From: Candidatus Faecalibacterium gallistercoris
GTDB lineage: Bacteria; Bacillota; Clostridia; Oscillospirales; Ruminococcaceae
Length of the DNA stretch: 50,120 nt
Reading direction: 5' to 3'
Assembly (NCBI GenBank): GCA_019116585.1
Contig: DXBJ01000046.1
Span: 1-50,120 of the forward strand
Position numbers and translations under genes: made by a program. Shown one piece after another: positions 1 to 50,120 of the stretch (positions are counted from its first letter, which is position 1; the number at the start of each line of letters is the position of its first letter). The notes under the pieces are model-generated. The model did no database searches. It was not told the origin of the DNA and saw nothing but the letters and a program-made list of their open reading frames with translations.

Positions 1-33
1 ACATGTGCGGATGGACGGGACACATACAGGGAA

Positions 34-90
34 ATTGAGCGCTGAGAGTATGCGAGGCCGCAAGGCCGAGTGCGCGGTTCAGCGCTCAAT
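34..90. other. Long intergenic hairpin followed by a T-rich run
   Basis: Twelve bases at 34-45 (ATTGAGCGCTGA) are the exact reverse complement of 79-90, with an inner GGCC-GCAA-GGCC hairpin. TTTTG follows on the plus strand, so it could terminate a plus-strand transcript entering from the left. No gene is visible in 1-208. Confidence 0.5.
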
Positions 91-108
91 TTTGTCCCCA
101 GGGGGATA

Positions 109-162
109 CCAGGGGGAAGGAATTTCTGTCCTGCGTAGCAGGCAGAAATGGGTTCCCCCTGG
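109..162. repeat. REP-like palindromic hairpin
   Basis: CCAGGGGGAA at 109-118 pairs with TTCCCCCTGG at 153-162. Inside are ATTTCTG/CAGAAAT and CCTGC/GCAGG arms, giving a nearly continuous stem of over 20 pairs. A CCAGGGGG unit also occurs just upstream at about 98. There is no T-run, so it looks more like an intergenic palindromic repeat than a terminator. Confidence 0.5.
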
Positions 163-208
163 AGCATGGCGCAAAAGCGCCACGCTGAGGCCCGGGCCTG
201 ATGCGGGG

Positions 209-581
209 AATTAGATGACGTTTTCCAGCAGCTCGGCCAGGGTGACGCCGTAGAGCTGCGCCAGCAGGCGAGGTTGGACATGGTGGGGTCGGTCTCGCCG
301 GTCTCCCACTTGGAGACGGCCTGCCGGGACACCCCGAGGCTCTCGGCCACAAACTCCTGGGTCATTTTGCAGCGGGTGCGGTGGTCCTTGAGGGTCTCGG
401 ACAGGGTCCGGCGGACGGCGGCGGTCTCCTTTTTCACCTCCTGGGCCTTGGCATGGGTCCTGATGTAGATCCACAGGGCCCGGATGCACAGGACCATCAG
501 GATCACCGGGATCACAAAGACGGCGGCCAGGATCAGAAGGGATAAAAGCATTCCGACAATTTCGATCGCAGCAAGTTTCAT
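209..581 (-). pseudogene. Membrane-anchored XRE-type HTH protein, frameshifted
   Basis: The frame starts at ATG 581, preceded by an AAAGGAG site. It encodes an N-terminal membrane segment (about residues 8-36, rich in L, I and V), a basic linker, and a Cro/CI-type helix-turn-helix with QEFVAESLGVSRQAVSKWET followed by GETDPTMSNL. Near 268-280 the frame is lost. The expected tail (AQLYGVTLAELLENVI) continues in another frame to the stop at 209, so one indel separates the two parts. Other Firmicute XRE regulators end in a similar tail, so the intact protein was probably about 123 residues. This may be a true pseudogene or a sequencing error. The layout, with the membrane helix before the HTH, is the reverse of the XRE gene at 36021. 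The target is unknown. Confidence 0.6.
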
Positions 582-724
582 AACGATCAGCTCCTTTCGT
601 TTGGTGGCTTCAGTCTACCAGAAAGGGCCGGTTGCATCCACCAACTATCCCGCAACTTTTGGTTGCAGCGGGGGTTTTGCCCCCTGGCCGGGGCGAAAAG
701 GGCCGCAGGGCCCGGCAGGGCCCG

Positions 725-2053
725 TTAGAATTCCTTCCAGAACAGCCCCCCGCTGGTCTGGAACAGGGGCCAGGGGCTGATGCTCTTGCTGCCCAGCTTG
801 AAGTCCATGGTCAGGGTCTCCCCCACCTGGCCCAGGGCGTCCCCGCGGGCCACGGTCTGCCCCGGCTGGACGTGGATGCTCCCCAGGCCGTAGAGGTAGC
901 TGCGCAGGCCGCAGCCGTGGTCGATCACCACCGTGTTGCCGGTCAGGCCCAGCTCCTGGGCCACCGCCACCACCCCGTCGGCGGGGGCCCGCACCGGGTC
1001 GCCGGGGATGGTGTAGAGCAGGGTGGAGTTGGACTGCCCTGCCCGGGCCCCGCCCATCACCTTGGTCTGGCCGTAGTCCAAAAGGACGGTGTACAGCTCC
1101 ACCGGGCACAGGAAAGCCCCGTGCCACATTTTTTCCCGGGCGGGGGCCTCGTAGAGGGACCAGATCACGTTGCGGAACTCCTCCGCCGCGCCGCTGGGGG
1201 CGGGCGGGTCGGGCTGGGCCTCGGCCTCGCCAAAGGTCTTGGCCGTCACCACCAGGGTGAGGGGCAGGGTCTGGCCGTTGACCGTGACGGCGATGTCGTG
1301 GCTGCCGGCGGAGGCGTTGTAGGCCGCCGGGATATAGCACCGCCACCCCGCGGGGCTGCGGACGCACTGGACGCTGCCCAGGTCGGTCTCGACGGCGGGG
1401 GTGCCGCTGCCCACCATGCCGCTGATCTCGAGAGCGGCCACCCCGCCCTGCTCGATCCGCTGGGCCGAAAGGGTCAGCTCCGCCGAAGCCTGGATGGTGA
1501 ACCGGAAGGCGTACCGGTAATACCCCGCCGGCCGGGCCGGCCGCTCCAGGCCGCTGCCCGGCAGGACGGCCCCGTCGGCGGGCTGGCCGAAACCGACGTC
1601 GGTCATCCCCACAGGCAGCCGCCAGACCGTCAGCTCGGCCTTGTATTCCCCGTTGGCGGGGTAGAGGAAGGCCGCATAATCCTCCACCGGGCCGTCGAAG
1701 TAGGCCGCGTCCCCCATGCCGTCGGCGGTGATGCGCAGGGTGGCGTATGTAGCCCATTCGGGCAGGGTGATCTCCGGGTGGGCCTCATAGAGGACGCCCA
1801 GCTTTTCCACCGACAGGGTGGAAGGGCTGTAAAAGGCCTTGTCCAGCATCCCGCCCACCAGCGGCACCCGCCAGCGGCTGCCGTTCACCGTCAGGGCCGC
1901 CCCGCCAAACTGGGCGTCGGGGGCGGGCAGGCTGCCGCTGGTGGTAAAAGCGTAGCTGGCCGCCATCACCGCCCCCAGCAGGACGGCCACCCCCAGCGCC
2001 ACCCCCAGCAGCCACAGCAGGACATGCCGGAGGGCATTCAAAACGATCCGCAT
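725..2053 (-). CDS. Membrane-anchored degenerate M23/LytM-domain protein
   Basis: A 442-residue protein starting at ATG 2053 behind GGAGGAGG. An N-terminal membrane segment (about residues 8-32) is followed by an extracytoplasmic region of unknown fold and a C-terminal LytM-like domain from about residue 310. That domain is recognised by PVRAPADGVVAVA, TVVIDHGCGLRSYLYGL and VQPGQTVARGDALGQVG. The M23 zinc ligands are missing. Where the family has HxGxD there is SNSTLLYT; the YxHL position reads YLYGL; the final HLHF position reads TMDF. By analogy with catalytically dead LytM proteins such as EnvC and NlpD, it may bind peptidoglycan or activate a hydrolase, but this is inference. It is transcribed alone on the minus strand. 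Confidence 0.75.
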   Translation of the reverse strand: MRIVLNALRHVLLWLLGVALGVAVLLGAVMAASYAFTTSGSLPAPDAQFGGAALTVNGSRWRVPLVGGMLDKAFYSPSTLSVEKLGVLYEAHPEITLPEWATYATLRITADGMGDAAYFDGPVEDYAAFLYPANGEYKAELTVWRLPVGMTDVGFGQPADGAVLPGSGLERPARPAGYYRYAFRFTIQASAELTLSAQRIEQGGVAALEISGMVGSGTPAVETDLGSVQCVRSPAGWRCYIPAAYNASAGSHDIAVTVNGQTLPLTLVVTAKTFGEAEAQPDPPAPSGAAEEFRNVIWSLYEAPAREKMWHGAFLCPVELYTVLLDYGQTKVMGGARAGQSNSTLLYTIPGDPVRAPADGVVAVAQELGLTGNTVVIDHGCGLRSYLYGLGSIHVQPGQTVARGDALGQVGETLTMDFKLGSKSISPWPLFQTSGGLFWKEF

Positions 2054-2182
2054 ACCGATTCCTCCTCCTTTTTACCATCTGCCGCAAAACGGAAAGGGCG
2101 CACCGAAAGGGAGCGTAACATCCCCCCGGTGCGCCCTGAATCCATTTTTGCCAGGGCATCAAAACCCTGCGCCCGCGGGGCG

Positions 2183-2392
2183 TTACTCCGCGGCGTCCTC
2201 GCCGGCCTCGGTGCCGGCGGGCTCTTCTTCGTCCTCGCTGCTGGCGGGGACGGCTTCGTCCTCACCGAACAGCAGACGCTCGTATTCGTCCAGCTCCTTC
2301 TCACGGCGGCGGAGGTAGACAGCCACAGCGGCCAGTGCGCCGGCGACGGCGGCCAGCGCTGCGATGACAGCGATCAGACAGGATTTCTTCAT
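2183..2392 (-). CDS. Small single-pass membrane protein with acidic tail
   Basis: A 69-residue protein. ATG 2392 is preceded by AAAGGAG at 12 bases. One hydrophobic helix (about residues 4-26, Ala/Val/Leu-rich) is followed by a basic stretch (YLRRREKELDEYERLL) and a tail rich in Glu, Asp and Ala. The frame is open upstream, and an alternative ATG at 2524, 9 bases after GGGAGG and just below a good promoter, would add 44 basic, amphipathic residues. The start is therefore uncertain. No family is recognised. Confidence 0.55.
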   Translation of the reverse strand: MKKSCLIAVIAALAAVAGALAAVAVYLRRREKELDEYERLLFGEDEAVPASSEDEEEPAGTEAGEDAAE

Positions 2393-2584
2393 GGGTCGAG
2401 CACTCTCCTTTTCACGCGCAAGGCGTTTTTTCAAGTCATGGTACCGGGCGGCAAGGCGGAGCAGCAGCCTCAGCCCCCAGGACAGGGCCGTCAGCATATG
2501 GACAGAAAGCTTGAGCATCAACATAACAGCAGCCCTCCCCGCCCGGCAGGGGCAGCATTCGGCGCATACCCCCGGAATATCTCT

Positions 2585-2613
2585 ATTATACCCGCAGCGA
2601 GGCAAAATTACAA
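2585..2613 (-). promoter_or_regulatory. Promoter of the small membrane protein gene
   Basis: On the minus strand, TTGTAA (2608-2613) and TATAAT (2585-2590) are 17 bases apart. The expected transcript start is near 2578, about 50 bases above the longer start at 2524. Confidence 0.55.
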
Positions 2614-2634
2614 CCGGAAAGCTCAAAAAAACTG

Positions 2635-3690
2635 TCAGCCAAACAGGAATGGCCGGTACGCTTTGAAGGCCCCGGGCAGGGCGTAGCGGCCTTCCAGCCC
2701 GCCGGCGCCGGTCCAGACGCAGCCCTCGGGGGCGTCCTGGGCGGGCACGTCCGCCAGCCAGCCGGTCATCTGCCACTCCACGTGGGAGAAGATGTGCCGG
2801 GCCGCAGGCAGGGGCGACGGCTGGCTGCCGCCGGGGTCCAGCCCCAGGCCGGCCAGGGCCTGGCGCACAGCCTGGGGGCCGTCCAGCCGCACCCCCTCAA
2901 AGGCGGGGGGCTGCCACAGCCCGGCCAGCAGGCCGGCGGCGGGCCGCTTTTGCAGCAGCCACTCCCCCGACGCCCCGCTGCGCACCAGGACCACCGTCAC
3001 CGGCAGGACCCGGCGGGGCTTGGCCTCCGCCTTATGGGGCAGGTCCTGGGCGGCGCCGGCCTTGCGCCCTTCGCAGAAGGGGGCCAGGGGGCACTGGCCG
3101 CACAGGGGCGCGCCCCCCGGCAGGCAGACCAGGGCCCCCAGCTCCATCAGGGCCTGGTTGTAGTCCCCGGGGGCGTCGGGGGGCTGGTGCTCCATCACCC
3201 GGGCGGTGAACCGCTTTTTGACGGCGGGCTCGGTGATGGAGCCGCCGTCGTTGTACAGCCGGGCAAACACCCGCAGCACGTTGCCGTCCACGGCGGGGAC
3301 GGCCAGCCCGAACCCGATGGAGGCGATGGCCCCGGCGGTGTAGGGCCCGATGCCGGGCAGGGCCAGCAGGGCGTCGTAGCTGGCGGGCAACAGGCCGCCG
3401 TACTGCCGGCAGACCAGCTGGGCGGCTTTCTGCATACTGTGGACCCGGCGGTAGTAGCCCAGCCCCTCCCACAGCTTGTCCAGCCGCTCGGGCGGGCAGG
3501 CCGCCAGGGCCGGGATGTCGGGCAGCTCCCGGACGAAACGCTCGTAATAGGGCAGGGCCGTGGCCACACGGGTCTGCTGCAGCATGATCTCGCTGACCCA
3601 GATGTGGTAGGGGGTGGGGTCGTCCCGGAAGGGCAGGCTGCGCCGGTTCCGCCGGAACCAGTCCAAAAGGGCGGGGGCGATGTGTTCCAC
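2635..3690 (-). CDS. mutY: A/G-specific adenine glycosylase MutY
   Basis: Removes adenine mispaired with 8-oxoguanine, starting base-excision repair. The chosen start is GTG 3690, because GGGAGG lies 7 bases before it; the ATG at 3726 has no ribosome binding site. The 351-residue protein has the catalytic Glu in SEIMLQQTRV, the helix-hairpin-helix LPGIGPYTAGAIA, and the catalytic Asp region AVDGNVLRVFAR. Four cysteines in CLPGGAPLCGQCPLAPFC form the Fe-S cluster site (C-x7-C-x2-C-x5-C as counted here). A C-terminal NUDIX-like domain (QKRPAAGLLAGLWQPP) recognises oxoG. The gene is complete and of normal length. Confidence 0.95.
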   Translation of the reverse strand: MEHIAPALLDWFRRNRRSLPFRDDPTPYHIWVSEIMLQQTRVATALPYYERFVRELPDIPALAACPPERLDKLWEGLGYYRRVHSMQKAAQLVCRQYGGLLPASYDALLALPGIGPYTAGAIASIGFGLAVPAVDGNVLRVFARLYNDGGSITEPAVKKRFTARVMEHQPPDAPGDYNQALMELGALVCLPGGAPLCGQCPLAPFCEGRKAGAAQDLPHKAEAKPRRVLPVTVVLVRSGASGEWLLQKRPAAGLLAGLWQPPAFEGVRLDGPQAVRQALAGLGLDPGGSQPSPLPAARHIFSHVEWQMTGWLADVPAQDAPEGCVWTGAGGLEGRYALPGAFKAYRPFLFG

Positions 3691-3732
3691 GATAAGACCT
3701 CCCAAACAAAAAGCATCCTTGTGCATGGCGGA

Positions 3733-3772
3733 ACGAAAAGTCCAGCCGGACGGCGGATGCGTCCGGCTGGAC
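3733..3772 (-). terminator. Rho-independent terminator of asnS
   Basis: A perfect 12-bp stem (GTCCAGCCGGAC, 3740-3751, against 3761-3772) with a 9-base loop. It is followed on the minus strand by TTTTCGTT. It lies 30 bases beyond the asnS stop codon. Confidence 0.9.
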
Positions 3773-3802
3773 CCATGCGGGGCGGAAAGCGCGCCCCGGC
3801 GT

Positions 3803-5191
3803 TTAAAATCCGTAAGCGGTGCGGGGGAAGGGCAGCACGTCCCGGATGTTCTGGATGCCGGTGAGGTACATCAGCATCCGCTCAAAGCCCAGGCCGAAGC
3901 CCGCGTGCTCCACCGTGCCGAACCGGCGCAGGTCCAGATACCAGTCGTAGCCGGCCTTGTCCAGGCCCAGCTCGTCCATGCGGGCGGCCAGCTTGCCGTA
4001 GTCCTCTTCGCGCTGGCTGCCGCCGATCAGCTCGCCGATGCCGGGCACCAGCATATCGGCGGCGGCCACCGTCCGGCCGTCGGGGTTCTGCTTCATGTAG
4101 AAGCTCTTGATCTCCTTGGGGTAGTCGGTGACAAAGACGGGCTTCTGGAACACCACCTCGGTCAGGTAGCGCTCGTGCTCGGTCTGGATGTCCACCCCCC
4201 ACTCCACCGGGTACTGGAACTTTTTGTTGTTCTTTTTCAGGATCTCGATGGCGTCGGTGTAGCTGACCCGGCTGAACTCGCTGCCGGCCACCAGCTCCAG
4301 CCGCTCGATCAGCCCCTTGTCGATGAACTTGTTGAAGAAGTCCATCTCGTCGGGGCAGTTGTCCAGCACATAGCGGATGACGTACTTGGTCATGGCCTCG
4401 GCCACGTCCATATAGCCGGACAGGTCGCAGAAGGCCATCTCCGGCTCGATCATCCAGAACTCGGCGGCGTGCCGGGTGGTAAAGCTCTTCTCCGCCCGGA
4501 AGGTGGGCCCGAAGGTGTATACCTTGCCAAAGGCCATGGCCATGGCCTCGGCCTCCAGCTGGCCCGACACGGTCAGGTTGACCGGCTTGCCGAAGAAATC
4601 CTGGCTGTAGTCGGTGCGGCCGTCCTCAGTTTTGGGCAGGTCGTCCAGGTCCAGGGTGGTGACCCGGAACATCTCGCCCGCGCCCTCGCAGTCGGAGGCG
4701 GTCAGGATGGGCGAATGGGCGTAGACGAAGCCGTTCTCCTGGAAGAAGCGGTGGATGGCGTAGGCCGCCACGCTGCGCACCCGGAACGCCGCGTTGAAGG
4801 TGTTGGTGCGGGGGCGCAGGGTGGGCATGGTGCGCAGGTACTCCATGCTCATCTTCTTCTTTTGCAGGGGGTAGTCCTCCGAGGGGCAGGCGCCCAGGAT
4901 CTCGATGCGGTCGGCGTTCAGCTCAAAGGGCTGCTTGGCCTGGGGGGTCAGGATCAGGCGGCCGGTCACCCGCATGCTGGTGTACAGGCCGGCGTGGGCC
5001 ACCTCCTCGTAGTTGGGGAGCTTGGCCGCCTCAAAGACCACCTGCAGGGTCTTGAAGCTGCTGCCGTCCGACAGGGCGATGAAGCCGATGTTCTTGCTGT
5101 CGCGGATGTTCTTGGCCCAGCCGCAGACGGTCAGCTCGGTCCCGTCGGCAGGGGTGGCGCGGTAGAGGGATGCGATCTCGGTGCGTTCCAT
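3803..5191 (-). CDS. asnS: Asparaginyl-tRNA synthetase
   Basis: Class II aminoacyl-tRNA synthetase that charges tRNA-Asn, 462 residues. The N-terminal OB-fold anticodon-binding domain ([23 protein letters not shown]) is followed by the class II core. Motif 2 is seen in [21 protein letters not shown], shown here as FRAEKS and [11 protein letters not shown]. The class II motif 3 region is [27 protein letters not shown], here [13 protein letters not shown] and DVLPFPRT. The ending [12 protein letters not shown] is typical of AsnS rather than AspS. The start ATG 5191 follows GGAGGTAAAACGTT. Expression is controlled by a T-box leader with its own promoter, so the enzyme responds to uncharged tRNA-Asn. 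Confidence 0.97.
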
Positions 5192-5318
5192 AACGTTTTA
5201 CCTCCGTTCAAGTGCACACGTTTCGGTCTGCCCGGCCGGGCGGCGCGTGCGCCCGGCCGGAGCGTCCAAAGGAGGGCGCTGCCGCCCCGCAGGCGGGACG
5301 GGGCCCCTCTTTGGCATG

Positions 5319-5615
5319 AAAAAAGACAGCTTTTGCCCTTGCTCCAGGGCGAACAAGCTGTCTTGTAATGTCCGCGGTGCCACCTGAATTCACCGGCCGG
5401 CGGCCGGTCTCGTTATGCTCCGTCCCTCCAGGGGGATAAGCACTCCCCTTTTAACGCGGGGGCGGGCGGCGCGCCTACTGCCCGCCTTGCGGAAAGGGGG
5501 GTTCAGCTTGCAGCTCCCGGGTGTTCGTTCGCCTCCCCTGCGGGCAGGCTCGCAGCGCCGCCTGCTCTCTGGGCCGTCGTGGGGGAGGGTACTTTTCCCG
5601 ATCCTAGCTTTTGGT
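5319..5615 (-). promoter_or_regulatory. T-box riboswitch leader of asnS
   Basis: On the minus strand the T-box core AGGTGGCACCGCGG lies at 5372-5385. It is followed by a terminator (5319-5365) whose arms AAGACAGCTT and AGCTGTCTT end in a T-run. The upstream 200 bases would form stem I, including an AGAGAG segment. An AAC codon at 5501-5503 is a candidate Asn specifier, which fits the downstream gene but was not proven by folding. In this family, uncharged tRNA pairs with the specifier and T-box and favours the antiterminator. Confidence 0.9.
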
Positions 5616-5621
5616 AGTGAA

Positions 5622-5650
5622 ACTATAGCATATCTGCGCGGGTTTGTCAA
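5622..5650 (-). promoter_or_regulatory. Promoter of the asnS T-box transcript
   Basis: TTGACA (5645-5650) and TATAGT (5622-5627) are separated by 17 bases on the minus strand. The -35 box overlaps the spoIIP stop codon. Predicted transcript start is near 5615. Confidence 0.85.
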
Positions 5651-6774
5651 CCGGCCTGTGTAAAAAGGGAGGCCAGGGCGTTGGCGGCCAGCTGCCCGGC
5701 GTAGAGGGCCTCGTTCAGGTTGTTGCCGTGGGTGCCGATCTCGATCAGCAGGCTGCCGGTGGTCAGGTCCTGGTTGTAGAACCGGTAGCTGAACAGCACC
5801 GGCCGGGTAAAGCCGGGGTACATCCCTTCCATGGCCCCCTCCCAGGCGGCGGCAAAGCGCAGGTTCTGCCGCCAGTTGGGCAGGGACACGGTGGACCCGT
5901 TGTCGCACCCGCAGATCAGCATGACCTGGGCGGCCTTGCGGCCGTTCACCTCCACCACCGGGGCCATGCGGGTGCCGTCCTCCTTTTCGATGGCGTCCCG
6001 GTGGACGTCCAGCACCACCTTGATGCTGGGGTACTGGGCCAGGTACTGCTGGACCACCGCCCGGCTGTTGCCGTAGCTGCCGGTGTAGCTGGGGTAGTCG
6101 TTCAGGCTCTGGTCGTGGAGGGTGTGGATGCCCGCAGCGTTGAGGGTGTCGGCCATGACGGCCCCCACCGCGCACATGTTGGCGGCCCGGTCGGTGGTGC
6201 GGGCCCCGTCCCCGGGCAGGAACCACAGCCCCTCGGCGGGGCGGTAGCACTCGGTGGCGTGGGTGTGCATGATCAGGACCTGGGGTTCGGGGCTGTTCAG
6301 CTCGATGTGGAAGGGCAGGGGGTTCTGGATCTCGGCGGCCACCTCGGCGGAGGGGACGCTGGTGTTGTTTTTGATGGTGCCGGCGGCGCAGGCGATGTAT
6401 TTTTCGCCGCTGCCCTGGCCGTAAGAGGTCTCGGCCACGGTGCCGGCGTCCTGGGGCTTGTCGGCGTCGGTCAGGAGGGGCACCAGATAGCTCTCGATGG
6501 CGGCGGGGTCCAGGGCGGGCGCGGGCGCGGTGGAGGAGGCGGGGCCGCTGTCCCCGGAGGCGGCGCTGTCCGCCCCGCCGGGCTGTTCCGCCTGCCCCTG
6601 TTCCAGAGCGGTGCGGAGGGCGGGCAGAGGCCCCGCCAGCGCCCCCGCCAGGACCAGGGCCAGCCCCCGGCCCCAGAAGGTCAGGGCCAGCATCACCGCC
6701 GCCGCGGTCAGGGCCGCCCGGCCTGTCCCGGGGCCCGGCTGGCCCGGCCCGGGCTGCCTGCGCTCCTGCTGCAT
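5647..6774 (-). CDS. spoIIP: Stage II sporulation protein P (peptidoglycan hydrolase)
   Basis: A 375-residue SpoIIP. In the family this is an amidase/endopeptidase that, with SpoIID and SpoIIM, thins septal peptidoglycan during engulfment. An N-terminal membrane anchor (about residues 25-48) precedes a low-complexity Ala/Ser/Pro linker. The catalytic domain carries IMHTHATECY, VVLDVHRDAI and LLIEIGTHGNNLNEA, containing the likely metal-binding His and Glu residues. It starts at ATG 6774 behind GGGGGCGG. It lies 73 bases downstream of gpr in the same orientation, the gpr-spoIIP order known from Bacillus. Confidence 0.95.
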   Translation of the reverse strand: MQQERRQPGPGQPGPGTGRAALTAAAVMLALTFWGRGLALVLAGALAGPLPALRTALEQGQAEQPGGADSAASGDSGPASSTAPAPALDPAAIESYLVPLLTDADKPQDAGTVAETSYGQGSGEKYIACAAGTIKNNTSVPSAEVAAEIQNPLPFHIELNSPEPQVLIMHTHATECYRPAEGLWFLPGDGARTTDRAANMCAVGAVMADTLNAAGIHTLHDQSLNDYPSYTGSYGNSRAVVQQYLAQYPSIKVVLDVHRDAIEKEDGTRMAPVVEVNGRKAAQVMLICGCDNGSTVSLPNWRQNLRFAAAWEGAMEGMYPGFTRPVLFSYRFYNQDLTTGSLLIEIGTHGNNLNEALYAGQLAANALASLFTQAG

Positions 6775-6847
6775 CCGTCCGCCCCCTTTCCCATGGTATA
6801 CACACCAGTTGTATGCGAGGCAAAGGGGTTTTATGCCGGGCGGCGGG

Positions 6848-7627
6848 TCACGGGTTGGCCAGCCAGCAGAGCTGGTTGAGGGTCAGGCGGGGCTGCAGGG
6901 CCCGGTTGATGGCCGCCCCCAGCAGGGCCGCCCCGTGGGCGATGACGCTGTCCAGCGCCCGGGGGGTGACCACCAGATCCCGGCCCTCGGCGGCCTCCAT
7001 CAGGGTGGGGATGCCCGCCGCGATCACCGGCAGCCCCAGCCCGGCGGCGTCCAGGTGGCGGCCGCTGCGGGGCTGGGCCGGCGCGAGCCCGGTGTCGGAC
7101 AGCTGGATGGTCCGGCCCAGCCGCTTCGGGTCGGAGGAGCAGAGGCTGTCCACGCATAAGAGGGCGGCGGGCCGCACCGCCCCCACCAACGCCCCGGCCA
7201 GGGCCTGCAGGCTGATGCCCGCCGCCTGGGACACCCCGGGGGCCACGGCGGCCACCGGCCGGATGCCTTTCAAAGGCAGGGTGTGGCCCATGGTCACCAG
7301 GACATGCTGGACGGTGCGGGGGCCCAGGGCGTCGGCGGTCACCCGGCGGTTGCCCACCCCCAGCACCAGCACCGGCCCCGAGGGGGGCAGCAGGGCGGCC
7401 AGCTCGGCCGCCGCCGTCTCGATGACCTGGGTGTCCCGCTCGTCCAGCAGGCTGAGGCTGGGGGTCTCCAGGGTGACGTACCGCCCCCGGGGCCGGGCCA
7501 GGCCGTCCCGGGACACCTCCACCCGGGTCACCGTGACCCCGCCCCGCCGGACCGTGGCCAGGCGCACCCCGCCGGGGTCCCCCTGTCCGGAGCCAAAAAG
7601 CTCGTCTGCCATGTCGGTATACCGCAT
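6848..7627 (-). CDS. gpr: GPR endopeptidase (germination protease)
   Basis: The spore protease that degrades small acid-soluble spore proteins at germination. The start is ATG 7627 behind AAAGGAGG, giving 259 residues, which is short compared with about 370 in Bacillus. Recognisable family segments are VLVLGVGNRRVTADALGP, GHTLPLKGIRPVAAVAPGV, AALLCVDSLCSSD and GRTIQLSDTGLAPA. The C-terminal region is truncated relative to Bacillus GPR, as in other Clostridia. It is divergent from rpsT, a common arrangement, and is probably co-transcribed with spoIIP. Confidence 0.93.
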   Translation of the reverse strand: MRYTDMADELFGSGQGDPGGVRLATVRRGGVTVTRVEVSRDGLARPRGRYVTLETPSLSLLDERDTQVIETAAAELAALLPPSGPVLVLGVGNRRVTADALGPRTVQHVLVTMGHTLPLKGIRPVAAVAPGVSQAAGISLQALAGALVGAVRPAALLCVDSLCSSDPKRLGRTIQLSDTGLAPAQPRSGRHLDAAGLGLPVIAAGIPTLMEAAEGRDLVVTPRALDSVIAHGAALLGAAINRALQPRLTLNQLCWLANP

Positions 7628-7715
7628 TTTGCGCCTCCTTTGGCCGGGTTTGGGCCCGCCTTTTGGCCAAAGTGTGGGCAAATAAAAATTTTTCAAACAA
7701 AATTTGAAAAAAAGC

Positions 7716-7744
7716 TTGCGCAGATGCGGCGAATATGGTATCAT
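7716..7744 (+). promoter_or_regulatory. Promoter of rpsT
   Basis: TTGCGC (7716-7721) and TATCAT (7739-7744) with a 17-base spacer, 40 bases before the rpsT start. Confidence 0.65.
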
Positions 7745-7783
7745 AAGATGCGCTGTTATAGGTAGCCAAGGAGGTGGAACGAA

Positions 7784-8044
7784 TTGCCTAACATCAAATC
7801 TCAGAAGGACCGCGTTGTCCAGTCTGCTGCAGAGCGGGCCCACAACAAGGCCATTAAGACCAACCTGAAAACAGTCGTCAAGAAGGCAAACGCTGCCATC
7901 GATGCCAAAGCCGCTGACAAGGACGCAACTGTCCTGGCTGCTGTTTCCGCGATCGACAAGGCCCGCGCCAAGGGCGTGCTGAAGAAAAACACCGCGTCCC
8001 GCAAGATCAGCCGTATGGCCAAGCGCGCCAACAAGGCAGTCTAA
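7784..8044 (+). CDS. rpsT: 30S ribosomal protein S20
   Basis: An 86-residue, lysine- and alanine-rich S20 protein that binds 16S rRNA early in 30S assembly. It starts at TTG 7784, 8 bases after AAGGAGG. The start MPNIKSQKDRVVQSAAER and the segment KNTASRKISRMAKRANKAV are typical. Codon use is less G+C-biased than in the neighbours, as expected of a highly expressed gene. It forms a single-gene unit with its own promoter and terminator. Confidence 0.97.
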   Translation: MPNIKSQKDRVVQSAAERAHNKAIKTNLKTVVKKANAAIDAKAADKDATVLAAVSAIDKARAKGVLKKNTASRKISRMAKRANKAV

Positions 8045-8049
8045 GCCGT

Positions 8050-8340
8050 TCACGACTGGTTCGATACGATTGACGAGCAAAGCTCTCCGCGCCACTCATC
8101 CGGCAGGAGAGCTTTTGTTTTTACCGGCTCCAGCAGGCCGTCGGGGCCGGGGCCGGGCACGGGCAGCCAGAGCCAGCCCAGCGCGCATCCCAGGCAGGCC
8201 AGCCCGGCCAGGGCCAGCGCCTCCGGGCCATAGCCGGGCCCCCGCCCCCCGAGGGCGGCCCACAGGCCCTGCCCCGCCCACCAGAAGGGCGGCAGGAGGG
8301 CCAGGGCGGCCGACAGCCTAAAACAGAACGTGCAGAACAT
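8050..8340 (-). CDS. Hypothetical small membrane protein
   Basis: A possible 96-residue protein from ATG 8340 behind GGGGGCG. It has two hydrophobic stretches (about residues 5-30 and 40-60) rich in Ala, Leu, Gly and Trp. It lies 76 bases downstream of spoVAE in the same direction. Its 3' part overlaps the rpsT terminator region on the opposite strand, which lowers confidence. No family is recognised. Confidence 0.4.
   Translation of the reverse strand: MFCTFCFRLSAALALLPPFWWAGQGLWAALGGRGPGYGPEALALAGLACLGCALGWLWLPVPGPGPDGLLEPVKTKALLPDEWRGELCSSIVSNQS
8079..8122 (+). terminator. Terminator of rpsT
   Basis: AGCTCTCC and GGAGAGCT form the stem around an 18-base loop and are followed by TTTGTTTTT. 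It lies 35 bases past the rpsT stop codon. Confidence 0.85.
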
Positions 8341-8415
8341 AACAAAACGCCCCCTTTGCCCTCCAGCATACAGCGGCCGGAGCGCAAAGGAGGGTGTTGT
8401 GTGTCGAGGGGGCGG

Positions 8416-8772
8416 TCAGTTCTGGTCCCGGCTTTTGCCCAGCCAGGAGGCCGCCACCCCGCAGATCAGGCTGGCGGCGATGCCGGCGGCCCCGGCCTGC
8501 AGCCCCCCGGTCAGGCAGCCCAGCAGCCCCTGCTGGGCCACGGCCTGCCGCACCCCCTGGGCCAGCAGATGCCCGAACCCCAGCAGGGGAACGCTGGCCC
8601 CCGCCCCGGCAAGATCGGCCAGGGGGCCGTACAGCCCCAGCGCCGACAGCGCCACCCCCGCCACCACGTAGCCGGTGAGGATGCGGGCGGGGGTCAGGCT
8701 GGTCAGGTCGATCAGAAGCTGGCCGGCGGCGCAGATGGCCCCGCCCACCAGGAACGCCCAGAGATAGCCCAT
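8416..8772 (-). CDS. spoVAE: Stage V sporulation protein AE
   Basis: A 118-residue integral membrane protein with about four hydrophobic segments. It starts MGYLWAFLVGGAICAAGQLL at ATG 8772 behind GGAGGG. In the family, SpoVAC and SpoVAE are membrane components of the channel that takes up dipicolinic acid into the forespore and releases it at germination. The motif LTPARILTGYVVAGV is typical. The start lies 2 bases beyond the spoVAD stop codon, so translation is probably coupled. Confidence 0.93.
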   Translation of the reverse strand: MGYLWAFLVGGAICAAGQLLIDLTSLTPARILTGYVVAGVALSALGLYGPLADLAGAGASVPLLGFGHLLAQGVRQAVAQQGLLGCLTGGLQAGAAGIAASLICGVAASWLGKSRDQN

Positions 8773-8774
8773 GG

Positions 8775-9806
8775 TCAGCCCTCCTTCCAATCGGGGGAGG
8801 CAAGCTCCACCAGATGGGCGATGGCGGGGATGCTCTCCTTTTGCAAAAATGTGGTCTGGCTCATCAGCGCCCCGGTGGCCAGAAAGAGCACCCGCTTCAG
8901 GGCCCCCTGCTCCAGCTGGGGCAGGATGTGCCCGCACAGGACGCTGGCGCAGCACCCCGGCCCCGAGGCCCCGCTGTGGACCTTGGGGTCGTGGCCGTAG
9001 AGCAGGCAGCCGCAGTCCTCGTGGTGGAGGGGGCCGGTCCCCTCCGCCTCCAGCAGCTCGGCCAGCAGGCCGCTGCCCACCCGGCCCAGGTCCCCGGTGT
9101 AGATGCAGTCGAAGGCGGCGGGGGGCGTGCCGGTGTCCCGCAGGTAGCGCAGCAGGGTGGCCGCGGCGGCCGGGGCCATGGCCGCCCCCATGTTGGTGAT
9201 GTCCTTGACCTGATAGTCCTGCACCCGTCCCAGGGTGACCGCCCGGACCCGGACGCCCGCCGCCCCCTCCCCCGCCGGGCGCAGCAGGCAGCAGCCCGCC
9301 GCCGTGGCGGTCCACTGGGCGGTGGGGGTGCGGACGGCCCCGTAGCACAGCGGGGTGCGGAACTGCCGCTCGGCGGCGCAGAAGTGCCCCGAGGCCATGG
9401 CCAGCACCCCGCGGGCCATCCCGCCGGCGCAGAGGGCGGCCCCCAGCCCCAGGGCCTCCGCCATGGTGCTGCAGGCCCCGAACAGCCCCGCGTAGGGGAT
9501 GCCCAGCTCCCGCATGGCGTAGCTGGAGGCGGTGCACTGGGCCTGCAGGTCCCCCGCCAGGGCCAGGCTGACCGAGTCCTCGGCGGCATGGCCCTTTTGG
9601 AGGCAGAGCCGGGCCGCCCGCAGCTGCAGGGCCCGCTCGGCGGCCTCCCAGTTGTCCTGGCCGAAGAGGTTGTCCCGGCTCAGCTCGTCAAAAGCGCCGG
9701 CCAGGGGGCCTTCGCTCTCTTTTTTGCCCCCCACCGCCGCGTGGGCCGCAAGGACCGGCGGCGCGGGAAAAAGCAGGGTGTCCCCCTGCCGCAGGGCAGT
9801 CTCCAT
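8775..9806 (-). CDS. spoVAD: Stage V sporulation protein AD
   Basis: A 343-residue soluble, thiolase-fold protein of the SpoVA complex. In the family SpoVAD binds dipicolinic acid at the inner spore membrane. The start is ATG 9806 behind AGGAGCG. Characteristic segments are FGACSTMAEALGLGAALCAGG, here GACSTMAEALGLG, then TAAGCCLLRPAGEG, DITNMGAAMAPAAA, IYTGDLGRVGSGLL and LFLATGALMS. It is the middle gene of spoVAC-D-E. Confidence 0.95.
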   Translation of the reverse strand: METALRQGDTLLFPAPPVLAAHAAVGGKKESEGPLAGAFDELSRDNLFGQDNWEAAERALQLRAARLCLQKGHAAEDSVSLALAGDLQAQCTASSYAMRELGIPYAGLFGACSTMAEALGLGAALCAGGMARGVLAMASGHFCAAERQFRTPLCYGAVRTPTAQWTATAAGCCLLRPAGEGAAGVRVRAVTLGRVQDYQVKDITNMGAAMAPAAAATLLRYLRDTGTPPAAFDCIYTGDLGRVGSGLLAELLEAEGTGPLHHEDCGCLLYGHDPKVHSGASGPGCCASVLCGHILPQLEQGALKRVLFLATGALMSQTTFLQKESIPAIAHLVELASPDWKEG

Positions 9807-9892
9807 CCGCAGTCGCTCCTTTCCGGTGGAAGTGTGAATTTTGTGCACGCCGCCCGGTTTTTGCAATTTTTTCCTTCCGGCAGGCGTATCCT

Positions 9893-10342
9893 CTATGATG
9901 AGAAGAAGGCGGCCGCCCACAGCGCCGCCCCGTAGACCGCCGAGGCCAGGGTGCCGTAGACGATGACGGGGCCCGCGATGGTGAACATCTTGGCCCCGGT
10001 GCCGGTGACCCGCCCTTCGGAGCGGAACTCGATGGCCGCGCTGACCACCGCGTTGGCAAACCCGGTGATGGGGACAAGGCTGCCCGCCCCTGCCCGGGAG
10101 GCCAGCTTCTGGTACCAGCCCAAAGCGGTCAGCACCGCCGAAAGGGCGATCAGGGTGCAGCTGGTCAGGGTGCCCGCCGTGACGGCGTCGGCGCCGGCCC
10201 CCAGGAACGCCTGGCGCAGGGCTTCCCCTGCCGTACAGATGCCGCCCCCGACAAAAAACGCCCACAGGCAGTCCCGGCCCAGGCGGGAGGGCGGCCCGGC
10301 CCGCCGCACCCGGCGGCCATATTCTTCCGATGACATTTCCAT
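9893..10342 (-). CDS. spoVAC: Stage V sporulation protein AC
   Basis: A 149-residue membrane protein with about five hydrophobic segments. It starts at ATG 10342 behind GAAGGAT. Family segments are CLWAFFVGGGICTAGEALRQ (residues about 26-45) and VPITGFANAVVSAAIEF, followed by GTGAKMFTIAGPVIVYG. SpoVAC acts as the mechanosensitive component of the DPA channel in Bacillus. It is the first gene of the spoVA operon and lies under a sigma-G-like promoter. Confidence 0.95.
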   Translation of the reverse strand: MEMSSEEYGRRVRRAGPPSRLGRDCLWAFFVGGGICTAGEALRQAFLGAGADAVTAGTLTSCTLIALSAVLTALGWYQKLASRAGAGSLVPITGFANAVVSAAIEFRSEGRVTGTGAKMFTIAGPVIVYGTLASAVYGAALWAAAFFSS

Positions 10343-10368
10343 ACGATCCTTCGCCTCGCTTTGATGGG

Positions 10369-10397
10369 CAGTATGCCCGCCCGGGGCGGAAATATCC
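10369..10397 (-). promoter_or_regulatory. Candidate sigma-G promoter of spoVAC-D-E
   Basis: On the minus strand, GGATA (10393-10397) and CATACTG (10369-10375) are 17 bases apart. This is close to the sigma-G pattern GHATR-N17/18-CATWHTA. It lies 27 bases before the spoVAC start. Confidence 0.5.
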
Positions 10398-10427
10398 GTT
10401 TTTTGAACCGACAGGGAGGTTTTTCTT

Positions 10428-11399
10428 ATGCAGCAGCCCATGCCGCCGTATCCGAACCATGATCCGCACCATCCGCCCCGCCGCCGGCTGACCCGGGCTG
10501 AGATGCGTCGCCGTCGCCGCCGCCGGGCCATCCGCCGGCTGGCCGTCCTGCTGGGCGCCCTGGCGCTGGTGGCAGGGGGCGTCTCCTTCGCGGTGACCCG
10601 CCTGCAGGCCGACGTGCCTTCGGCCTCGGCCGCCTCCCCGGCCCCTGTGGAAGGGACCGGGGCCGTCTCCTCCGGCGTCCGGAACGGGACGGGGGCCGCA
10701 GGCGGGACAAGCACGGCCGCCGGCACGGCGGAAAGCACCGCCCCGGCCCAGCCCCAGAACGCCCTGGGCCTGACCGCCGCCGAGGCCGCCGCCATGCTGG
10801 CCGACCCCCGCATGGTGCTGGTGAACCATCAGGTGCCCATGCCCGAGGATTATACCTTCGACACCAAGGAGTGCGGCTCGGCCACCGCCATCAACAAGAC
10901 CCTGCAGACCGAGGCCGCCGACGCTTTCCTGGAGATGCAGGCGGCTGCCGCCGCCGACGGGATCACCGTCTGGATGCAGAGCGGCTACCGCAGCGTCGAG
11001 TACCAGACCACCCTTTACAACAACAAGACCCAGCAGTTCCTGAACCAGGGCTACGACGAGGCCGCCGCCCGGGAAATGGCGGCCAACATCGTCAACCCGC
11101 CCCGCTACTCGGAGCACAACTGCGGCCTGGCCGCCGACCTGAACTGCCCCGAGTTCACCGCCCTGGAGCCCGGCTTTGAGGACACCGCCGCCTTCGACTG
11201 GCTGTGCCAGCACGCCGGGGACTACGGCTTCATCCTCCGCTATCCCAAGGGGGAGGCCGCCGAGGCCGTGACCGAGATCACCTACGAGCCCTGGCACTGG
11301 CGGTATGTGGGCCCCGAAAACGCCGCCCGCATCAACGCCAGCGGCCTGATCTTCGAGCAGTACATCGCGGAGCTGCAGTCCATCGCCGCGGCGGTGTGA
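10428..11399 (+). CDS. D-alanyl-D-alanine carboxypeptidase, VanY/M15B family
   Basis: A 323-residue, probably membrane-anchored peptidase that would trim D-Ala from peptidoglycan stem peptides. A basic N-terminus (RRRRRRR near residues 24-31) is followed by one transmembrane helix (about 36-56) and a Ser/Ala/Thr/Gly-rich linker. The M15B domain shows the zinc-site motif SEHNCGLAADL and the closing EPWHWRYVG, plus WMQSGYRSVEYQ. All metal ligands are present. ATG 10428 follows GGGAGG. It is divergent from spoVAC; whether it is sporulation-specific is unclear. Confidence 0.93.
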   Translation: MQQPMPPYPNHDPHHPPRRRLTRAEMRRRRRRRAIRRLAVLLGALALVAGGVSFAVTRLQADVPSASAASPAPVEGTGAVSSGVRNGTGAAGGTSTAAGTAESTAPAQPQNALGLTAAEAAAMLADPRMVLVNHQVPMPEDYTFDTKECGSATAINKTLQTEAADAFLEMQAAAAADGITVWMQSGYRSVEYQTTLYNNKTQQFLNQGYDEAAAREMAANIVNPPRYSEHNCGLAADLNCPEFTALEPGFEDTAAFDWLCQHAGDYGFILRYPKGEAAEAVTEITYEPWHWRYVGPENAARINASGLIFEQYIAELQSIAAAV

Positions 11400-11481
11400 G
11401 GGCCCTGCCCCCGGTTTGCAGGGTGCAGGCAAAGAGGTTGTAAAAGTTTTGGGTTCCGGCCCTTTTGGGGCAGGGGGCAGA

Positions 11482-11510
11482 TTGCATTTTATGGCCCGAT
11501 ATGATAAGAT
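11482..11510 (+). promoter_or_regulatory. Promoter of the DUF4358-MBOAT-DHHW cluster
   Basis: TTGCAT (11482-11487) and TAAGAT (11505-11510) with a 17-base spacer. A leader of about 130 bases precedes the lipoprotein gene. Confidence 0.6.
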
Positions 11511-11650
11511 AGGATGTATCTGGGGACCGGGAGGAGCCGGGCGAAACGGCCGCTCCCCGCTCCGCCCAAAGGCACACCCGCGGAAAACAGAGGTTTGAAC
11601 CCTGCGTCCCGTGCGCAGAATCTATAAAACGAGAGAAGGAAAAGGAACGT

Positions 11651-12226
11651 ATGATGAAACGCAACATTTTTGCTTTGGCCCTTGCCCTGACCCTTTGCGC
11701 CGCCCTGCTGGCAGGCTGCGGCGGCGCGTCCTCCGCCAGCAGCGCATCCTCCGCCGCGCCGGCGTCCCCGGCTGCGCCGGAGGCGGCCTCCGGGGCCCGC
11801 ACCGGCGAGGAGAACGGCGGCGCCAGCCTGGACGCCGCGGTGAGCCGGCTGCTGGAGGCGAACCCCATCTCCAACCAGTTTGAGATCGCCGCCATGAACA
11901 TCGAATACGACTTCATGCTGTCCCCCGACGATGTGGTCGCCTACAAGGGCGTCAAGAGCAACGACAACGGCGACGCCGGCCTGGTGCTGGTCATCCAGCC
12001 CGCCGCCGGCAAGGCCGAGGCCATCTGCCAGACCCTGCAGACCTACAAGGAGGACCAGGTGGCCTTCTACGGCAACTACGCAGAGTTCGGCCAGGCCCAG
12101 GCCAATGTGGAAAACGCCATTATTTCGGGCCGGGACAACCTGGTGGTCATGGTCATCGCCTCCAACGAGTGCACCGGCGACCTGGCCCCGGCTGTGGACG
12201 ATGTGATGAACGAATACGCACAGTAA
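11651..12226 (+). CDS. DUF4358 lipoprotein
   Basis: A 191-residue lipoprotein. The N-terminus has a signal peptide and lipobox (LLAGC, Cys at residue 24), then a Ser/Ala/Pro-rich linker. The C-terminal domain (about 60-190) matches DUF4358 by its overall pattern, for example PDDVVAYKGVKSN and NLVVMVIASNE. ATG 11651 follows GGAAAAGGA, and a second in-frame ATG follows directly. DUF4358 genes commonly neighbour MBOAT and DHHW genes in gut Clostridia, so it probably works with the next two genes at the cell surface. Its biochemical role is unknown. Confidence 0.85.
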   Translation: MMKRNIFALALALTLCAALLAGCGGASSASSASSAAPASPAAPEAASGARTGEENGGASLDAAVSRLLEANPISNQFEIAAMNIEYDFMLSPDDVVAYKGVKSNDNGDAGLVLVIQPAAGKAEAICQTLQTYKEDQVAFYGNYAEFGQAQANVENAIISGRDNLVVMVIASNECTGDLAPAVDDVMNEYAQ

Positions 12227-12238
12227 ACGATCCCCTTC

Positions 12239-12277
12239 AGAGCCGGTGCCCTGCGGCATGGGCTCTTCTTTGATTTT
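12239..12277 (+). terminator. Terminator-like hairpin between DUF4358 and MBOAT genes
   Basis: AGAGCC (12239-12244) pairs with GGCTCT (12261-12266) around an inner GCC/GGC arm. TCTTTGATTTT follows. It may reduce read-through into the MBOAT gene rather than end transcription. Confidence 0.5.
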
Positions 12278-12300
12278 CCGACCCGGAAGGAGATACCGCC

Positions 12301-13719
12301 TTGATCTTCAGTTCGATCATCTTCCTGTTCCACTTTTTGCCCTTTACCCTGGCGGCCTACTACATCGCGCCGCCCCGGGCCAAAAATACCGTCCTCTTTG
12401 TCTGCAGCCTGGTGTTCTACTGCTGGGGCGAGGTCCGCTTCTTCCCGGTGATGCTGACCCTGATCCTCATCAACTACCTGTGCGGCCTGGCCATCGCCCA
12501 CTTTGAGGGCAGGCCGGGGATGCGCCGGCTGTTCCTGGCCCTGGCCCTGGTGGGCAGCCTGGGGATGCTGTTCTACTTCAAGTACGCCAATTTTGTGCTG
12601 GAAAGCGCCAACGCCCTGCTGGGGACGAGCTTTGCCCCCATCGAGGGGATCAGCGTCCTGCCTCTGGGCATCAGCTTTTACACCTTCCAGACCCTTTCCT
12701 ACACCATCGACGTCTACCGCCATGACGTGGCGTCGGAGAAGAACATCATCGACTTCGGGGCCTATGTGGTCATGTTCCCCCAGCTGATCGCCGGCCCCAT
12801 CGTCAAATACCGGGACGTGGCGGCCCAGCTGCACGTCTACAAGCACCGCTACAACATCGCCCAGATCGAAGAGGGGATGACCATCTTCACCTTTGGCCTG
12901 GCCAAAAAGGTCCTGCTGGCCGACGCGGTGGGCGCCCTCTGGACCGACATCATCGGGGTGGCGGACGACGCCTCGGTCACCTTTGTGGGGCTGGCCAACG
13001 CCTCCACCGGGCTGGTCTGGCTGGGCATCCTGGCCTACAGCTTCCAGCTGTACTTTGACTTTTCGGGCTACTCCATGATGGCCATCGGCATGGGCAAGAT
13101 GATGGGGTTCGAGTTCCCCCAGAACTTCAACTACCCCTATATCTCCGCCTCCATCACCGAGTTCTGGCGCCGCTGGCACATGACCCTGTCCAGCTGGTTC
13201 CGGGAGTATGTCTATATCCCCCTGGGCGGCAACCGCAAGGGCCTCCGGCGGCAGATCTTCAACCTGTTCATCGTCGAGCTGCTGACCGGCATCTGGCACG
13301 GCGCCAACTGGAACTTTATCTGCTGGGGGCTGTACTATTTTGTGCTGCTGGCGGCGGAAAAACTGTTCCTGCTCAAGCACCTGCAAAAGGGGCGGGTCTG
13401 GCCCCACCTGTACACCCTCTTTTTCGTGGTGGTGGGCTGGGCCATGTTCGTGGGCAACGACCCCGGCGTCCAGTTCGGGCTGCTGTTCCAGAAGCTGTTC
13501 ACCCCCAGCGCCGGCGTTTCGGCCCTGTATTTCCTGCGGAATTACGGCGTGCTGCTGGCGGTCTCCTTTGTCTGCTGCACCCCCCTGATCGAAAAGATCT
13601 GGGACGTGCTGCGGCGGCGCAGCTGGAGCCGGGTGCTGACGGTGGGCGCGCTGCTGGTGGTCTCCACGGCCTACGTGGTGGGCAGCACCAACAGCCCCTT
13701 CCTGTACTTTAACTTCTGA
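12301..13719 (+). CDS. MBOAT-family O-acyltransferase (AlgI-like)
   Basis: A 472-residue polytopic membrane protein with about ten hydrophobic segments. In the family, AlgI- and DltB-like proteins move acyl groups across the membrane for transfer to polysaccharides or teichoic acids. The invariant His lies in LTGIWHGANWNF. The FWRRWHMTLSSWFREYVYIP block (residues about 287-306) and LPLGISFYTFQTLSYTIDVY are typical. It starts at TTG 12301 behind GGAAGGAGA. It pairs with the downstream DHHW protein, which probably performs the extracellular transfer step. Confidence 0.95.
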   Translation: MIFSSIIFLFHFLPFTLAAYYIAPPRAKNTVLFVCSLVFYCWGEVRFFPVMLTLILINYLCGLAIAHFEGRPGMRRLFLALALVGSLGMLFYFKYANFVLESANALLGTSFAPIEGISVLPLGISFYTFQTLSYTIDVYRHDVASEKNIIDFGAYVVMFPQLIAGPIVKYRDVAAQLHVYKHRYNIAQIEEGMTIFTFGLAKKVLLADAVGALWTDIIGVADDASVTFVGLANASTGLVWLGILAYSFQLYFDFSGYSMMAIGMGKMMGFEFPQNFNYPYISASITEFWRRWHMTLSSWFREYVYIPLGGNRKGLRRQIFNLFIVELLTGIWHGANWNFICWGLYYFVLLAAEKLFLLKHLQKGRVWPHLYTLFFVVVGWAMFVGNDPGVQFGLLFQKLFTPSAGVSALYFLRNYGVLLAVSFVCCTPLIEKIWDVLRRRSWSRVLTVGALLVVSTAYVVGSTNSPFLYFNF

Positions 13720-13787
13720 TCCGCGCAAACGAGCCCGCGCCGCCCTCCGGGGCCGGCCGGGACGAATCTGAAAATTGGGAGGCAGCT

Positions 13788-14969
13788 ATGCAGCAGCGCA
13801 AGCGCAAACGAAAAGGCGGGCTGATCCACTACCCGGTGCTGATCCTGTTCAGCCTCTTTTTTGTGGGGATGTTCCTTCTGGACTGCGTCACCCCCGACCG
13901 CACCGTCAGCGAGCTGGAAAACACCACCCTGACCCAGCGCCCGGCCGTGACCGCGCAAATCTTGTCCTCGGCGGGGCTGAACCGCTTCTTCAACGATTAC
14001 ACCCAGTATACAAAAGACCAGATCCCCGGCCGGGATGTCTGGATCAGCCTGCAGAGCTTTGTGGAAACGGCTCTGCTCCAAAAGACCCAGAGCGGCGGGG
14101 TGCTGCTGGGGGATCATGGCCAGATGTTTGACCGCACCTACGGCCTGGTCTCCAGCGAGGAGCGCACCCTGCCCCGGAACATCGCGGCGGTGGGGGCCCT
14201 GGCGGGGCGCTATCCCGGCAGGGTGTATGTGATGGTGGCCCCGGCGGCTTCGGCCATCTACCCGGAGCGGGTGCCGGCCCATGCGCCCCTGCTGGAAGAA
14301 GAAGGCTACATCCGCCAGATCCAGGCGGCGGTGGAGGAGGCCGGGGGCGTCTATATCCCCCTGCAGGACGCCCTGGCGGCCCACAAGGATGAGTATATCT
14401 ACTACCGCACCGACCACCACTGGACCACCCTGGGGGCCTACTATGCCTACAGCCGGCTGTGCGAGACGCTGGGCCTTGTCCCCTTTGACCGGGAGGCCCA
14501 CACCGCGGTGGAAGTGCCGGACTTTTACGGCACCTTCTATTCCCGGGCCCGCACCTGGAACGCCCAGCCCGACACCCTGACCTACTACGAGCTGGACAAC
14601 CCCTTGACCATCTACACCGTCACCGGCCCGGGGATGCCCACCCAGGGGGAGGCTACCGGCCTGTACGACCTGGACAAGCTGGCGGTGTACGACAAGTACG
14701 CGGCGTTCCTCCACGGCAACAACGGTTTCAGCCGGGTGGAGGGGGACGGAGAGGGCCGCATTCTGGTCGTCAAGGACAGCTATGCCAACTCGCTGGTGCC
14801 TTTCCTGACGGCCAACTACGCCCAGATCGACGTGGTGGACCTGCGCAACTACAACTACGGCCTGGACGCCCTGATCGCGGAAAACGGTTACGACCAGATC
14901 CTGGTGCTGTACAGCTTCGACAGCTTCAAGAGCGACCCCTACCTCTACCGGGCAGGCATCGAAGGCTGA
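13788..14969 (+). CDS. DHHW family protein (AlgX/AlgJ-like surface O-acetylation partner)
   Basis: A 393-residue protein with an N-terminal transmembrane anchor (about residues 13-36) and an extracytoplasmic SGNH/AlgX-like domain. The family signature DHHW occurs in YRTDHHWTTLGAYYAYS. A second conserved block, ILVVKDSYANSLVPFL, carries the Asp-Ser pair expected of this hydrolase-like fold. ATG 13788 follows GGGAGG. It lies 68 bases after the MBOAT gene in the same direction. The acceptor polymer is unknown, and no polymer synthesis genes are nearby. Confidence 0.92.
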   Translation: MQQRKRKRKGGLIHYPVLILFSLFFVGMFLLDCVTPDRTVSELENTTLTQRPAVTAQILSSAGLNRFFNDYTQYTKDQIPGRDVWISLQSFVETALLQKTQSGGVLLGDHGQMFDRTYGLVSSEERTLPRNIAAVGALAGRYPGRVYVMVAPAASAIYPERVPAHAPLLEEEGYIRQIQAAVEEAGGVYIPLQDALAAHKDEYIYYRTDHHWTTLGAYYAYSRLCETLGLVPFDREAHTAVEVPDFYGTFYSRARTWNAQPDTLTYYELDNPLTIYTVTGPGMPTQGEATGLYDLDKLAVYDKYAAFLHGNNGFSRVEGDGEGRILVVKDSYANSLVPFLTANYAQIDVVDLRNYNYGLDALIAENGYDQILVLYSFDSFKSDPYLYRAGIEG

Positions 14970-15056
14970 CCGGGGGGCAGGCGTCCGCTTTTCACAAAGC
15001 TGCACAATCATTTCTATAAAAAACGCTCAAATTTCATACTATTTTCAAGGAAACTC

Positions 15057-15085
15057 TTGAGCATTCTCTCACAATGTGGTAAAAT
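15057..15085 (+). promoter_or_regulatory. Promoter of the tandem small-protein genes
   Basis: TTGAGC (15057-15062) and TAAAAT (15080-15085) with a 17-base spacer, in a locally A+T-rich stretch. A leader of about 80 bases precedes the first gene. Confidence 0.7.
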
Positions 15086-15172
15086 GGGAATAAGCCCGAG
15101 GAAGTTGTGGGGGAATCTGTTTTGCGGGCGGGCCTGCGGGCCGCGCTCTGGTTGGCAAAGGAGATTTTACCT

Positions 15173-15565
15173 ATGAAAGACACCATTCGTTATCCCGAAC
15201 ATTTCGCCCCCGTCGCGGAGGAGGAAATGGTTTACCTGAACGGCGGCGGCGTGCTGGACAGTGTCGGCGACGCCATCGACGGCGCTGTGGATACCGCTAC
15301 ATCCGCCCTGAACGTTCTGGGCATCGTTGCCACCGTGGTGGGCGTCTGCGTGCTGGGTTCCAGCTACATCTGGGGCATCCGGCAGGCCAACGCCTGGCTG
15401 GACGACAATGCCGAGGGCAACATTTTTACCATCCTGGGCAGGGCGGTGGACGATCTGGGGGCAGATATGTCCCAGTCGCTGTCCCACTTTACCCGTGATC
15501 TGGTGGCTACCATCACGGTGGTGGGCCTGTGGCCCCTGAGCATCCCCCTGCTGATTTTGGCCTGA
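15173..15565 (+). CDS. Small hydrophobic protein with GG leader-like N-terminus (paralog 1)
   Basis: A 130-residue protein from ATG 15173, 9 bases after AAGGAG. The N-terminal 26 residues are charged and end in AEEEMVYLNGGG, like the leader of a double-glycine-processed peptide. The rest is hydrophobic, with helices at about 44-65 and 110-130. A central segment, ANAWLDDNAEGNIFTILG, matches the next gene (RRWYAANKTGNIGTDL). The two proteins are clearly paralogous and lie 111 bases apart under one promoter. No known family is recognised. Candidates are a bacteriocin-like or signalling protein, or a membrane-acting toxin. No C39-peptidase exporter or immunity gene is visible in the window. Confidence 0.8.
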   Translation: MKDTIRYPEHFAPVAEEEMVYLNGGGVLDSVGDAIDGAVDTATSALNVLGIVATVVGVCVLGSSYIWGIRQANAWLDDNAEGNIFTILGRAVDDLGADMSQSLSHFTRDLVATITVVGLWPLSIPLLILA

Positions 15566-15676
15566 CGGATTTTGGTTGCAAAACGGCTGCATTTCTGCTC
15601 GGATCTCATCCACGTGCAGGCTGGAATGTATCCGTTCTCAATAAACCTAATCTTTGCAAAGAAAAGGAGCATTATT

Positions 15677-16036
15677 ATGGAAATGACCGTTCGTATGCCC
15701 GCTAACTACAACCTCATGACCGAGGACGAGATGACCTATACCACCGGCGGCGCTGACGCTGGTAGCGCTGCTGCCGTTATCACTGGCGGTATCTCCCTGG
15801 CTATCTGGGGCCTGGGCCTGTACAACTGGATCGACCAGCTGCTGGGCGCTCGCCGCTGGTATGCCGCCAACAAGACCGGCAACATCGGCACCGACCTGGA
15901 GAAGGGCATTGACACCTGGCTGAACTACACCACCTCCTCTGTCCTGAACTGCGTCCGCAGCGTTCTGGCCACCGCCAGCTCGCTGGGCAGCCCCATCGGC
16001 TGGGTCGCAACGGCTGTCGCTTTCGGCACCGTCTGA
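15677..16036 (+). CDS. Small hydrophobic protein with GG leader-like N-terminus (paralog 2)
   Basis: A 119-residue protein from ATG 15677 behind AAAGGAG. The N-terminus ends in LMTEDEMTYTTGGADAG, sharing with paralog 1 the spacing of an acidic E(D/E)EM-Y stretch followed by GG. Hydrophobic segments lie at about 32-55 and 87-118. The central RRWYAANKTGNIGTDL block and the downstream hydrophobic region also match. Codon choice is more even and pyrimidine-ending than in neighbours (GCT, CGT, ATC), suggesting high expression. It is followed by a strong terminator. Function unknown. Confidence 0.82.
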   Translation: MEMTVRMPANYNLMTEDEMTYTTGGADAGSAAAVITGGISLAIWGLGLYNWIDQLLGARRWYAANKTGNIGTDLEKGIDTWLNYTTSSVLNCVRSVLATASSLGSPIGWVATAVAFGTV

Positions 16037-16065
16037 TCTCTGAGGTTAAACCAAAGACCTAAACA

Positions 16066-16108
16066 GGCGGCGGTCCTCCCTTCGGGGTAGGGCCGCCGCC
16101 CTCTTTTT
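16066..16108 (+). terminator. Terminator of the small-protein pair
   Basis: GGCGGCGG and CCGCCGCC form the base of the stem, with an inner CCC-TTCG-GGG arm. CTCTTTTT follows. It lies 30 bases after the stop of paralog 2. Confidence 0.88.
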
Positions 16109-16131
16109 GCCCCCCTCCGCCGAGAGGGCGC

Positions 16132-16168
16132 AAAAGACCCCGGAAGCCCTGCGGGCCTCCGGGGTCTT
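16132..16168 (-). terminator. Terminator of the hrcA-dnaJ operon
   Basis: AAGACCCCGGA and TCCGGGGTCTT pair around a GGCCCGCAGGGC region. TTTTGCG follows on the minus strand. It lies 19 bases beyond the dnaJ stop. Confidence 0.85.
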
Positions 16169-16186
16169 GCTGTATGTCTTGCTGTG

Positions 16187-17359
16187 TTATTTGTTGGTGT
16201 TGTTGAGGATGTCTTTCAGCTTGCGAAAAAATCCCTTGCGTTTTTCGTAGTTGTCATCCTTCAGGGTGCCCTCGAACTTTTTCAGTGCCTCGCGCTGGGT
16301 CTTGTTCAGCTTTTTGGGGATCTCCACGTCGCACTTGACGTACATGTCGCCCCGGCCCCGGCCGTTCAGGTACTGGATGCCCTTGCCCCGCAGGCGGAAG
16401 GTGGTGCCGCTCTGGGTGCCCTCGGGCAGGGTGTACTCCACTTTGCCGTCGATGGTGGGCACGGTGATGTTGTCCCCCAGCACCGCCTGGCTGAAGGTGA
16501 TGGGGATGGTGACCCAGACGTCGTAGCCGTCCCGCTGGAACAGGTCGTCGGGCCGCACCGTGACCATGACGATCACATCGCCGGCGGGGCCGCCGTTGGC
16601 GCCGGCGTCGCCCATGCCCCGCAGGGCAAAGCTCTGGTCGTCGTCGATGCCCATGGGGATGCTGACCTCCAGGGTCTTTTTGGTGGCCACCCGGCCGCTG
16701 CCGTGGCAGACCTTGCAGGGGTTCTTGATGATCTTGCCCTTGCCGCCGCAGCGGGTGCAGGGCTGCTGGCTCTGCATGACCCCAAAGGGGGTGCGCTGCT
16801 GCTGGATGACATAGCCGCGGCCGCCGCAGTCGGGGCAGGTCTCGGGCTGGCTGCCGGGGGCCGCGCCGCTGCCGCTGCACTCGGTGCAGGTCTGCTGCCG
16901 GGTGATGGTGATGTTCTTTTTGCAGCCGTGGACCGCCTCGTCAAAGCTCAGGGTGATGCGCACCCGGATGTCCTGGCCCTTGCGGGGGGCGTTGGGGTTG
17001 GCGCGTGCGCCGCCCCCAAACCCGCCGAAACCGCCGCCGAAGATGTCCCCGAAGATGTCCCCCAGGTCCACCCCGCCAAAGCCGCCGAAGCCGCCGGCCC
17101 CGCCGCCCTGGCTGGCCGCGTAGTTGGGGTCCACCCCCGCAAAGCCGAACTGGTCGTAGCGCTTGCGCTTTTCCGGGTCGGACAAGACCTCGTGGGCCTC
17201 GTTGATCTCCTTGAATTTTTCCTCGGCGGACTTGTCGCCGGGGTTGTAGTCCGGGTGGTATTTCAGCGCCAGCTTACGGTAGGCCTTCTTGATCTCCTCG
17301 TCCGTGGCTGTCTTGGATACCCCCAGGACCTCGTAATAGTCACGTTTTTCCTGTGCCAT
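16187..17359 (-). CDS. dnaJ: Chaperone protein DnaJ
   Basis: Hsp40 co-chaperone that delivers substrates to DnaK and stimulates its ATPase. ATG 17359 follows GAGAGGTGA; the GTG two codons upstream is less likely. The 390-residue protein has a J domain (about 1-72, with YHPDYNPG containing the HPD motif), a Gly/Phe-rich linker with repeated GGFGGFGG, and four CxxCxGxG zinc repeats ([32 protein letters not shown]). A substrate-binding C-terminal domain follows. It is the last gene of the heat-shock operon. Confidence 0.97.
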
Positions 17360-17404
17360 TTCCACTCACCTCTCGCCGCCAGCTGCGCTGGCCTCAAAAC
17401 CGGC

Positions 17405-17436
17405 AAATGCCGCCCCGGAAAACCGGAGCGGCTTTG
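17405..17436. terminator. Hairpin between dnaK and dnaJ
   Basis: GCCGCCCCGG (17409-17418) and CCGGAGCGGC (17423-17432) pair around AAAA, flanked by AAAT and TTTG. It probably attenuates transcription between dnaK and dnaJ. The T-run is weak on either strand. Confidence 0.45.
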
Positions 17437-17534
17437 CCTTTATCCGGCAGGGGCCCGCCGGGGCGCCTGCCCGTTCAGCCGGTGCCTCCCGCCGGTTTGG
17501 CCGGGGGGCAGGGGCGTTTCGTTTTTTTCAGGGG

Positions 17535-19370
<1,836 letters not shown>

Positions 19371-19493
19371 AATCAAGGCTCCTCTCTCAAAGCTCGGTGT
19401 GATTTCGGTGTATGGTGTGACCGCGCTAGGCGGTAAAAGGGATGGCTCTCATCTGTGGGGCCCGTTCCGGGCACGGCGGGCGTCCGGGGCGGC

Positions 19494-20150
19494 CTATTCG
19501 GCCACCACCACGGTGGCGTGGCGGACGATCTTGTCGCCCAGCTTGTAGCCTTTCTGGTAGACGGTGACGACGGTGCCGCTCTCCTGCCCTTCCTGGACAG
19601 GCACCTGCTGCACGGCGTTCATCAGGTTGGGGTCAAAGGGCTTGCCCAGCACCTCGATCTCCTCGACCCGCAGGGTCTGGAAGGCTTTGGCGGCCTTCTC
19701 CAGGGTCATGGTGACGCCCTTTTTGTAGTTCTCGTCGGCGCAGGGGGCGTTGGCCGCCATCTCGAGGGTGTCCAGGATGGGGATGATCTGGTTCACTGCG
19801 TAGGACACCCCGTCGTTGAACTTCTGGTCCGCCTCCCGGGTGGTCCGCTTGCGGTAGTTGTCGTATTCGGCGGCAACCCGCAGCAGCTGGTCCTTGGCCT
19901 GGGCGGCGCTCTTCTCGGCGGCGTCCAGCTTGGCCTTCAGGGCCTCGGCCTCGCGGTTCTTTTTGTTGAACCAGCCGTCCTTCTTTTTGGGCTCGTCTTT
20001 GGCGTCGCCGGCGGCCTCAGGGGCCCCGGCGGTGTCGGCCCCGGCGCTGGGAGAAGCGGACTGTTCCGCCGCCGTCTCTTCGCTGCCGGTCTGGGCGCCG
20101 GCAGGCCCGGGGGTCTCAGCCTCGGGGGCCTTCTTGGTTTCTTCGCTCAT
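19494..20150 (-). CDS. grpE: Nucleotide exchange factor GrpE
   Basis: A 218-residue protein that releases ADP from DnaK. The N-terminal 65 residues are low-complexity (Ala, Glu, Pro, Gly). A coiled coil (about 70-115, NREAEALKAKLDAAEKSA) is followed by the GrpE signature region, including AAEYDNYRKRTTREADQKF and YQKGYKLGDKIVRHATV. ATG 20150 follows AAGGAGGAG. It begins 20 bases after the hrcA stop. Confidence 0.96.
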   Translation of the reverse strand: MSEETKKAPEAETPGPAGAQTGSEETAAEQSASPSAGADTAGAPEAAGDAKDEPKKKDGWFNKKNREAEALKAKLDAAEKSAAQAKDQLLRVAAEYDNYRKRTTREADQKFNDGVSYAVNQIIPILDTLEMAANAPCADENYKKGVTMTLEKAAKAFQTLRVEEIEVLGKPFDPNLMNAVQQVPVQEGQESGTVVTVYQKGYKLGDKIVRHATVVVAE

Positions 20151-20170
20151 CTGCGCTCCTCCTTATCAGA

Positions 20171-21220
20171 TCACGGCCTGCCGCGGTACGGCGCGGCCTG
20201 TGGTGCGTCTTTTCGTTTGCCTGCCATCCCTTCGCCCAGCTCGTCGGCAAAGGCTTCCAGCAGGGGGATCACCTTGCTGAAGGGCATCCGGGTGGGACCC
20301 ACCAGGGCCACCGACCCATACAGCCCGCCGCCCACCAGGTACCGGCAGCTGACCACCGACAGCCCGGGGATGCGGGGCTCCATATCCTCTCCCAGCAGGA
20401 CGCTGGCGCCTTCGGCGGGGGCTGCGATCAGCCGGGCCGCGGCGGCCTCGTCGTTGAGCAGGGTGAGGATGGTCTGGACCTTGCCCTCCAGCTGGGGCCA
20501 GTTGAGCAGGAAGGGCTCGCCGCCCAGGTAGACCCGCGGGGTGGCGGATTCTTCCAGGATGGCGGCGGCGGCGCTGACCACCGGGACCAGCGCCGGCTCG
20601 ATCTGGCTGCAAAGGTCGGCCAGGGCCCGCCGCGACAGATCCACGGCGGCCACGAAGGTCAGGCTGTGGTTGAGCAGGGAGGCCAGCTGGGCGGCCTTTT
20701 CCCGGGTCAGGCCCTCCCGCACCCGGGCCACCCGTGTGCGGACGTAGCCCGCCGAGGTGACGGCCAGGATGGCGGCGGCGTTCCGCCCCACCTGCACCAC
20801 CTCGAAGTGGGCGATGCACAGATCGTCGGCGCAGGGGGTGCTGACCGCGGCGGTGTAGCCGCTCATCTGGGCCAGCGCCTTGACCGCGCCCTGGGCCAGC
20901 CGGTCGGGTTCGTGGTCCAGGCTGGCGAACACGCTGTCCACCCGCGCCCGGGCCACCCGGTCCAGCGGCTGGCTGTCGTCCAGCAGGTGGTCGATATAGT
21001 AGCGGTAGCCTTTGGCGCTGGGCACCCGGCCGGCCGAGGTGTGGGGCTGTTCCAACAGGCCCAGCCGCGTCAGGGCCGCCATCTCGTTGCGCAGCGTAGC
21101 GCTGGACACCGCCATATCAAAATAGTTGGCAAGGACGCTGCTGCCCACAGGCTCGCCCTCGACGCTGTAGAGGGACACGATTGCCCGCAGCACACGCTGC
21201 TTGCGCTCATCCATTGCCAT
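20171..21220 (-). CDS. hrcA: Heat-inducible transcription repressor HrcA
   Basis: A 349-residue repressor that binds CIRCE elements when kept folded by chaperonin. ATG 21220 lies 9 bases after GGGAGG. The N-terminal winged helix shows GEPVGSSVLANYFDMAVSSA and the conserved LRNEMAALTRLGLLEQPHTS stretch, here TLRNEMAALTRLG and PHTSAGRVPSAKGYRYY. A GAF-like dimerisation domain follows. A CIRCE element in its own leader indicates autoregulation. It is first in the operon. Confidence 0.97.
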   Translation of the reverse strand: MAMDERKQRVLRAIVSLYSVEGEPVGSSVLANYFDMAVSSATLRNEMAALTRLGLLEQPHTSAGRVPSAKGYRYYIDHLLDDSQPLDRVARARVDSVFASLDHEPDRLAQGAVKALAQMSGYTAAVSTPCADDLCIAHFEVVQVGRNAAAILAVTSAGYVRTRVARVREGLTREKAAQLASLLNHSLTFVAAVDLSRRALADLCSQIEPALVPVVSAAAAILEESATPRVYLGGEPFLLNWPQLEGKVQTILTLLNDEAAAARLIAAPAEGASVLLGEDMEPRIPGLSVVSCRYLVGGGLYGSVALVGPTRMPFSKVIPLLEAFADELGEGMAGKRKDAPQAAPYRGRP

Positions 21221-21252
21221 GCTGTCCTGCCTCCCTGTTTTGATCGGATCGT

Positions 21253-21279
21253 TTAGCACTCGCTCTCTTTGAGTGCTAA
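21253..21279. promoter_or_regulatory. CIRCE operator
   Basis: TTAGCACTC at 21253-21261 and GAGTGCTAA at 21271-21279, separated by 9 bases. This is a perfect match to the HrcA operator. It lies between the promoter and the hrcA start, at about +5 to +30. Confidence 0.98.
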
Positions 21280-21283
21280 GTTT

Positions 21284-21311
21284 ATTATATGCAAATCCGG
21301 CCCGCTGTCAA
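21284..21311 (-). promoter_or_regulatory. Sigma-A promoter of hrcA-grpE-dnaK-dnaJ
   Basis: TTGACA (21306-21311) and TATAAT (21284-21289) are 16 bases apart on the minus strand, directly above the CIRCE element. Confidence 0.92.
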
Positions 21312-21407
21312 GGGGGTGGCAAAAAAGTTTTCAATTCTGTCATAAATTGGGGCGGGGCGGCCCCGGCCCCGGCGCGGGCCCGCCTGGGGGCCGGCTGGGG
21401 CCGGAGG

Positions 21408-21436
21408 GTATAATCCCCACTTTCTTACAAATACTA
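21408..21436 (+). promoter_or_regulatory. Candidate sigma-G promoter of spoVT
   Basis: GTATA (21408-21412) and AATACTA (21430-21436) are 17 bases apart, close to GHATR-N17/18-CATWHTA. spoVT is a sigma-G gene in Bacillus. Confidence 0.5.
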
Positions 21437-21474
21437 TCTCCGGAGCCCAATCAACGGAAAGCGAGGGAGTCATT

Positions 21475-22017
21475 ATGAAGGCAACCGGCATTGTCCGCCG
21501 CATCGACGAGCTGGGGCGGGTGGTCATCCCCAAGGAGATCCGCCGCACCCAGCGCATCCGGCGGGGGGACCCGCTGGAGATTTTCACCACCGGAGACGGC
21601 GAGGTCATCTTTAAGAAGTATTCCCCCATCGGGGAGCTGCACAGCACCGCCAGCCAGTACACCGACGTGCTGAACAAAAGTTTTGCCATGACGGCGTTTG
21701 TCTGCGACCGGGACCACATCATCGCGGTCAGCGGCACGGGCCGGCGGGAGATCGCCGACCGGGCCATCAGCCAGCCCCTGGAGCGCCTGATGGAAAGCCG
21801 CAAGCCCTATCTCAGCGAGGGAGTGCCCGAACAGGCGGTGCTGCCCTGCGAGGGGGCGGACCGGTCCATCCTCTGCGCCTGGCCCATCGTGGCGGCGGGG
21901 GACGTCACCGGGGCGGTGGGCCTGCTGACCGGCGACCGCACCGAGAAGCCCGACGCCTCCCACCAGAAAGCGGTGTCGGTGGCGGCGGCCTTCCTGGCCA
22001 AGCAGATGGAGGAATAA
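21475..22017 (+). CDS. spoVT: Stage V sporulation protein T, AbrB-family regulator
   Basis: A 180-residue transcription factor that modulates sigma-G-dependent genes in the forespore. The N-terminal swapped-hairpin AbrB domain is nearly canonical (MKATGIVRRIDELGRVVIPK, then EIRRTQRIRRGDPLEIF). A GAF-like C-terminal domain follows (about 60-178), in the full-length SpoVT arrangement. ATG 21475 is preceded by a weak purine-rich site (GCGAGGGAG). The gene stands alone between the heat-shock operon and a terminator. Confidence 0.95.
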   Translation: MKATGIVRRIDELGRVVIPKEIRRTQRIRRGDPLEIFTTGDGEVIFKKYSPIGELHSTASQYTDVLNKSFAMTAFVCDRDHIIAVSGTGRREIADRAISQPLERLMESRKPYLSEGVPEQAVLPCEGADRSILCAWPIVAAGDVTGAVGLLTGDRTEKPDASHQKAVSVAAAFLAKQMEE

Positions 22018-22041
22018 ACCGCCCCTGCCGGAAGGCAAACG

Positions 22042-22088
22042 AAACCGCCCCTTTGCCCGCGCAGCGCGGACGGAGGGGCGGTTTTTTT
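22042..22088 (+). terminator. Terminator of spoVT
   Basis: AAACCGCCCCT (22042-22052) pairs with AGGGGCGGTTT, followed by a seven-T run. It also marks the boundary with the A+T-rich island. Confidence 0.9.
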
Positions 22089-22153
22089 GGTAAAAAGAAA
22101 CTTTTATAATTCCAAAACAAAATCTGAAAGATTTGGATTCACAAAAAGAAGGC

Positions 22154-23155
22154 TTAACGTTTGATTTTGTGATACCACTTTTTCAGAGGAGACCTTATGC
22201 TTTCTGGAAGGAGGACTTTAAGAAAGTCTTTGAAGCGCCTTTTTAAGCTCTTAGAGTGCTGTACAGCGTAAAATAACCCCTTCTGAGCAAAAAGTTGTTC
22301 AAACTTTGATTTTTCAGGAGAAGGTGTTCTGGATTGAATAACCATTCGATTGTTTGCGACAATTCTTTCAAAAGTGGTTTCAAATAACTGAATGCTTTCG
22401 GTAGACTGCAAAAACTCTTTGCCCTTAACAGTATGTGCTAGGATAGCAGAAACTCCTTTTTCGTTCCAAAATATGTCGCTTTTGGTTGCACCCCAAAAGT
22501 CGCCAATCATAAGATCGCCCGTTCGGTTATTGCCTTTGAAAGGGCAATGATAACATCCCGGCTGTGCCATGACGCTAAAGGCATATCCATATTCGGTGCT
22601 GTAGAATTCTTTTTCAAATATTTGACCATTTTGGAATTTAGCGTATAGGTAGGTAGGCATCCAAGCGCCGCGTTTATGTCGCACCGAAAAATCTGCAATT
22701 TTATCGTTGTATTTATGTTCTAGGTATTTAATATATTCGCTATGTACTTTTTGGCTGGTAGGACCATGGCAGATTAATTCGCAAGCAATCAAGTTGTCAT
22801 AATCTCGCCCCAGAAAAGAACGCAGAGCAGCCACGATACAAGGCAATCCAAAAAATAGAACCCTCTCATTACTATCAAGCAGAACTTTGATGTCTTTATA
22901 GATGGTTTTCTTGTCAAAATGAAAATACTTTGAGCCTTTGAATTTATTTAGGTCGGATTCATTTCTTGTGATGAGGTATTCTGCCCGATAAAAGTCATCG
23001 CTGTAGGCGACGCCAGCGACATACCCACCGTCTTGTATCATTTGGCGTGCTAAAGCAGTTGCAATGCCGCCGGAAGTGCATTCCAGCAGCTCAGTATCAT
23101 CCTTTATATACCCGGCATAACACGCAAGATCGTGGTTTTTATATTGCTCAAACAT
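22154..23155 (-). CDS. Coenzyme F420 hydrogenase/dehydrogenase beta-subunit-like protein
   Basis: A 333-residue protein related to the FrhB/FpoF C-terminal domain. It has ECTSGGIATALARQMI, FFGLPCIVAALRSFLG, PGCYHCPFKGNNRTGDLMIG (residues about 201-220) and DFWGA. The CxxC-type cysteines (CYHC and others) could hold Fe-S or flavin chemistry, but no separate ferredoxin domain is present. In Clostridia, such proteins often sit in polysaccharide or pyruvyl-transferase loci; none is nearby here. Base composition is far more A+T-rich than all flanking genes, indicating acquisition by transfer. The role is unknown. The start ATG 23155 has a weak upstream AGGAG. Confidence 0.85.
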   Translation of the reverse strand: MFEQYKNHDLACYAGYIKDDTELLECTSGGIATALARQMIQDGGYVAGVAYSDDFYRAEYLITRNESDLNKFKGSKYFHFDKKTIYKDIKVLLDSNERVLFFGLPCIVAALRSFLGRDYDNLIACELICHGPTSQKVHSEYIKYLEHKYNDKIADFSVRHKRGAWMPTYLYAKFQNGQIFEKEFYSTEYGYAFSVMAQPGCYHCPFKGNNRTGDLMIGDFWGATKSDIFWNEKGVSAILAHTVKGKEFLQSTESIQLFETTFERIVANNRMVIQSRTPSPEKSKFEQLFAQKGLFYAVQHSKSLKRRFKDFLKVLLPESIRSPLKKWYHKIKR

Positions 23156-23177
23156 TTTGATTTGCTCCTGTCCAATA

Positions 23178-23310
23178 AAGTATACCTTTCCGGAAACAAT
23201 AAGGTTATAAAATTATATAATAAATAATAACATAGAAACGTTTTGTTTGCAAGTCGATTTGGCTGAATTTTGTCCAAAAAGGCATTCCGGAAAGGTATAC
23301 CTTTCCGGAA
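23178..23310. repeat. Palindromic operator-like repeat flanking the promoter
   Basis: Bases 23285-23310 form a perfect 26-base palindrome whose half is TTCCGGAAAGGTA. The 15 bases TATACCTTTCCGGAA recur at 23181-23195. The copies bracket the promoter of the F420-like gene, one upstream and one in the leader. On the plus strand, the palindrome is followed by CTTTTTTTAT, so it could also fold as a terminator. Confidence 0.65.
23224..23252 (-). promoter_or_regulatory. Promoter of the F420-like gene
   Basis: TTGCAA (23247-23252) and TATTAT (23224-23229) with a 17-base spacer on the minus strand, in A+T-rich DNA. It lies between two copies of the repeat described next. Confidence 0.65.
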
Positions 23311-23362
23311 CTTTTTTTATAATTTCATGAGTAAAATAAGAGAAGAATTCTTTTTGGCAATA

Positions 23363-23400
23363 CAAAAGCCCGCCGCAGGCCGGGAAAGGCTGCGGCGGGC
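23363..23400 (-). terminator. Terminator of the yerC-DJ-1 operon
   Basis: GCCCGCCGCAG pairs with CTGCGGCGGGC, followed by TTTTGTATT on the minus strand. Confidence 0.88.
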
Positions 23401-23417
23401 AGAACGAACGGCTGCGC

Positions 23418-23993
23418 TCAGCGGTGGCTCTTGTACAGCAGGCTGTGCTTGTAGGCGATGGCCTTCTGGATGCGGGCGGCCTCGTCGGGGCCGGCCAGCT
23501 GGCGCACCAGCTCCAGCCCAAAGGGGATGGCGCCGCCCAGGCCGTAGCTGGTGGTGATGTTGCCGTCCACGACCACCTCCTGGTCCAGCACCTCGGCGCC
23601 GGCCAGCTGGTCCTGGAACGCGGCGTGGGCGGTGGCCTTGCGGCCCTCCAGCAGGCCCAGGCTGGCCAGGATGCTGGGGGCGGCGCAGATGGCGGCCACC
23701 TTCTTGCCGGCGGCGGCCATGGCCTGCACCGCGCCGGTGACGGCGGGGCTGGCGGCCAGGTTGGGGGTGCCGGGGATGCCGCCGGGCAGGACCACCAGGT
23801 CCACACCGGCGTAGTCGATGTCCTCGGCCAGGGCGTCGGCGGTGATGGTGACCTTGTGGCTGCCGGTGACGGTCAGGCTGCCCGACGCGGACGCCACGGT
23901 CACCTCCACCTTGGCCCGGCGCAGAAGGTCAACGACGAGAAGGGCCTCGCATTCCTCGGTGCCCTCGGCGAAAAAGACAACTGCTTTGCTCAT
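23418..23993 (-). CDS. DJ-1/PfpI family protein
   Basis: A 191-residue class I glutamine amidotransferase-like protein of the DJ-1/YajL group. Members act as deglycases, glyoxalases or redox chaperones; the exact activity is not inferable. The nucleophile-elbow Cys is in VAAICAAPSILASLG, and the paired acidic residue in FFAEGTEECEALLVVDLLRR (residues about 8-27). The start overlaps the end of the upstream yerC gene by 4 bases (ATGA), so the two are translationally coupled. Confidence 0.93.
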   Translation of the reverse strand: MSKAVVFFAEGTEECEALLVVDLLRRAKVEVTVASASGSLTVTGSHKVTITADALAEDIDYAGVDLVVLPGGIPGTPNLAASPAVTGAVQAMAAAGKKVAAICAAPSILASLGLLEGRKATAHAAFQDQLAGAEVLDQEVVVDGNITTSYGLGGAIPFGLELVRQLAGPDEAARIQKAIAYKHSLLYKSHR

Positions 23994-24328
23994 GAATCGT
24001 TCTGCCTCCCTTGATATGTTTCAACGTATGCGGCATCGTCCGGGCCGGGCCGGCTCTCCTCCACGAACTGGCGCAGGACGCTGTCCCGGGCGGACAGCAC
24101 GCGGTTGACCCGGCTGATGATGGCGCTGGACGCGCCGGTCCGCTCCCGGATATCGGTGTAGATGCGGCCGTCGGCCAGCATCTCGGCGATGTTGTAGCGC
24201 TGTTCCATTGCGCTCAGCTCGGAATAGCTGCATACATCCATGAAGAAGCGGAAGCACTGTTCCGGCGTCTCGAGTTTGAGGATGGCCTGGTACAGGCCGG
24301 ACTTGCCGGTGGGATGATCTTTTGCCAT
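23990..24328 (-). CDS. TrpR-like protein YerC/YecD
   Basis: A 112-residue DNA-binding protein of the TrpR/YerC family. The helix-turn-helix lies at about residues 55-85 (GRIYTDIRERTGASSAIISR). The segment SELSAMEQRYNIAEMLADG is typical. ATG 24328 follows AGGAG. YerC of Clostridia and Bacillus is not a tryptophan sensor, and its targets are poorly defined. Coupling with the DJ-1 gene suggests a shared regulon. Confidence 0.9.
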   Translation of the reverse strand: MAKDHPTGKSGLYQAILKLETPEQCFRFFMDVCSYSELSAMEQRYNIAEMLADGRIYTDIRERTGASSAIISRVNRVLSARDSVLRQFVEESRPGPDDAAYVETYQGRQNDS

Positions 24329-24430
24329 GGTGTTGCTCCTCACTGTATCGGTGCGGTTTATTGCTTTAGTGTAAGTGTAAACCAAACCGGGCAAAAAAGC
24401 AACTGGAATTTATGAAGTGCGTGAAAAATT

Positions 24431-24922
24431 TTAAAGAAATTTTTCCACCGGCGTCAGATCCATCCGGATGCCCTCTGCCTCGGCGGGCTCGGGGGCGCCG
24501 GGGCGGTAGCCCCGTTCTTTGAAAAAGGCCAGCACCGGCAGGGCTTTGGTGTGCACTTCGGCCCGGACGCGGCCCTTGCCGTCGCTGCGGGCCAGCCGCT
24601 CGCAGGAGGCCAGGATGTCCCGGCCCAGGGCCTTGCCCCGGTAGGCCGGCAAAAGGTACAGGTGCAGCAGGTGGAGGGCGGTGGGCTCCATCTTCCAGGC
24701 GAAGTAGCCGATGGGCTTGCCCCCCAGCTGGACCACGAAGTAGTTGGCCCCGCCGTCGATGTCCGCCTCGATGGCGTCGGGGCTCTGCAGCGCCCCGATC
24801 AGGGCGGCCAGCTGCTTGGGCGGGTAGAATTTCTGGTAGCACTCCTGCCACACCTCGGCGGCAAGGTCGGCGGTCAGGTGGATATACTTGGCCTTGGCGA
24901 CCAGCTTGTAATCAGGTTTCAT
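24431..24922 (-). CDS. GNAT family N-acetyltransferase
   Basis: A 163-residue acetyl-CoA-dependent transferase. The acetyl-CoA-binding motif A is LYLLPAYRGKALGRDILASC, preceded by the PIGYFAWKMEP beta strand. The substrate is unknown. ATG 24922 follows AAAGGAAAC. It lies 24 bases after the pentapeptide-repeat gene in the same direction and probably shares its transcript. Confidence 0.9.
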   Translation of the reverse strand: MKPDYKLVAKAKYIHLTADLAAEVWQECYQKFYPPKQLAALIGALQSPDAIEADIDGGANYFVVQLGGKPIGYFAWKMEPTALHLLHLYLLPAYRGKALGRDILASCERLARSDGKGRVRAEVHTKALPVLAFFKERGYRPGAPEPAEAEGIRMDLTPVEKFL

Positions 24923-24946
24923 AGGTTTCCTTTCAGGTGGTGAGGG

Positions 24947-25627
24947 TTAACGGATCTCGAGGCCCAGCAGGCGGGCCAGCTCGGCGGCCTGGATGGGATC
25001 GACGATGGCGCCCCGCAGCTCCCGCAGGCTTTCGCCGGCGGTCAGGCCGGTCAGGCGGCAGCGGCGCAGGTCCAGCCCGCGCAGGCAGGCGCCGGTGACG
25101 CAGGCCCCCGACAGATCGGCCTCCTCCAGGGCGAGGTGCTTCCAGCGCAGGCCGGCCAGGTTGGCCCCGGTCAGGCTGGTGTCGGCGAACCGGACGCATT
25201 CCAGGGCGGCGCCGTCCAGGCGCAGGGCGTCCAACCGGCTGCCGGTGCAGTCCAGATCCCGGATGCAGGCCCCGGCCAGGTTGCAGCCCAGGGCCTTGAC
25301 CCCTTCCCAGCGGCAGCGCAGCAGGCTGCCGTCGTACCACTGGGCCCCCGACAGGTCGCACTGGCGGAACAGGCAGTCGGTGAAGGAGGCCCGCCGCAGC
25401 CCCGCGCCGGTCAGGCGGCAGCCTTCCAGGACGCAGCCGGCCAGGGTCAGGCCGTCCAGGTCCTCGCCGGTCAGGTCGGCCCGGCGCAGCAGCAGGCCGG
25501 CCCCCTCCTCCCCGGCGCCGGCCAGGGCGTACAGCCGGGCCGCGGCCTCGGGGCCTTCCAGCCGGTCCAGCCCGGCGTGGTCGGGGGGCAGGGCCGGCGG
25601 CGCGGGCAGGCAGGATCTGCGGGCCAT
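24947..25627 (-). CDS. Pentapeptide-repeat protein
   Basis: A 226-residue protein built largely of A(D/N)LxX-type repeats between about residues 48 and 200, for example ADLTGEDLDGLTLAG and TSLTGANLAGLRWKHLALEE. These would form a right-handed quadrilateral beta helix. Similar folds include DNA-gyrase-protecting proteins, but most members have no known role. ATG 25627 overlaps the nitroreductase stop by one base, so translation is coupled. No dedicated ribosome binding site is evident. Confidence 0.88.
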   Translation of the reverse strand: MARRSCLPAPPALPPDHAGLDRLEGPEAAARLYALAGAGEEGAGLLLRRADLTGEDLDGLTLAGCVLEGCRLTGAGLRRASFTDCLFRQCDLSGAQWYDGSLLRCRWEGVKALGCNLAGACIRDLDCTGSRLDALRLDGAALECVRFADTSLTGANLAGLRWKHLALEEADLSGACVTGACLRGLDLRRCRLTGLTAGESLRELRGAIVDPIQAAELARLLGLEIR

Positions 25628-26154
25628 CAGACCCGGACGACGTAGTCCGCCTTGCGGGGGGCGGCGGGCTTGGGCGCGGCGGCGGGGTAACCCAGGATGC
25701 AGAAGCCTACCCCTTCCCAGTCGCCTTCGATGCCCCACGCCTGCAGCAGGGCCTTGCCCTCGTCGGTGGCAAACATCTCCCGGGCCCGGTTGATCCAGCA
25801 GCTGCCCAGCCCCAGGCTGGCGGCGGCGTTCATCAGGTTGCCCATCACCAGGCTGCCGTCCTGCTGGGCGGTGGGGCGGTGGGCGTCGGCCAGCACCAGC
25901 AGGTAGGTGGGCGCGCCGTACATGGGGTCGCTGCCCTCCCGGCCCATGACGGCGGCGTTCATCCGGGACAGCCTGGCCCGGGTGGCCTCGTCCTGGATCA
26001 CCACGATCTTGGGGCTTTGCAGGCCCATGGCGGTGGGGGCGTAGGTGCCGGCTTCCAGCACGGCGGCCAGCTCGGCCTCGGTGATCTGGTCGGGCTTGTA
26101 GGCGCGGCAGCTGCGGCGGGTCTTTAAGGTCTCGAGGGTCTCGTTGGTCATCAT
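25627..26154 (-). CDS. Nitroreductase family protein
   Basis: A 175-residue FMN-dependent oxidoreductase. The FMN-binding start RRSCRAYKPDQITEAELAAV, the central LEAGTYAPTAMGLQSP and the region GLGSCWINRAREMF are typical. The C-terminus is short. ATG 26154 follows AGGAGG, 8 bases before. The substrate is not predictable. It heads an operon with the pentapeptide-repeat and GNAT genes. Confidence 0.92.
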   Translation of the reverse strand: MMTNETLETLKTRRSCRAYKPDQITEAELAAVLEAGTYAPTAMGLQSPKIVVIQDEATRARLSRMNAAVMGREGSDPMYGAPTYLLVLADAHRPTAQQDGSLVMGNLMNAAASLGLGSCWINRAREMFATDEGKALLQAWGIEGDWEGVGFCILGYPAAAPKPAAPRKADYVVRV

Positions 26155-26235
26155 GGGGCATACCTCCTTTTTTCATACAGTATACCGCACCGCGCCCCGG
26201 AAAGCAATAAAGGCGCGGCCACCCGGCCAAACGAA

Positions 26236-26274
26236 CAAAAAGGAGCCGGGCTGCTTGGGCGCAGCGGCTCCTTT
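26236..26274 (-). terminator. Terminator of the GntR-family gene
   Basis: AAAGGAGCCG pairs with CGGCTCCTTT around a 16-base loop, followed by TTTTTGTTCG on the minus strand. Confidence 0.88.
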
Positions 26275-26309
26275 GCACTTACAGACAGACAGGCAGACAG
26301 GGACGGGGG

Positions 26310-27044
26310 TCACTCCGTTTTCTTGCCCCGGCGGCTGGCCGTGTCCTGAAAGCGGAAATATTCGGGGTGATAGTGGGAGACGGTGTATTCAAACAAAATG
26401 CCGTCGGCATTGAAGGCCTGGTTGGTCACCACGGCCAGGCAGTCGTAGCTGCCCATATCGAGGTAGAGGCGGTCGGCAGCGGCGGCGCGTTCCACCGTGA
26501 TGGTCCGCTTGCTGGTCATGATCTGGACGCCCAGCTCTTTTTCCAGGTAGGCGTAGATCGACTGCTCGGCCGCCTCCGGGGTAAGTGTGGGGACCACCGA
26601 CCGCAGAAAATAGCTGACCTCCAGCACCATGGCGCGGCCGTCGATGATCCGCACCCGCTCCACATGGTAGACGTCGGCCCCGGGCGGGAAGCCGCTGGCG
26701 GCGGCCAGGGCGCCGTCGGTCTGGGTCATGGAAAAGTGGACCACCTTTGTCTGGTAATTGGTCCGGCAGCGGCGGGCCGTCTCGCGGAAACTTTCGATCC
26801 GCCCCAGGGTAAAGGGGGCCCGGGCAGCGGGGCGGTAGAGCACACGCACCCCCTTGCCCTGGATGGCCTGGACATAGCCGGCCTCGATCAGGCCGGCCAG
26901 CGCCCGGCGCACCGTATTGCGGGAACACCCGTACACAGCCACCAATGTATTCTCGGACGGGACCAGGGACTGGTAGGGGTACTCGCCCGATTCGATCTTG
27001 TATTTGAGGTCGCGATAAATATCACCGAATTTGGAACGGGGCAT
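26310..27044 (-). CDS. GntR/HutC-family regulator with UTRA domain (TreR-like)
   Basis: A 244-residue repressor-type protein. The N-terminal winged helix (about 5-72) shows YPYQSLVPSENTLVAVYGCS and RNTVRRALAGLIEAGYVQ. The UTRA effector domain (about 90-235) includes VYHVERVRIIDGRAMVLEVS and ends with the Tyr/His-rich YTVSHYHPEYFRF. The overall pattern resembles trehalose-6-phosphate-responsive TreR, but no sugar genes lie nearby. ATG 27044 follows GAGGAAGG. A TreR-like palindrome (27278-27290) lies in the divergent region. Confidence 0.93.
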   Translation of the reverse strand: MPRSKFGDIYRDLKYKIESGEYPYQSLVPSENTLVAVYGCSRNTVRRALAGLIEAGYVQAIQGKGVRVLYRPAARAPFTLGRIESFRETARRCRTNYQTKVVHFSMTQTDGALAAASGFPPGADVYHVERVRIIDGRAMVLEVSYFLRSVVPTLTPEAAEQSIYAYLEKELGVQIMTSKRTITVERAAAADRLYLDMGSYDCLAVVTNQAFNADGILFEYTVSHYHPEYFRFQDTASRRGKKTE

Positions 27045-27140
27045 AAAGGCCTTCCTCTCTGCTGCCTACTTGCAGCCCCGGCGGGCGGGCCTGCCGGCCC
27101 GGCGTGGGACGCGAACGCGGATGCGGCGGGAAAACCCGCT

Positions 27141-27171
27141 GTTTTTGCTGTTACCAGTTTACAGCAAAAAC
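27141..27171. other. Inverted repeat upstream of the GntR-family gene
   Basis: GTTTTTGCTGT (27141-27151) and ACAGCAAAAAC (27161-27171) are exact complements separated by 9 bases. It lies 97 bases above the regulator start. It may be an operator or a hairpin in the regulator leader. Confidence 0.6.
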
Positions 27172-27235
27172 TCGCAAAAATCAACCCGTAATTTTGTGCG
27201 GCCTGCCAAAAAGTGAGAAAAATAGCCGTTTGGAC

Positions 27236-27264
27236 TTGACTTGTGTGCACAGGTGTGCTATATA
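27236..27264 (+). promoter_or_regulatory. Strong promoter upstream of trxA
   Basis: TTGACT (27236-27241) and TATATA (27259-27264) with a 17-base spacer that contains TGTGCACA. Predicted start near 27271. Confidence 0.75.
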
Positions 27265-27277
27265 TAACTTTATATCC

Positions 27278-27290
27278 TTGTATAAACAAG
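27278..27290. promoter_or_regulatory. TreR-type operator candidate
   Basis: CTTGTATAAACAAG spans the site (27277/8-27290). It differs by one base from the Bacillus TreR operator TTGTATATACAA as remembered. It overlaps the first 20 transcribed bases of the promoter above and faces the divergent UTRA regulator gene. Confidence 0.55.
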
Positions 27291-27298
27291 AAACCGCC

Positions 27299-27333
27299 GG
27301 CGCGCCTTTTGACGGAAGGGCGCGCCTTTTTCT
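27299..27333 (+). terminator. Terminator in the trxA leader
   Basis: Two copies of the self-complementary GGCGCGCC (27299-27306 and 27319-27326) can pair around a 12-base loop. TTTTTCTG follows. It lies about 30 bases after the promoter start and 100 bases before trxA. Confidence 0.75.
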
Positions 27334-27436
27334 GCCGGCCCGGTCGGTGACGCAGTTACGGAAAAAGCAGCCCCCTTTGGGTTATACTGACAGCACAAAC
27401 ACAAAACGCTCTGCGATCCTATGGGAGGTAAAAGAT

Positions 27437-27745
27437 ATGTCTGTTGTCACCATCACCAAGAACAATTTCGAAGCCGAAGTGCTCCACAGCGACAAGCCCG
27501 TCCTGCTGGACTTCTGGGCCTCCTGGTGCGGCCCCTGCCGGATGCTGTCCCCCATCGTGGACCAGGTGGCCGAAGAGCGGCCCGACGTCAAGGTGGGCAA
27601 GGTCAATGTGGACGAACAGCCCGACCTGGCCGCCCAGTTCGGCGTCATGAGCATCCCCACCCTGCTGGTGTTCAAAGACGGCAAGCTGGTCAACCAGTCG
27701 GTGGGCAGCCGGCCCAAGGCCGGTGTGCTGGCCCTGCTGGACTAA
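27437..27745 (+). CDS. trxA: Thioredoxin
   Basis: A 102-residue cytoplasmic disulfide reductase with the redox motif in FWASWCGPCRMLSPIVDQ. The cis-Pro lies in VMSIPTLLVFKDGKLVNQSVG. ATG 27437 follows GGGAGG. Upstream are a strong promoter, an operator-like palindrome and a terminator hairpin, so expression may be controlled by read-through. A second -10-like box (TATACT near 27382) lies after the hairpin. Confidence 0.97.
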   Translation: MSVVTITKNNFEAEVLHSDKPVLLDFWASWCGPCRMLSPIVDQVAEERPDVKVGKVNVDEQPDLAAQFGVMSIPTLLVFKDGKLVNQSVGSRPKAGVLALLD

Positions 27746-27807
27746 AGCGCCCCCCTGAGCGGGCGGGGCGGCCCCCTGCAAGCACAAGCTCTCCTTTTTA
27801 TTCCACG

Positions 27808-27848
27808 ACCCCGCCCGGCGGACAGATGCAGCCGGGCGGGGCCTTTTT
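27808..27848 (+). terminator. Terminator of trxA
   Basis: CCCCGCCCGG pairs with CCGGGCGGGG around a 13-base loop, followed by CCTTTTTTG. Confidence 0.92.
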
Positions 27849-27870
27849 TGCGCCTTTTCCCTGCACATCA

Positions 27871-27899
27871 TTTACTTTCATCTTGCGATATGCTATCAT
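27871..27899 (+). promoter_or_regulatory. Promoter of brnQ
   Basis: TTTACT (27871-27876) and TATCAT (27894-27899) with a 17-base spacer. Confidence 0.65.
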
Positions 27900-27935
27900 G
27901 AAGCAAATAGGATACGCAAGACAGAAGGTGTTTGG

Positions 27936-29276
27936 ATGAAAACAAAACTCTCGTTCCGGGAGCTGCTGGCGGTGGGCAGCATGCTGTTCGGCCTGTTTTT
28001 TGGGGCGGGCAACCTGATCTTCCCCGCGTCGATGGGCCAGCTGGCGGGCAGCCAGGTGCTGGCGGCGTCGGCGGGGCTGCTGGTCACCGGGGTCGGGCTG
28101 CCCCTGCTGGGGGTGGCGGCCCTGGGCATCAGCCGGTGCGACGGCCTGGCGGCCCTCACCCGCCGTGTGGGGGACCGGTACAGCCTGTTTTTTACCTGTC
28201 TGCTCTACCTGACCATCGGGCCCTTTTTTGCCATCCCGCGGTGCGCCACCGTCCCCTTTGAAGTGGGGGTGGCCCCGGCTCTGGGGGGCGGGGGCGGCCA
28301 GGGGGCGCTGGCCCTGTTTTCCCTGGTGTTTTTTGCGGCGGTGCTGTGGTTCTCCCTGCGGCCGGGCAAGATCCTGACCTGGGTGGGCAAGGTGCTCAAC
28401 CCCCTGTTCCTGGTCTGCCTGGCGGCCCTGCTGGCAACGGCCCTGCTCCGGCCCATGGGGCCGCTGGATGCCGCCGCGCCGGAGGGGACGTTTGCCCGGT
28501 CGGCCTTCGTGGGCGGCTTCCTGGAGGGGTACAACACCATGGACGCTCTGGCGGGCCTGGCCTTCGGCATCGTGGTGGTCAACGTCATCCGGGGGCTGGA
28601 TGTCACCGAGCCGGGCGCGGTGGCGGCCAACACAGTGGCCGCCGGCTGCCTGGGCTGCGGCCTGATGGGGGTCATCTATCTGGCGGTGGCGGTGGTGGGC
28701 GCCCAGAGCCGGGGGCTCTACCCCGCGTCCTCCAACGGGGGCGAAGCCCTGCTGGCCATCGCGCGGCACTATTTCGGCGGCTTCGGGGCGGTGATCCTGG
28801 CGGTGACCGTCACCTTTGCCTGCGTCAAGACGGCGGTGGGCCTCATCACCAGCTGCTCCCAGACCTTCTGCGAGCTGTTCCCCCGCGGGCCGTCCTACCG
28901 GACGTGGGCGGTGGGGTTTTGCCTGTTCTCCTTTGGGGCGGCCAACTTTGGGCTGGAGACCATCCTGGCCTGGGCCACCCCCGTCCTGATGTTCCTCTAT
29001 CCCCTGGCCATCACCCTGATCCTGCTGTCTCTGGCGGGGGGCCTGTTCGGCAACGACCGCCGGGTCTATTTGTGCGTGACGGCCTTTACCCTGCCGGCGG
29101 CGGTGCTGGACCTGCTCAAGGCCCTGCCCGCCGGGGCGCAGGCGGTCTTGCCGCTGGGCGGGCTGCTGGAGGCCGCCGGCCGCTGGCTGCCCCTCTATGG
29201 GCTGGGGCTGGGCTGGGTCTGCCCCGCCTTGGCCGGCCTGGCGGCAGGGCTTGTCTGGCGGGCCGCCAAACGCTGA
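27936..29276 (+). CDS. brnQ: Branched-chain amino acid transporter BrnQ (LIVCS family)
   Basis: A 446-residue polytopic membrane protein with about 12 hydrophobic segments. Members are sodium-coupled importers of Leu, Ile and Val. The N-terminal family signature MLFGLFFGAGNLIFPASMGQ is present. TIGPFFAIPRCATVPFE and AFVGGFLEGYNTMDALAGLA (residues about 191-210) are also typical. ATG 27936 follows AGAAGGTG. It forms a single-gene unit with its own promoter and terminator. Confidence 0.95.
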   Translation: MKTKLSFRELLAVGSMLFGLFFGAGNLIFPASMGQLAGSQVLAASAGLLVTGVGLPLLGVAALGISRCDGLAALTRRVGDRYSLFFTCLLYLTIGPFFAIPRCATVPFEVGVAPALGGGGGQGALALFSLVFFAAVLWFSLRPGKILTWVGKVLNPLFLVCLAALLATALLRPMGPLDAAAPEGTFARSAFVGGFLEGYNTMDALAGLAFGIVVVNVIRGLDVTEPGAVAANTVAAGCLGCGLMGVIYLAVAVVGAQSRGLYPASSNGGEALLAIARHYFGGFGAVILAVTVTFACVKTAVGLITSCSQTFCELFPRGPSYRTWAVGFCLFSFGAANFGLETILAWATPVLMFLYPLAITLILLSLAGGLFGNDRRVYLCVTAFTLPAAVLDLLKALPAGAQAVLPLGGLLEAAGRWLPLYGLGLGWVCPALAGLAAGLVWRAAKR

Positions 29277-29287
29277 TCGACATGACA

Positions 29288-29326
29288 AAAGGCTGCTGCA
29301 CAATGATTCGTCGTGCAGCAGCCTTT
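29288..29326. terminator. Bidirectional terminator between brnQ and pulA
   Basis: AAAGGCTGCTGCAC (29288-29301) and its exact complement (29313-29326) form a 14-bp stem. T-rich flanks follow on both strands, so it serves both convergent genes. Confidence 0.9.
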
Positions 29327-29332
29327 GCTTGT

Positions 29333-31288
29333 TTATACCTGGCCGAGGATGGTGGCGCTGTAGGGCAGCAGGACGGTGGAACCGGTGCGGATGATCTCGC
29401 TGCCCCGCCACAGGCTGGAGGAGACGCCGTCGCACAGCAGCCGCCAGCGGCCTTCGGGCAGGGGCACGGTGGCCTCCTGGCCGGTGGGGTTGTAAAAGAC
29501 GGCGATCTCGGGCCAGGCCGCGCCGTCGCCGCTGGCCGCTTCCAGATGCCAGCCCTCCAGGGGCGGCTCGAGGGAGAAAAACTCGATGGCGTGGGCGCTT
29601 TCCAGCTTGCCGTCCCCCAGCCGGGGGAAGCGGGCCCGCAGGGCGATCAGCCCCCGGTAATAGTCCACCAGCCCGTGGAACCGGGCGGCCCGGCTCCAGT
29701 CCAGCTGGTTGATGGAGGCGGGCGAGCGGTAGCTGTTGTGGATGCCCTTTTTGGTGCGGGCAAACTCCTCCCCTGCCAGCATGAAGGGGGTGCCCATGCA
29801 GGTCAGGTAGATGCCGGCGGCCAGCCGGTTCTGGGCCAGGATGACGTCGGGGGCGGCGGCGTAGTCCGGCTTTTTGTATTTGACGGCCAGCAGCTTATCC
29901 CACAGGGTCAGGTTGTCGTGGGCCGACACATAGCTGATGATCTGGCTGGGGGCGCGGGGGTTGACCCGGTCCTGGAGGCACCAGGCCCCCACCGCCGACC
30001 CGATGTCCCAAAAGGCGTCCTGCTTGCCCTCCACATAGCCGGGGCTGCGGGCGTCGAAGCAGTTGCCCTTGATGGCGTCCCGGGTGTCGTCGCTGAACAC
30101 CCCGATCCGGGTGCTCAGCATCTGCAGGTTGGCCTTGTTGGCCTCGTACCGGCGCAGCATGCTCGCGCCGCCCTGCCAGGGCTCGCCGTACATCAGGATC
30201 TCCTGGCCCCGGGGCAGCTTATCCAGGGCGGCGCGGACCTCGTTCATGGTGTCCACGTCGAACAGGCCCATCAGGTCGAACCGGAAGCCGTCGATGTGGT
30301 ATTCCCGGGCCCAGTACAGGATGGAGTCGATCATGTAGCGGCGGGCCATGGGCCGCTCGCAGCAGAACTCGCACCCGCAGCCGCTGCCGTTGGACAGGGT
30401 GCCGTCGGGGTTCTGGCGGAAGAAATAGTAGGGCACGGTGTGGTTCAGGACGTTTTCCTGGCGGTACATATGGTTGTAGACCACGTCCATCACCACGCCG
30501 ATGCCCGCCTTGTGCAGGGCGGCCACCATCTGCTTGAATTCCCGGATCCGCACCTCCCCGTGGTAGGGGTCGGTGGAATAGCTGCCCTCGGGGACGTTGT
30601 AGTTGGTGGGGTCGTAGCCCCAGTTGTACTGCAGCCGGAGGGGCCGGGCCTCGTCCACGCTGCCAAAGTCGAACACCGGCATCAGCTGGACATGGCTGAC
30701 GCCCAGGCGGCGCAGGTAGTTCAGGCCGGTGGGGCGGACGTTGTCCCCGGCCAGGGTGGTGCCCTCCTGGGTAAAGGCAAGGTATTTGCCCCGCCAAGGC
30801 CGGGCAAAGCCTCCGTCGGGGTCCCAGGAAAAGTCCCGGACGCTGACCTCCCAGATCACCCGCCGGGAGGGCGGGATCACCGGCCGCCGGTCGAACTGCC
30901 AGCCCGAAGGGTCGGTGCGGCGCAGGTCCACGATCATGCTGCGCGTCCCGTTCACCCCCGCCGCCCGGGCGTAGGGGTCGCCGGTCTCCCGCACCTGCCC
31001 GTTCACCCGCACCGAAAAGGTGTAGTAGAGCCCGTGCTGGTCCCCGGGCAGGTAGATGGTCCAGCAGCCGTGCTCCCGCCGCTCCATGGTGAGCGACCCG
31101 ATGCAGAAGCCCTTGTCCCCCTGGCGGTAGAGGTTGACCATCACCTGTTCGGCCGTGGGGGCCCACAGCCGCAGCCGGGTGCCCTCCCGGGTGTAATCGG
31201 GGCCGAGAGGGCCGTCATAGAGGTACTCCTTCTCAAACCGCTCGCTGTCATAATAGGCCCGCAGGCTCTTGGGGGTCTTTACGCTCAC
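29333..31288 (-). CDS. pulA: Type I pullulanase
   Basis: A 651-residue GH13 debranching enzyme that hydrolyses alpha-1,6 bonds in pullulan and branched dextrins. GTG 31288 is preferred, as AAGGA is 10 bases upstream; GTG 31297 is possible. An N-terminal CBM48-like domain (LRLWAPTAEQVMVNLYRQG) precedes the barrel. The type I signature is YNWGYDPTNYNVPEGSYS. Catalytic residues are the Asp in GFRFDLMGLFD, the Glu in ILMYGEPWQGG and the Asp in VSAHDNLTLWD. No signal peptide is seen, so the enzyme is intracellular and probably acts on stored or imported glucans. Confidence 0.96.
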   Translation of the reverse strand: MSVKTPKSLRAYYDSERFEKEYLYDGPLGPDYTREGTRLRLWAPTAEQVMVNLYRQGDKGFCIGSLTMERREHGCWTIYLPGDQHGLYYTFSVRVNGQVRETGDPYARAAGVNGTRSMIVDLRRTDPSGWQFDRRPVIPPSRRVIWEVSVRDFSWDPDGGFARPWRGKYLAFTQEGTTLAGDNVRPTGLNYLRRLGVSHVQLMPVFDFGSVDEARPLRLQYNWGYDPTNYNVPEGSYSTDPYHGEVRIREFKQMVAALHKAGIGVVMDVVYNHMYRQENVLNHTVPYYFFRQNPDGTLSNGSGCGCEFCCERPMARRYMIDSILYWAREYHIDGFRFDLMGLFDVDTMNEVRAALDKLPRGQEILMYGEPWQGGASMLRRYEANKANLQMLSTRIGVFSDDTRDAIKGNCFDARSPGYVEGKQDAFWDIGSAVGAWCLQDRVNPRAPSQIISYVSAHDNLTLWDKLLAVKYKKPDYAAAPDVILAQNRLAAGIYLTCMGTPFMLAGEEFARTKKGIHNSYRSPASINQLDWSRAARFHGLVDYYRGLIALRARFPRLGDGKLESAHAIEFFSLEPPLEGWHLEAASGDGAAWPEIAVFYNPTGQEATVPLPEGRWRLLCDGVSSSLWRGSEIIRTGSTVLLPYSATILGQV

Positions 31289-31456
31289 TGTCCTCACATC
31301 CTTATTGGTCGCTCGTGTGAATGGTTCCCTTTATAATTTCTTTATATAGTATATATTGTAAAGGACGAAGGCGTGCTTTGCAAGAGCTGTTCCTAAATAA
31401 TTTTTTAAAAGAGGGCGTTTCTTTGGGCACAATGCCCAAAACGGGCCTGTCCGGCC

Positions 31457-31485
31457 TTGCCAAACGCCCCGCCGCCCGCTATACT
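31457..31485 (+). promoter_or_regulatory. Promoter of the AAA ATPase gene
   Basis: TTGCCA (31457-31462) and TATACT (31480-31485) with a 17-base spacer. The region 31300-31390, further left, is A+T-rich and probably holds the divergent pulA promoter, but no clear boxes were chosen. Confidence 0.6.
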
Positions 31486-31604
31486 GAAAGCAGACAAGGC
31501 AACGTTTCAAAACACCGCCCGGCCGTCGTGCGCGGGCGGGCAGGACGCATCCCGGGCAGCGGGGCGGGCCCCGTCCCCCGGGAGATGGATAAGGAGGCGC
31601 CGTG

Positions 31605-33692
31605 ATGGGTTACAACGACGATTGGGAAAGCTTGATGAACAGTGTGTTCGGCCCGGGAGGGAGGATGCGCGCCGGCGGCACGGCCAAAAAGGAGGCCCGG
31701 CCGGCCGAAAAGCCCGGGGCTAAACCTGCTGCCCCCAAGCCCGCCGGCTCCGCTCCCCGGGCCGAGGCTCCGGACCTGAACAAAGCCCTGCTGGAACAGC
31801 AAAAGACGCTGGATAAGCTGCTGAAAAAGCAGAACGAAGCCCTGCGGGGGCAGGACGCCTCCACACGGCAGGCGCTGGAAGAAAGCCGCCAGCTGCTGCG
31901 GGATATGGAGGCCGACGGCCTGCTGGCCCAGGGCGCGGCGGACATCCCTGCGGCGCAGCTGGGCAGCTTCGAGGGGCTGGCCGCCGAGGTCAAGCAGACG
32001 GTGCTGGGCCAGGACGACTATGTGGACGCCCTGGTCCGGGCCATGCGCCGGCCCTTTGTGCTGGGGACCGACGGCCAGAAGGCGCGCAACGTGATCCTGC
32101 TGTGGGGGCCGCCGGGCACCGGCCGCCACTTTGCCCTGGAGGAGACCGCCCGCCGGATGGCCGCCCGGGGCCTGCTGCAAAGCGGCCAGATGGCCCGGAT
32201 GGACCTGGCCCTTTACCCTGACCCCGGCGCCGAAAAGCTCTTTTTGCAGGACCTCTACGCCGCCCTGAACGGCCCGGGGGAGATGGTGCTGTTCGACCAT
32301 TACGAGAGCTGCTGCCCCGCCTTTCTCCGGACGCTGGCCAGCCTGGCGGTGAAAGGGGCGGCGCCCCTGGCCTCCCGGTATCTGGTCAACCGGGAGGGCA
32401 TCCTGATCGACGCCGGCACCGCTCTGGCCGCCGGCGCGGTGAGCCGGATCACCCCCCGGGGCAAGTACCTGATCTTCTTTTCCCACAAGGGGAGGGAGGA
32501 GATGGCCGGCCTGCTGGGGGCCGGGTTTGTGGCGGCCCTGGGGGATGTGTGCCAGACCCGGCCCTTCACCGCCGAAAGCCTGCAGGCCCTGGCCGCCCGC
32601 CTGCTGAACGACCTGGCCCGGCTGTGCGCCCGCCAGCTCAAGCTGACCCTCTCGGCCGGGGAGGACGTCCGGGACTATGTGGCCGGCCAGCACACCGGCA
32701 AGCTGGGGGCGGCGGCGCTGTCCGGCTGCTGCGAGCGGATCTTCCGGGCCTTGAGCGAATACTGCCTGCGGCAGGACCGCTTCCAGCCCGGGACGGCGGC
32801 CCTGGAGGTGCGGGACGGGGTGCTCTGCTTTTCGGTGAACGGCAGCGCCCCGGCCCCCCTGGCCGACCTGCTGCCTGCCGTCTGGGACGGCGGGACCGAG
32901 GAGGTCCGGCAGGAGCTGGACGCCCTGGTGGGCCTGGACGAGGTCAAGGAATATGTGTTCGGCCTGGCGGACAATGTCCGGGTCCAGAAGCGCCGGGCCG
33001 CCGCCGGCCTCAAGACGGCCAGCCTGTCGATGCACATGATCTTTACCGGCAACCCCGGCACCGGCAAGACCACCATCGCCCGGCTGGTGGCCAGGTATTT
33101 GAAGGCCATCGGCGCCCTGCGGGGCGGCCAGCTGGTGGAGGTCAGCCGGGGAGACCTGGTGGGCCGCTACACCGGCCACACCGCCCCCCTGACCAACAGC
33201 GTCATCGAGAGCGCCCTGGGGGGCGTCCTCTTCATCGACGAGGCCTACAGCCTCTACCGCGGCGAGCAGGACAGCTTTGGCCTGGAGGCCATCGACACCC
33301 TGGTCAAGGGGATGGAGGACCACCGGGAGGACCTGGTGGTGATCCTGGCGGGCTACACCCGGGAGATGGAGCAGTTCCTCACCGCCAACAGCGGCCTGGC
33401 CAGCCGCTTCCCCAACCAGATCGAGTTCCCCGACTACACCGCAGACCAGCTGCTGGACATCACCGCCTCCCTGGCGGCCGCCCGGGGCTACCGCCTGGAC
33501 GACAGCTGCACCTTCCCCCTGCTGGGCTATTACCAGCGCCGGCAGGCCGCCGACAGCCGCACCGCCGGCAACGGCCGCCTGGCCCGCAACACCCTGGAAA
33601 AGGCCATCTACAACCAGAGCCGCCGCCTGGTGGCCGAGCCCGACGCCCCCCTGGACCTGATCCAGGCGGGGGATCTGGAGTTTGACGAATAA
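31605..33692 (+). CDS. Two-module AAA protein: degenerate Clp-like module plus SpoVK/CbbX-like ATPase
   Basis: A 695-residue protein from ATG 31605, 7 bases after AGGAGG. A short N-terminal disordered linker rich in Ala, Pro and Lys is followed by a coiled coil (about 60-110). The first AAA-like module (about 125-330) has a Walker A variant, WGPPGTGRHFALEE near residue 168, lacking the Lys and Thr. The second module (about 440-690) is an intact CbbX/SpoVK-type AAA domain with GNPGTGKTTIARLVA at about residue 482 and Walker B GGVLFIDEAYSLYRG. The related families remodel protein complexes. The substrate is unknown. The fusion resembles no named gene that I can identify. Confidence 0.85.
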   Translation: MGYNDDWESLMNSVFGPGGRMRAGGTAKKEARPAEKPGAKPAAPKPAGSAPRAEAPDLNKALLEQQKTLDKLLKKQNEALRGQDASTRQALEESRQLLRDMEADGLLAQGAADIPAAQLGSFEGLAAEVKQTVLGQDDYVDALVRAMRRPFVLGTDGQKARNVILLWGPPGTGRHFALEETARRMAARGLLQSGQMARMDLALYPDPGAEKLFLQDLYAALNGPGEMVLFDHYESCCPAFLRTLASLAVKGAAPLASRYLVNREGILIDAGTALAAGAVSRITPRGKYLIFFSHKGREEMAGLLGAGFVAALGDVCQTRPFTAESLQALAARLLNDLARLCARQLKLTLSAGEDVRDYVAGQHTGKLGAAALSGCCERIFRALSEYCLRQDRFQPGTAALEVRDGVLCFSVNGSAPAPLADLLPAVWDGGTEEVRQELDALVGLDEVKEYVFGLADNVRVQKRRAAAGLKTASLSMHMIFTGNPGTGKTTIARLVARYLKAIGALRGGQLVEVSRGDLVGRYTGHTAPLTNSVIESALGGVLFIDEAYSLYRGEQDSFGLEAIDTLVKGMEDHREDLVVILAGYTREMEQFLTANSGLASRFPNQIEFPDYTADQLLDITASLAAARGYRLDDSCTFPLLGYYQRRQAADSRTAGNGRLARNTLEKAIYNQSRRLVAEPDAPLDLIQAGDLEFDE

Positions 33693-33706
33693 AGCCGGCG
33701 AAAGCC

Positions 33707-33756
33707 AAAAGCCCCCGGCCGCGCATCCGTGGAGGATGCCGGCCGGGGACTTTTTC
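33707..33756. terminator. Convergent terminator of the AAA and MATE genes
   Basis: GCCCCCGGCCG-GCATCC pairs with GGATGC-CGGCCGGGGAC, followed by TTTTTC on the plus strand and TTTTGG on the minus strand. It abuts the MATE stop codon. Confidence 0.88.
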
Positions 33757-35095
33757 AGTTCTCCCAGGCGAGCAGCTTTTTCCGGCGGGCGAGGTAGTAG
33801 CCCAGGCCGGCGGCGTCGGCCAGCGCCCAGCCGATGGGCACCGACCACCAGATGCCGGTGACCCCCAGGGGGGTGGCGGACAGGAGATAGGCCAGGGCCA
33901 CCCGGGTGCCCAGGGAGATGACGGTGAGGACCACGCTCATCCCCGGCTTGCCGAGGGCGCGGTAAAGGCCGTAGAGGAGGAACAGGCAGCCGATGCCGCA
34001 GTAGAAAGCCCCCTCGATGTGGAGGTACAGGACCCCTTCGGCGATGACGGCGGCCTCCCCCGCCTCCACGAACAGGCCCATCAGCGGCGCGGCGAACACC
34101 CAGACCAGGGCGGACAGCACCACCCCGAAGCCCATCGAAGCGGCCACCGCCCCTTTCAGGCCGGCGCGGATGCGGCCGGACTGCTTGGCGCCGTAGTTCT
34201 GGGCGATGAAGGTGGAAAAGGCGTTGCCGAAGTCCTGCACCGGCAGATAGGCGAAGGAGTCGATCTTGACCGCCGCCGCAAAGGCCGCCATGATGGTGGG
34301 CCCGAAGCTGTTCACCAGGCCCTGCACCATCAAAATGCCCAGGTTCATCACCGACTGCTGGATGCAGGTCAAAAAGGAATAGCTGGCCACCTCCCGCAGG
34401 CAGGCGGCCCGGATGTGCAGGTGCCGGCCCAGGCCCCGGAACTCGCTGCGGCGGGCCAGGGTATAGAGCAGGATGCCGATGCCCGAGACGTACTGGGAGA
34501 TGACGGTGGCTTCGGCGGCGCCGGCCACGCTGCGCCCCAGCCCCAGGACGAACCACAGGTCCAGGACGATGTTCAGCAGCGCCGACACCGCCAGAAACGC
34601 CAGGGGCACCACGCTGTTGCCCACCGCCCGCAGGAAGGAGGCGAAGTAGTTGTACAAAAAGATGGCCGGGATGCCGGTAAAGATGATGGCCAGATAGCTG
34701 CGCATCAGCCCCCAGACCTGGTCCGGCACCTGCAGAAAGACCCGGATCAGGTCCAGGCAGGCGAAGGACGCCGCGTTGAGCACCACCGTCACCACGGCGA
34801 TCAGGACAAAGGAAGAGACCAGGCTCTCCCGCAGGCCCTCCCCGTCCCGGCGGCCGAAGTGCATTGAGAACAGCGCCCCGCTGCCCATGCACAGACCCAG
34901 CAGGATAGAGGTCAAAAAGGTCATCAGGGTGTAGGAAGAGCCGACGGCCGCCAGCGCGTCGGTGCCGACGAACCGGCCGACGATCAGGGTGTCGGCGACA
35001 TTGTAGCACTGCTGCAGCAGATCCCCCAGGATCATGGGGATGGCAAACAACAGCATCGAGCGCATGACCGGCCCGCGGGTCAGGTCCTGATTCAT
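33755..35095 (-). CDS. MATE family efflux transporter
   Basis: A 446-residue membrane protein with 12 predicted helices in two repeats. MATE proteins export drugs or metabolites using a sodium or proton gradient. The N-terminal LTRGPVMRSMLLFAIPMILG and QQCYNVADTLIVGRFVGTDA (residues about 28-47) are typical. The second-half counterpart is QSVMNLGILMVQGLVNSFGP. ATG 35095 has an upstream GGAGA. No specific substrate can be inferred. Confidence 0.93.
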   Translation of the reverse strand: MNQDLTRGPVMRSMLLFAIPMILGDLLQQCYNVADTLIVGRFVGTDALAAVGSSYTLMTFLTSILLGLCMGSGALFSMHFGRRDGEGLRESLVSSFVLIAVVTVVLNAASFACLDLIRVFLQVPDQVWGLMRSYLAIIFTGIPAIFLYNYFASFLRAVGNSVVPLAFLAVSALLNIVLDLWFVLGLGRSVAGAAEATVISQYVSGIGILLYTLARRSEFRGLGRHLHIRAACLREVASYSFLTCIQQSVMNLGILMVQGLVNSFGPTIMAAFAAAVKIDSFAYLPVQDFGNAFSTFIAQNYGAKQSGRIRAGLKGAVAASMGFGVVLSALVWVFAAPLMGLFVEAGEAAVIAEGVLYLHIEGAFYCGIGCLFLLYGLYRALGKPGMSVVLTVISLGTRVALAYLLSATPLGVTGIWWSVPIGWALADAAGLGYYLARRKKLLAWEN

Positions 35096-35213
35096 ACAGA
35101 TTCATCTCCAAACCGAAAGTTGTATCTTACGTTTCGCAACCATTATAGCGCTGCCGCTCCCCGGTGTCAACCCGGTAGGCCCGCCGGCCCCGGGCTGCGG
35201 GCGGGTTGGCTGT

Positions 35214-35241
35214 TTGCTTTTTGCCCCGGCGGTGGTATACT
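35214..35241 (+). promoter_or_regulatory. Promoter of the Lrp-family gene
   Basis: TTGCTT (35214-35219) and TATACT (35236-35241) with a 16-base spacer. Confidence 0.55.
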
Positions 35242-35274
35242 GGGGGCGAACGATACGACAAGGGGGCTTTTGCC

Positions 35275-35733
35275 ATGTTTTTGGAGGGTCTGGACGCGCT
35301 GGATCAGCGCATCGTCCAGCTGCTGATCGAAAACGCCCGGATGTCCTACTCCGACATCGGGCAGGCGGTGGGCATCTCGCGGGTGGCGGTCAAGGCCCGC
35401 ATCCAGGCGCTGGAGCAGCGGGGCGTCATCGAGGAGTACACCACCATCATCAACCCGCAGAAGATCAGCGGCGCGGTCAGCTGCTATTTCGAGATCGAGA
35501 CACGGCCCGACACCCTGGCCGAGGTGACGGACCGCCTGGCCGCCAACGAGACGGTCACCCAGATCTACCGGGTCACCGGCAAGGACAAGCTCCACGTCCA
35601 CGCGGTGGCGGCTTCCAGCGAGGAGATGGAGCGGCTGATCCGGGAGGTGATCGACCCGCTGCCCGGGGTGGTCAGCTGCAGCTGCAACATCATCCTCTCC
35701 CGCATCAAGGACATCAAAGGGCTGCGGCTGTAG
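35275..35733 (+). CDS. Lrp/AsnC family transcriptional regulator
   Basis: A 152-residue regulator with an N-terminal winged helix (LDALDQRIVQLLIENARMSY, then VGISRVAVKARIQALEQRGV) and a C-terminal RAM effector-binding domain (about 70-150, with YRVTGKDKLHVHAVA). ATG 35275 is preceded by GGGGG. The effector is likely an amino acid, but cannot be named. It is divergent from the MATE gene, which may be a target. Confidence 0.93.
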   Translation: MFLEGLDALDQRIVQLLIENARMSYSDIGQAVGISRVAVKARIQALEQRGVIEEYTTIINPQKISGAVSCYFEIETRPDTLAEVTDRLAANETVTQIYRVTGKDKLHVHAVAASSEEMERLIREVIDPLPGVVSCSCNIILSRIKDIKGLRL

Positions 35734-35756
35734 ACCCGCCCACCCGCCCCCAGCGG

Positions 35757-35900
35757 AAGTCCCCCCGCGGCTGCGCCGCCGCCCCCGTTGGGGGCTGTCC
35801 CGGCAGGGGGCGTTCCTCTGTGCTGACTGCAAGGCGGCGGAACCGTTTCAAGGAGTCCCCCCTCAGCCGCCTGCGGCGGCAGCTCCCCCGCTGGGGGAGC
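35757..35900. repeat. Two copies of a C/G-rich hairpin repeat
   Basis: Copy 1 (35757-35797) and copy 2 (35851-35900) share the plan TCCCCCC - small hairpin - CCCCCG(T/C)TGGGGG. In copy 2, GCCGCCTGCGGCGGC forms the inner hairpin and CTCCCCCGCTGGGGGAG the outer. It resembles the short palindromic repeats scattered in intergenic DNA of gut Clostridia. No coding potential is apparent. Confidence 0.5.
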
Positions 35901-35969
35901 GCCGGGCCCTTTTGCCCGGCCGGACACGGGATGTCCGGCGGCCGGAGAGGCGTCTCCCGGCCTGTGTCC

Positions 35970-35998
35970 TTGCCGGAAAGGCCGCCGTGCGGTATGCT
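35970..35998 (+). promoter_or_regulatory. Promoter of the XRE-membrane gene
   Basis: TTGCCG (35970-35975) and TATGCT (35993-35998) with a 17-base spacer, only 22 bases before the start codon. Confidence 0.55.
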
Positions 35999-36020
35999 GA
36001 ACGTGAAAGGAGACGGCGTC

Positions 36021-36560
36021 ATGGATCAGAAAAAGATCGGGGCCTTCCTCAGGGCCCTGCGGGCCGAAAAGGGCCTCACCCAGGAACAGCTGGCGGAAAA
36101 GATGCTGGTATCCAGCCGGACGGTATCCCGCTGGGAGACCGGCGCCAACCTGCCCGACTTGAGCGTCCTTTTGGAGATCGCGGATTTTTACGGCGTCGAA
36201 CTCCGGGAACTGCTGGACGGCGAAAGGAGGACGCATACGATGGAAGGAACGACGAAACAGGATACCCGCGACACCCTGCAGATCGCGGCGGGGTATTCCG
36301 CCGAGGTGAACCGGCGGATCACCCGCAACCTGAACTGGATGGCCTGGCTGGGAGTGGCGGCGTTTGCCCTCTATGGAGCGCTGGAGGTTTGTGGCCTGGC
36401 GGCGGAGGGCTGGACGATGAATCTGGCGGACTTTGCCCTCGGGGGAGCTTTCGGCATCCTGCTGGGGCTGGCCCTGATGACCGGGCCGGCCGGCAGGCTG
36501 TTGTTCCGCCTGAAACGAAAGCTCCTGGGAAAAGCGGACCCGGAAGCGGAGGAAGGCTGA
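36021..36560 (+). CDS. XRE-family regulator with membrane C-terminus
   Basis: A 179-residue protein from ATG 36021 behind AAAGGAG. The N-terminal Cro/CI-type HTH (about 5-62) contains KGLTQEQLAEKMLVSSRTVS and RWETGANLPDLSVLLEIADF (two halves of one domain). The C-terminal half has two hydrophobic helices (about 105-125 and 133-155) and a basic tail. Such proteins regulate genes from the membrane. The signal is unknown. Confidence 0.88.
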   Translation: MDQKKIGAFLRALRAEKGLTQEQLAEKMLVSSRTVSRWETGANLPDLSVLLEIADFYGVELRELLDGERRTHTMEGTTKQDTRDTLQIAAGYSAEVNRRITRNLNWMAWLGVAAFALYGALEVCGLAAEGWTMNLADFALGGAFGILLGLALMTGPAGRLLFRLKRKLLGKADPEAEEG

Positions 36561-36573
36561 TCCCCCCGGCACA

Positions 36574-36630
36574 CAAAAAATCAGGACGCAGAGAAGGTGC
36601 GAGGGCACCGGTTCTGCGTCCTGTTTGTTT
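36574..36630. terminator. Bidirectional terminator between the XRE gene and tig
   Basis: AGGACGCAGA (36583-36592) pairs with TCTGCGTCCT (36613-36622) around a GGTGC/GCACC arm, with A-rich and T-rich flanks on both sides. Confidence 0.88.
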
Positions 36631-36654
36631 TGATTGAAAGGGGTGGGAGAGGCT

Positions 36655-37956
36655 TTACGCCTGGATCTCCTTGACGGTGGAGCGCTGGATCACCCAGTCG
36701 GCGGCACGGCGGATGGCCTCGTTGCGGCGGAAGGCCCGCAGGTCGGTCTTTTCCTTGACCTCCTCCAGGGTCTTTTTGGCCATTTCGGCCCGCTGGGCCA
36801 GCTGGGCGTCCACCTCGGCGTCGGTGGGCATCAGCCCTTCGGCCCCGGCGATCTGGAGCAGGGCCATCCGGGCGCGGGTGTTCCGCTCGGCCACCTTGCG
36901 GACGGTGGCCTTGAACTCGTCCCGGGTCTGGTGGACCTGGCCCAGGTACTTGTCCAGGCTCATCCGCTGCATCTGCAGCTGCTGCTGGAAGGACTGCATC
37001 TCGGCGTGGTAGGCGTTTTCCACCAGGATGTCGGGCAGCTCGCCTTCGGCGGCGTCGGCCAGCATCATCAGGATCTGGTTGCGGGCGTGGTTGACGGCGG
37101 CGGTCCGCTTGCGCTTGGCCAGCTGGTCGTGGATCTGGGCGCGGTATTCCTCCATGGTGTCCACCTTGCCCGCCTTCTTGGCAAAGTCGCTGTTCAGGGC
37201 CGGCAGCTGGCGGATGCACACGTCGATGATCTTGACCTTGAAGGTGGCCTCTTTGCCGGCCAGATCCTTGGCGTGGTAGGAGGCGGGGAAGGTGACGTTC
37301 AGGTCGAACTCGTCCCCTGCCTGATGGCCGACGATGCCTTCCTCAAAGCCGGGGATCATCCGGCCGCGGCCCAGCTCGATGGCCTGCTTGGTGGCCGAGC
37401 CGCCGGGGAACGGCTCGCCGTTGACATAGCCGGTGTAGTCCATGTGGACGATGTTGCCCTTGACCGCCGGGCCCTTGTGGGGCACCAGCTCGGCAAAGCC
37501 GGCGCGGCGGCGCTCGATCACCCGGTCCACCTCCTTGTCGGTGGTGGCGGGGATGGTGCAGCTGACCTCAAAGCCCTGGGTCTTGCCCAGCACGAAGGTG
37601 GGCTGCAGGGCGACGGTGGCGGTGGCCACGAAGCCGTCCTCTTTTTTCACGCTGACCAGGTCGTAGCTGGGCTCGTCCACCGGGGTCAGATCGTGGTCGG
37701 CCAGGGCCTTTTCGTACAGGCCGGGGACGTCCCGGTCCATCAGGTCGTTGATGGCGTCGTACCAGAACACGTGCTCGCCGCGGTCGGCCTCGATCTGGGC
37801 GCGGTCGGCCTGCCCCTTGGCAAAACCCTTGATCGTAAAGGTATCCCGCGTGCGCTCATAGACAGCCTCGGCGGCCTCCTCCAGCTCGGCGGCCGAGGCG
37901 CTGAAGGTCATTTTGCAGATGTTCTTTTCAGGCGTTTCTACACTTACCAGTTTCAT
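36655..37956 (-). CDS. tig: Trigger factor
   Basis: A 433-residue ribosome-associated chaperone and prolyl isomerase. The N-terminal ribosome-binding domain (about 1-110) includes TIKGFAKGQADRAQIEADRG, a variant of the family GFRxGK signature. The FKBP-like domain (about 150-245) has GDEFDLNVTFPASYHAKDLA. A long helical C-terminal domain completes it. ATG 37956 follows GGAGGG. It is not followed by clpP/clpX here, unlike in Bacillus. Confidence 0.96.
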   Translation of the reverse strand: MKLVSVETPEKNICKMTFSASAAELEEAAEAVYERTRDTFTIKGFAKGQADRAQIEADRGEHVFWYDAINDLMDRDVPGLYEKALADHDLTPVDEPSYDLVSVKKEDGFVATATVALQPTFVLGKTQGFEVSCTIPATTDKEVDRVIERRRAGFAELVPHKGPAVKGNIVHMDYTGYVNGEPFPGGSATKQAIELGRGRMIPGFEEGIVGHQAGDEFDLNVTFPASYHAKDLAGKEATFKVKIIDVCIRQLPALNSDFAKKAGKVDTMEEYRAQIHDQLAKRKRTAAVNHARNQILMMLADAAEGELPDILVENAYHAEMQSFQQQLQMQRMSLDKYLGQVHQTRDEFKATVRKVAERNTRARMALLQIAGAEGLMPTDAEVDAQLAQRAEMAKKTLEEVKEKTDLRAFRRNEAIRRAADWVIQRSTVKEIQA

Positions 37957-38012
37957 GTCGATGTTACCCTCCGTGCGGCCCCATGCGGGCGCGATGTAGT
38001 CAATTTAAAATT

Positions 38013-38045
38013 ATTATAGCACATTCGGCGCAAAAGCGGTATAAT
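38013..38045. promoter_or_regulatory. Divergent -10 elements between tig and sdaAB
   Basis: TATAAT occurs on the minus strand (38013-38018, for tig) and on the plus strand (38040-38045, for sdaAB). No good -35 boxes at standard spacing were found. Confidence 0.4.
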
Positions 38046-38109
38046 AAAATTGGATTTTTCTGCGGGCAGGCCCCTCTGCCCGCCCCAATTTGCAGCGAAA
38101 GGCTAGGTT

Positions 38110-38784
38110 TTGCACGCGATGCGCCTGTTTGACGTCCTGGGGCCGGTCATGATCGGCCCTTCCTCCAGCCATACCGCCGGCGCGGCCCGCATCGGCCGGA
38201 CGGCCCGCCAGCTTCTGGGCGAGGCGCCTGTCCGGGCCGACATCGGGCTGTACGGCAGCTTTGCCACCACCGGCCGGGGCCACGGCACCGACCGGGCCAT
38301 TGTGGCCGGGCTGCTGGGCATGAAGCCGGACGACCCCCGCCTGCCCGACAGCTTTGCCCTGGCCCGGGAAGCGGGGCTGGACTTTGCCATCCACCCGGTG
38401 GAGCTGCGCTCCGCCCACCCCAACACCGCCGTCCTGGCCCTGGAAGGGCCCACCCGCCGGCTGAACCTGTCCGCCGCCTCGGTGGGGGGCGGACGCATCC
38501 GGGTCACCTCCATCGACGGGGTGGCCGCCGATTTTGGCGGGGACGCCAATACCCTCATCATCCACAACGACGACACCCCCGGCTGCATCGCCGAGGTGGC
38601 GATGGCGCTGGCCCGGCGGCAGATCAACGTGGCCTCCATGCAGGTGTTCCGCTCGGCCCCGGGGGGCGAGGCGGTGATGGTGCTGGAATGCGACAGCCAC
38701 ATCCCCGCCCCGCTGGAGTTCCAGCTGACGGCGGTGCCGGGCATCCGCAAGGTCACCTGCCTGAATGTGGACGACGAAGCATAG
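38110..38784 (+). CDS. sdaAB: L-serine dehydratase, iron-sulfur-dependent, beta subunit
   Basis: A 224-residue subunit that, with the alpha chain, deaminates L-serine to pyruvate. TTG 38110 follows AAAGG by 7 bases; ATG 38119 is the alternative. The family start LFDVLGPVMIGPSSSHTAGA is clear. An ACT domain lies at the C-terminus (about 148-224, with NTLIIHNDDTPGCIAEVAMA). It is followed 14 bases later by a small FakA-like gene and then sdaAA. Confidence 0.95.
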   Translation: MHAMRLFDVLGPVMIGPSSSHTAGAARIGRTARQLLGEAPVRADIGLYGSFATTGRGHGTDRAIVAGLLGMKPDDPRLPDSFALAREAGLDFAIHPVELRSAHPNTAVLALEGPTRRLNLSAASVGGGRIRVTSIDGVAADFGGDANTLIIHNDDTPGCIAEVAMALARRQINVASMQVFRSAPGGEAVMVLECDSHIPAPLEFQLTAVPGIRKVTCLNVDDEA

Positions 38785-38798
38785 AAAGGACCCGGACC

Positions 38799-39047
38799 AT
38801 GGAATACAGATACGATACCCAGCTTTTGATCGACGGCTGCCGCGTGGGCGAGGACGCCGTCAACGACTATATCCGCAGCCACTTTGCAGGCGACTGCCTG
38901 CTGACCGTCGGGGATGAGGACACCCTCAAGCTCCATTTCCACACCAACGAGCCCTGGCGCGTGCTGGAGTACTGCGCCGGCCTGGGGGAGATCTACGACA
39001 TCGTAGTGGAAGATATGGACCGGCAGGCGCGGGGCCTGCGGGGCTGA
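38799..39047 (+). CDS. Small protein resembling the C-terminal end of DAK2/FakA-type proteins
   Basis: An 82-residue protein from ATG 38799 behind AAAGGA. The segment LKLHFHTNEPWRVLEYCAGL followed by GEIYDIVVEDMDRQ resembles the conserved histidine/threonine tail of YloV/FakA fatty-acid kinase-like proteins. No kinase domain is present. It sits precisely between the two serine dehydratase subunits, with 14 bases on each side, so it is probably co-translated. Its role is unknown; a regulatory or assembly function is speculative. Confidence 0.8.
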   Translation: MEYRYDTQLLIDGCRVGEDAVNDYIRSHFAGDCLLTVGDEDTLKLHFHTNEPWRVLEYCAGLGEIYDIVVEDMDRQARGLRG

Positions 39048-39061
39048 AGGGAGGAGCGCGT

Positions 39062-39946
39062 ATGTCCTTTTTATCCTGTGCCGAGATGCTGGCCTATGCC
39101 CACGAGCAGGGCTGCACCCTGGCCCAAGCGGTGCTGCGCAGCGACCTGGCCGAGAGCCGCCTGACCGAAGAGGCCAGCCGGGCCGAGATGCGGCGCCTGT
39201 GGCAGGTGATGCAGGCCACCAGCCGGGACTATGAGCCGGGCCGCCGCAGCCGCAGCGGCCTGGTGGGCGGGGACGCCGCCAAAGTGGAGCAGGCGGCCGC
39301 CCAGGGCCGGCTGCTGGGCGGCGACTACCTGGCAGCGGTGACGGCGGAAGCCCTCAAGACCGCCGAGTGCAACGCCTGCATGAAGCGGATCGTGGCGGCC
39401 CCCACGGCGGGCAGCTGCGGGGTGCTGCCGGCGGTGCTGCTGCCCCTGGCCCGGGCCGGCGAGGCCGGCGACGAGGCGATCTGCGAGGCGCTGTATGTGG
39501 CGGCCGGCTTCGGGCAGGTGATCGCCGCCCGGGCCACCCTGGCCGGGGCCGAAGGCGGCTGCCAGGCCGAGGTGGGGGCCGCCAGCGCCATGGCCGCCGC
39601 CGCCCTGTGCTACCTGAAAGGGGGCACCCCCGCCGCCTGCGCGGCGGCTGCCGCCATGGCCCTGGGCAACCTGCTGGGCCTGGTCTGCGACCCGGTGGCC
39701 GGCCTGGTGGAAGTGCCCTGCGTGAAACGGAACGTGGTGGGCGCGGTGAACGCCGTGGCCTGCGCCAACATGGCCCTGGCCGGCATCGACAGCGCCATCC
39801 CCTGTGACGAGGTGATCGACGCCATGGGCCGGGTGGGGCTGCAGCTCTCCCCCGACCTGCGGGAGACCGGCCTGGGCGGCCTGGCCGCCACCCCCACCGG
39901 CCGGGCCATCGCCCGCCGTCTGGCCGCCGAGGCCGGCGGGGTCTGA
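39062..39946 (+). CDS. sdaAA: L-serine dehydratase, iron-sulfur-dependent, alpha subunit
   Basis: A 294-residue catalytic subunit. The 4Fe-4S cluster cysteines are probably those in ECNACMKRIVAAPTAGSCG, CDPVAGLVEVPCVKRN and SAIPCDEVI. The serine-binding region TAGSCGVLPAVLLPL and the motif GGCQAEVGAASAMAAAALCY are typical. ATG 39062 follows GGGAGGAG. It is last in the sda operon; the next 75 bases are A+T-rich and lead into the tRNA promoter. Confidence 0.95.
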   Translation: MSFLSCAEMLAYAHEQGCTLAQAVLRSDLAESRLTEEASRAEMRRLWQVMQATSRDYEPGRRSRSGLVGGDAAKVEQAAAQGRLLGGDYLAAVTAEALKTAECNACMKRIVAAPTAGSCGVLPAVLLPLARAGEAGDEAICEALYVAAGFGQVIAARATLAGAEGGCQAEVGAASAMAAAALCYLKGGTPAACAAAAAMALGNLLGLVCDPVAGLVEVPCVKRNVVGAVNAVACANMALAGIDSAIPCDEVIDAMGRVGLQLSPDLRETGLGGLAATPTGRAIARRLAAEAGGV

Positions 39947-40021
39947 ACCGGCCTTCCCGGCCCGCTCCGCCCTCTTTCCGGCGCCTGCCGGGGACCCGCC
40001 AAAATTTTTTTCAAAAAACAG

Positions 40022-40050
40022 TTGACAAACGGCCCCGCAGATGGTAGAAT
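40022..40050 (+). promoter_or_regulatory. Promoter of tRNA-Arg
   Basis: TTGACA (40022-40027) and TAGAAT (40045-40050) with a 17-base spacer. Confidence 0.88.
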
Positions 40051-40086
40051 ATATCTCGTTCCGGACAGAACACAAACGGAACGTAT

Positions 40087-40163
40087 GCGTTGGTAGCTCA
40101 GCTGGATAGAGTGACTGACTACGAATCAGTAGGCCGGGGGTTCGAGTCCCTTCCATCGCACCA
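40087..40163 (+). tRNA. tRNA-Arg (anticodon ACG)
   Basis: A 77-base cloverleaf with encoded CCA. Acceptor GCGTTGG/CCATCGC has one T-T mismatch at the fourth pair. The anticodon stem ACTGA/TCAGT holds the loop CTACGAA with ACG. The T arm is GGGGG-TTCGAGT-CCCTT, with two G-T pairs. The gene is intact and preceded by a strong promoter. A mobile element begins at its 3' end. Confidence 0.95.
40137..40163 (+). other. Probable left attachment site (attL) of the integrated element
   Basis: The 3' part of tRNA-Arg (T loop through CCA) directly adjoins element DNA with an outward-located tyrosine integrase gene ending 81 bases away. Integrases of this class use tRNA 3' ends. The exact crossover and the matching attR, beyond the right edge, cannot be seen. 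Confidence 0.65.
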
Positions 40164-40207
40164 AAATCCCACGAAGAATCGAAAGGTTCTCCGTGGGATT
40201 TTTGTTT
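40164..40207. terminator. Terminator after tRNA-Arg and of the integrase gene
   Basis: AAAATCCCACG pairs with CGTGGGATTTT, with an inner AGAA/TTCT arm. TTTGTTTTTG follows on the plus strand. Confidence 0.85.
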
Positions 40208-40243
40208 TTGTGGTGCGGCAGGCTACTAAAATTCAACTTGCGT

Positions 40244-41650
40244 TCAACTCGATGGATCTTCTGCTTTTTTGTCAAAGACATCAGCCAGGATGTCGGCGCT
40301 TTTTTTGTCAGCCTGCTCCATGACATGGGCGTAGATATTGCTGGTGGTGCTCACCTGCGCATGGCCCAGCCGGGCAGAGACACTGACGCTGTCCATTCCT
40401 TTATAGAACAGCAGGCTGGCCATCGAATGCCGGAAGGCATGGGGATTGATATGAGGCAAACCATGCCGCTTGCTGAACCGGTCCAGCCAGGTGTTGACCG
40501 AATCCGGGTGCATGGGAGAACCGTCCTCCTGCGCAAAGAGAAAATTTTGATCCCGGTAGTAGTTTCCCAAGCGTTTGATCTCCACCTCCTGGCACTTCTT
40601 ATATTGTCTGAGAAGTTCCATCGTCTGGGGCGGCAGCGCAATGGTGCGTTTGGACTTCTCTGTTTTGGGGGTGTCTTCATATAGGCCTACGCCGGGCACA
40701 TACAGAACGTTGTTGTCAATGCGGATGGTACCTTGTTCAAAATCCACACGGTCCCATTTCAGGCCCATCAATTCCCCACGGCGGCACCCACTCATCATAA
40801 GAATGGTGATCATGGTGCGCCATTTAATGTCCTCTTTTTCCAGGGCATCCTGGATTTTAATCAGTTCTTTTGGCTGGAAGTGGTTTACCTCTTTATGCTG
40901 TATTTTCGGCAGTGTAGCTCTTTTTGCTACATTCTGAACAACCAGCCCTTCCTTGACCGCATGTTCCAGCACCATCGAAATCATCCTGTGGTAGTGCTGG
41001 ATGGTATTGGCCGAGAGGGTATTCACCTTCCGCTCTGTGGTGAAAACTTCTTCCAACTCCATGTTCAATCCTTTACAGATGGCGAGAGCTTTCTTTACAG
41101 GAGTTGGATTCCCTTTCACAATGAGATAAACCGTATTGAGCGACACACCAGAGCGCTCTGCCAGCTCCTTTCGGGTCATTCCCTTATTGTTTAAAATTGC
41201 CGGTAAGTTTTTGGCAACCGCCATATTCTGCTCTACGCCAGAGCCTTCTTCTTCCAGTTGCATATAGAACGCATTCAGATGGTCAGGCCGCAGATCTTTC
41301 AGCAGAATATGACCGATGGCCTTATATGTACGGGGAATGAGGTAACGATATCCTTTGAGAGTTGTCTGCTTTGTTCCTGATCGTTTTTTCAGTTCAAGAA
41401 CGTAATCACAGTATTGGTCAAAACGTTGGCGGGCGTTTTCCAGACTCCCTTCTTTCACTTCCTTTTCCAGGGTGGCAGCATAGGCCTCTGCCTTTTTGCG
41501 GGCGCTCTTCTCACTCCAGGTCGGCTTGACCTCGAAGGTAGCGGTGAAGGGCTTGAGCTGTTTGCCGTCCGGTCCGCGTCCACGGAAGATGCGGATGGAA
41601 TAGGAAATCAGTTTGCCGTCTTTATTCCGGCGCTCCTGTAAATTGGCCAT
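40244..41650 (-). CDS. Tyrosine-type site-specific integrase with embedded HTH domain
   Basis: A 468-residue integrase. An N-terminal arm-binding domain (about 1-65) is followed by a core-binding domain (about 70-245), which is interrupted at about 147-203 by a Cro/CI-like HTH (KGMTRKELAERSGVSLNTVY). The catalytic domain has Arg291 in GCRRGELMG, His404 and Arg407 in HAFRHSM, His430 in GHAQ, and the nucleophile Tyr440 in SNIYAHVM. ATG 41650 follows AAGGAGG. It is adjacent to the tRNA-Arg attachment site. The HTH could link integration to transcriptional control, which is inference. Confidence 0.95.
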   Translation of the reverse strand: MANLQERRNKDGKLISYSIRIFRGRGPDGKQLKPFTATFEVKPTWSEKSARKKAEAYAATLEKEVKEGSLENARQRFDQYCDYVLELKKRSGTKQTTLKGYRYLIPRTYKAIGHILLKDLRPDHLNAFYMQLEEEGSGVEQNMAVAKNLPAILNNKGMTRKELAERSGVSLNTVYLIVKGNPTPVKKALAICKGLNMELEEVFTTERKVNTLSANTIQHYHRMISMVLEHAVKEGLVVQNVAKRATLPKIQHKEVNHFQPKELIKIQDALEKEDIKWRTMITILMMSGCRRGELMGLKWDRVDFEQGTIRIDNNVLYVPGVGLYEDTPKTEKSKRTIALPPQTMELLRQYKKCQEVEIKRLGNYYRDQNFLFAQEDGSPMHPDSVNTWLDRFSKRHGLPHINPHAFRHSMASLLFYKGMDSVSVSARLGHAQVSTTSNIYAHVMEQADKKSADILADVFDKKAEDPSS

Positions 41651-41690
41651 TGAAAAAGTCCTCCTTATTTACTATCTTGGTAATAAAGAA

Positions 41691-41722
41691 AGGATCCCTG
41701 TCTGCGGACAGGCAGAGATCCT
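41691..41722. other. Hairpin between xis-like gene and integrase
   Basis: AGGATC-CCTGTC pairs with GACAGG-GATCCT around TGCG, with a small asymmetric bulge. It could limit read-through from the xis-like gene into the integrase gene. Confidence 0.5.
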
Positions 41723-41758
41723 AGATGATGGCATATGTACGCGCGAAAAACGGAATGA

Positions 41759-41986
41759 TCAAGCTGCTGGCGGGATGGGTTTGCAGCCGTTGGTGATAAA
41801 GGCGAGCACATCCTCATAGAGAACGAGCGCCTTGTTGCCGCAGCGAATAGAAGGAATCAAACCCTCTTTAACCCAGGCACGGAGAGCGGACTCTCCGATG
41901 CGGTAACCCTCTTCCTGAAGGCGGCGGTAGATCTCGTGGATGGACCCGCACTGGACAGGGCCGGTTGCATACTTACTCAGTTTCAT
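41759..41986 (-). CDS. Excisionase-like small DNA-binding protein
   Basis: A 75-residue protein from ATG 41986, 6 bases after AGGAGG. The winged-helix pattern GYRIGESALRAWVKEGLIPS followed by IRCGNKALVLYEDVLAFI resembles the MerR/excisionase-type fold. Its position next to the integrase suggests a role as recombination directionality factor. No close match can be named. Confidence 0.75.
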   Translation of the reverse strand: MKLSKYATGPVQCGSIHEIYRRLQEEGYRIGESALRAWVKEGLIPSIRCGNKALVLYEDVLAFITNGCKPIPPAA

Positions 41987-42038
41987 AAGCATCCTCCTAA
42001 ATGAACAACTCTGTTGACTTATATCAGATATCGCGTTT

Positions 42039-43715
42039 TCAATCATTTGGGATATCCGCTGTTTTTGCCGCTTTTTCCAGCGCCTCCAAGTCGAGCTTAT
42101 AGACGCGCGGCAGCTTTGGACCGTTTCCTATATGTACCTGATATGTACTCTTTTCATTGGAGTATAAGATGTTATATAGGGTCAGGTTCTTTACAATATC
42201 GTTGATGTTGCAGTTTTGGTAACCTGGCTGCTGTCTAACGCAGGTTTCCAGTGCTGCTTTTCGCAAGCAAAGATAACCATCATCCAGATCGGCTCCATCC
42301 ATCTGTGACAGCCTTTCTTCAAGCTTTTTCTTTTTATTGACGAGAGCGAATCTGCCCTTTTGGTATGCATTCCATAGAATTGCAGGGATGCTGGCCCGCT
42401 TTTGGTATGCGGCAAGCCGATTCAGATATAGCTGAGTCTCACTCCATGACCTGTTCAAAGCCGCATCGAGGCGATATTGGTATGTCTTCCGTTCTTCAGG
42501 CGGCATTCCTTCATTTTCTGCGGCGACCAACAGCAATTTGAACGCACAACGCAGTACCGTCAGATTGGTTCGGACACGCTGGTTATTACAGTTTTGAAGC
42601 ACTGCTGGCGGGTCCTGCAATTCCTCCTTGATATGATAGAGGAAGTTATCCCCCTGGTTGACAAACGTACACAAGAAAGCGTGCGCCGCACTTCCAGATA
42701 GTGCCGGCGTACAGTTGTTTGGTAGATGTAGCTGCCTGGTAATTGGTATCAGAATGCAGCGCTCCACATCGGACGCTTTGCCGAAGAGAAGCTCCGCAGT
42801 GAACAGGATGCCACCGATACACTGTTGCTGGCTCAATTTTCCACCTGGATTTCTACTGATGGGGTTGCCGTTGGCCCCTTCGCGGATCAGCTGTCCAGAG
42901 AGTTCCATACGCTTTTCCTGCGATTTAGAACTTGCACTATATGCAATGTCATCTATAATCAGCAGTTGATCGCGGTGTATCGTCGTGAGTTCCCGTGTGG
43001 ATGACAGCGTTGCCCCTGCATCAAAGAGGAGGGCGGGGCCTGCTTTGGGGTTATTTGCATATGCAAAAATACCTCCAAGCCTTTTTGCCGCAACCGTTTT
43101 GCCACAACCGTGTTCGCCATAGACCCAACCGACAGCTTGGAATTCGATGCCGCAACCCCGTATTGCGCTGAGGATCAGAGATAGATAGCTGTAAGATACG
43201 AGCAGATAGAGCTCATCCGGTTCGTTATAGATGCTATTCAGCAAGTGGGTCACGGGTTGTGCATTGTTGGTCCGAAGGAGCTTTAGTTTCTCTACCTGTG
43301 GGTCGATGACGTAACAGATCTGGGGATTGATCCCAATGGTCGTGTCTCCTTCTACCGCTACCCATGACTCGTTCGGCAGACGGTAGCATCCGTTCTTATC
43401 AAAGTACAAAGGAAGTTCGCCTTCCTTTTGCTGTTGGATGATGCTGCGTCTCAATGCCTCGCCGGCCTTCTTTTTTTCTTTTGCAGAGAGATCAGGCATG
43501 AGCTGAAGGCTCTCCATCAATTTTTTATAGCGGCAACATTCGTCCAGAGAAAGAACAGCTGTTTCATAGGACTTGCTGCCGATGTCGACAAAAATGATCG
43601 CGTGCGTAGATTCCCCATTGTATACGTTTCGGAGAGGAATCACAGCGATTTTTATCTCCGCTTTCGGGTTTTCATAGACCCAGTTCATCTGTGGTGGCCG
43701 CTTTGCGATGTTCAT
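42039..43715 (-). CDS. P-loop ATPase of mobile element (DUF927-like)
   Basis: A 558-residue protein. The Walker A motif is VGWVYGEHGCGKTVAAKRLG near residue 205, and Walker B is QLLIIDDIAYSASSKS. The order and spacing resemble DUF927/primase-associated helicase-like proteins of plasmids and integrative elements. A role in element replication is likely but not proven. The C-terminal 150 residues are basic and helical. ATG 43715 directly follows the stop of the small upstream gene, with GGAGGTG overlapping that gene, so they are coupled. Confidence 0.75.
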   Translation of the reverse strand: MNIAKRPPQMNWVYENPKAEIKIAVIPLRNVYNGESTHAIIFVDIGSKSYETAVLSLDECCRYKKLMESLQLMPDLSAKEKKKAGEALRRSIIQQQKEGELPLYFDKNGCYRLPNESWVAVEGDTTIGINPQICYVIDPQVEKLKLLRTNNAQPVTHLLNSIYNEPDELYLLVSYSYLSLILSAIRGCGIEFQAVGWVYGEHGCGKTVAAKRLGGIFAYANNPKAGPALLFDAGATLSSTRELTTIHRDQLLIIDDIAYSASSKSQEKRMELSGQLIREGANGNPISRNPGGKLSQQQCIGGILFTAELLFGKASDVERCILIPITRQLHLPNNCTPALSGSAAHAFLCTFVNQGDNFLYHIKEELQDPPAVLQNCNNQRVRTNLTVLRCAFKLLLVAAENEGMPPEERKTYQYRLDAALNRSWSETQLYLNRLAAYQKRASIPAILWNAYQKGRFALVNKKKKLEERLSQMDGADLDDGYLCLRKAALETCVRQQPGYQNCNINDIVKNLTLYNILYSNEKSTYQVHIGNGPKLPRVYKLDLEALEKAAKTADIPND

Positions 43716-43937
43716 TTACTTCACCTCCCCCGACAAAGTGCTTTGAGCATCAGCCGGAGGGCTGCACTCTGTTTTCGGGTCGGCGTCATTCTGCGCGGTT
43801 GTCTTTAATTCTGCGATCCAGCGCATGGCGTTGATTAAACTTTGCTGGTCGCCGAACGACAGCTCTCGCTTGCGTTCCTTCGTCTTGCGCTTTTTGGCGG
43901 GGTGGTCCTGATGATAGGGGACAAGTGGTGTCTTCAT
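43716..43937 (-). CDS. Small charged protein of unknown function
   Basis: A 73-residue protein from ATG 43937 behind AGGAGG. It is rich in Lys and Arg in the first half (AKKRKTKERKRELSFGDQQS) and acidic and Ser/Thr-rich in the second. Its TAA stop is directly followed by the ATG of the ATPase gene. No family is recognised. Confidence 0.7.
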   Translation of the reverse strand: MKTPLVPYHQDHPAKKRKTKERKRELSFGDQQSLINAMRWIAELKTTAQNDADPKTECSPPADAQSTLSGEVK

Positions 43938-44044
43938 GTTGCGTTACCTCCTGTGGTAGTTTTTAGTTCCAAGTTATACGGACAGTTTCATCTAAAACCA
44001 TAATATTTTTGCGTTCTTTTGTCGTAAAATGAGCATTTGACAAC

Positions 44045-44131
44045 AAAAAGGAGGCCTTGAAAGTAACACAAACAAACCCATATCGCTTGGAGCGATATAG
44101 CAAATTTGTTCGTGCTGCTTTCAAGGCCTCC
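44045..44131 (-). terminator. Long terminator hairpin at the end of the candidate RNA
   Basis: GGAGGCCTTGAAAG (44050-44063) pairs exactly with 44118-44131. Further pairing includes CAAACAAA/TTTGTT and the ATATCGCT/AGCGATAT tip. TTTTTGTTG follows on the minus strand. Confidence 0.8.
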
Positions 44132-44547
44132 GTATCACAACTTACTCTGAACCCAACCTGTGAAAATTGAGCGAGTCTAAGCAGAGCCATTTTTACGGTA
44201 ATTGCTACCACACTAACATAGCAATGAACCGGATCTTAGGCGGTCTGAAAAGAACACATTTTATATGATTTTAGATGGTTTGCTTATCCTTCCCAAAAAC
44301 CAGTCTTTCGACTGGAGATCCCTATCGGAATTTACTCGAGAAATAGGCAACTTCACACCAAGCATAGCCTGGTTTTAATCTGCACACAGGGCCCAACGTA
44401 TAGGCATCCCAAAAAGAATACCACCTCACTACAAGGCATCAACCCGGGCATGTTTCCTGTAACCTTAGTTGGCAGAACTGCACTTTTCATACAGAAATTA
44501 CGGAAGTGTTTTAGGACGAAGCAAACCTGCGCTCATGCATATAGCGC
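44045..44547 (-). ncRNA. Candidate large structured non-coding RNA
   Basis: This stretch has no convincing ORF on either strand. On the minus strand it starts about 7 bases after a good promoter. It ends in a very long hairpin (44050-44131: 14-bp outer stem GGAGGCCTTGAAAG, inner ATATCGCT-TGG-AGCGATAT) followed by five T. Internal hairpins include TGCGCT/AGCGCA at the start, CCAGTC-GAAA-GACTGG (a GNRA tetraloop) and CCTAT/ATAGG. The predicted length, about 500 bases, is like that of large ornate RNAs of mobile elements (ROOL, GOLLD, OLE), but no assignment is possible by eye. Confidence 0.55.
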
Positions 44548-44553
44548 AAGTCT

Positions 44554-44582
44554 ATATTACCACATATGGCCTTAATATGCAA
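44554..44582 (-). promoter_or_regulatory. Promoter of the candidate RNA
   Basis: TTGCAT (44577-44582) and TAATAT (44554-44559) with a 17-base spacer on the minus strand. Confidence 0.65.
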
Positions 44583-44655
44583 CCCATATGTTAATGTTTT
44601 TTTGCATTTTAAAAGTAGAGGGTGCCCCATGATTTTTATGGTACTATTATTTTTC

Positions 44656-44704
44656 AAAAAAATCTGGGCTTTCTGGGTCAAAATCCAGAAAGCCCAGATT
44701 TTTA
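44656..44704 (-). terminator. Terminator of the recombination gene cluster
   Basis: A perfect 16-bp stem (AATCTGGGCTTTCTGG, 44661-44676, against 44685-44700) with an 8-base loop, T-rich on both sides. It directly adjoins the stop codon at 44705 and isolates the candidate RNA gene from the genes to the right. Confidence 0.92.
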
Positions 44705-45469
44705 TCAAGCAGTTTCCAGCTTTTCTACCACTTCGCTCCCATTCATCGCCTCCATGAACTGTTTGGCGAAGGCTTTGGCGCTGGCAGCTTCTTCGGGACT
44801 GAGGGCGCTGACCGCCTCAAAGTGGAAGAGGGCGTAGGGCTTGCCGCCCCGACTGGTGGCTTTCTGCAGGGTGATCCGGGTGACCACGCCGTTCAGTGGA
44901 GTCAGTGAGCTGGTGAGCCGGGCCGCATACTTGAGGAACAGCCCCTTGCTGGTCACTGGAACCCGCACCAACAGGGGCAACACGTTGCCCGGCCGCAGCA
45001 GGAACAGCAATACCGACTCCTTGCAGGCCTTGGCACCCGTTTCCCCGTCTTTCGAGCCATAGTCGTTGAAGGGGCAGTGAGCGCAGGCCTTGCCGTCCTC
45101 TGAGACAAGGCTGTTGTGGCTGAGACAGGTAGGCGGCGTGCCCTCCACCGGGTCGGGGGTATCCCAGTAGGCCCGAGGGGTGGTATAATCCAGGATGATG
45201 CCGGTGAGTTCCTTTTCGGCCTCATCCCCGGCCAGCCCCGGCACTGTAAACACAGTCGAGCCGCCGGAGGGCGACTTGACCACGTCAAACATCTGGTAGG
45301 TCAAGGGCTGCTCCTTGAGGTTTTCCCGGATCAGATCCAGGGTATTGCCATTGAGGGCGGCATAGCCGCTTTCAACAGGGACAAGACTGGCCGGTTCCCT
45401 TTCGGCAGGGGCCTCCTGCAGGGCCTGAGCCTTGGTGGCAAGACGGGATTTCAGTTTTGTGTTGTCCAT
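44705..45469 (-). CDS. Conserved-type mobile-element protein with a Cys cluster
   Basis: A 254-residue protein from ATG 45469 behind AAGGAGG. It has four cysteines spaced C-x13-C-x2-C-x16-C (in CLSHNSL, KACAHCPFND and KACKES), a likely metal site. The region RPGNVLPLLVRVPVTSKGLF follows. It precedes the candidate RNA and follows the YqaJ nuclease gene by 20 bases. In many phages, YqaJ is paired with a single-strand annealing or binding protein; this gene is placed accordingly but shows no clear RecT motif. Function unknown. Confidence 0.75.
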   Translation of the reverse strand: MDNTKLKSRLATKAQALQEAPAEREPASLVPVESGYAALNGNTLDLIRENLKEQPLTYQMFDVVKSPSGGSTVFTVPGLAGDEAEKELTGIILDYTTPRAYWDTPDPVEGTPPTCLSHNSLVSEDGKACAHCPFNDYGSKDGETGAKACKESVLLFLLRPGNVLPLLVRVPVTSKGLFLKYAARLTSSLTPLNGVVTRITLQKATSRGGKPYALFHFEAVSALSPEEAASAKAFAKQFMEAMNGSEVVEKLETA

Positions 45470-45489
45470 GGTGTAATACCTCCTTGTGT

Positions 45490-46431
45490 TCATATAGCTT
45501 TGACGGAGAAGCGCCGGTAGCTGCTCTTGCTGGCATACTTCTTATAAAGGGTTGGGTGTTCGGCTTTCAGCGTTTTGCTGTCCAGACGTTCCTGTGTGAC
45601 ATTTTTCCATGTAACGATGTGGTCGCCGGTGGTGCCGGACTCATGCTCCCCCAGCATTTGCTTCAACAGATTTTCAGCCTGCTGCTTCTGCTCTGTGATT
45701 GCTTTGAGTTGTTCACAAGCCTCATCGTACTGCCGAATCAAGGTGGCGGCCTGGCCGGGAAGTTCCACCGTGGACCGGGGCAGGCTGCTTGGAAAGCACT
45801 CGGCCAGAAACTTGGCCGAGGCGCTGGAACCGTCGAGAGGCGGCGGGGTCTTATTTTGGACGTGCTTCCAGAAGTCTGCTTCGAGCTGAATCAGGGCTTC
45901 GATCAACTCGTCATCCCGGTGGATGAGCTTCCACCGGAAGTTGTTGCCTCCGATCAGGGCGGCGACGTATGCGCCCCGGTAACCGGTCACGGCCATATAA
46001 TGCTGGACCTGCAGGTAGTACTCGTCCGGGATGCCGTCCTCCCACTCCCCGGCCTTGAAAGCCGAGACGGTTTTAGCCTCGAAAACGCAGGGCCCCAGAT
46101 CGGGCTGCCGGCAGGTGCCGTCCAGATTGGCCTGCATAAAGGGGTGCTGGTCGCTGCGCAGAAGCTCCATTCGGTGCTCCACCTGGATGCCGGTGCGCTT
46201 GGTAAATTCGGTCCGCACCAGCTCTTCCAGCTGATGGCCCCAGTAGGCGGCTTCCCCTGCCTCCTGTGCTGGGAGCTGTCCGGTTTTCTCCATCCAGAGT
46301 TCCACCGGCGACTTGTACCGGCTGACCCCACAGACCACAGCGGCGTCTGAGCCGCCGATCCCCTCCTTGCGACATTCCAGCCATTCCTCATAGGGCATGG
46401 CTGCGGTGTTGGCAATGACTGTAAATGACAT
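45490..46431 (-). CDS. YqaJ-like viral recombinase (exonuclease)
   Basis: A 313-residue PD-(D/E)XK nuclease of the lambda exonuclease/YqaJ family. Motifs are WLECRKEGIGGSDAAVVCGV, WGHQLEELVRTEF, the catalytic region ANLDGTCRQPDLGPCVFEAK (Asp and Glu-x-Lys) and YYLQVQHYMAVTG. ATG 46431 follows GGAGGGA. It likely processes DNA ends for recombination of the element. A C-terminal coiled coil (about 220-265, EACEQLKAITEQKQQAENLL) is present. Confidence 0.92.
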   Translation of the reverse strand: MSFTVIANTAAMPYEEWLECRKEGIGGSDAAVVCGVSRYKSPVELWMEKTGQLPAQEAGEAAYWGHQLEELVRTEFTKRTGIQVEHRMELLRSDQHPFMQANLDGTCRQPDLGPCVFEAKTVSAFKAGEWEDGIPDEYYLQVQHYMAVTGYRGAYVAALIGGNNFRWKLIHRDDELIEALIQLEADFWKHVQNKTPPPLDGSSASAKFLAECFPSSLPRSTVELPGQAATLIRQYDEACEQLKAITEQKQQAENLLKQMLGEHESGTTGDHIVTWKNVTQERLDSKTLKAEHPTLYKKYASKSSYRRFSVKAI

Positions 46432-46466
46432 TCGTATCCCTCCATAGAACCTATTGTAAGAAGAAA

Positions 46467-46503
46467 GGCGGGGCGCATGATGCTTTTGGTCATGCGTCCC
46501 GCC
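46467..46503 (-). terminator. Terminator of the DUF932 gene
   Basis: GGCGGG-CGCATGA pairs with TCATGCG-CCCGCC around a 9-base loop. TTTCTTCTT follows on the minus strand. Confidence 0.8.
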
Positions 46504-46527
46504 TATATTGATTCTCTGCCTCATGGC

Positions 46528-47460
46528 TTATGCTGCCAGCACCATCTTGTAGGCCCTGTCGATCATGGGGTTGCCCTCGACGGTGCGGAGAAAGAGGTTC
46601 TCATTATAGTTTTTGGTCTTGCGGATGGGCTCGGCATGGGTGGCAAAATCGCTGACTGCGTTGACGAACCGGTAGCCATTTTTGCCCATGTCCAGCAAAT
46701 CAGGCGCGTCAAAGTAGCGGCGCTTCAAATCATCCAGCATCCGCAGGTTGTTTTTCCGCTGGATGTCGGACAGGTCTTCCCCCACCGGGAAGAAGTTCTG
46801 CATCAGGTCCATCGCCTTGCGGTCGGACAGCTTGATCTTGGCCAGTTCGTTGACACCCCGGCCCAGCTCACTCATATAGCGCTCGGCCAGGCGAAGGGTC
46901 TCGCTGGCCTCCCGCACCCGGCTGAGGACGTTCTCGGTATGGCGGGCTGCCCAGATGCGGTTGGCGCTGTTGAGGGCCAGGTTAAGGGTGTTCTGGCAAA
47001 CCACCCGGATGGGAGTCATGGCCACCTTCACCCCGCTGCTGCCATCGTGAGAATTCATGATTACCAGGTAGGGTTCGATCTCGTCTCCGGCGATGATATA
47101 CCGCTGGGGCATCCGGGCCAGCATCCAAACCTTGCGGCCGTACTGCAGGGAACCGGCGGTTTCGTAGGTGACGCCCTCTCCCAGCAGCTCGTCGGTGAAG
47201 CGGAAAGCGTCCTCATTCTGCACCACCTTGTAGCGGTCGGACACGATGCCCAGCACGCTGCCATCGGTGCTTCGGACGTTGGCTTTGTAACCAGCGATCC
47301 AGGCGCCGTCTTCGGTGCGGACTTCCTTCTGAATGACCTTCCAGTCAAGGCCAGCCCAGACCAGAGCATCGGCGGAAGCGGGGGCTTCCATAACAAGGGT
47401 ACCCAGGCCGTGCCAGGGCTTTTCGCGGACGTAGAACATGGTTTCAACATTGGCAGACAT
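46528..47460 (-). CDS. DUF932 phage/plasmid-like protein
   Basis: A 310-residue protein of the DUF932/TIGR03299 group, common on plasmids, phages and integrative elements. The start is MSANVETMFYVREKPWHGLG at ATG 47460, 9 bases after AAGGAGG. The conserved segments GSVLGIVSDRYKVVQNEDAF, EPYLVIMNSHDGSSGVKVAM and RVVCQNTLNLAL are clear. The biochemical role of the family is unknown; it often accompanies element replication genes. Confidence 0.9.
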   Translation of the reverse strand: MSANVETMFYVREKPWHGLGTLVMEAPASADALVWAGLDWKVIQKEVRTEDGAWIAGYKANVRSTDGSVLGIVSDRYKVVQNEDAFRFTDELLGEGVTYETAGSLQYGRKVWMLARMPQRYIIAGDEIEPYLVIMNSHDGSSGVKVAMTPIRVVCQNTLNLALNSANRIWAARHTENVLSRVREASETLRLAERYMSELGRGVNELAKIKLSDRKAMDLMQNFFPVGEDLSDIQRKNNLRMLDDLKRRYFDAPDLLDMGKNGYRFVNAVSDFATHAEPIRKTKNYNENLFLRTVEGNPMIDRAYKMVLAA

Positions 47461-47503
47461 TGCAAATTTCCTCCTTGAACATTTGAGTTTGTTTTTTGAA
47501 AAC

Positions 47504-47536
47504 GTGGGAAATGTGGGCTTCTCCCACGTTTCCCAC
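47504..47536. other. Perfect 14-bp hairpin before DUF932
   Basis: GTGGGAAATGTGGG (47504-47517) pairs along its full length (one G-T pair) with CCCACGTTTCCCAC (47523-47536). The loop is 5 bases. It lies between two minus-strand genes and could be a terminator (TTTTC follows) or an operator. Confidence 0.6.
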
Positions 47537-47579
47537 ATTTTTGACGGGCATCTTAGAAATGTATGGTGGACCGTGGGCT

Positions 47580-48065
47580 TCAAGCGTGATAGTCCACCAC
47601 GCCGCCGACGTAGACCGGCCTGGACAGATCGGCATAGCGGAGCCAGCGGTCCAGCGGTTCCAGAGTGTTGGTAGTTCCTGTATAAACGTAGACGCCGTAC
47701 CGGTCCTCGTAGCTGTCGTTCAGGCCGGACAGGGCCAGGTCAAAAGCCGGGGCTTTCTCACTGCCGCTGAACACGGCGTAGGCGGTCTGGGCCAGCACCT
47801 CAGCGGCGGCCCGGAAGCAGACGTACCCTCTGCGGAAGAAACTGTCCCGCAGATTGGGGGCAAAGTCCAGCCGGTCCCCCTTGCGGGTGCAGAGGGGCCC
47901 CAGGAAATGGGACAGATCGGCGATGGCCTGCTCCCGCTGCGGCGGGTCGGTGTTTTCGGCATAGTCGCAGACCTGCTCGTAAAACCAGTCGGGCAGGTTC
48001 CCGGCCCTGGCATAGCAGTCCGGGCGGACGGGTATTCGGGCAAGTTCGTAGACAAAACTGTGCAT
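47580..48065 (-). CDS. Mobile-element protein of unknown function
   Basis: A 161-residue protein from ATG 48065 behind AAAGGAGG. It has no transmembrane helix or recognisable domain. Notable stretches are LPDWFYEQVCDYAENTD and the C-terminal YGVYVYTGTTNTLEPLDRWL followed by VYVGGVVDYHA. It lies upstream of DUF932 in the same orientation. Confidence 0.75.
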   Translation of the reverse strand: MHSFVYELARIPVRPDCYARAGNLPDWFYEQVCDYAENTDPPQREQAIADLSHFLGPLCTRKGDRLDFAPNLRDSFFRRGYVCFRAAAEVLAQTAYAVFSGSEKAPAFDLALSGLNDSYEDRYGVYVYTGTTNTLEPLDRWLRYADLSRPVYVGGVVDYHA

Positions 48066-48106
48066 GGTAAATCCTCCTTTAGGCATCATAGAAATAGGGT
48101 GAAAAC

Positions 48107-48138
48107 AAAGAAAACCTCGGGGTCGTTCCCCGAGGCTT
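48107..48138 (-). terminator. Terminator of the interrupted membrane-protein gene
   Basis: CCTCGGGG (48115-48122) pairs with CCCCGAGG (48128-48135). On the minus strand it is followed by TTTTCTTTG. Confidence 0.85.
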
Positions 48139-48185
48139 TCATGGTTATAGTATATATTCGGTTGGGCGATCAGATCGGAAATGGG

Positions 48186-48968
48186 TCAAGACTTTTCCTG
48201 TGATTTCTGCGGCGTGTCTGGAATAGCGGCAGGAACAGGTTGCACTTGTGCTGCATTTTTACTTGCCAACAGAGGCGGAATCACCGTTCCATCCAAGGTG
48301 AGTAGTTTCCAGGCAGATTTAAGCCGGATCCGAAGGCAAAGAAAGAGGATCGCAGCCGGCACCCCGATGACAGCAGCCCCGGCAATACTGAACACTACCG
48401 ACAAAATGATAAGCACTGTATACAGTGTGCTACGCTTGCTGTATTTATAAAGACGTGCCTGCTTGATCTTTTTGGGGGAACATTTCTGCAACGCATCGAT
48501 GTATTTTTTGGAGGCATCTGTCCTCGCCCGAGACTGGATCAAGTCAGCTGCGTTTTTCCGCGCCTCGGCATCGGCAAGGTCTATCTGCCGGTACAGGTTG
48601 TCGAAGACCTCTCCGTCCTCAGCAGACCAGATGCTTTCGATGCGCGATTGAAGCTTTTGGAGGAATGGTTGTTTGATTTTATCCTGAGCTTCATATCCAT
48701 TGACAGCAGCAATCATAGCTTGACAGTCCGCTTCACTGGCGGTTTCGTAATCTTTGCAGATACGGGTCAAACAGTCTGTCTCAAGGGCATCCAGCGTTGC
48801 ACTGGATTCCACGCTGTACTCCGCCATCACCTGCAAAATCTTTGCCCTCGCTTTCTGGGCTTCATCTTCTGAAACACGGGCACTATCTGTATAGATGTTG
48901 GCTAGGATTTGCTCTACTTGGGTAACGCAAAATAACCCAAATTTGCTTTTGTCTTTGCTGCGTTCTTT
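48186..48968 (-). pseudogene. Membrane protein with helical N-terminal region, probably 5'-truncated
   Basis: The frame is open from the base after the serine recombinase stop (48968) to the stop at 48186, but has no ATG, GTG or TTG until TTG 48836. The untranslated-looking 5' 44 codons still read like protein (for example QVEQILANIYTDSARVSEDE), continuing the helical pattern downstream. Two hydrophobic helices at about residues 175-215 of the open frame are followed by a hydrophilic Pro/Gln/Ala tail. The natural start appears to have been lost at the junction with the recombinase gene. If translated from TTG 48836 it would be 216 residues. Confidence 0.6.
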
Positions 48969-50120
48969 TTAGAAGTTCCACTCAATGGTGACAGCCTGCT
49001 GTCCGGTTTCGGGGGCCTTCGGGGAAACCACCACCCGATGCACCAAAAGTACAGCCAGCTCGCGGGTCAGAACAGGGACTTTTGCCAGCTCTGTCACCCG
49101 TTCCATCTGAGCGGCGCGGGCGTCCTCCCGGACCTGCTGCTGGCCCAGGTCAGCTTCCAGCACGGCAATACGTGCTTCTGCCTCCTGTACCTGCTGCAAA
49201 AAGGCTGCGTTCATCTGGGCAAAGGTCTCGGTGTCGATCAGGCCCGATACTTTATCCAGATATAGCTCCTGTATGGCCTTACGGCGGCGGTCTACGTCGG
49301 TTTGCAGCCGCCGGCGCTCCTCCTTGAGGGCCTGTACCCGCCGCCGGGCAGGAGTGTCCGTTTCGGGCAGTTCAATCTGCTGCGGGTCGAACCAACTCGC
49401 TGCATACTCCCGTATCCGTTCAAGCACCAGGTCCTGCAGGGCATCCAGACTGGTACAGGTTTTATTCGAACAGCGCTCGGGCGCACGCTGGTGGGTACGG
49501 CAGCGGAGATACCGCCGCCGTGCGCCATCGGTCCGAACACTCCCACTGCCGGTCTGCTCCATCACCGCCCCACAGCACCCGCAGACCACCAGCCGGGCCA
49601 GAGGGTGGACCTGGCCGCCCGTTCCACTCCGAGCGCGGCCCTGCAGCATCTGCTGGACTGTCTCAAAGGTCTCCCGGTCGATGATCGGTTCATGGGTGCC
49701 CGGCACTACGATCCACTGGGATGTCGGCAACCAGACTGTCCGTTTGGATTTGTAACTGACCTTTTTATGACGGCCTTGGACAAGGTCTCCCGTATAGGTG
49801 CGGTTGCGCAGCATCTGGTAGACCGTCGCCGGCCCCCAGAGGGGCGGTTCAGGCCCTTGCATAGCGGCCTTGTAGGGAACACCGTGCTGCTGTTTGTAGG
49901 CAGTAGGACTGGGGACCCCTTCGCTGTTGAGTATTTGCGCGATCTTGTGCGTCCCGATCCCGCTGCGGGCCATCTCGAACATTCGTTCCACCACGGCAGC
50001 CGCTTCCGGGTCGATGACCAGATGTCCTCGGGCGTCCGGGTCCTTGCGGTATCCGTACAGCGCAAAGGAAGCGATGTATTGCCCCTCTCGCCGCTTGTGG
50101 TCCAGCACCGAGCGGACGTT
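48969..50120 (-). CDS. Large serine recombinase (resolvase family), partial
   Basis: The reading frame runs off the right edge; 383 residues are visible, ending at the stop 48969. The edge codons read NVRS before VLDHKRREGQYIASFALYGY, which is the junction of the resolvase and recombinase domains in this family. Next come the recombinase domain (ERMFEMARSGIGTHKIAQIL), a zinc ribbon (VVCGCCGAVMEQT with later Cys pairs RCRTHQRAPERC) and a coiled coil (about 260-340). The catalytic N-terminal domain with its Ser lies outside the window. It resembles transposon-type TnpX/TndX recombinases. Confidence 0.92.
   Translation of the reverse strand, partial: NVRSVLDHKRREGQYIASFALYGYRKDPDARGHLVIDPEAAAVVERMFEMARSGIGTHKIAQILNSEGVPSPTAYKQQHGVPYKAAMQGPEPPLWGPATVYQMLRNRTYTGDLVQGRHKKVSYKSKRTVWLPTSQWIVVPGTHEPIIDRETFETVQQMLQGRARSGTGGQVHPLARLVVCGCCGAVMEQTGSGSVRTDGARRRYLRCRTHQRAPERCSNKTCTSLDALQDLVLERIREYAASWFDPQQIELPETDTPARRRVQALKEERRRLQTDVDRRRKAIQELYLDKVSGLIDTETFAQMNAAFLQQVQEAEARIAVLEADLGQQQVREDARAAQMERVTELAKVPVLTRELAVLLVHRVVVSPKAPETGQQAVTIEWNF

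What the first reader, a model, noticed from the sequence alone, without database searches (positions are those of the whole stretch)
44042..44582. Candidate ~500-nt structured RNA gene in the mobile element
A gene-free stretch has a well-spaced promoter at one end and a long, perfect terminator hairpin at the other, with several internal hairpins including a GAAA tetraloop. It is walled off from neighbouring genes by another 16-bp terminator. Large ornate RNAs are known from mobile elements, and this could be one or a new class.
Basis: partly seen in the sequence, partly recalled or inferred. Interest (0 to 1): 0.8.

Follow-up and report, generated by a model that had tools for sequence, protein, structure and literature searches.

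The report
Orphan non-coding transcript beside excision genes
A 500-base stretch without protein genes in a bacterial mobile element looks like its own small transcript, but no relative of it was found, its fold is no better than chance, and it is more likely an ordinary control region for the neighbouring excision genes than a new class of large RNA.

Summary
The layout is real and lies on the minus strand. A promoter-like site (44582-44554), overlapped by a perfect 8+8 bp palindrome, is followed by about 415 non-coding bases and an 82-nt hairpin with a T5 tail (44131-44045). A second long terminator (44708-44653) closes off the upstream gene. The downstream operon (small ORF, P-loop ATPase, excisionase-like gene, integrase at tRNA-Arg) has its own promoter-like site, so a stand-alone or leader transcript is plausible.

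"Large structured RNA" is not supported. Most of the folding signal is the terminator: 13 of 160 shuffles fold as stably as the body alone, and 8 of 40 control windows score as low. The GAAA hairpin is followed by T5 and could itself terminate. Rfam gives no match at its cut-offs here. No credible homolog appeared by blastn, exact words, or a 251-nt covariance model over 396 family and 255 class genomes, so covariation cannot be tested.

Best guess (0.35): a regulatory leader RNA of the excision operon, placed like canT, the ~452-nt cis antiterminator before xis in Tn916, though without detected sequence similarity to one Tn916-like region tested. Equal rival (0.35): a non-functional or purely DNA-level control region.

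The parts
44653..44708 (-). terminator of the upstream gene 44705-45493; walls off the unit
   Evidence: inverted repeat, 24-nt arms 92% complementary, T-run
44562..44591 (.). perfect palindrome ACATATGG-N14-CCATATGT over the promoter, operator-like
   Evidence: only copy in the window at up to 3 mismatches, 6 of 100 whole-window shuffles have one; 26 of 1000 shuffles of the 65-nt promoter region hold such an 8+8 repeat, 38 of 500 for the whole stretch
44554..44582 (-). promoter-like site TTGCAT-17-TAATAT, extended -10 TG
   Evidence: sequence; 7 such sites in 50 kb; 59 of 2000 shuffles
44132..44547 (-). non-coding body; start inferred about 7 nt after the -10 site
   Evidence: no recognisable protein among nine ORFs tested; no homolog found
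44277..44527 (-). predicted domain closed by a long-range helix (44527-44513 with 44290-44277); basis of covariance model R1
   Evidence: single-sequence prediction, 9-bp part with mean pair probability 0.97; a comparable long-range helix occurs in 36 of 160 shuffles
44295..44315 (-). GAAA-capped 6-bp hairpin followed by TTTTT; possible internal terminator
   Evidence: terminator scan; pair probability 0.98
44045..44131 (-). 82-nt near-perfect hairpin with T5 tail, terminator
   Evidence: inverted repeat 27-nt arms, 89%; z = -9.95
44248..44277 (+). inverted near-copy of the downstream operon's promoter segment
   Evidence: 25 of 32 columns identical to 43989-44020 (-); 14 of 1000 or 26 of 1000 shuffles score as high, by scoring scheme
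43989..44020 (-). partner of that inverted repeat, overlapping the downstream promoter
44000..44028 (-). promoter-like site TTTACG-17-TATTAT of the downstream operon
   Evidence: 9 of 12 consensus, weak: 3 such sites found in the region against 1.9 expected
43716..43937 (-). small ORF, 73 aa, preceded by AGGAGG
   Evidence: no Pfam or PHROG family
42039..43715 (-). P-loop ATPase-like protein, 558 aa
   Evidence: no Pfam, PHROG, NCBIfam or PADLOC family; weak RadA match in PDB, E = 0.041; Walker A read by eye
41759..42046 (-). excisionase-like small HTH protein
   Evidence: HTH_17 E = 1.2e-4, below Pfam's cut-off; PHROG 12885, unknown function
40244..41650 (-). tyrosine integrase with an HTH_26 segment at aa 148-206
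40087..40163 (+). tRNA-Arg, likely attachment site

Best explanation
A non-coding transcript of about 500 nt starts near 44547 on the minus strand and normally stops at the 82-nt hairpin (44131-44045). It most likely serves as a regulatory leader of the operon just beyond that hairpin (small ORF, ATPase, excisionase-like gene, integrase), so that readthrough or termination sets how much excision machinery is made. A repressor binding the palindrome over the promoter would keep it off while the element is integrated. This would work like canT, the 452-nt RNA between orf8 and xis of Tn916 that acts in cis as an antiterminator. Shown: layout, strand, lack of recognisable protein, terminators, promoter-like sites, order of genes. 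Inferred: transcription, readthrough, repression, any antitermination.
For: Promoter-like site, palindrome and terminator in order. Same direction as and directly upstream of the ATPase-xis-int operon at the end of the element next to tRNA-Arg, the place canT holds before xis in Tn916 (PMC11658703, passages). A 32-column inverted near-copy links the body with the downstream promoter segment, and pairs with it in the predicted fold of a readthrough RNA (14 or 26 of 1000 shuffles, found post hoc). In a sister element of the same genome the same slot holds another small gene that resembles a regulator (L078 1748-2029; 25% identity over 52 aa to the HTH part of the window's integrase, E = 0.047).
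Against: No transcript data. No homolog. The downstream operon has its own promoter-like site and Shine-Dalgarno. The sister element has no terminator of that direction in its leader. The duplex between body and the leader from its likely start is no better than shuffles (183 of 300). A terminator with so long a stem right after an antiterminator is odd: a paper title seen in a reference list says that very long stems resist processive antitermination (paper not held). No similarity to the corresponding slot of one Tn916-like element: best blastn 20 nt at 85%, E = 0.065, nhmmer and model R1 nothing.
Confidence: 0.35

Rival explanations
1. No functional RNA: a gene-free control or leftover region whose working parts are DNA sites (palindrome, inverted promoter copy) and two terminators insulating neighbouring operons.
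For: Body fold is ordinary (13 of 160 shuffles as stable; 8 of 40 control windows as low). No homolog found (and others). GC 0.419 against 0.49-0.60 for the neighbouring genes measured, and the slot differs between sister elements. Promoter-like sites of this quality arise in 59 of 2000 shuffles.
Against: Promoter, gene-free body and very strong terminator in one direction between two walls is more orderly than a leftover needs to be.
Confidence: 0.35
2. A stand-alone trans-acting or large structured RNA, possibly a new class, comparable in place and size to ROOL or GOLLD.
For: Size about 500 nt, own promoter-like site and terminator, mobile element, several helices with pair probability 0.97-0.99. 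Fold stability does not exclude it: RNase P of the same genome has z = -0.49.
Against: No Rfam match at gathering and only sub-threshold ones at relaxed E. No homolog in 396 family and 255 class genomes with the 251-nt covariance model (run with stricter filters). Possible internal terminator at 44315-44295 would cut the RNA in half.
Confidence: 0.15
3. A messenger for a tiny hydrophobic peptide (32 aa, 44451-44353), as in type I toxin-antitoxin systems.
For: AGGA four bases before an ATG; hydrophobic centre, best 15-residue Kyte-Doolittle mean 1.87.
Against: 104 of 500 shuffles have a Shine-Dalgarno ORF of at least 32 aa. No Pfam or PHROG match for the longer frame that contains it. No antisense partner seen.
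Confidence: 0.05

Closest known systems
canT of Tn916 (conjugation-associated antitermination RNA; PMC11658703, passages seen)
   Same: About 400-450 nt, non-coding, upstream of xis-int and read in their direction, in an integrative element of a Gram-positive bacterium.
   Different: No sequence similarity to the orf8-xis slot of one Tn916-like element (L092; this is not Tn916 itself). Here a strong terminator follows at once, and a small ORF and an ATPase gene stand between it and the excisionase-like gene. Antitermination not tested.
ROOL and GOLLD (PMC12286853, passages seen)
   Same: Non-coding, several hundred nt, in mobile DNA; a tRNA is nearby (tRNA-Arg, about 4 kb away), but as an attachment site.
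   Different: No Rfam match. Those are in phages and prophages, often near tRNA islands, with many members and covariation; this one is an orphan.
conAn2, EAR and put antiterminator RNAs (PMC8955417 and PMC11658703, passages seen)
   Same: RNA parts at the start of operons full of terminators.
   Different: No conAn1 gene identified beside it; no conAn, EAR or put sequences were fetched, so sequence was compared only through Rfam, and which of these Rfam holds was not checked.

Membership tests
ROOL | match to the Rfam model RF03087 | tested here: not met
   Not listed by cmscan on the stretch at E<=5. A genome-wide run found none, but its 14 control genomes rang in 0, so that run is uninformative.
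GOLLD | match to the Rfam model RF02032 | tested here: not met
   Not listed at E<=5; none in the whole genome at E<=10.
OLE, HEARO, raiA | match to their Rfam models | tested here: not met
   None among the 21 sub-threshold matches or at gathering. No positive control was run for them.
ornate large RNA (as a kind) | conserved complex secondary structure with compensatory changes | not testable with these tools
   No homolog found to align.
canT-type antiterminator | non-coding stretch of about 450 nt upstream of xis-int, same direction | tested here: met
   Gene order and direction; canT description from passages. Two genes stand between it and the xis-like gene here, which is not so in Tn916.
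canT-type antiterminator | sequence similarity to canT | tested here: inconclusive
   No similarity to the slot in L092, a Tn916-like element identified by gene order only. Tn916's own canT was not fetched.
canT-type antiterminator | cis antitermination activity | not testable with these tools
   needs a terminator reporter assay
type I toxin messenger | translated small hydrophobic peptide plus antisense antitoxin | tested here: inconclusive
   32-aa ORF with AGGA; 104 of 500 shuffles have one as long; no family match for the frame.

The most novel reading that the evidence does not exclude
A new family of about 450-nt cis-acting RNA that couples transcription of an excision operon to the state of an integrative element by antitermination or attenuation, in a gut-type Firmicute lineage unrelated in sequence to canT, conAn2, EAR or put, and carried as an exchangeable module with its ATPase and excisionase genes.
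Probability: 0.12. Interest if true: 0.65.

Novelty: new member of a known kind. Interest (0 to 1): 0.27.

Why it matters
If it is a canT-like leader, RNA-based control of excision would be commoner in integrative elements than the few described cases, and would be hidden by lack of sequence similarity. If it is nothing, it shows how easily one strong terminator makes an ordinary gene-free stretch look like a large structured RNA: the folding score falls from z = -7.7 to about -2 when the hairpin is left out.

Tried and rejected
Homolog searches that gave nothing credible. blastn in 150 relatives: own genome plus one 27-nt match, E = 5.3e-4, not followed up. blastn in 394 order genomes: own only. 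Phages: 2 records at E = 0.7. Plasmids: none. E. coli: none. Exact words in viral contigs: 10, 33, 0 and 2 hits. Exact 19-mer in genome contigs: 4 hits. Around the word hits nhmmer found only the window's own copy, and blastn showed short pieces only (longest 33 nt at 85%, best 40 rows looked at; 19-20 nt; 19-21 nt). Covariance model R1: own copy plus 11.1 bits in L027 among 34 held sources; own copy plus 17.1 bits, per-genome E = 0.024, in G261 among 396 family genomes, about what 396 genomes give by chance; nothing else at E<=0.001 in 255 class genomes; nothing new in 15 loci. Samples of genomes overlap. R1 rests on one sequence entered twice and on a predicted structure.

Neighbour route: the upstream protein (44705-45493) has relatives in 8 of 297 family genomes including the own one and 2 viral contigs. 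The 14 stretches read around relatives hold no similar sequence beyond 14-nt words. The ATPase has distant relatives in 2 of 297, none in viral contigs, plasmids or phages. Integrase and excisionase searches of viral contigs confirmed none.

Rejected: antisense to the operon leader from its likely start (183 of 300 shuffles as good); toxin messenger (104 of 500 shuffles); iterons or a replication origin (only two-copy short repeats); a defence hotspot after the upstream gene (of 9 neighbour proteins from relatives scanned with PADLOC, 3 gave weak matches, two of these conjugation coupling proteins by Pfam).

Literature: eight searches showed no description of this RNA in the rows listed. The library holds open-licence papers only, so this is not proof that it is unpublished.

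Full report
What is there. On the minus strand, reading from the gene 44705-45493 (PHROG 23155, unknown function) towards the integrase, one meets a long terminator (44708-44653), a promoter-like site TTGCAT-17-TAATAT with an extended -10 (44582-44554) under a perfect ACATATGG-N14-CCATATGT palindrome (44591-44562), about 415 bases with no recognisable protein, and an 82-nt hairpin with five T (44131-44045). Then come another promoter-like site (44028-44000, 9 of 12; three such sites found in the region against 1.9 expected), an AGGAGG and a 73-aa ORF, a 558-aa P-loop ATPase-like protein, an excisionase-like protein and a tyrosine integrase beside tRNA-Arg.

How much is beyond chance. The terminators are. 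The promoter is weakly so: 7 such sites in 50 kb on both strands, 59 of 2000 shuffles of the stretch. The palindrome is weakly so: 26 of 1000 shuffles of the 65-nt promoter region, 38 of 500 for the whole stretch. The fold of the body is not. With the terminator the unit has z = -7.74 (other strand -4.89). Without it z is -2.08, while 40 control windows of the window have mean -0.95 and SD 1.71, 8 of them as low or lower; 2 of 14 further windows within the element are lower too. In a second test 13 of 160 shuffles fold as stably, 43 of 160 have as much high-confidence pairing, and 36 of 160 have as long a long-range helix. This does not disprove a structured RNA, since RNase P from the same genome has z = -0.49 and its reverse complement -2.51; it means that the fold gives no evidence either way. 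The GAAA hairpin is followed by TTTTT and scores as terminator-like, so the transcript may often stop near 44295.

Known families. Rfam at its cut-offs finds only the tRNA in the whole window. At relaxed thresholds 21 matches appear, all below their gathering scores and mostly eukaryotic miRNA hairpin models lying on the two terminators; the best is MIR781, E = 8.9e-5, 34.7 bits against 88 needed. ROOL, GOLLD, OLE, HEARO and raiA are not among them. A genome-wide ROOL run is uninformative because no control rang; a GOLLD run found none.

Relatives. None credible was found: by blastn in 150 relatives and 394 order genomes, in phages, plasmids and E. coli; by exact words in viral and genome contigs (checked); or by a covariance model of the predicted 251-nt domain in 396 family and 255 class genomes. 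The model rests on one sequence and a predicted structure, the large runs used stricter filters, and metagenome contigs could not be scanned, so a diverged family could have been missed.

Setting. The slot is part of an exchangeable module. In another contig of the same genome (C32) the upstream gene is 93% identical, the excisionase-like gene 80% and the ATPase 28%. DNA similarity to the upstream side stops at 44698, seven bases inside the end of the upstream gene, at the terminator. The slot there holds a 93-aa gene on the other strand that resembles the HTH part of the window's integrase weakly (25% over 52 aa, E = 0.047). In a genome of the same genus (G012) the integrase is 99.4% identical at the same tRNA-Arg (97.7% DNA identity over 40000-41666), but the excisionase is 62% and the ATPase 26%; its contig ends before the slot.

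Mechanism. The closest working model is Tn916. There, between orf8 and xis, lies canT, a 452-nt region that acts in cis and in one orientation as an antiterminator, most likely as RNA, with a complex predicted fold (PMC11658703, passages). The window's stretch has similar size, direction and place, and its body contains an inverted near-copy (25 of 32 columns) of the downstream promoter segment that pairs with it in the predicted fold of a readthrough RNA (14 or 26 of 1000 shuffles by scoring scheme, found post hoc). Against it: the terminator follows at once and has a very long stem, two genes stand before the excisionase-like gene, the sister element shows no such terminator, and there is no similarity to the corresponding slot of one Tn916-like element in Enterococcus faecalis. 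I therefore commit to a regulatory leader of the excision operon at 0.35, with a non-functional or DNA-only control region at 0.35, a stand-alone structured RNA at 0.15 and a toxin-type messenger at 0.05.

Verdict. As an orphan regulatory stretch in an integrative element it is of modest interest (0.27). The most novel reading still open, a new cis-acting antiterminator family, gets 0.12.

Noticed in passing
L092 1206-1262 (NZ_CP143580.1, Enterococcus faecalis plasmid): The Rfam pemK RNA motif (RF02913, 53.1 bits against 34.8 needed) lies between the orf8-like and xis-like genes of a Tn916-like element, the slot where canT sits in Tn916. A 421-base query over it matches 52 plasmid records, all Enterococcus, 36 typed conjugative (8 rows seen). 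The motif may be part of an antiterminator RNA; the canT paper does not mention pemK or Rfam.
   Followed up: partly
40244-41650: The integrase carries a Cro/C1-type HTH (HTH_26, aa 148-206). By eye the sister integrase on contig C32 lacks it, while that element has a separate small gene that may be an HTH regulator (E = 0.047).
   Followed up: partly
40000-41666 and L077 740-2406: Same-genus genome G012 has the same integrase (99.4%) at the same tRNA-Arg but a different excisionase and ATPase; DNA similarity stops just upstream of the integrase start, suggesting module exchange.
   Followed up: partly
44698: Sister element on C32 keeps the upstream genes at 93.7% DNA identity over 1705 bp, ending abruptly at the terminator after 44705-45493.
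   Followed up: partly
L080 (G323:C130): The relative of the upstream protein in this genome has an internal stop codon in the aligned stretch; not examined.
   Followed up: no
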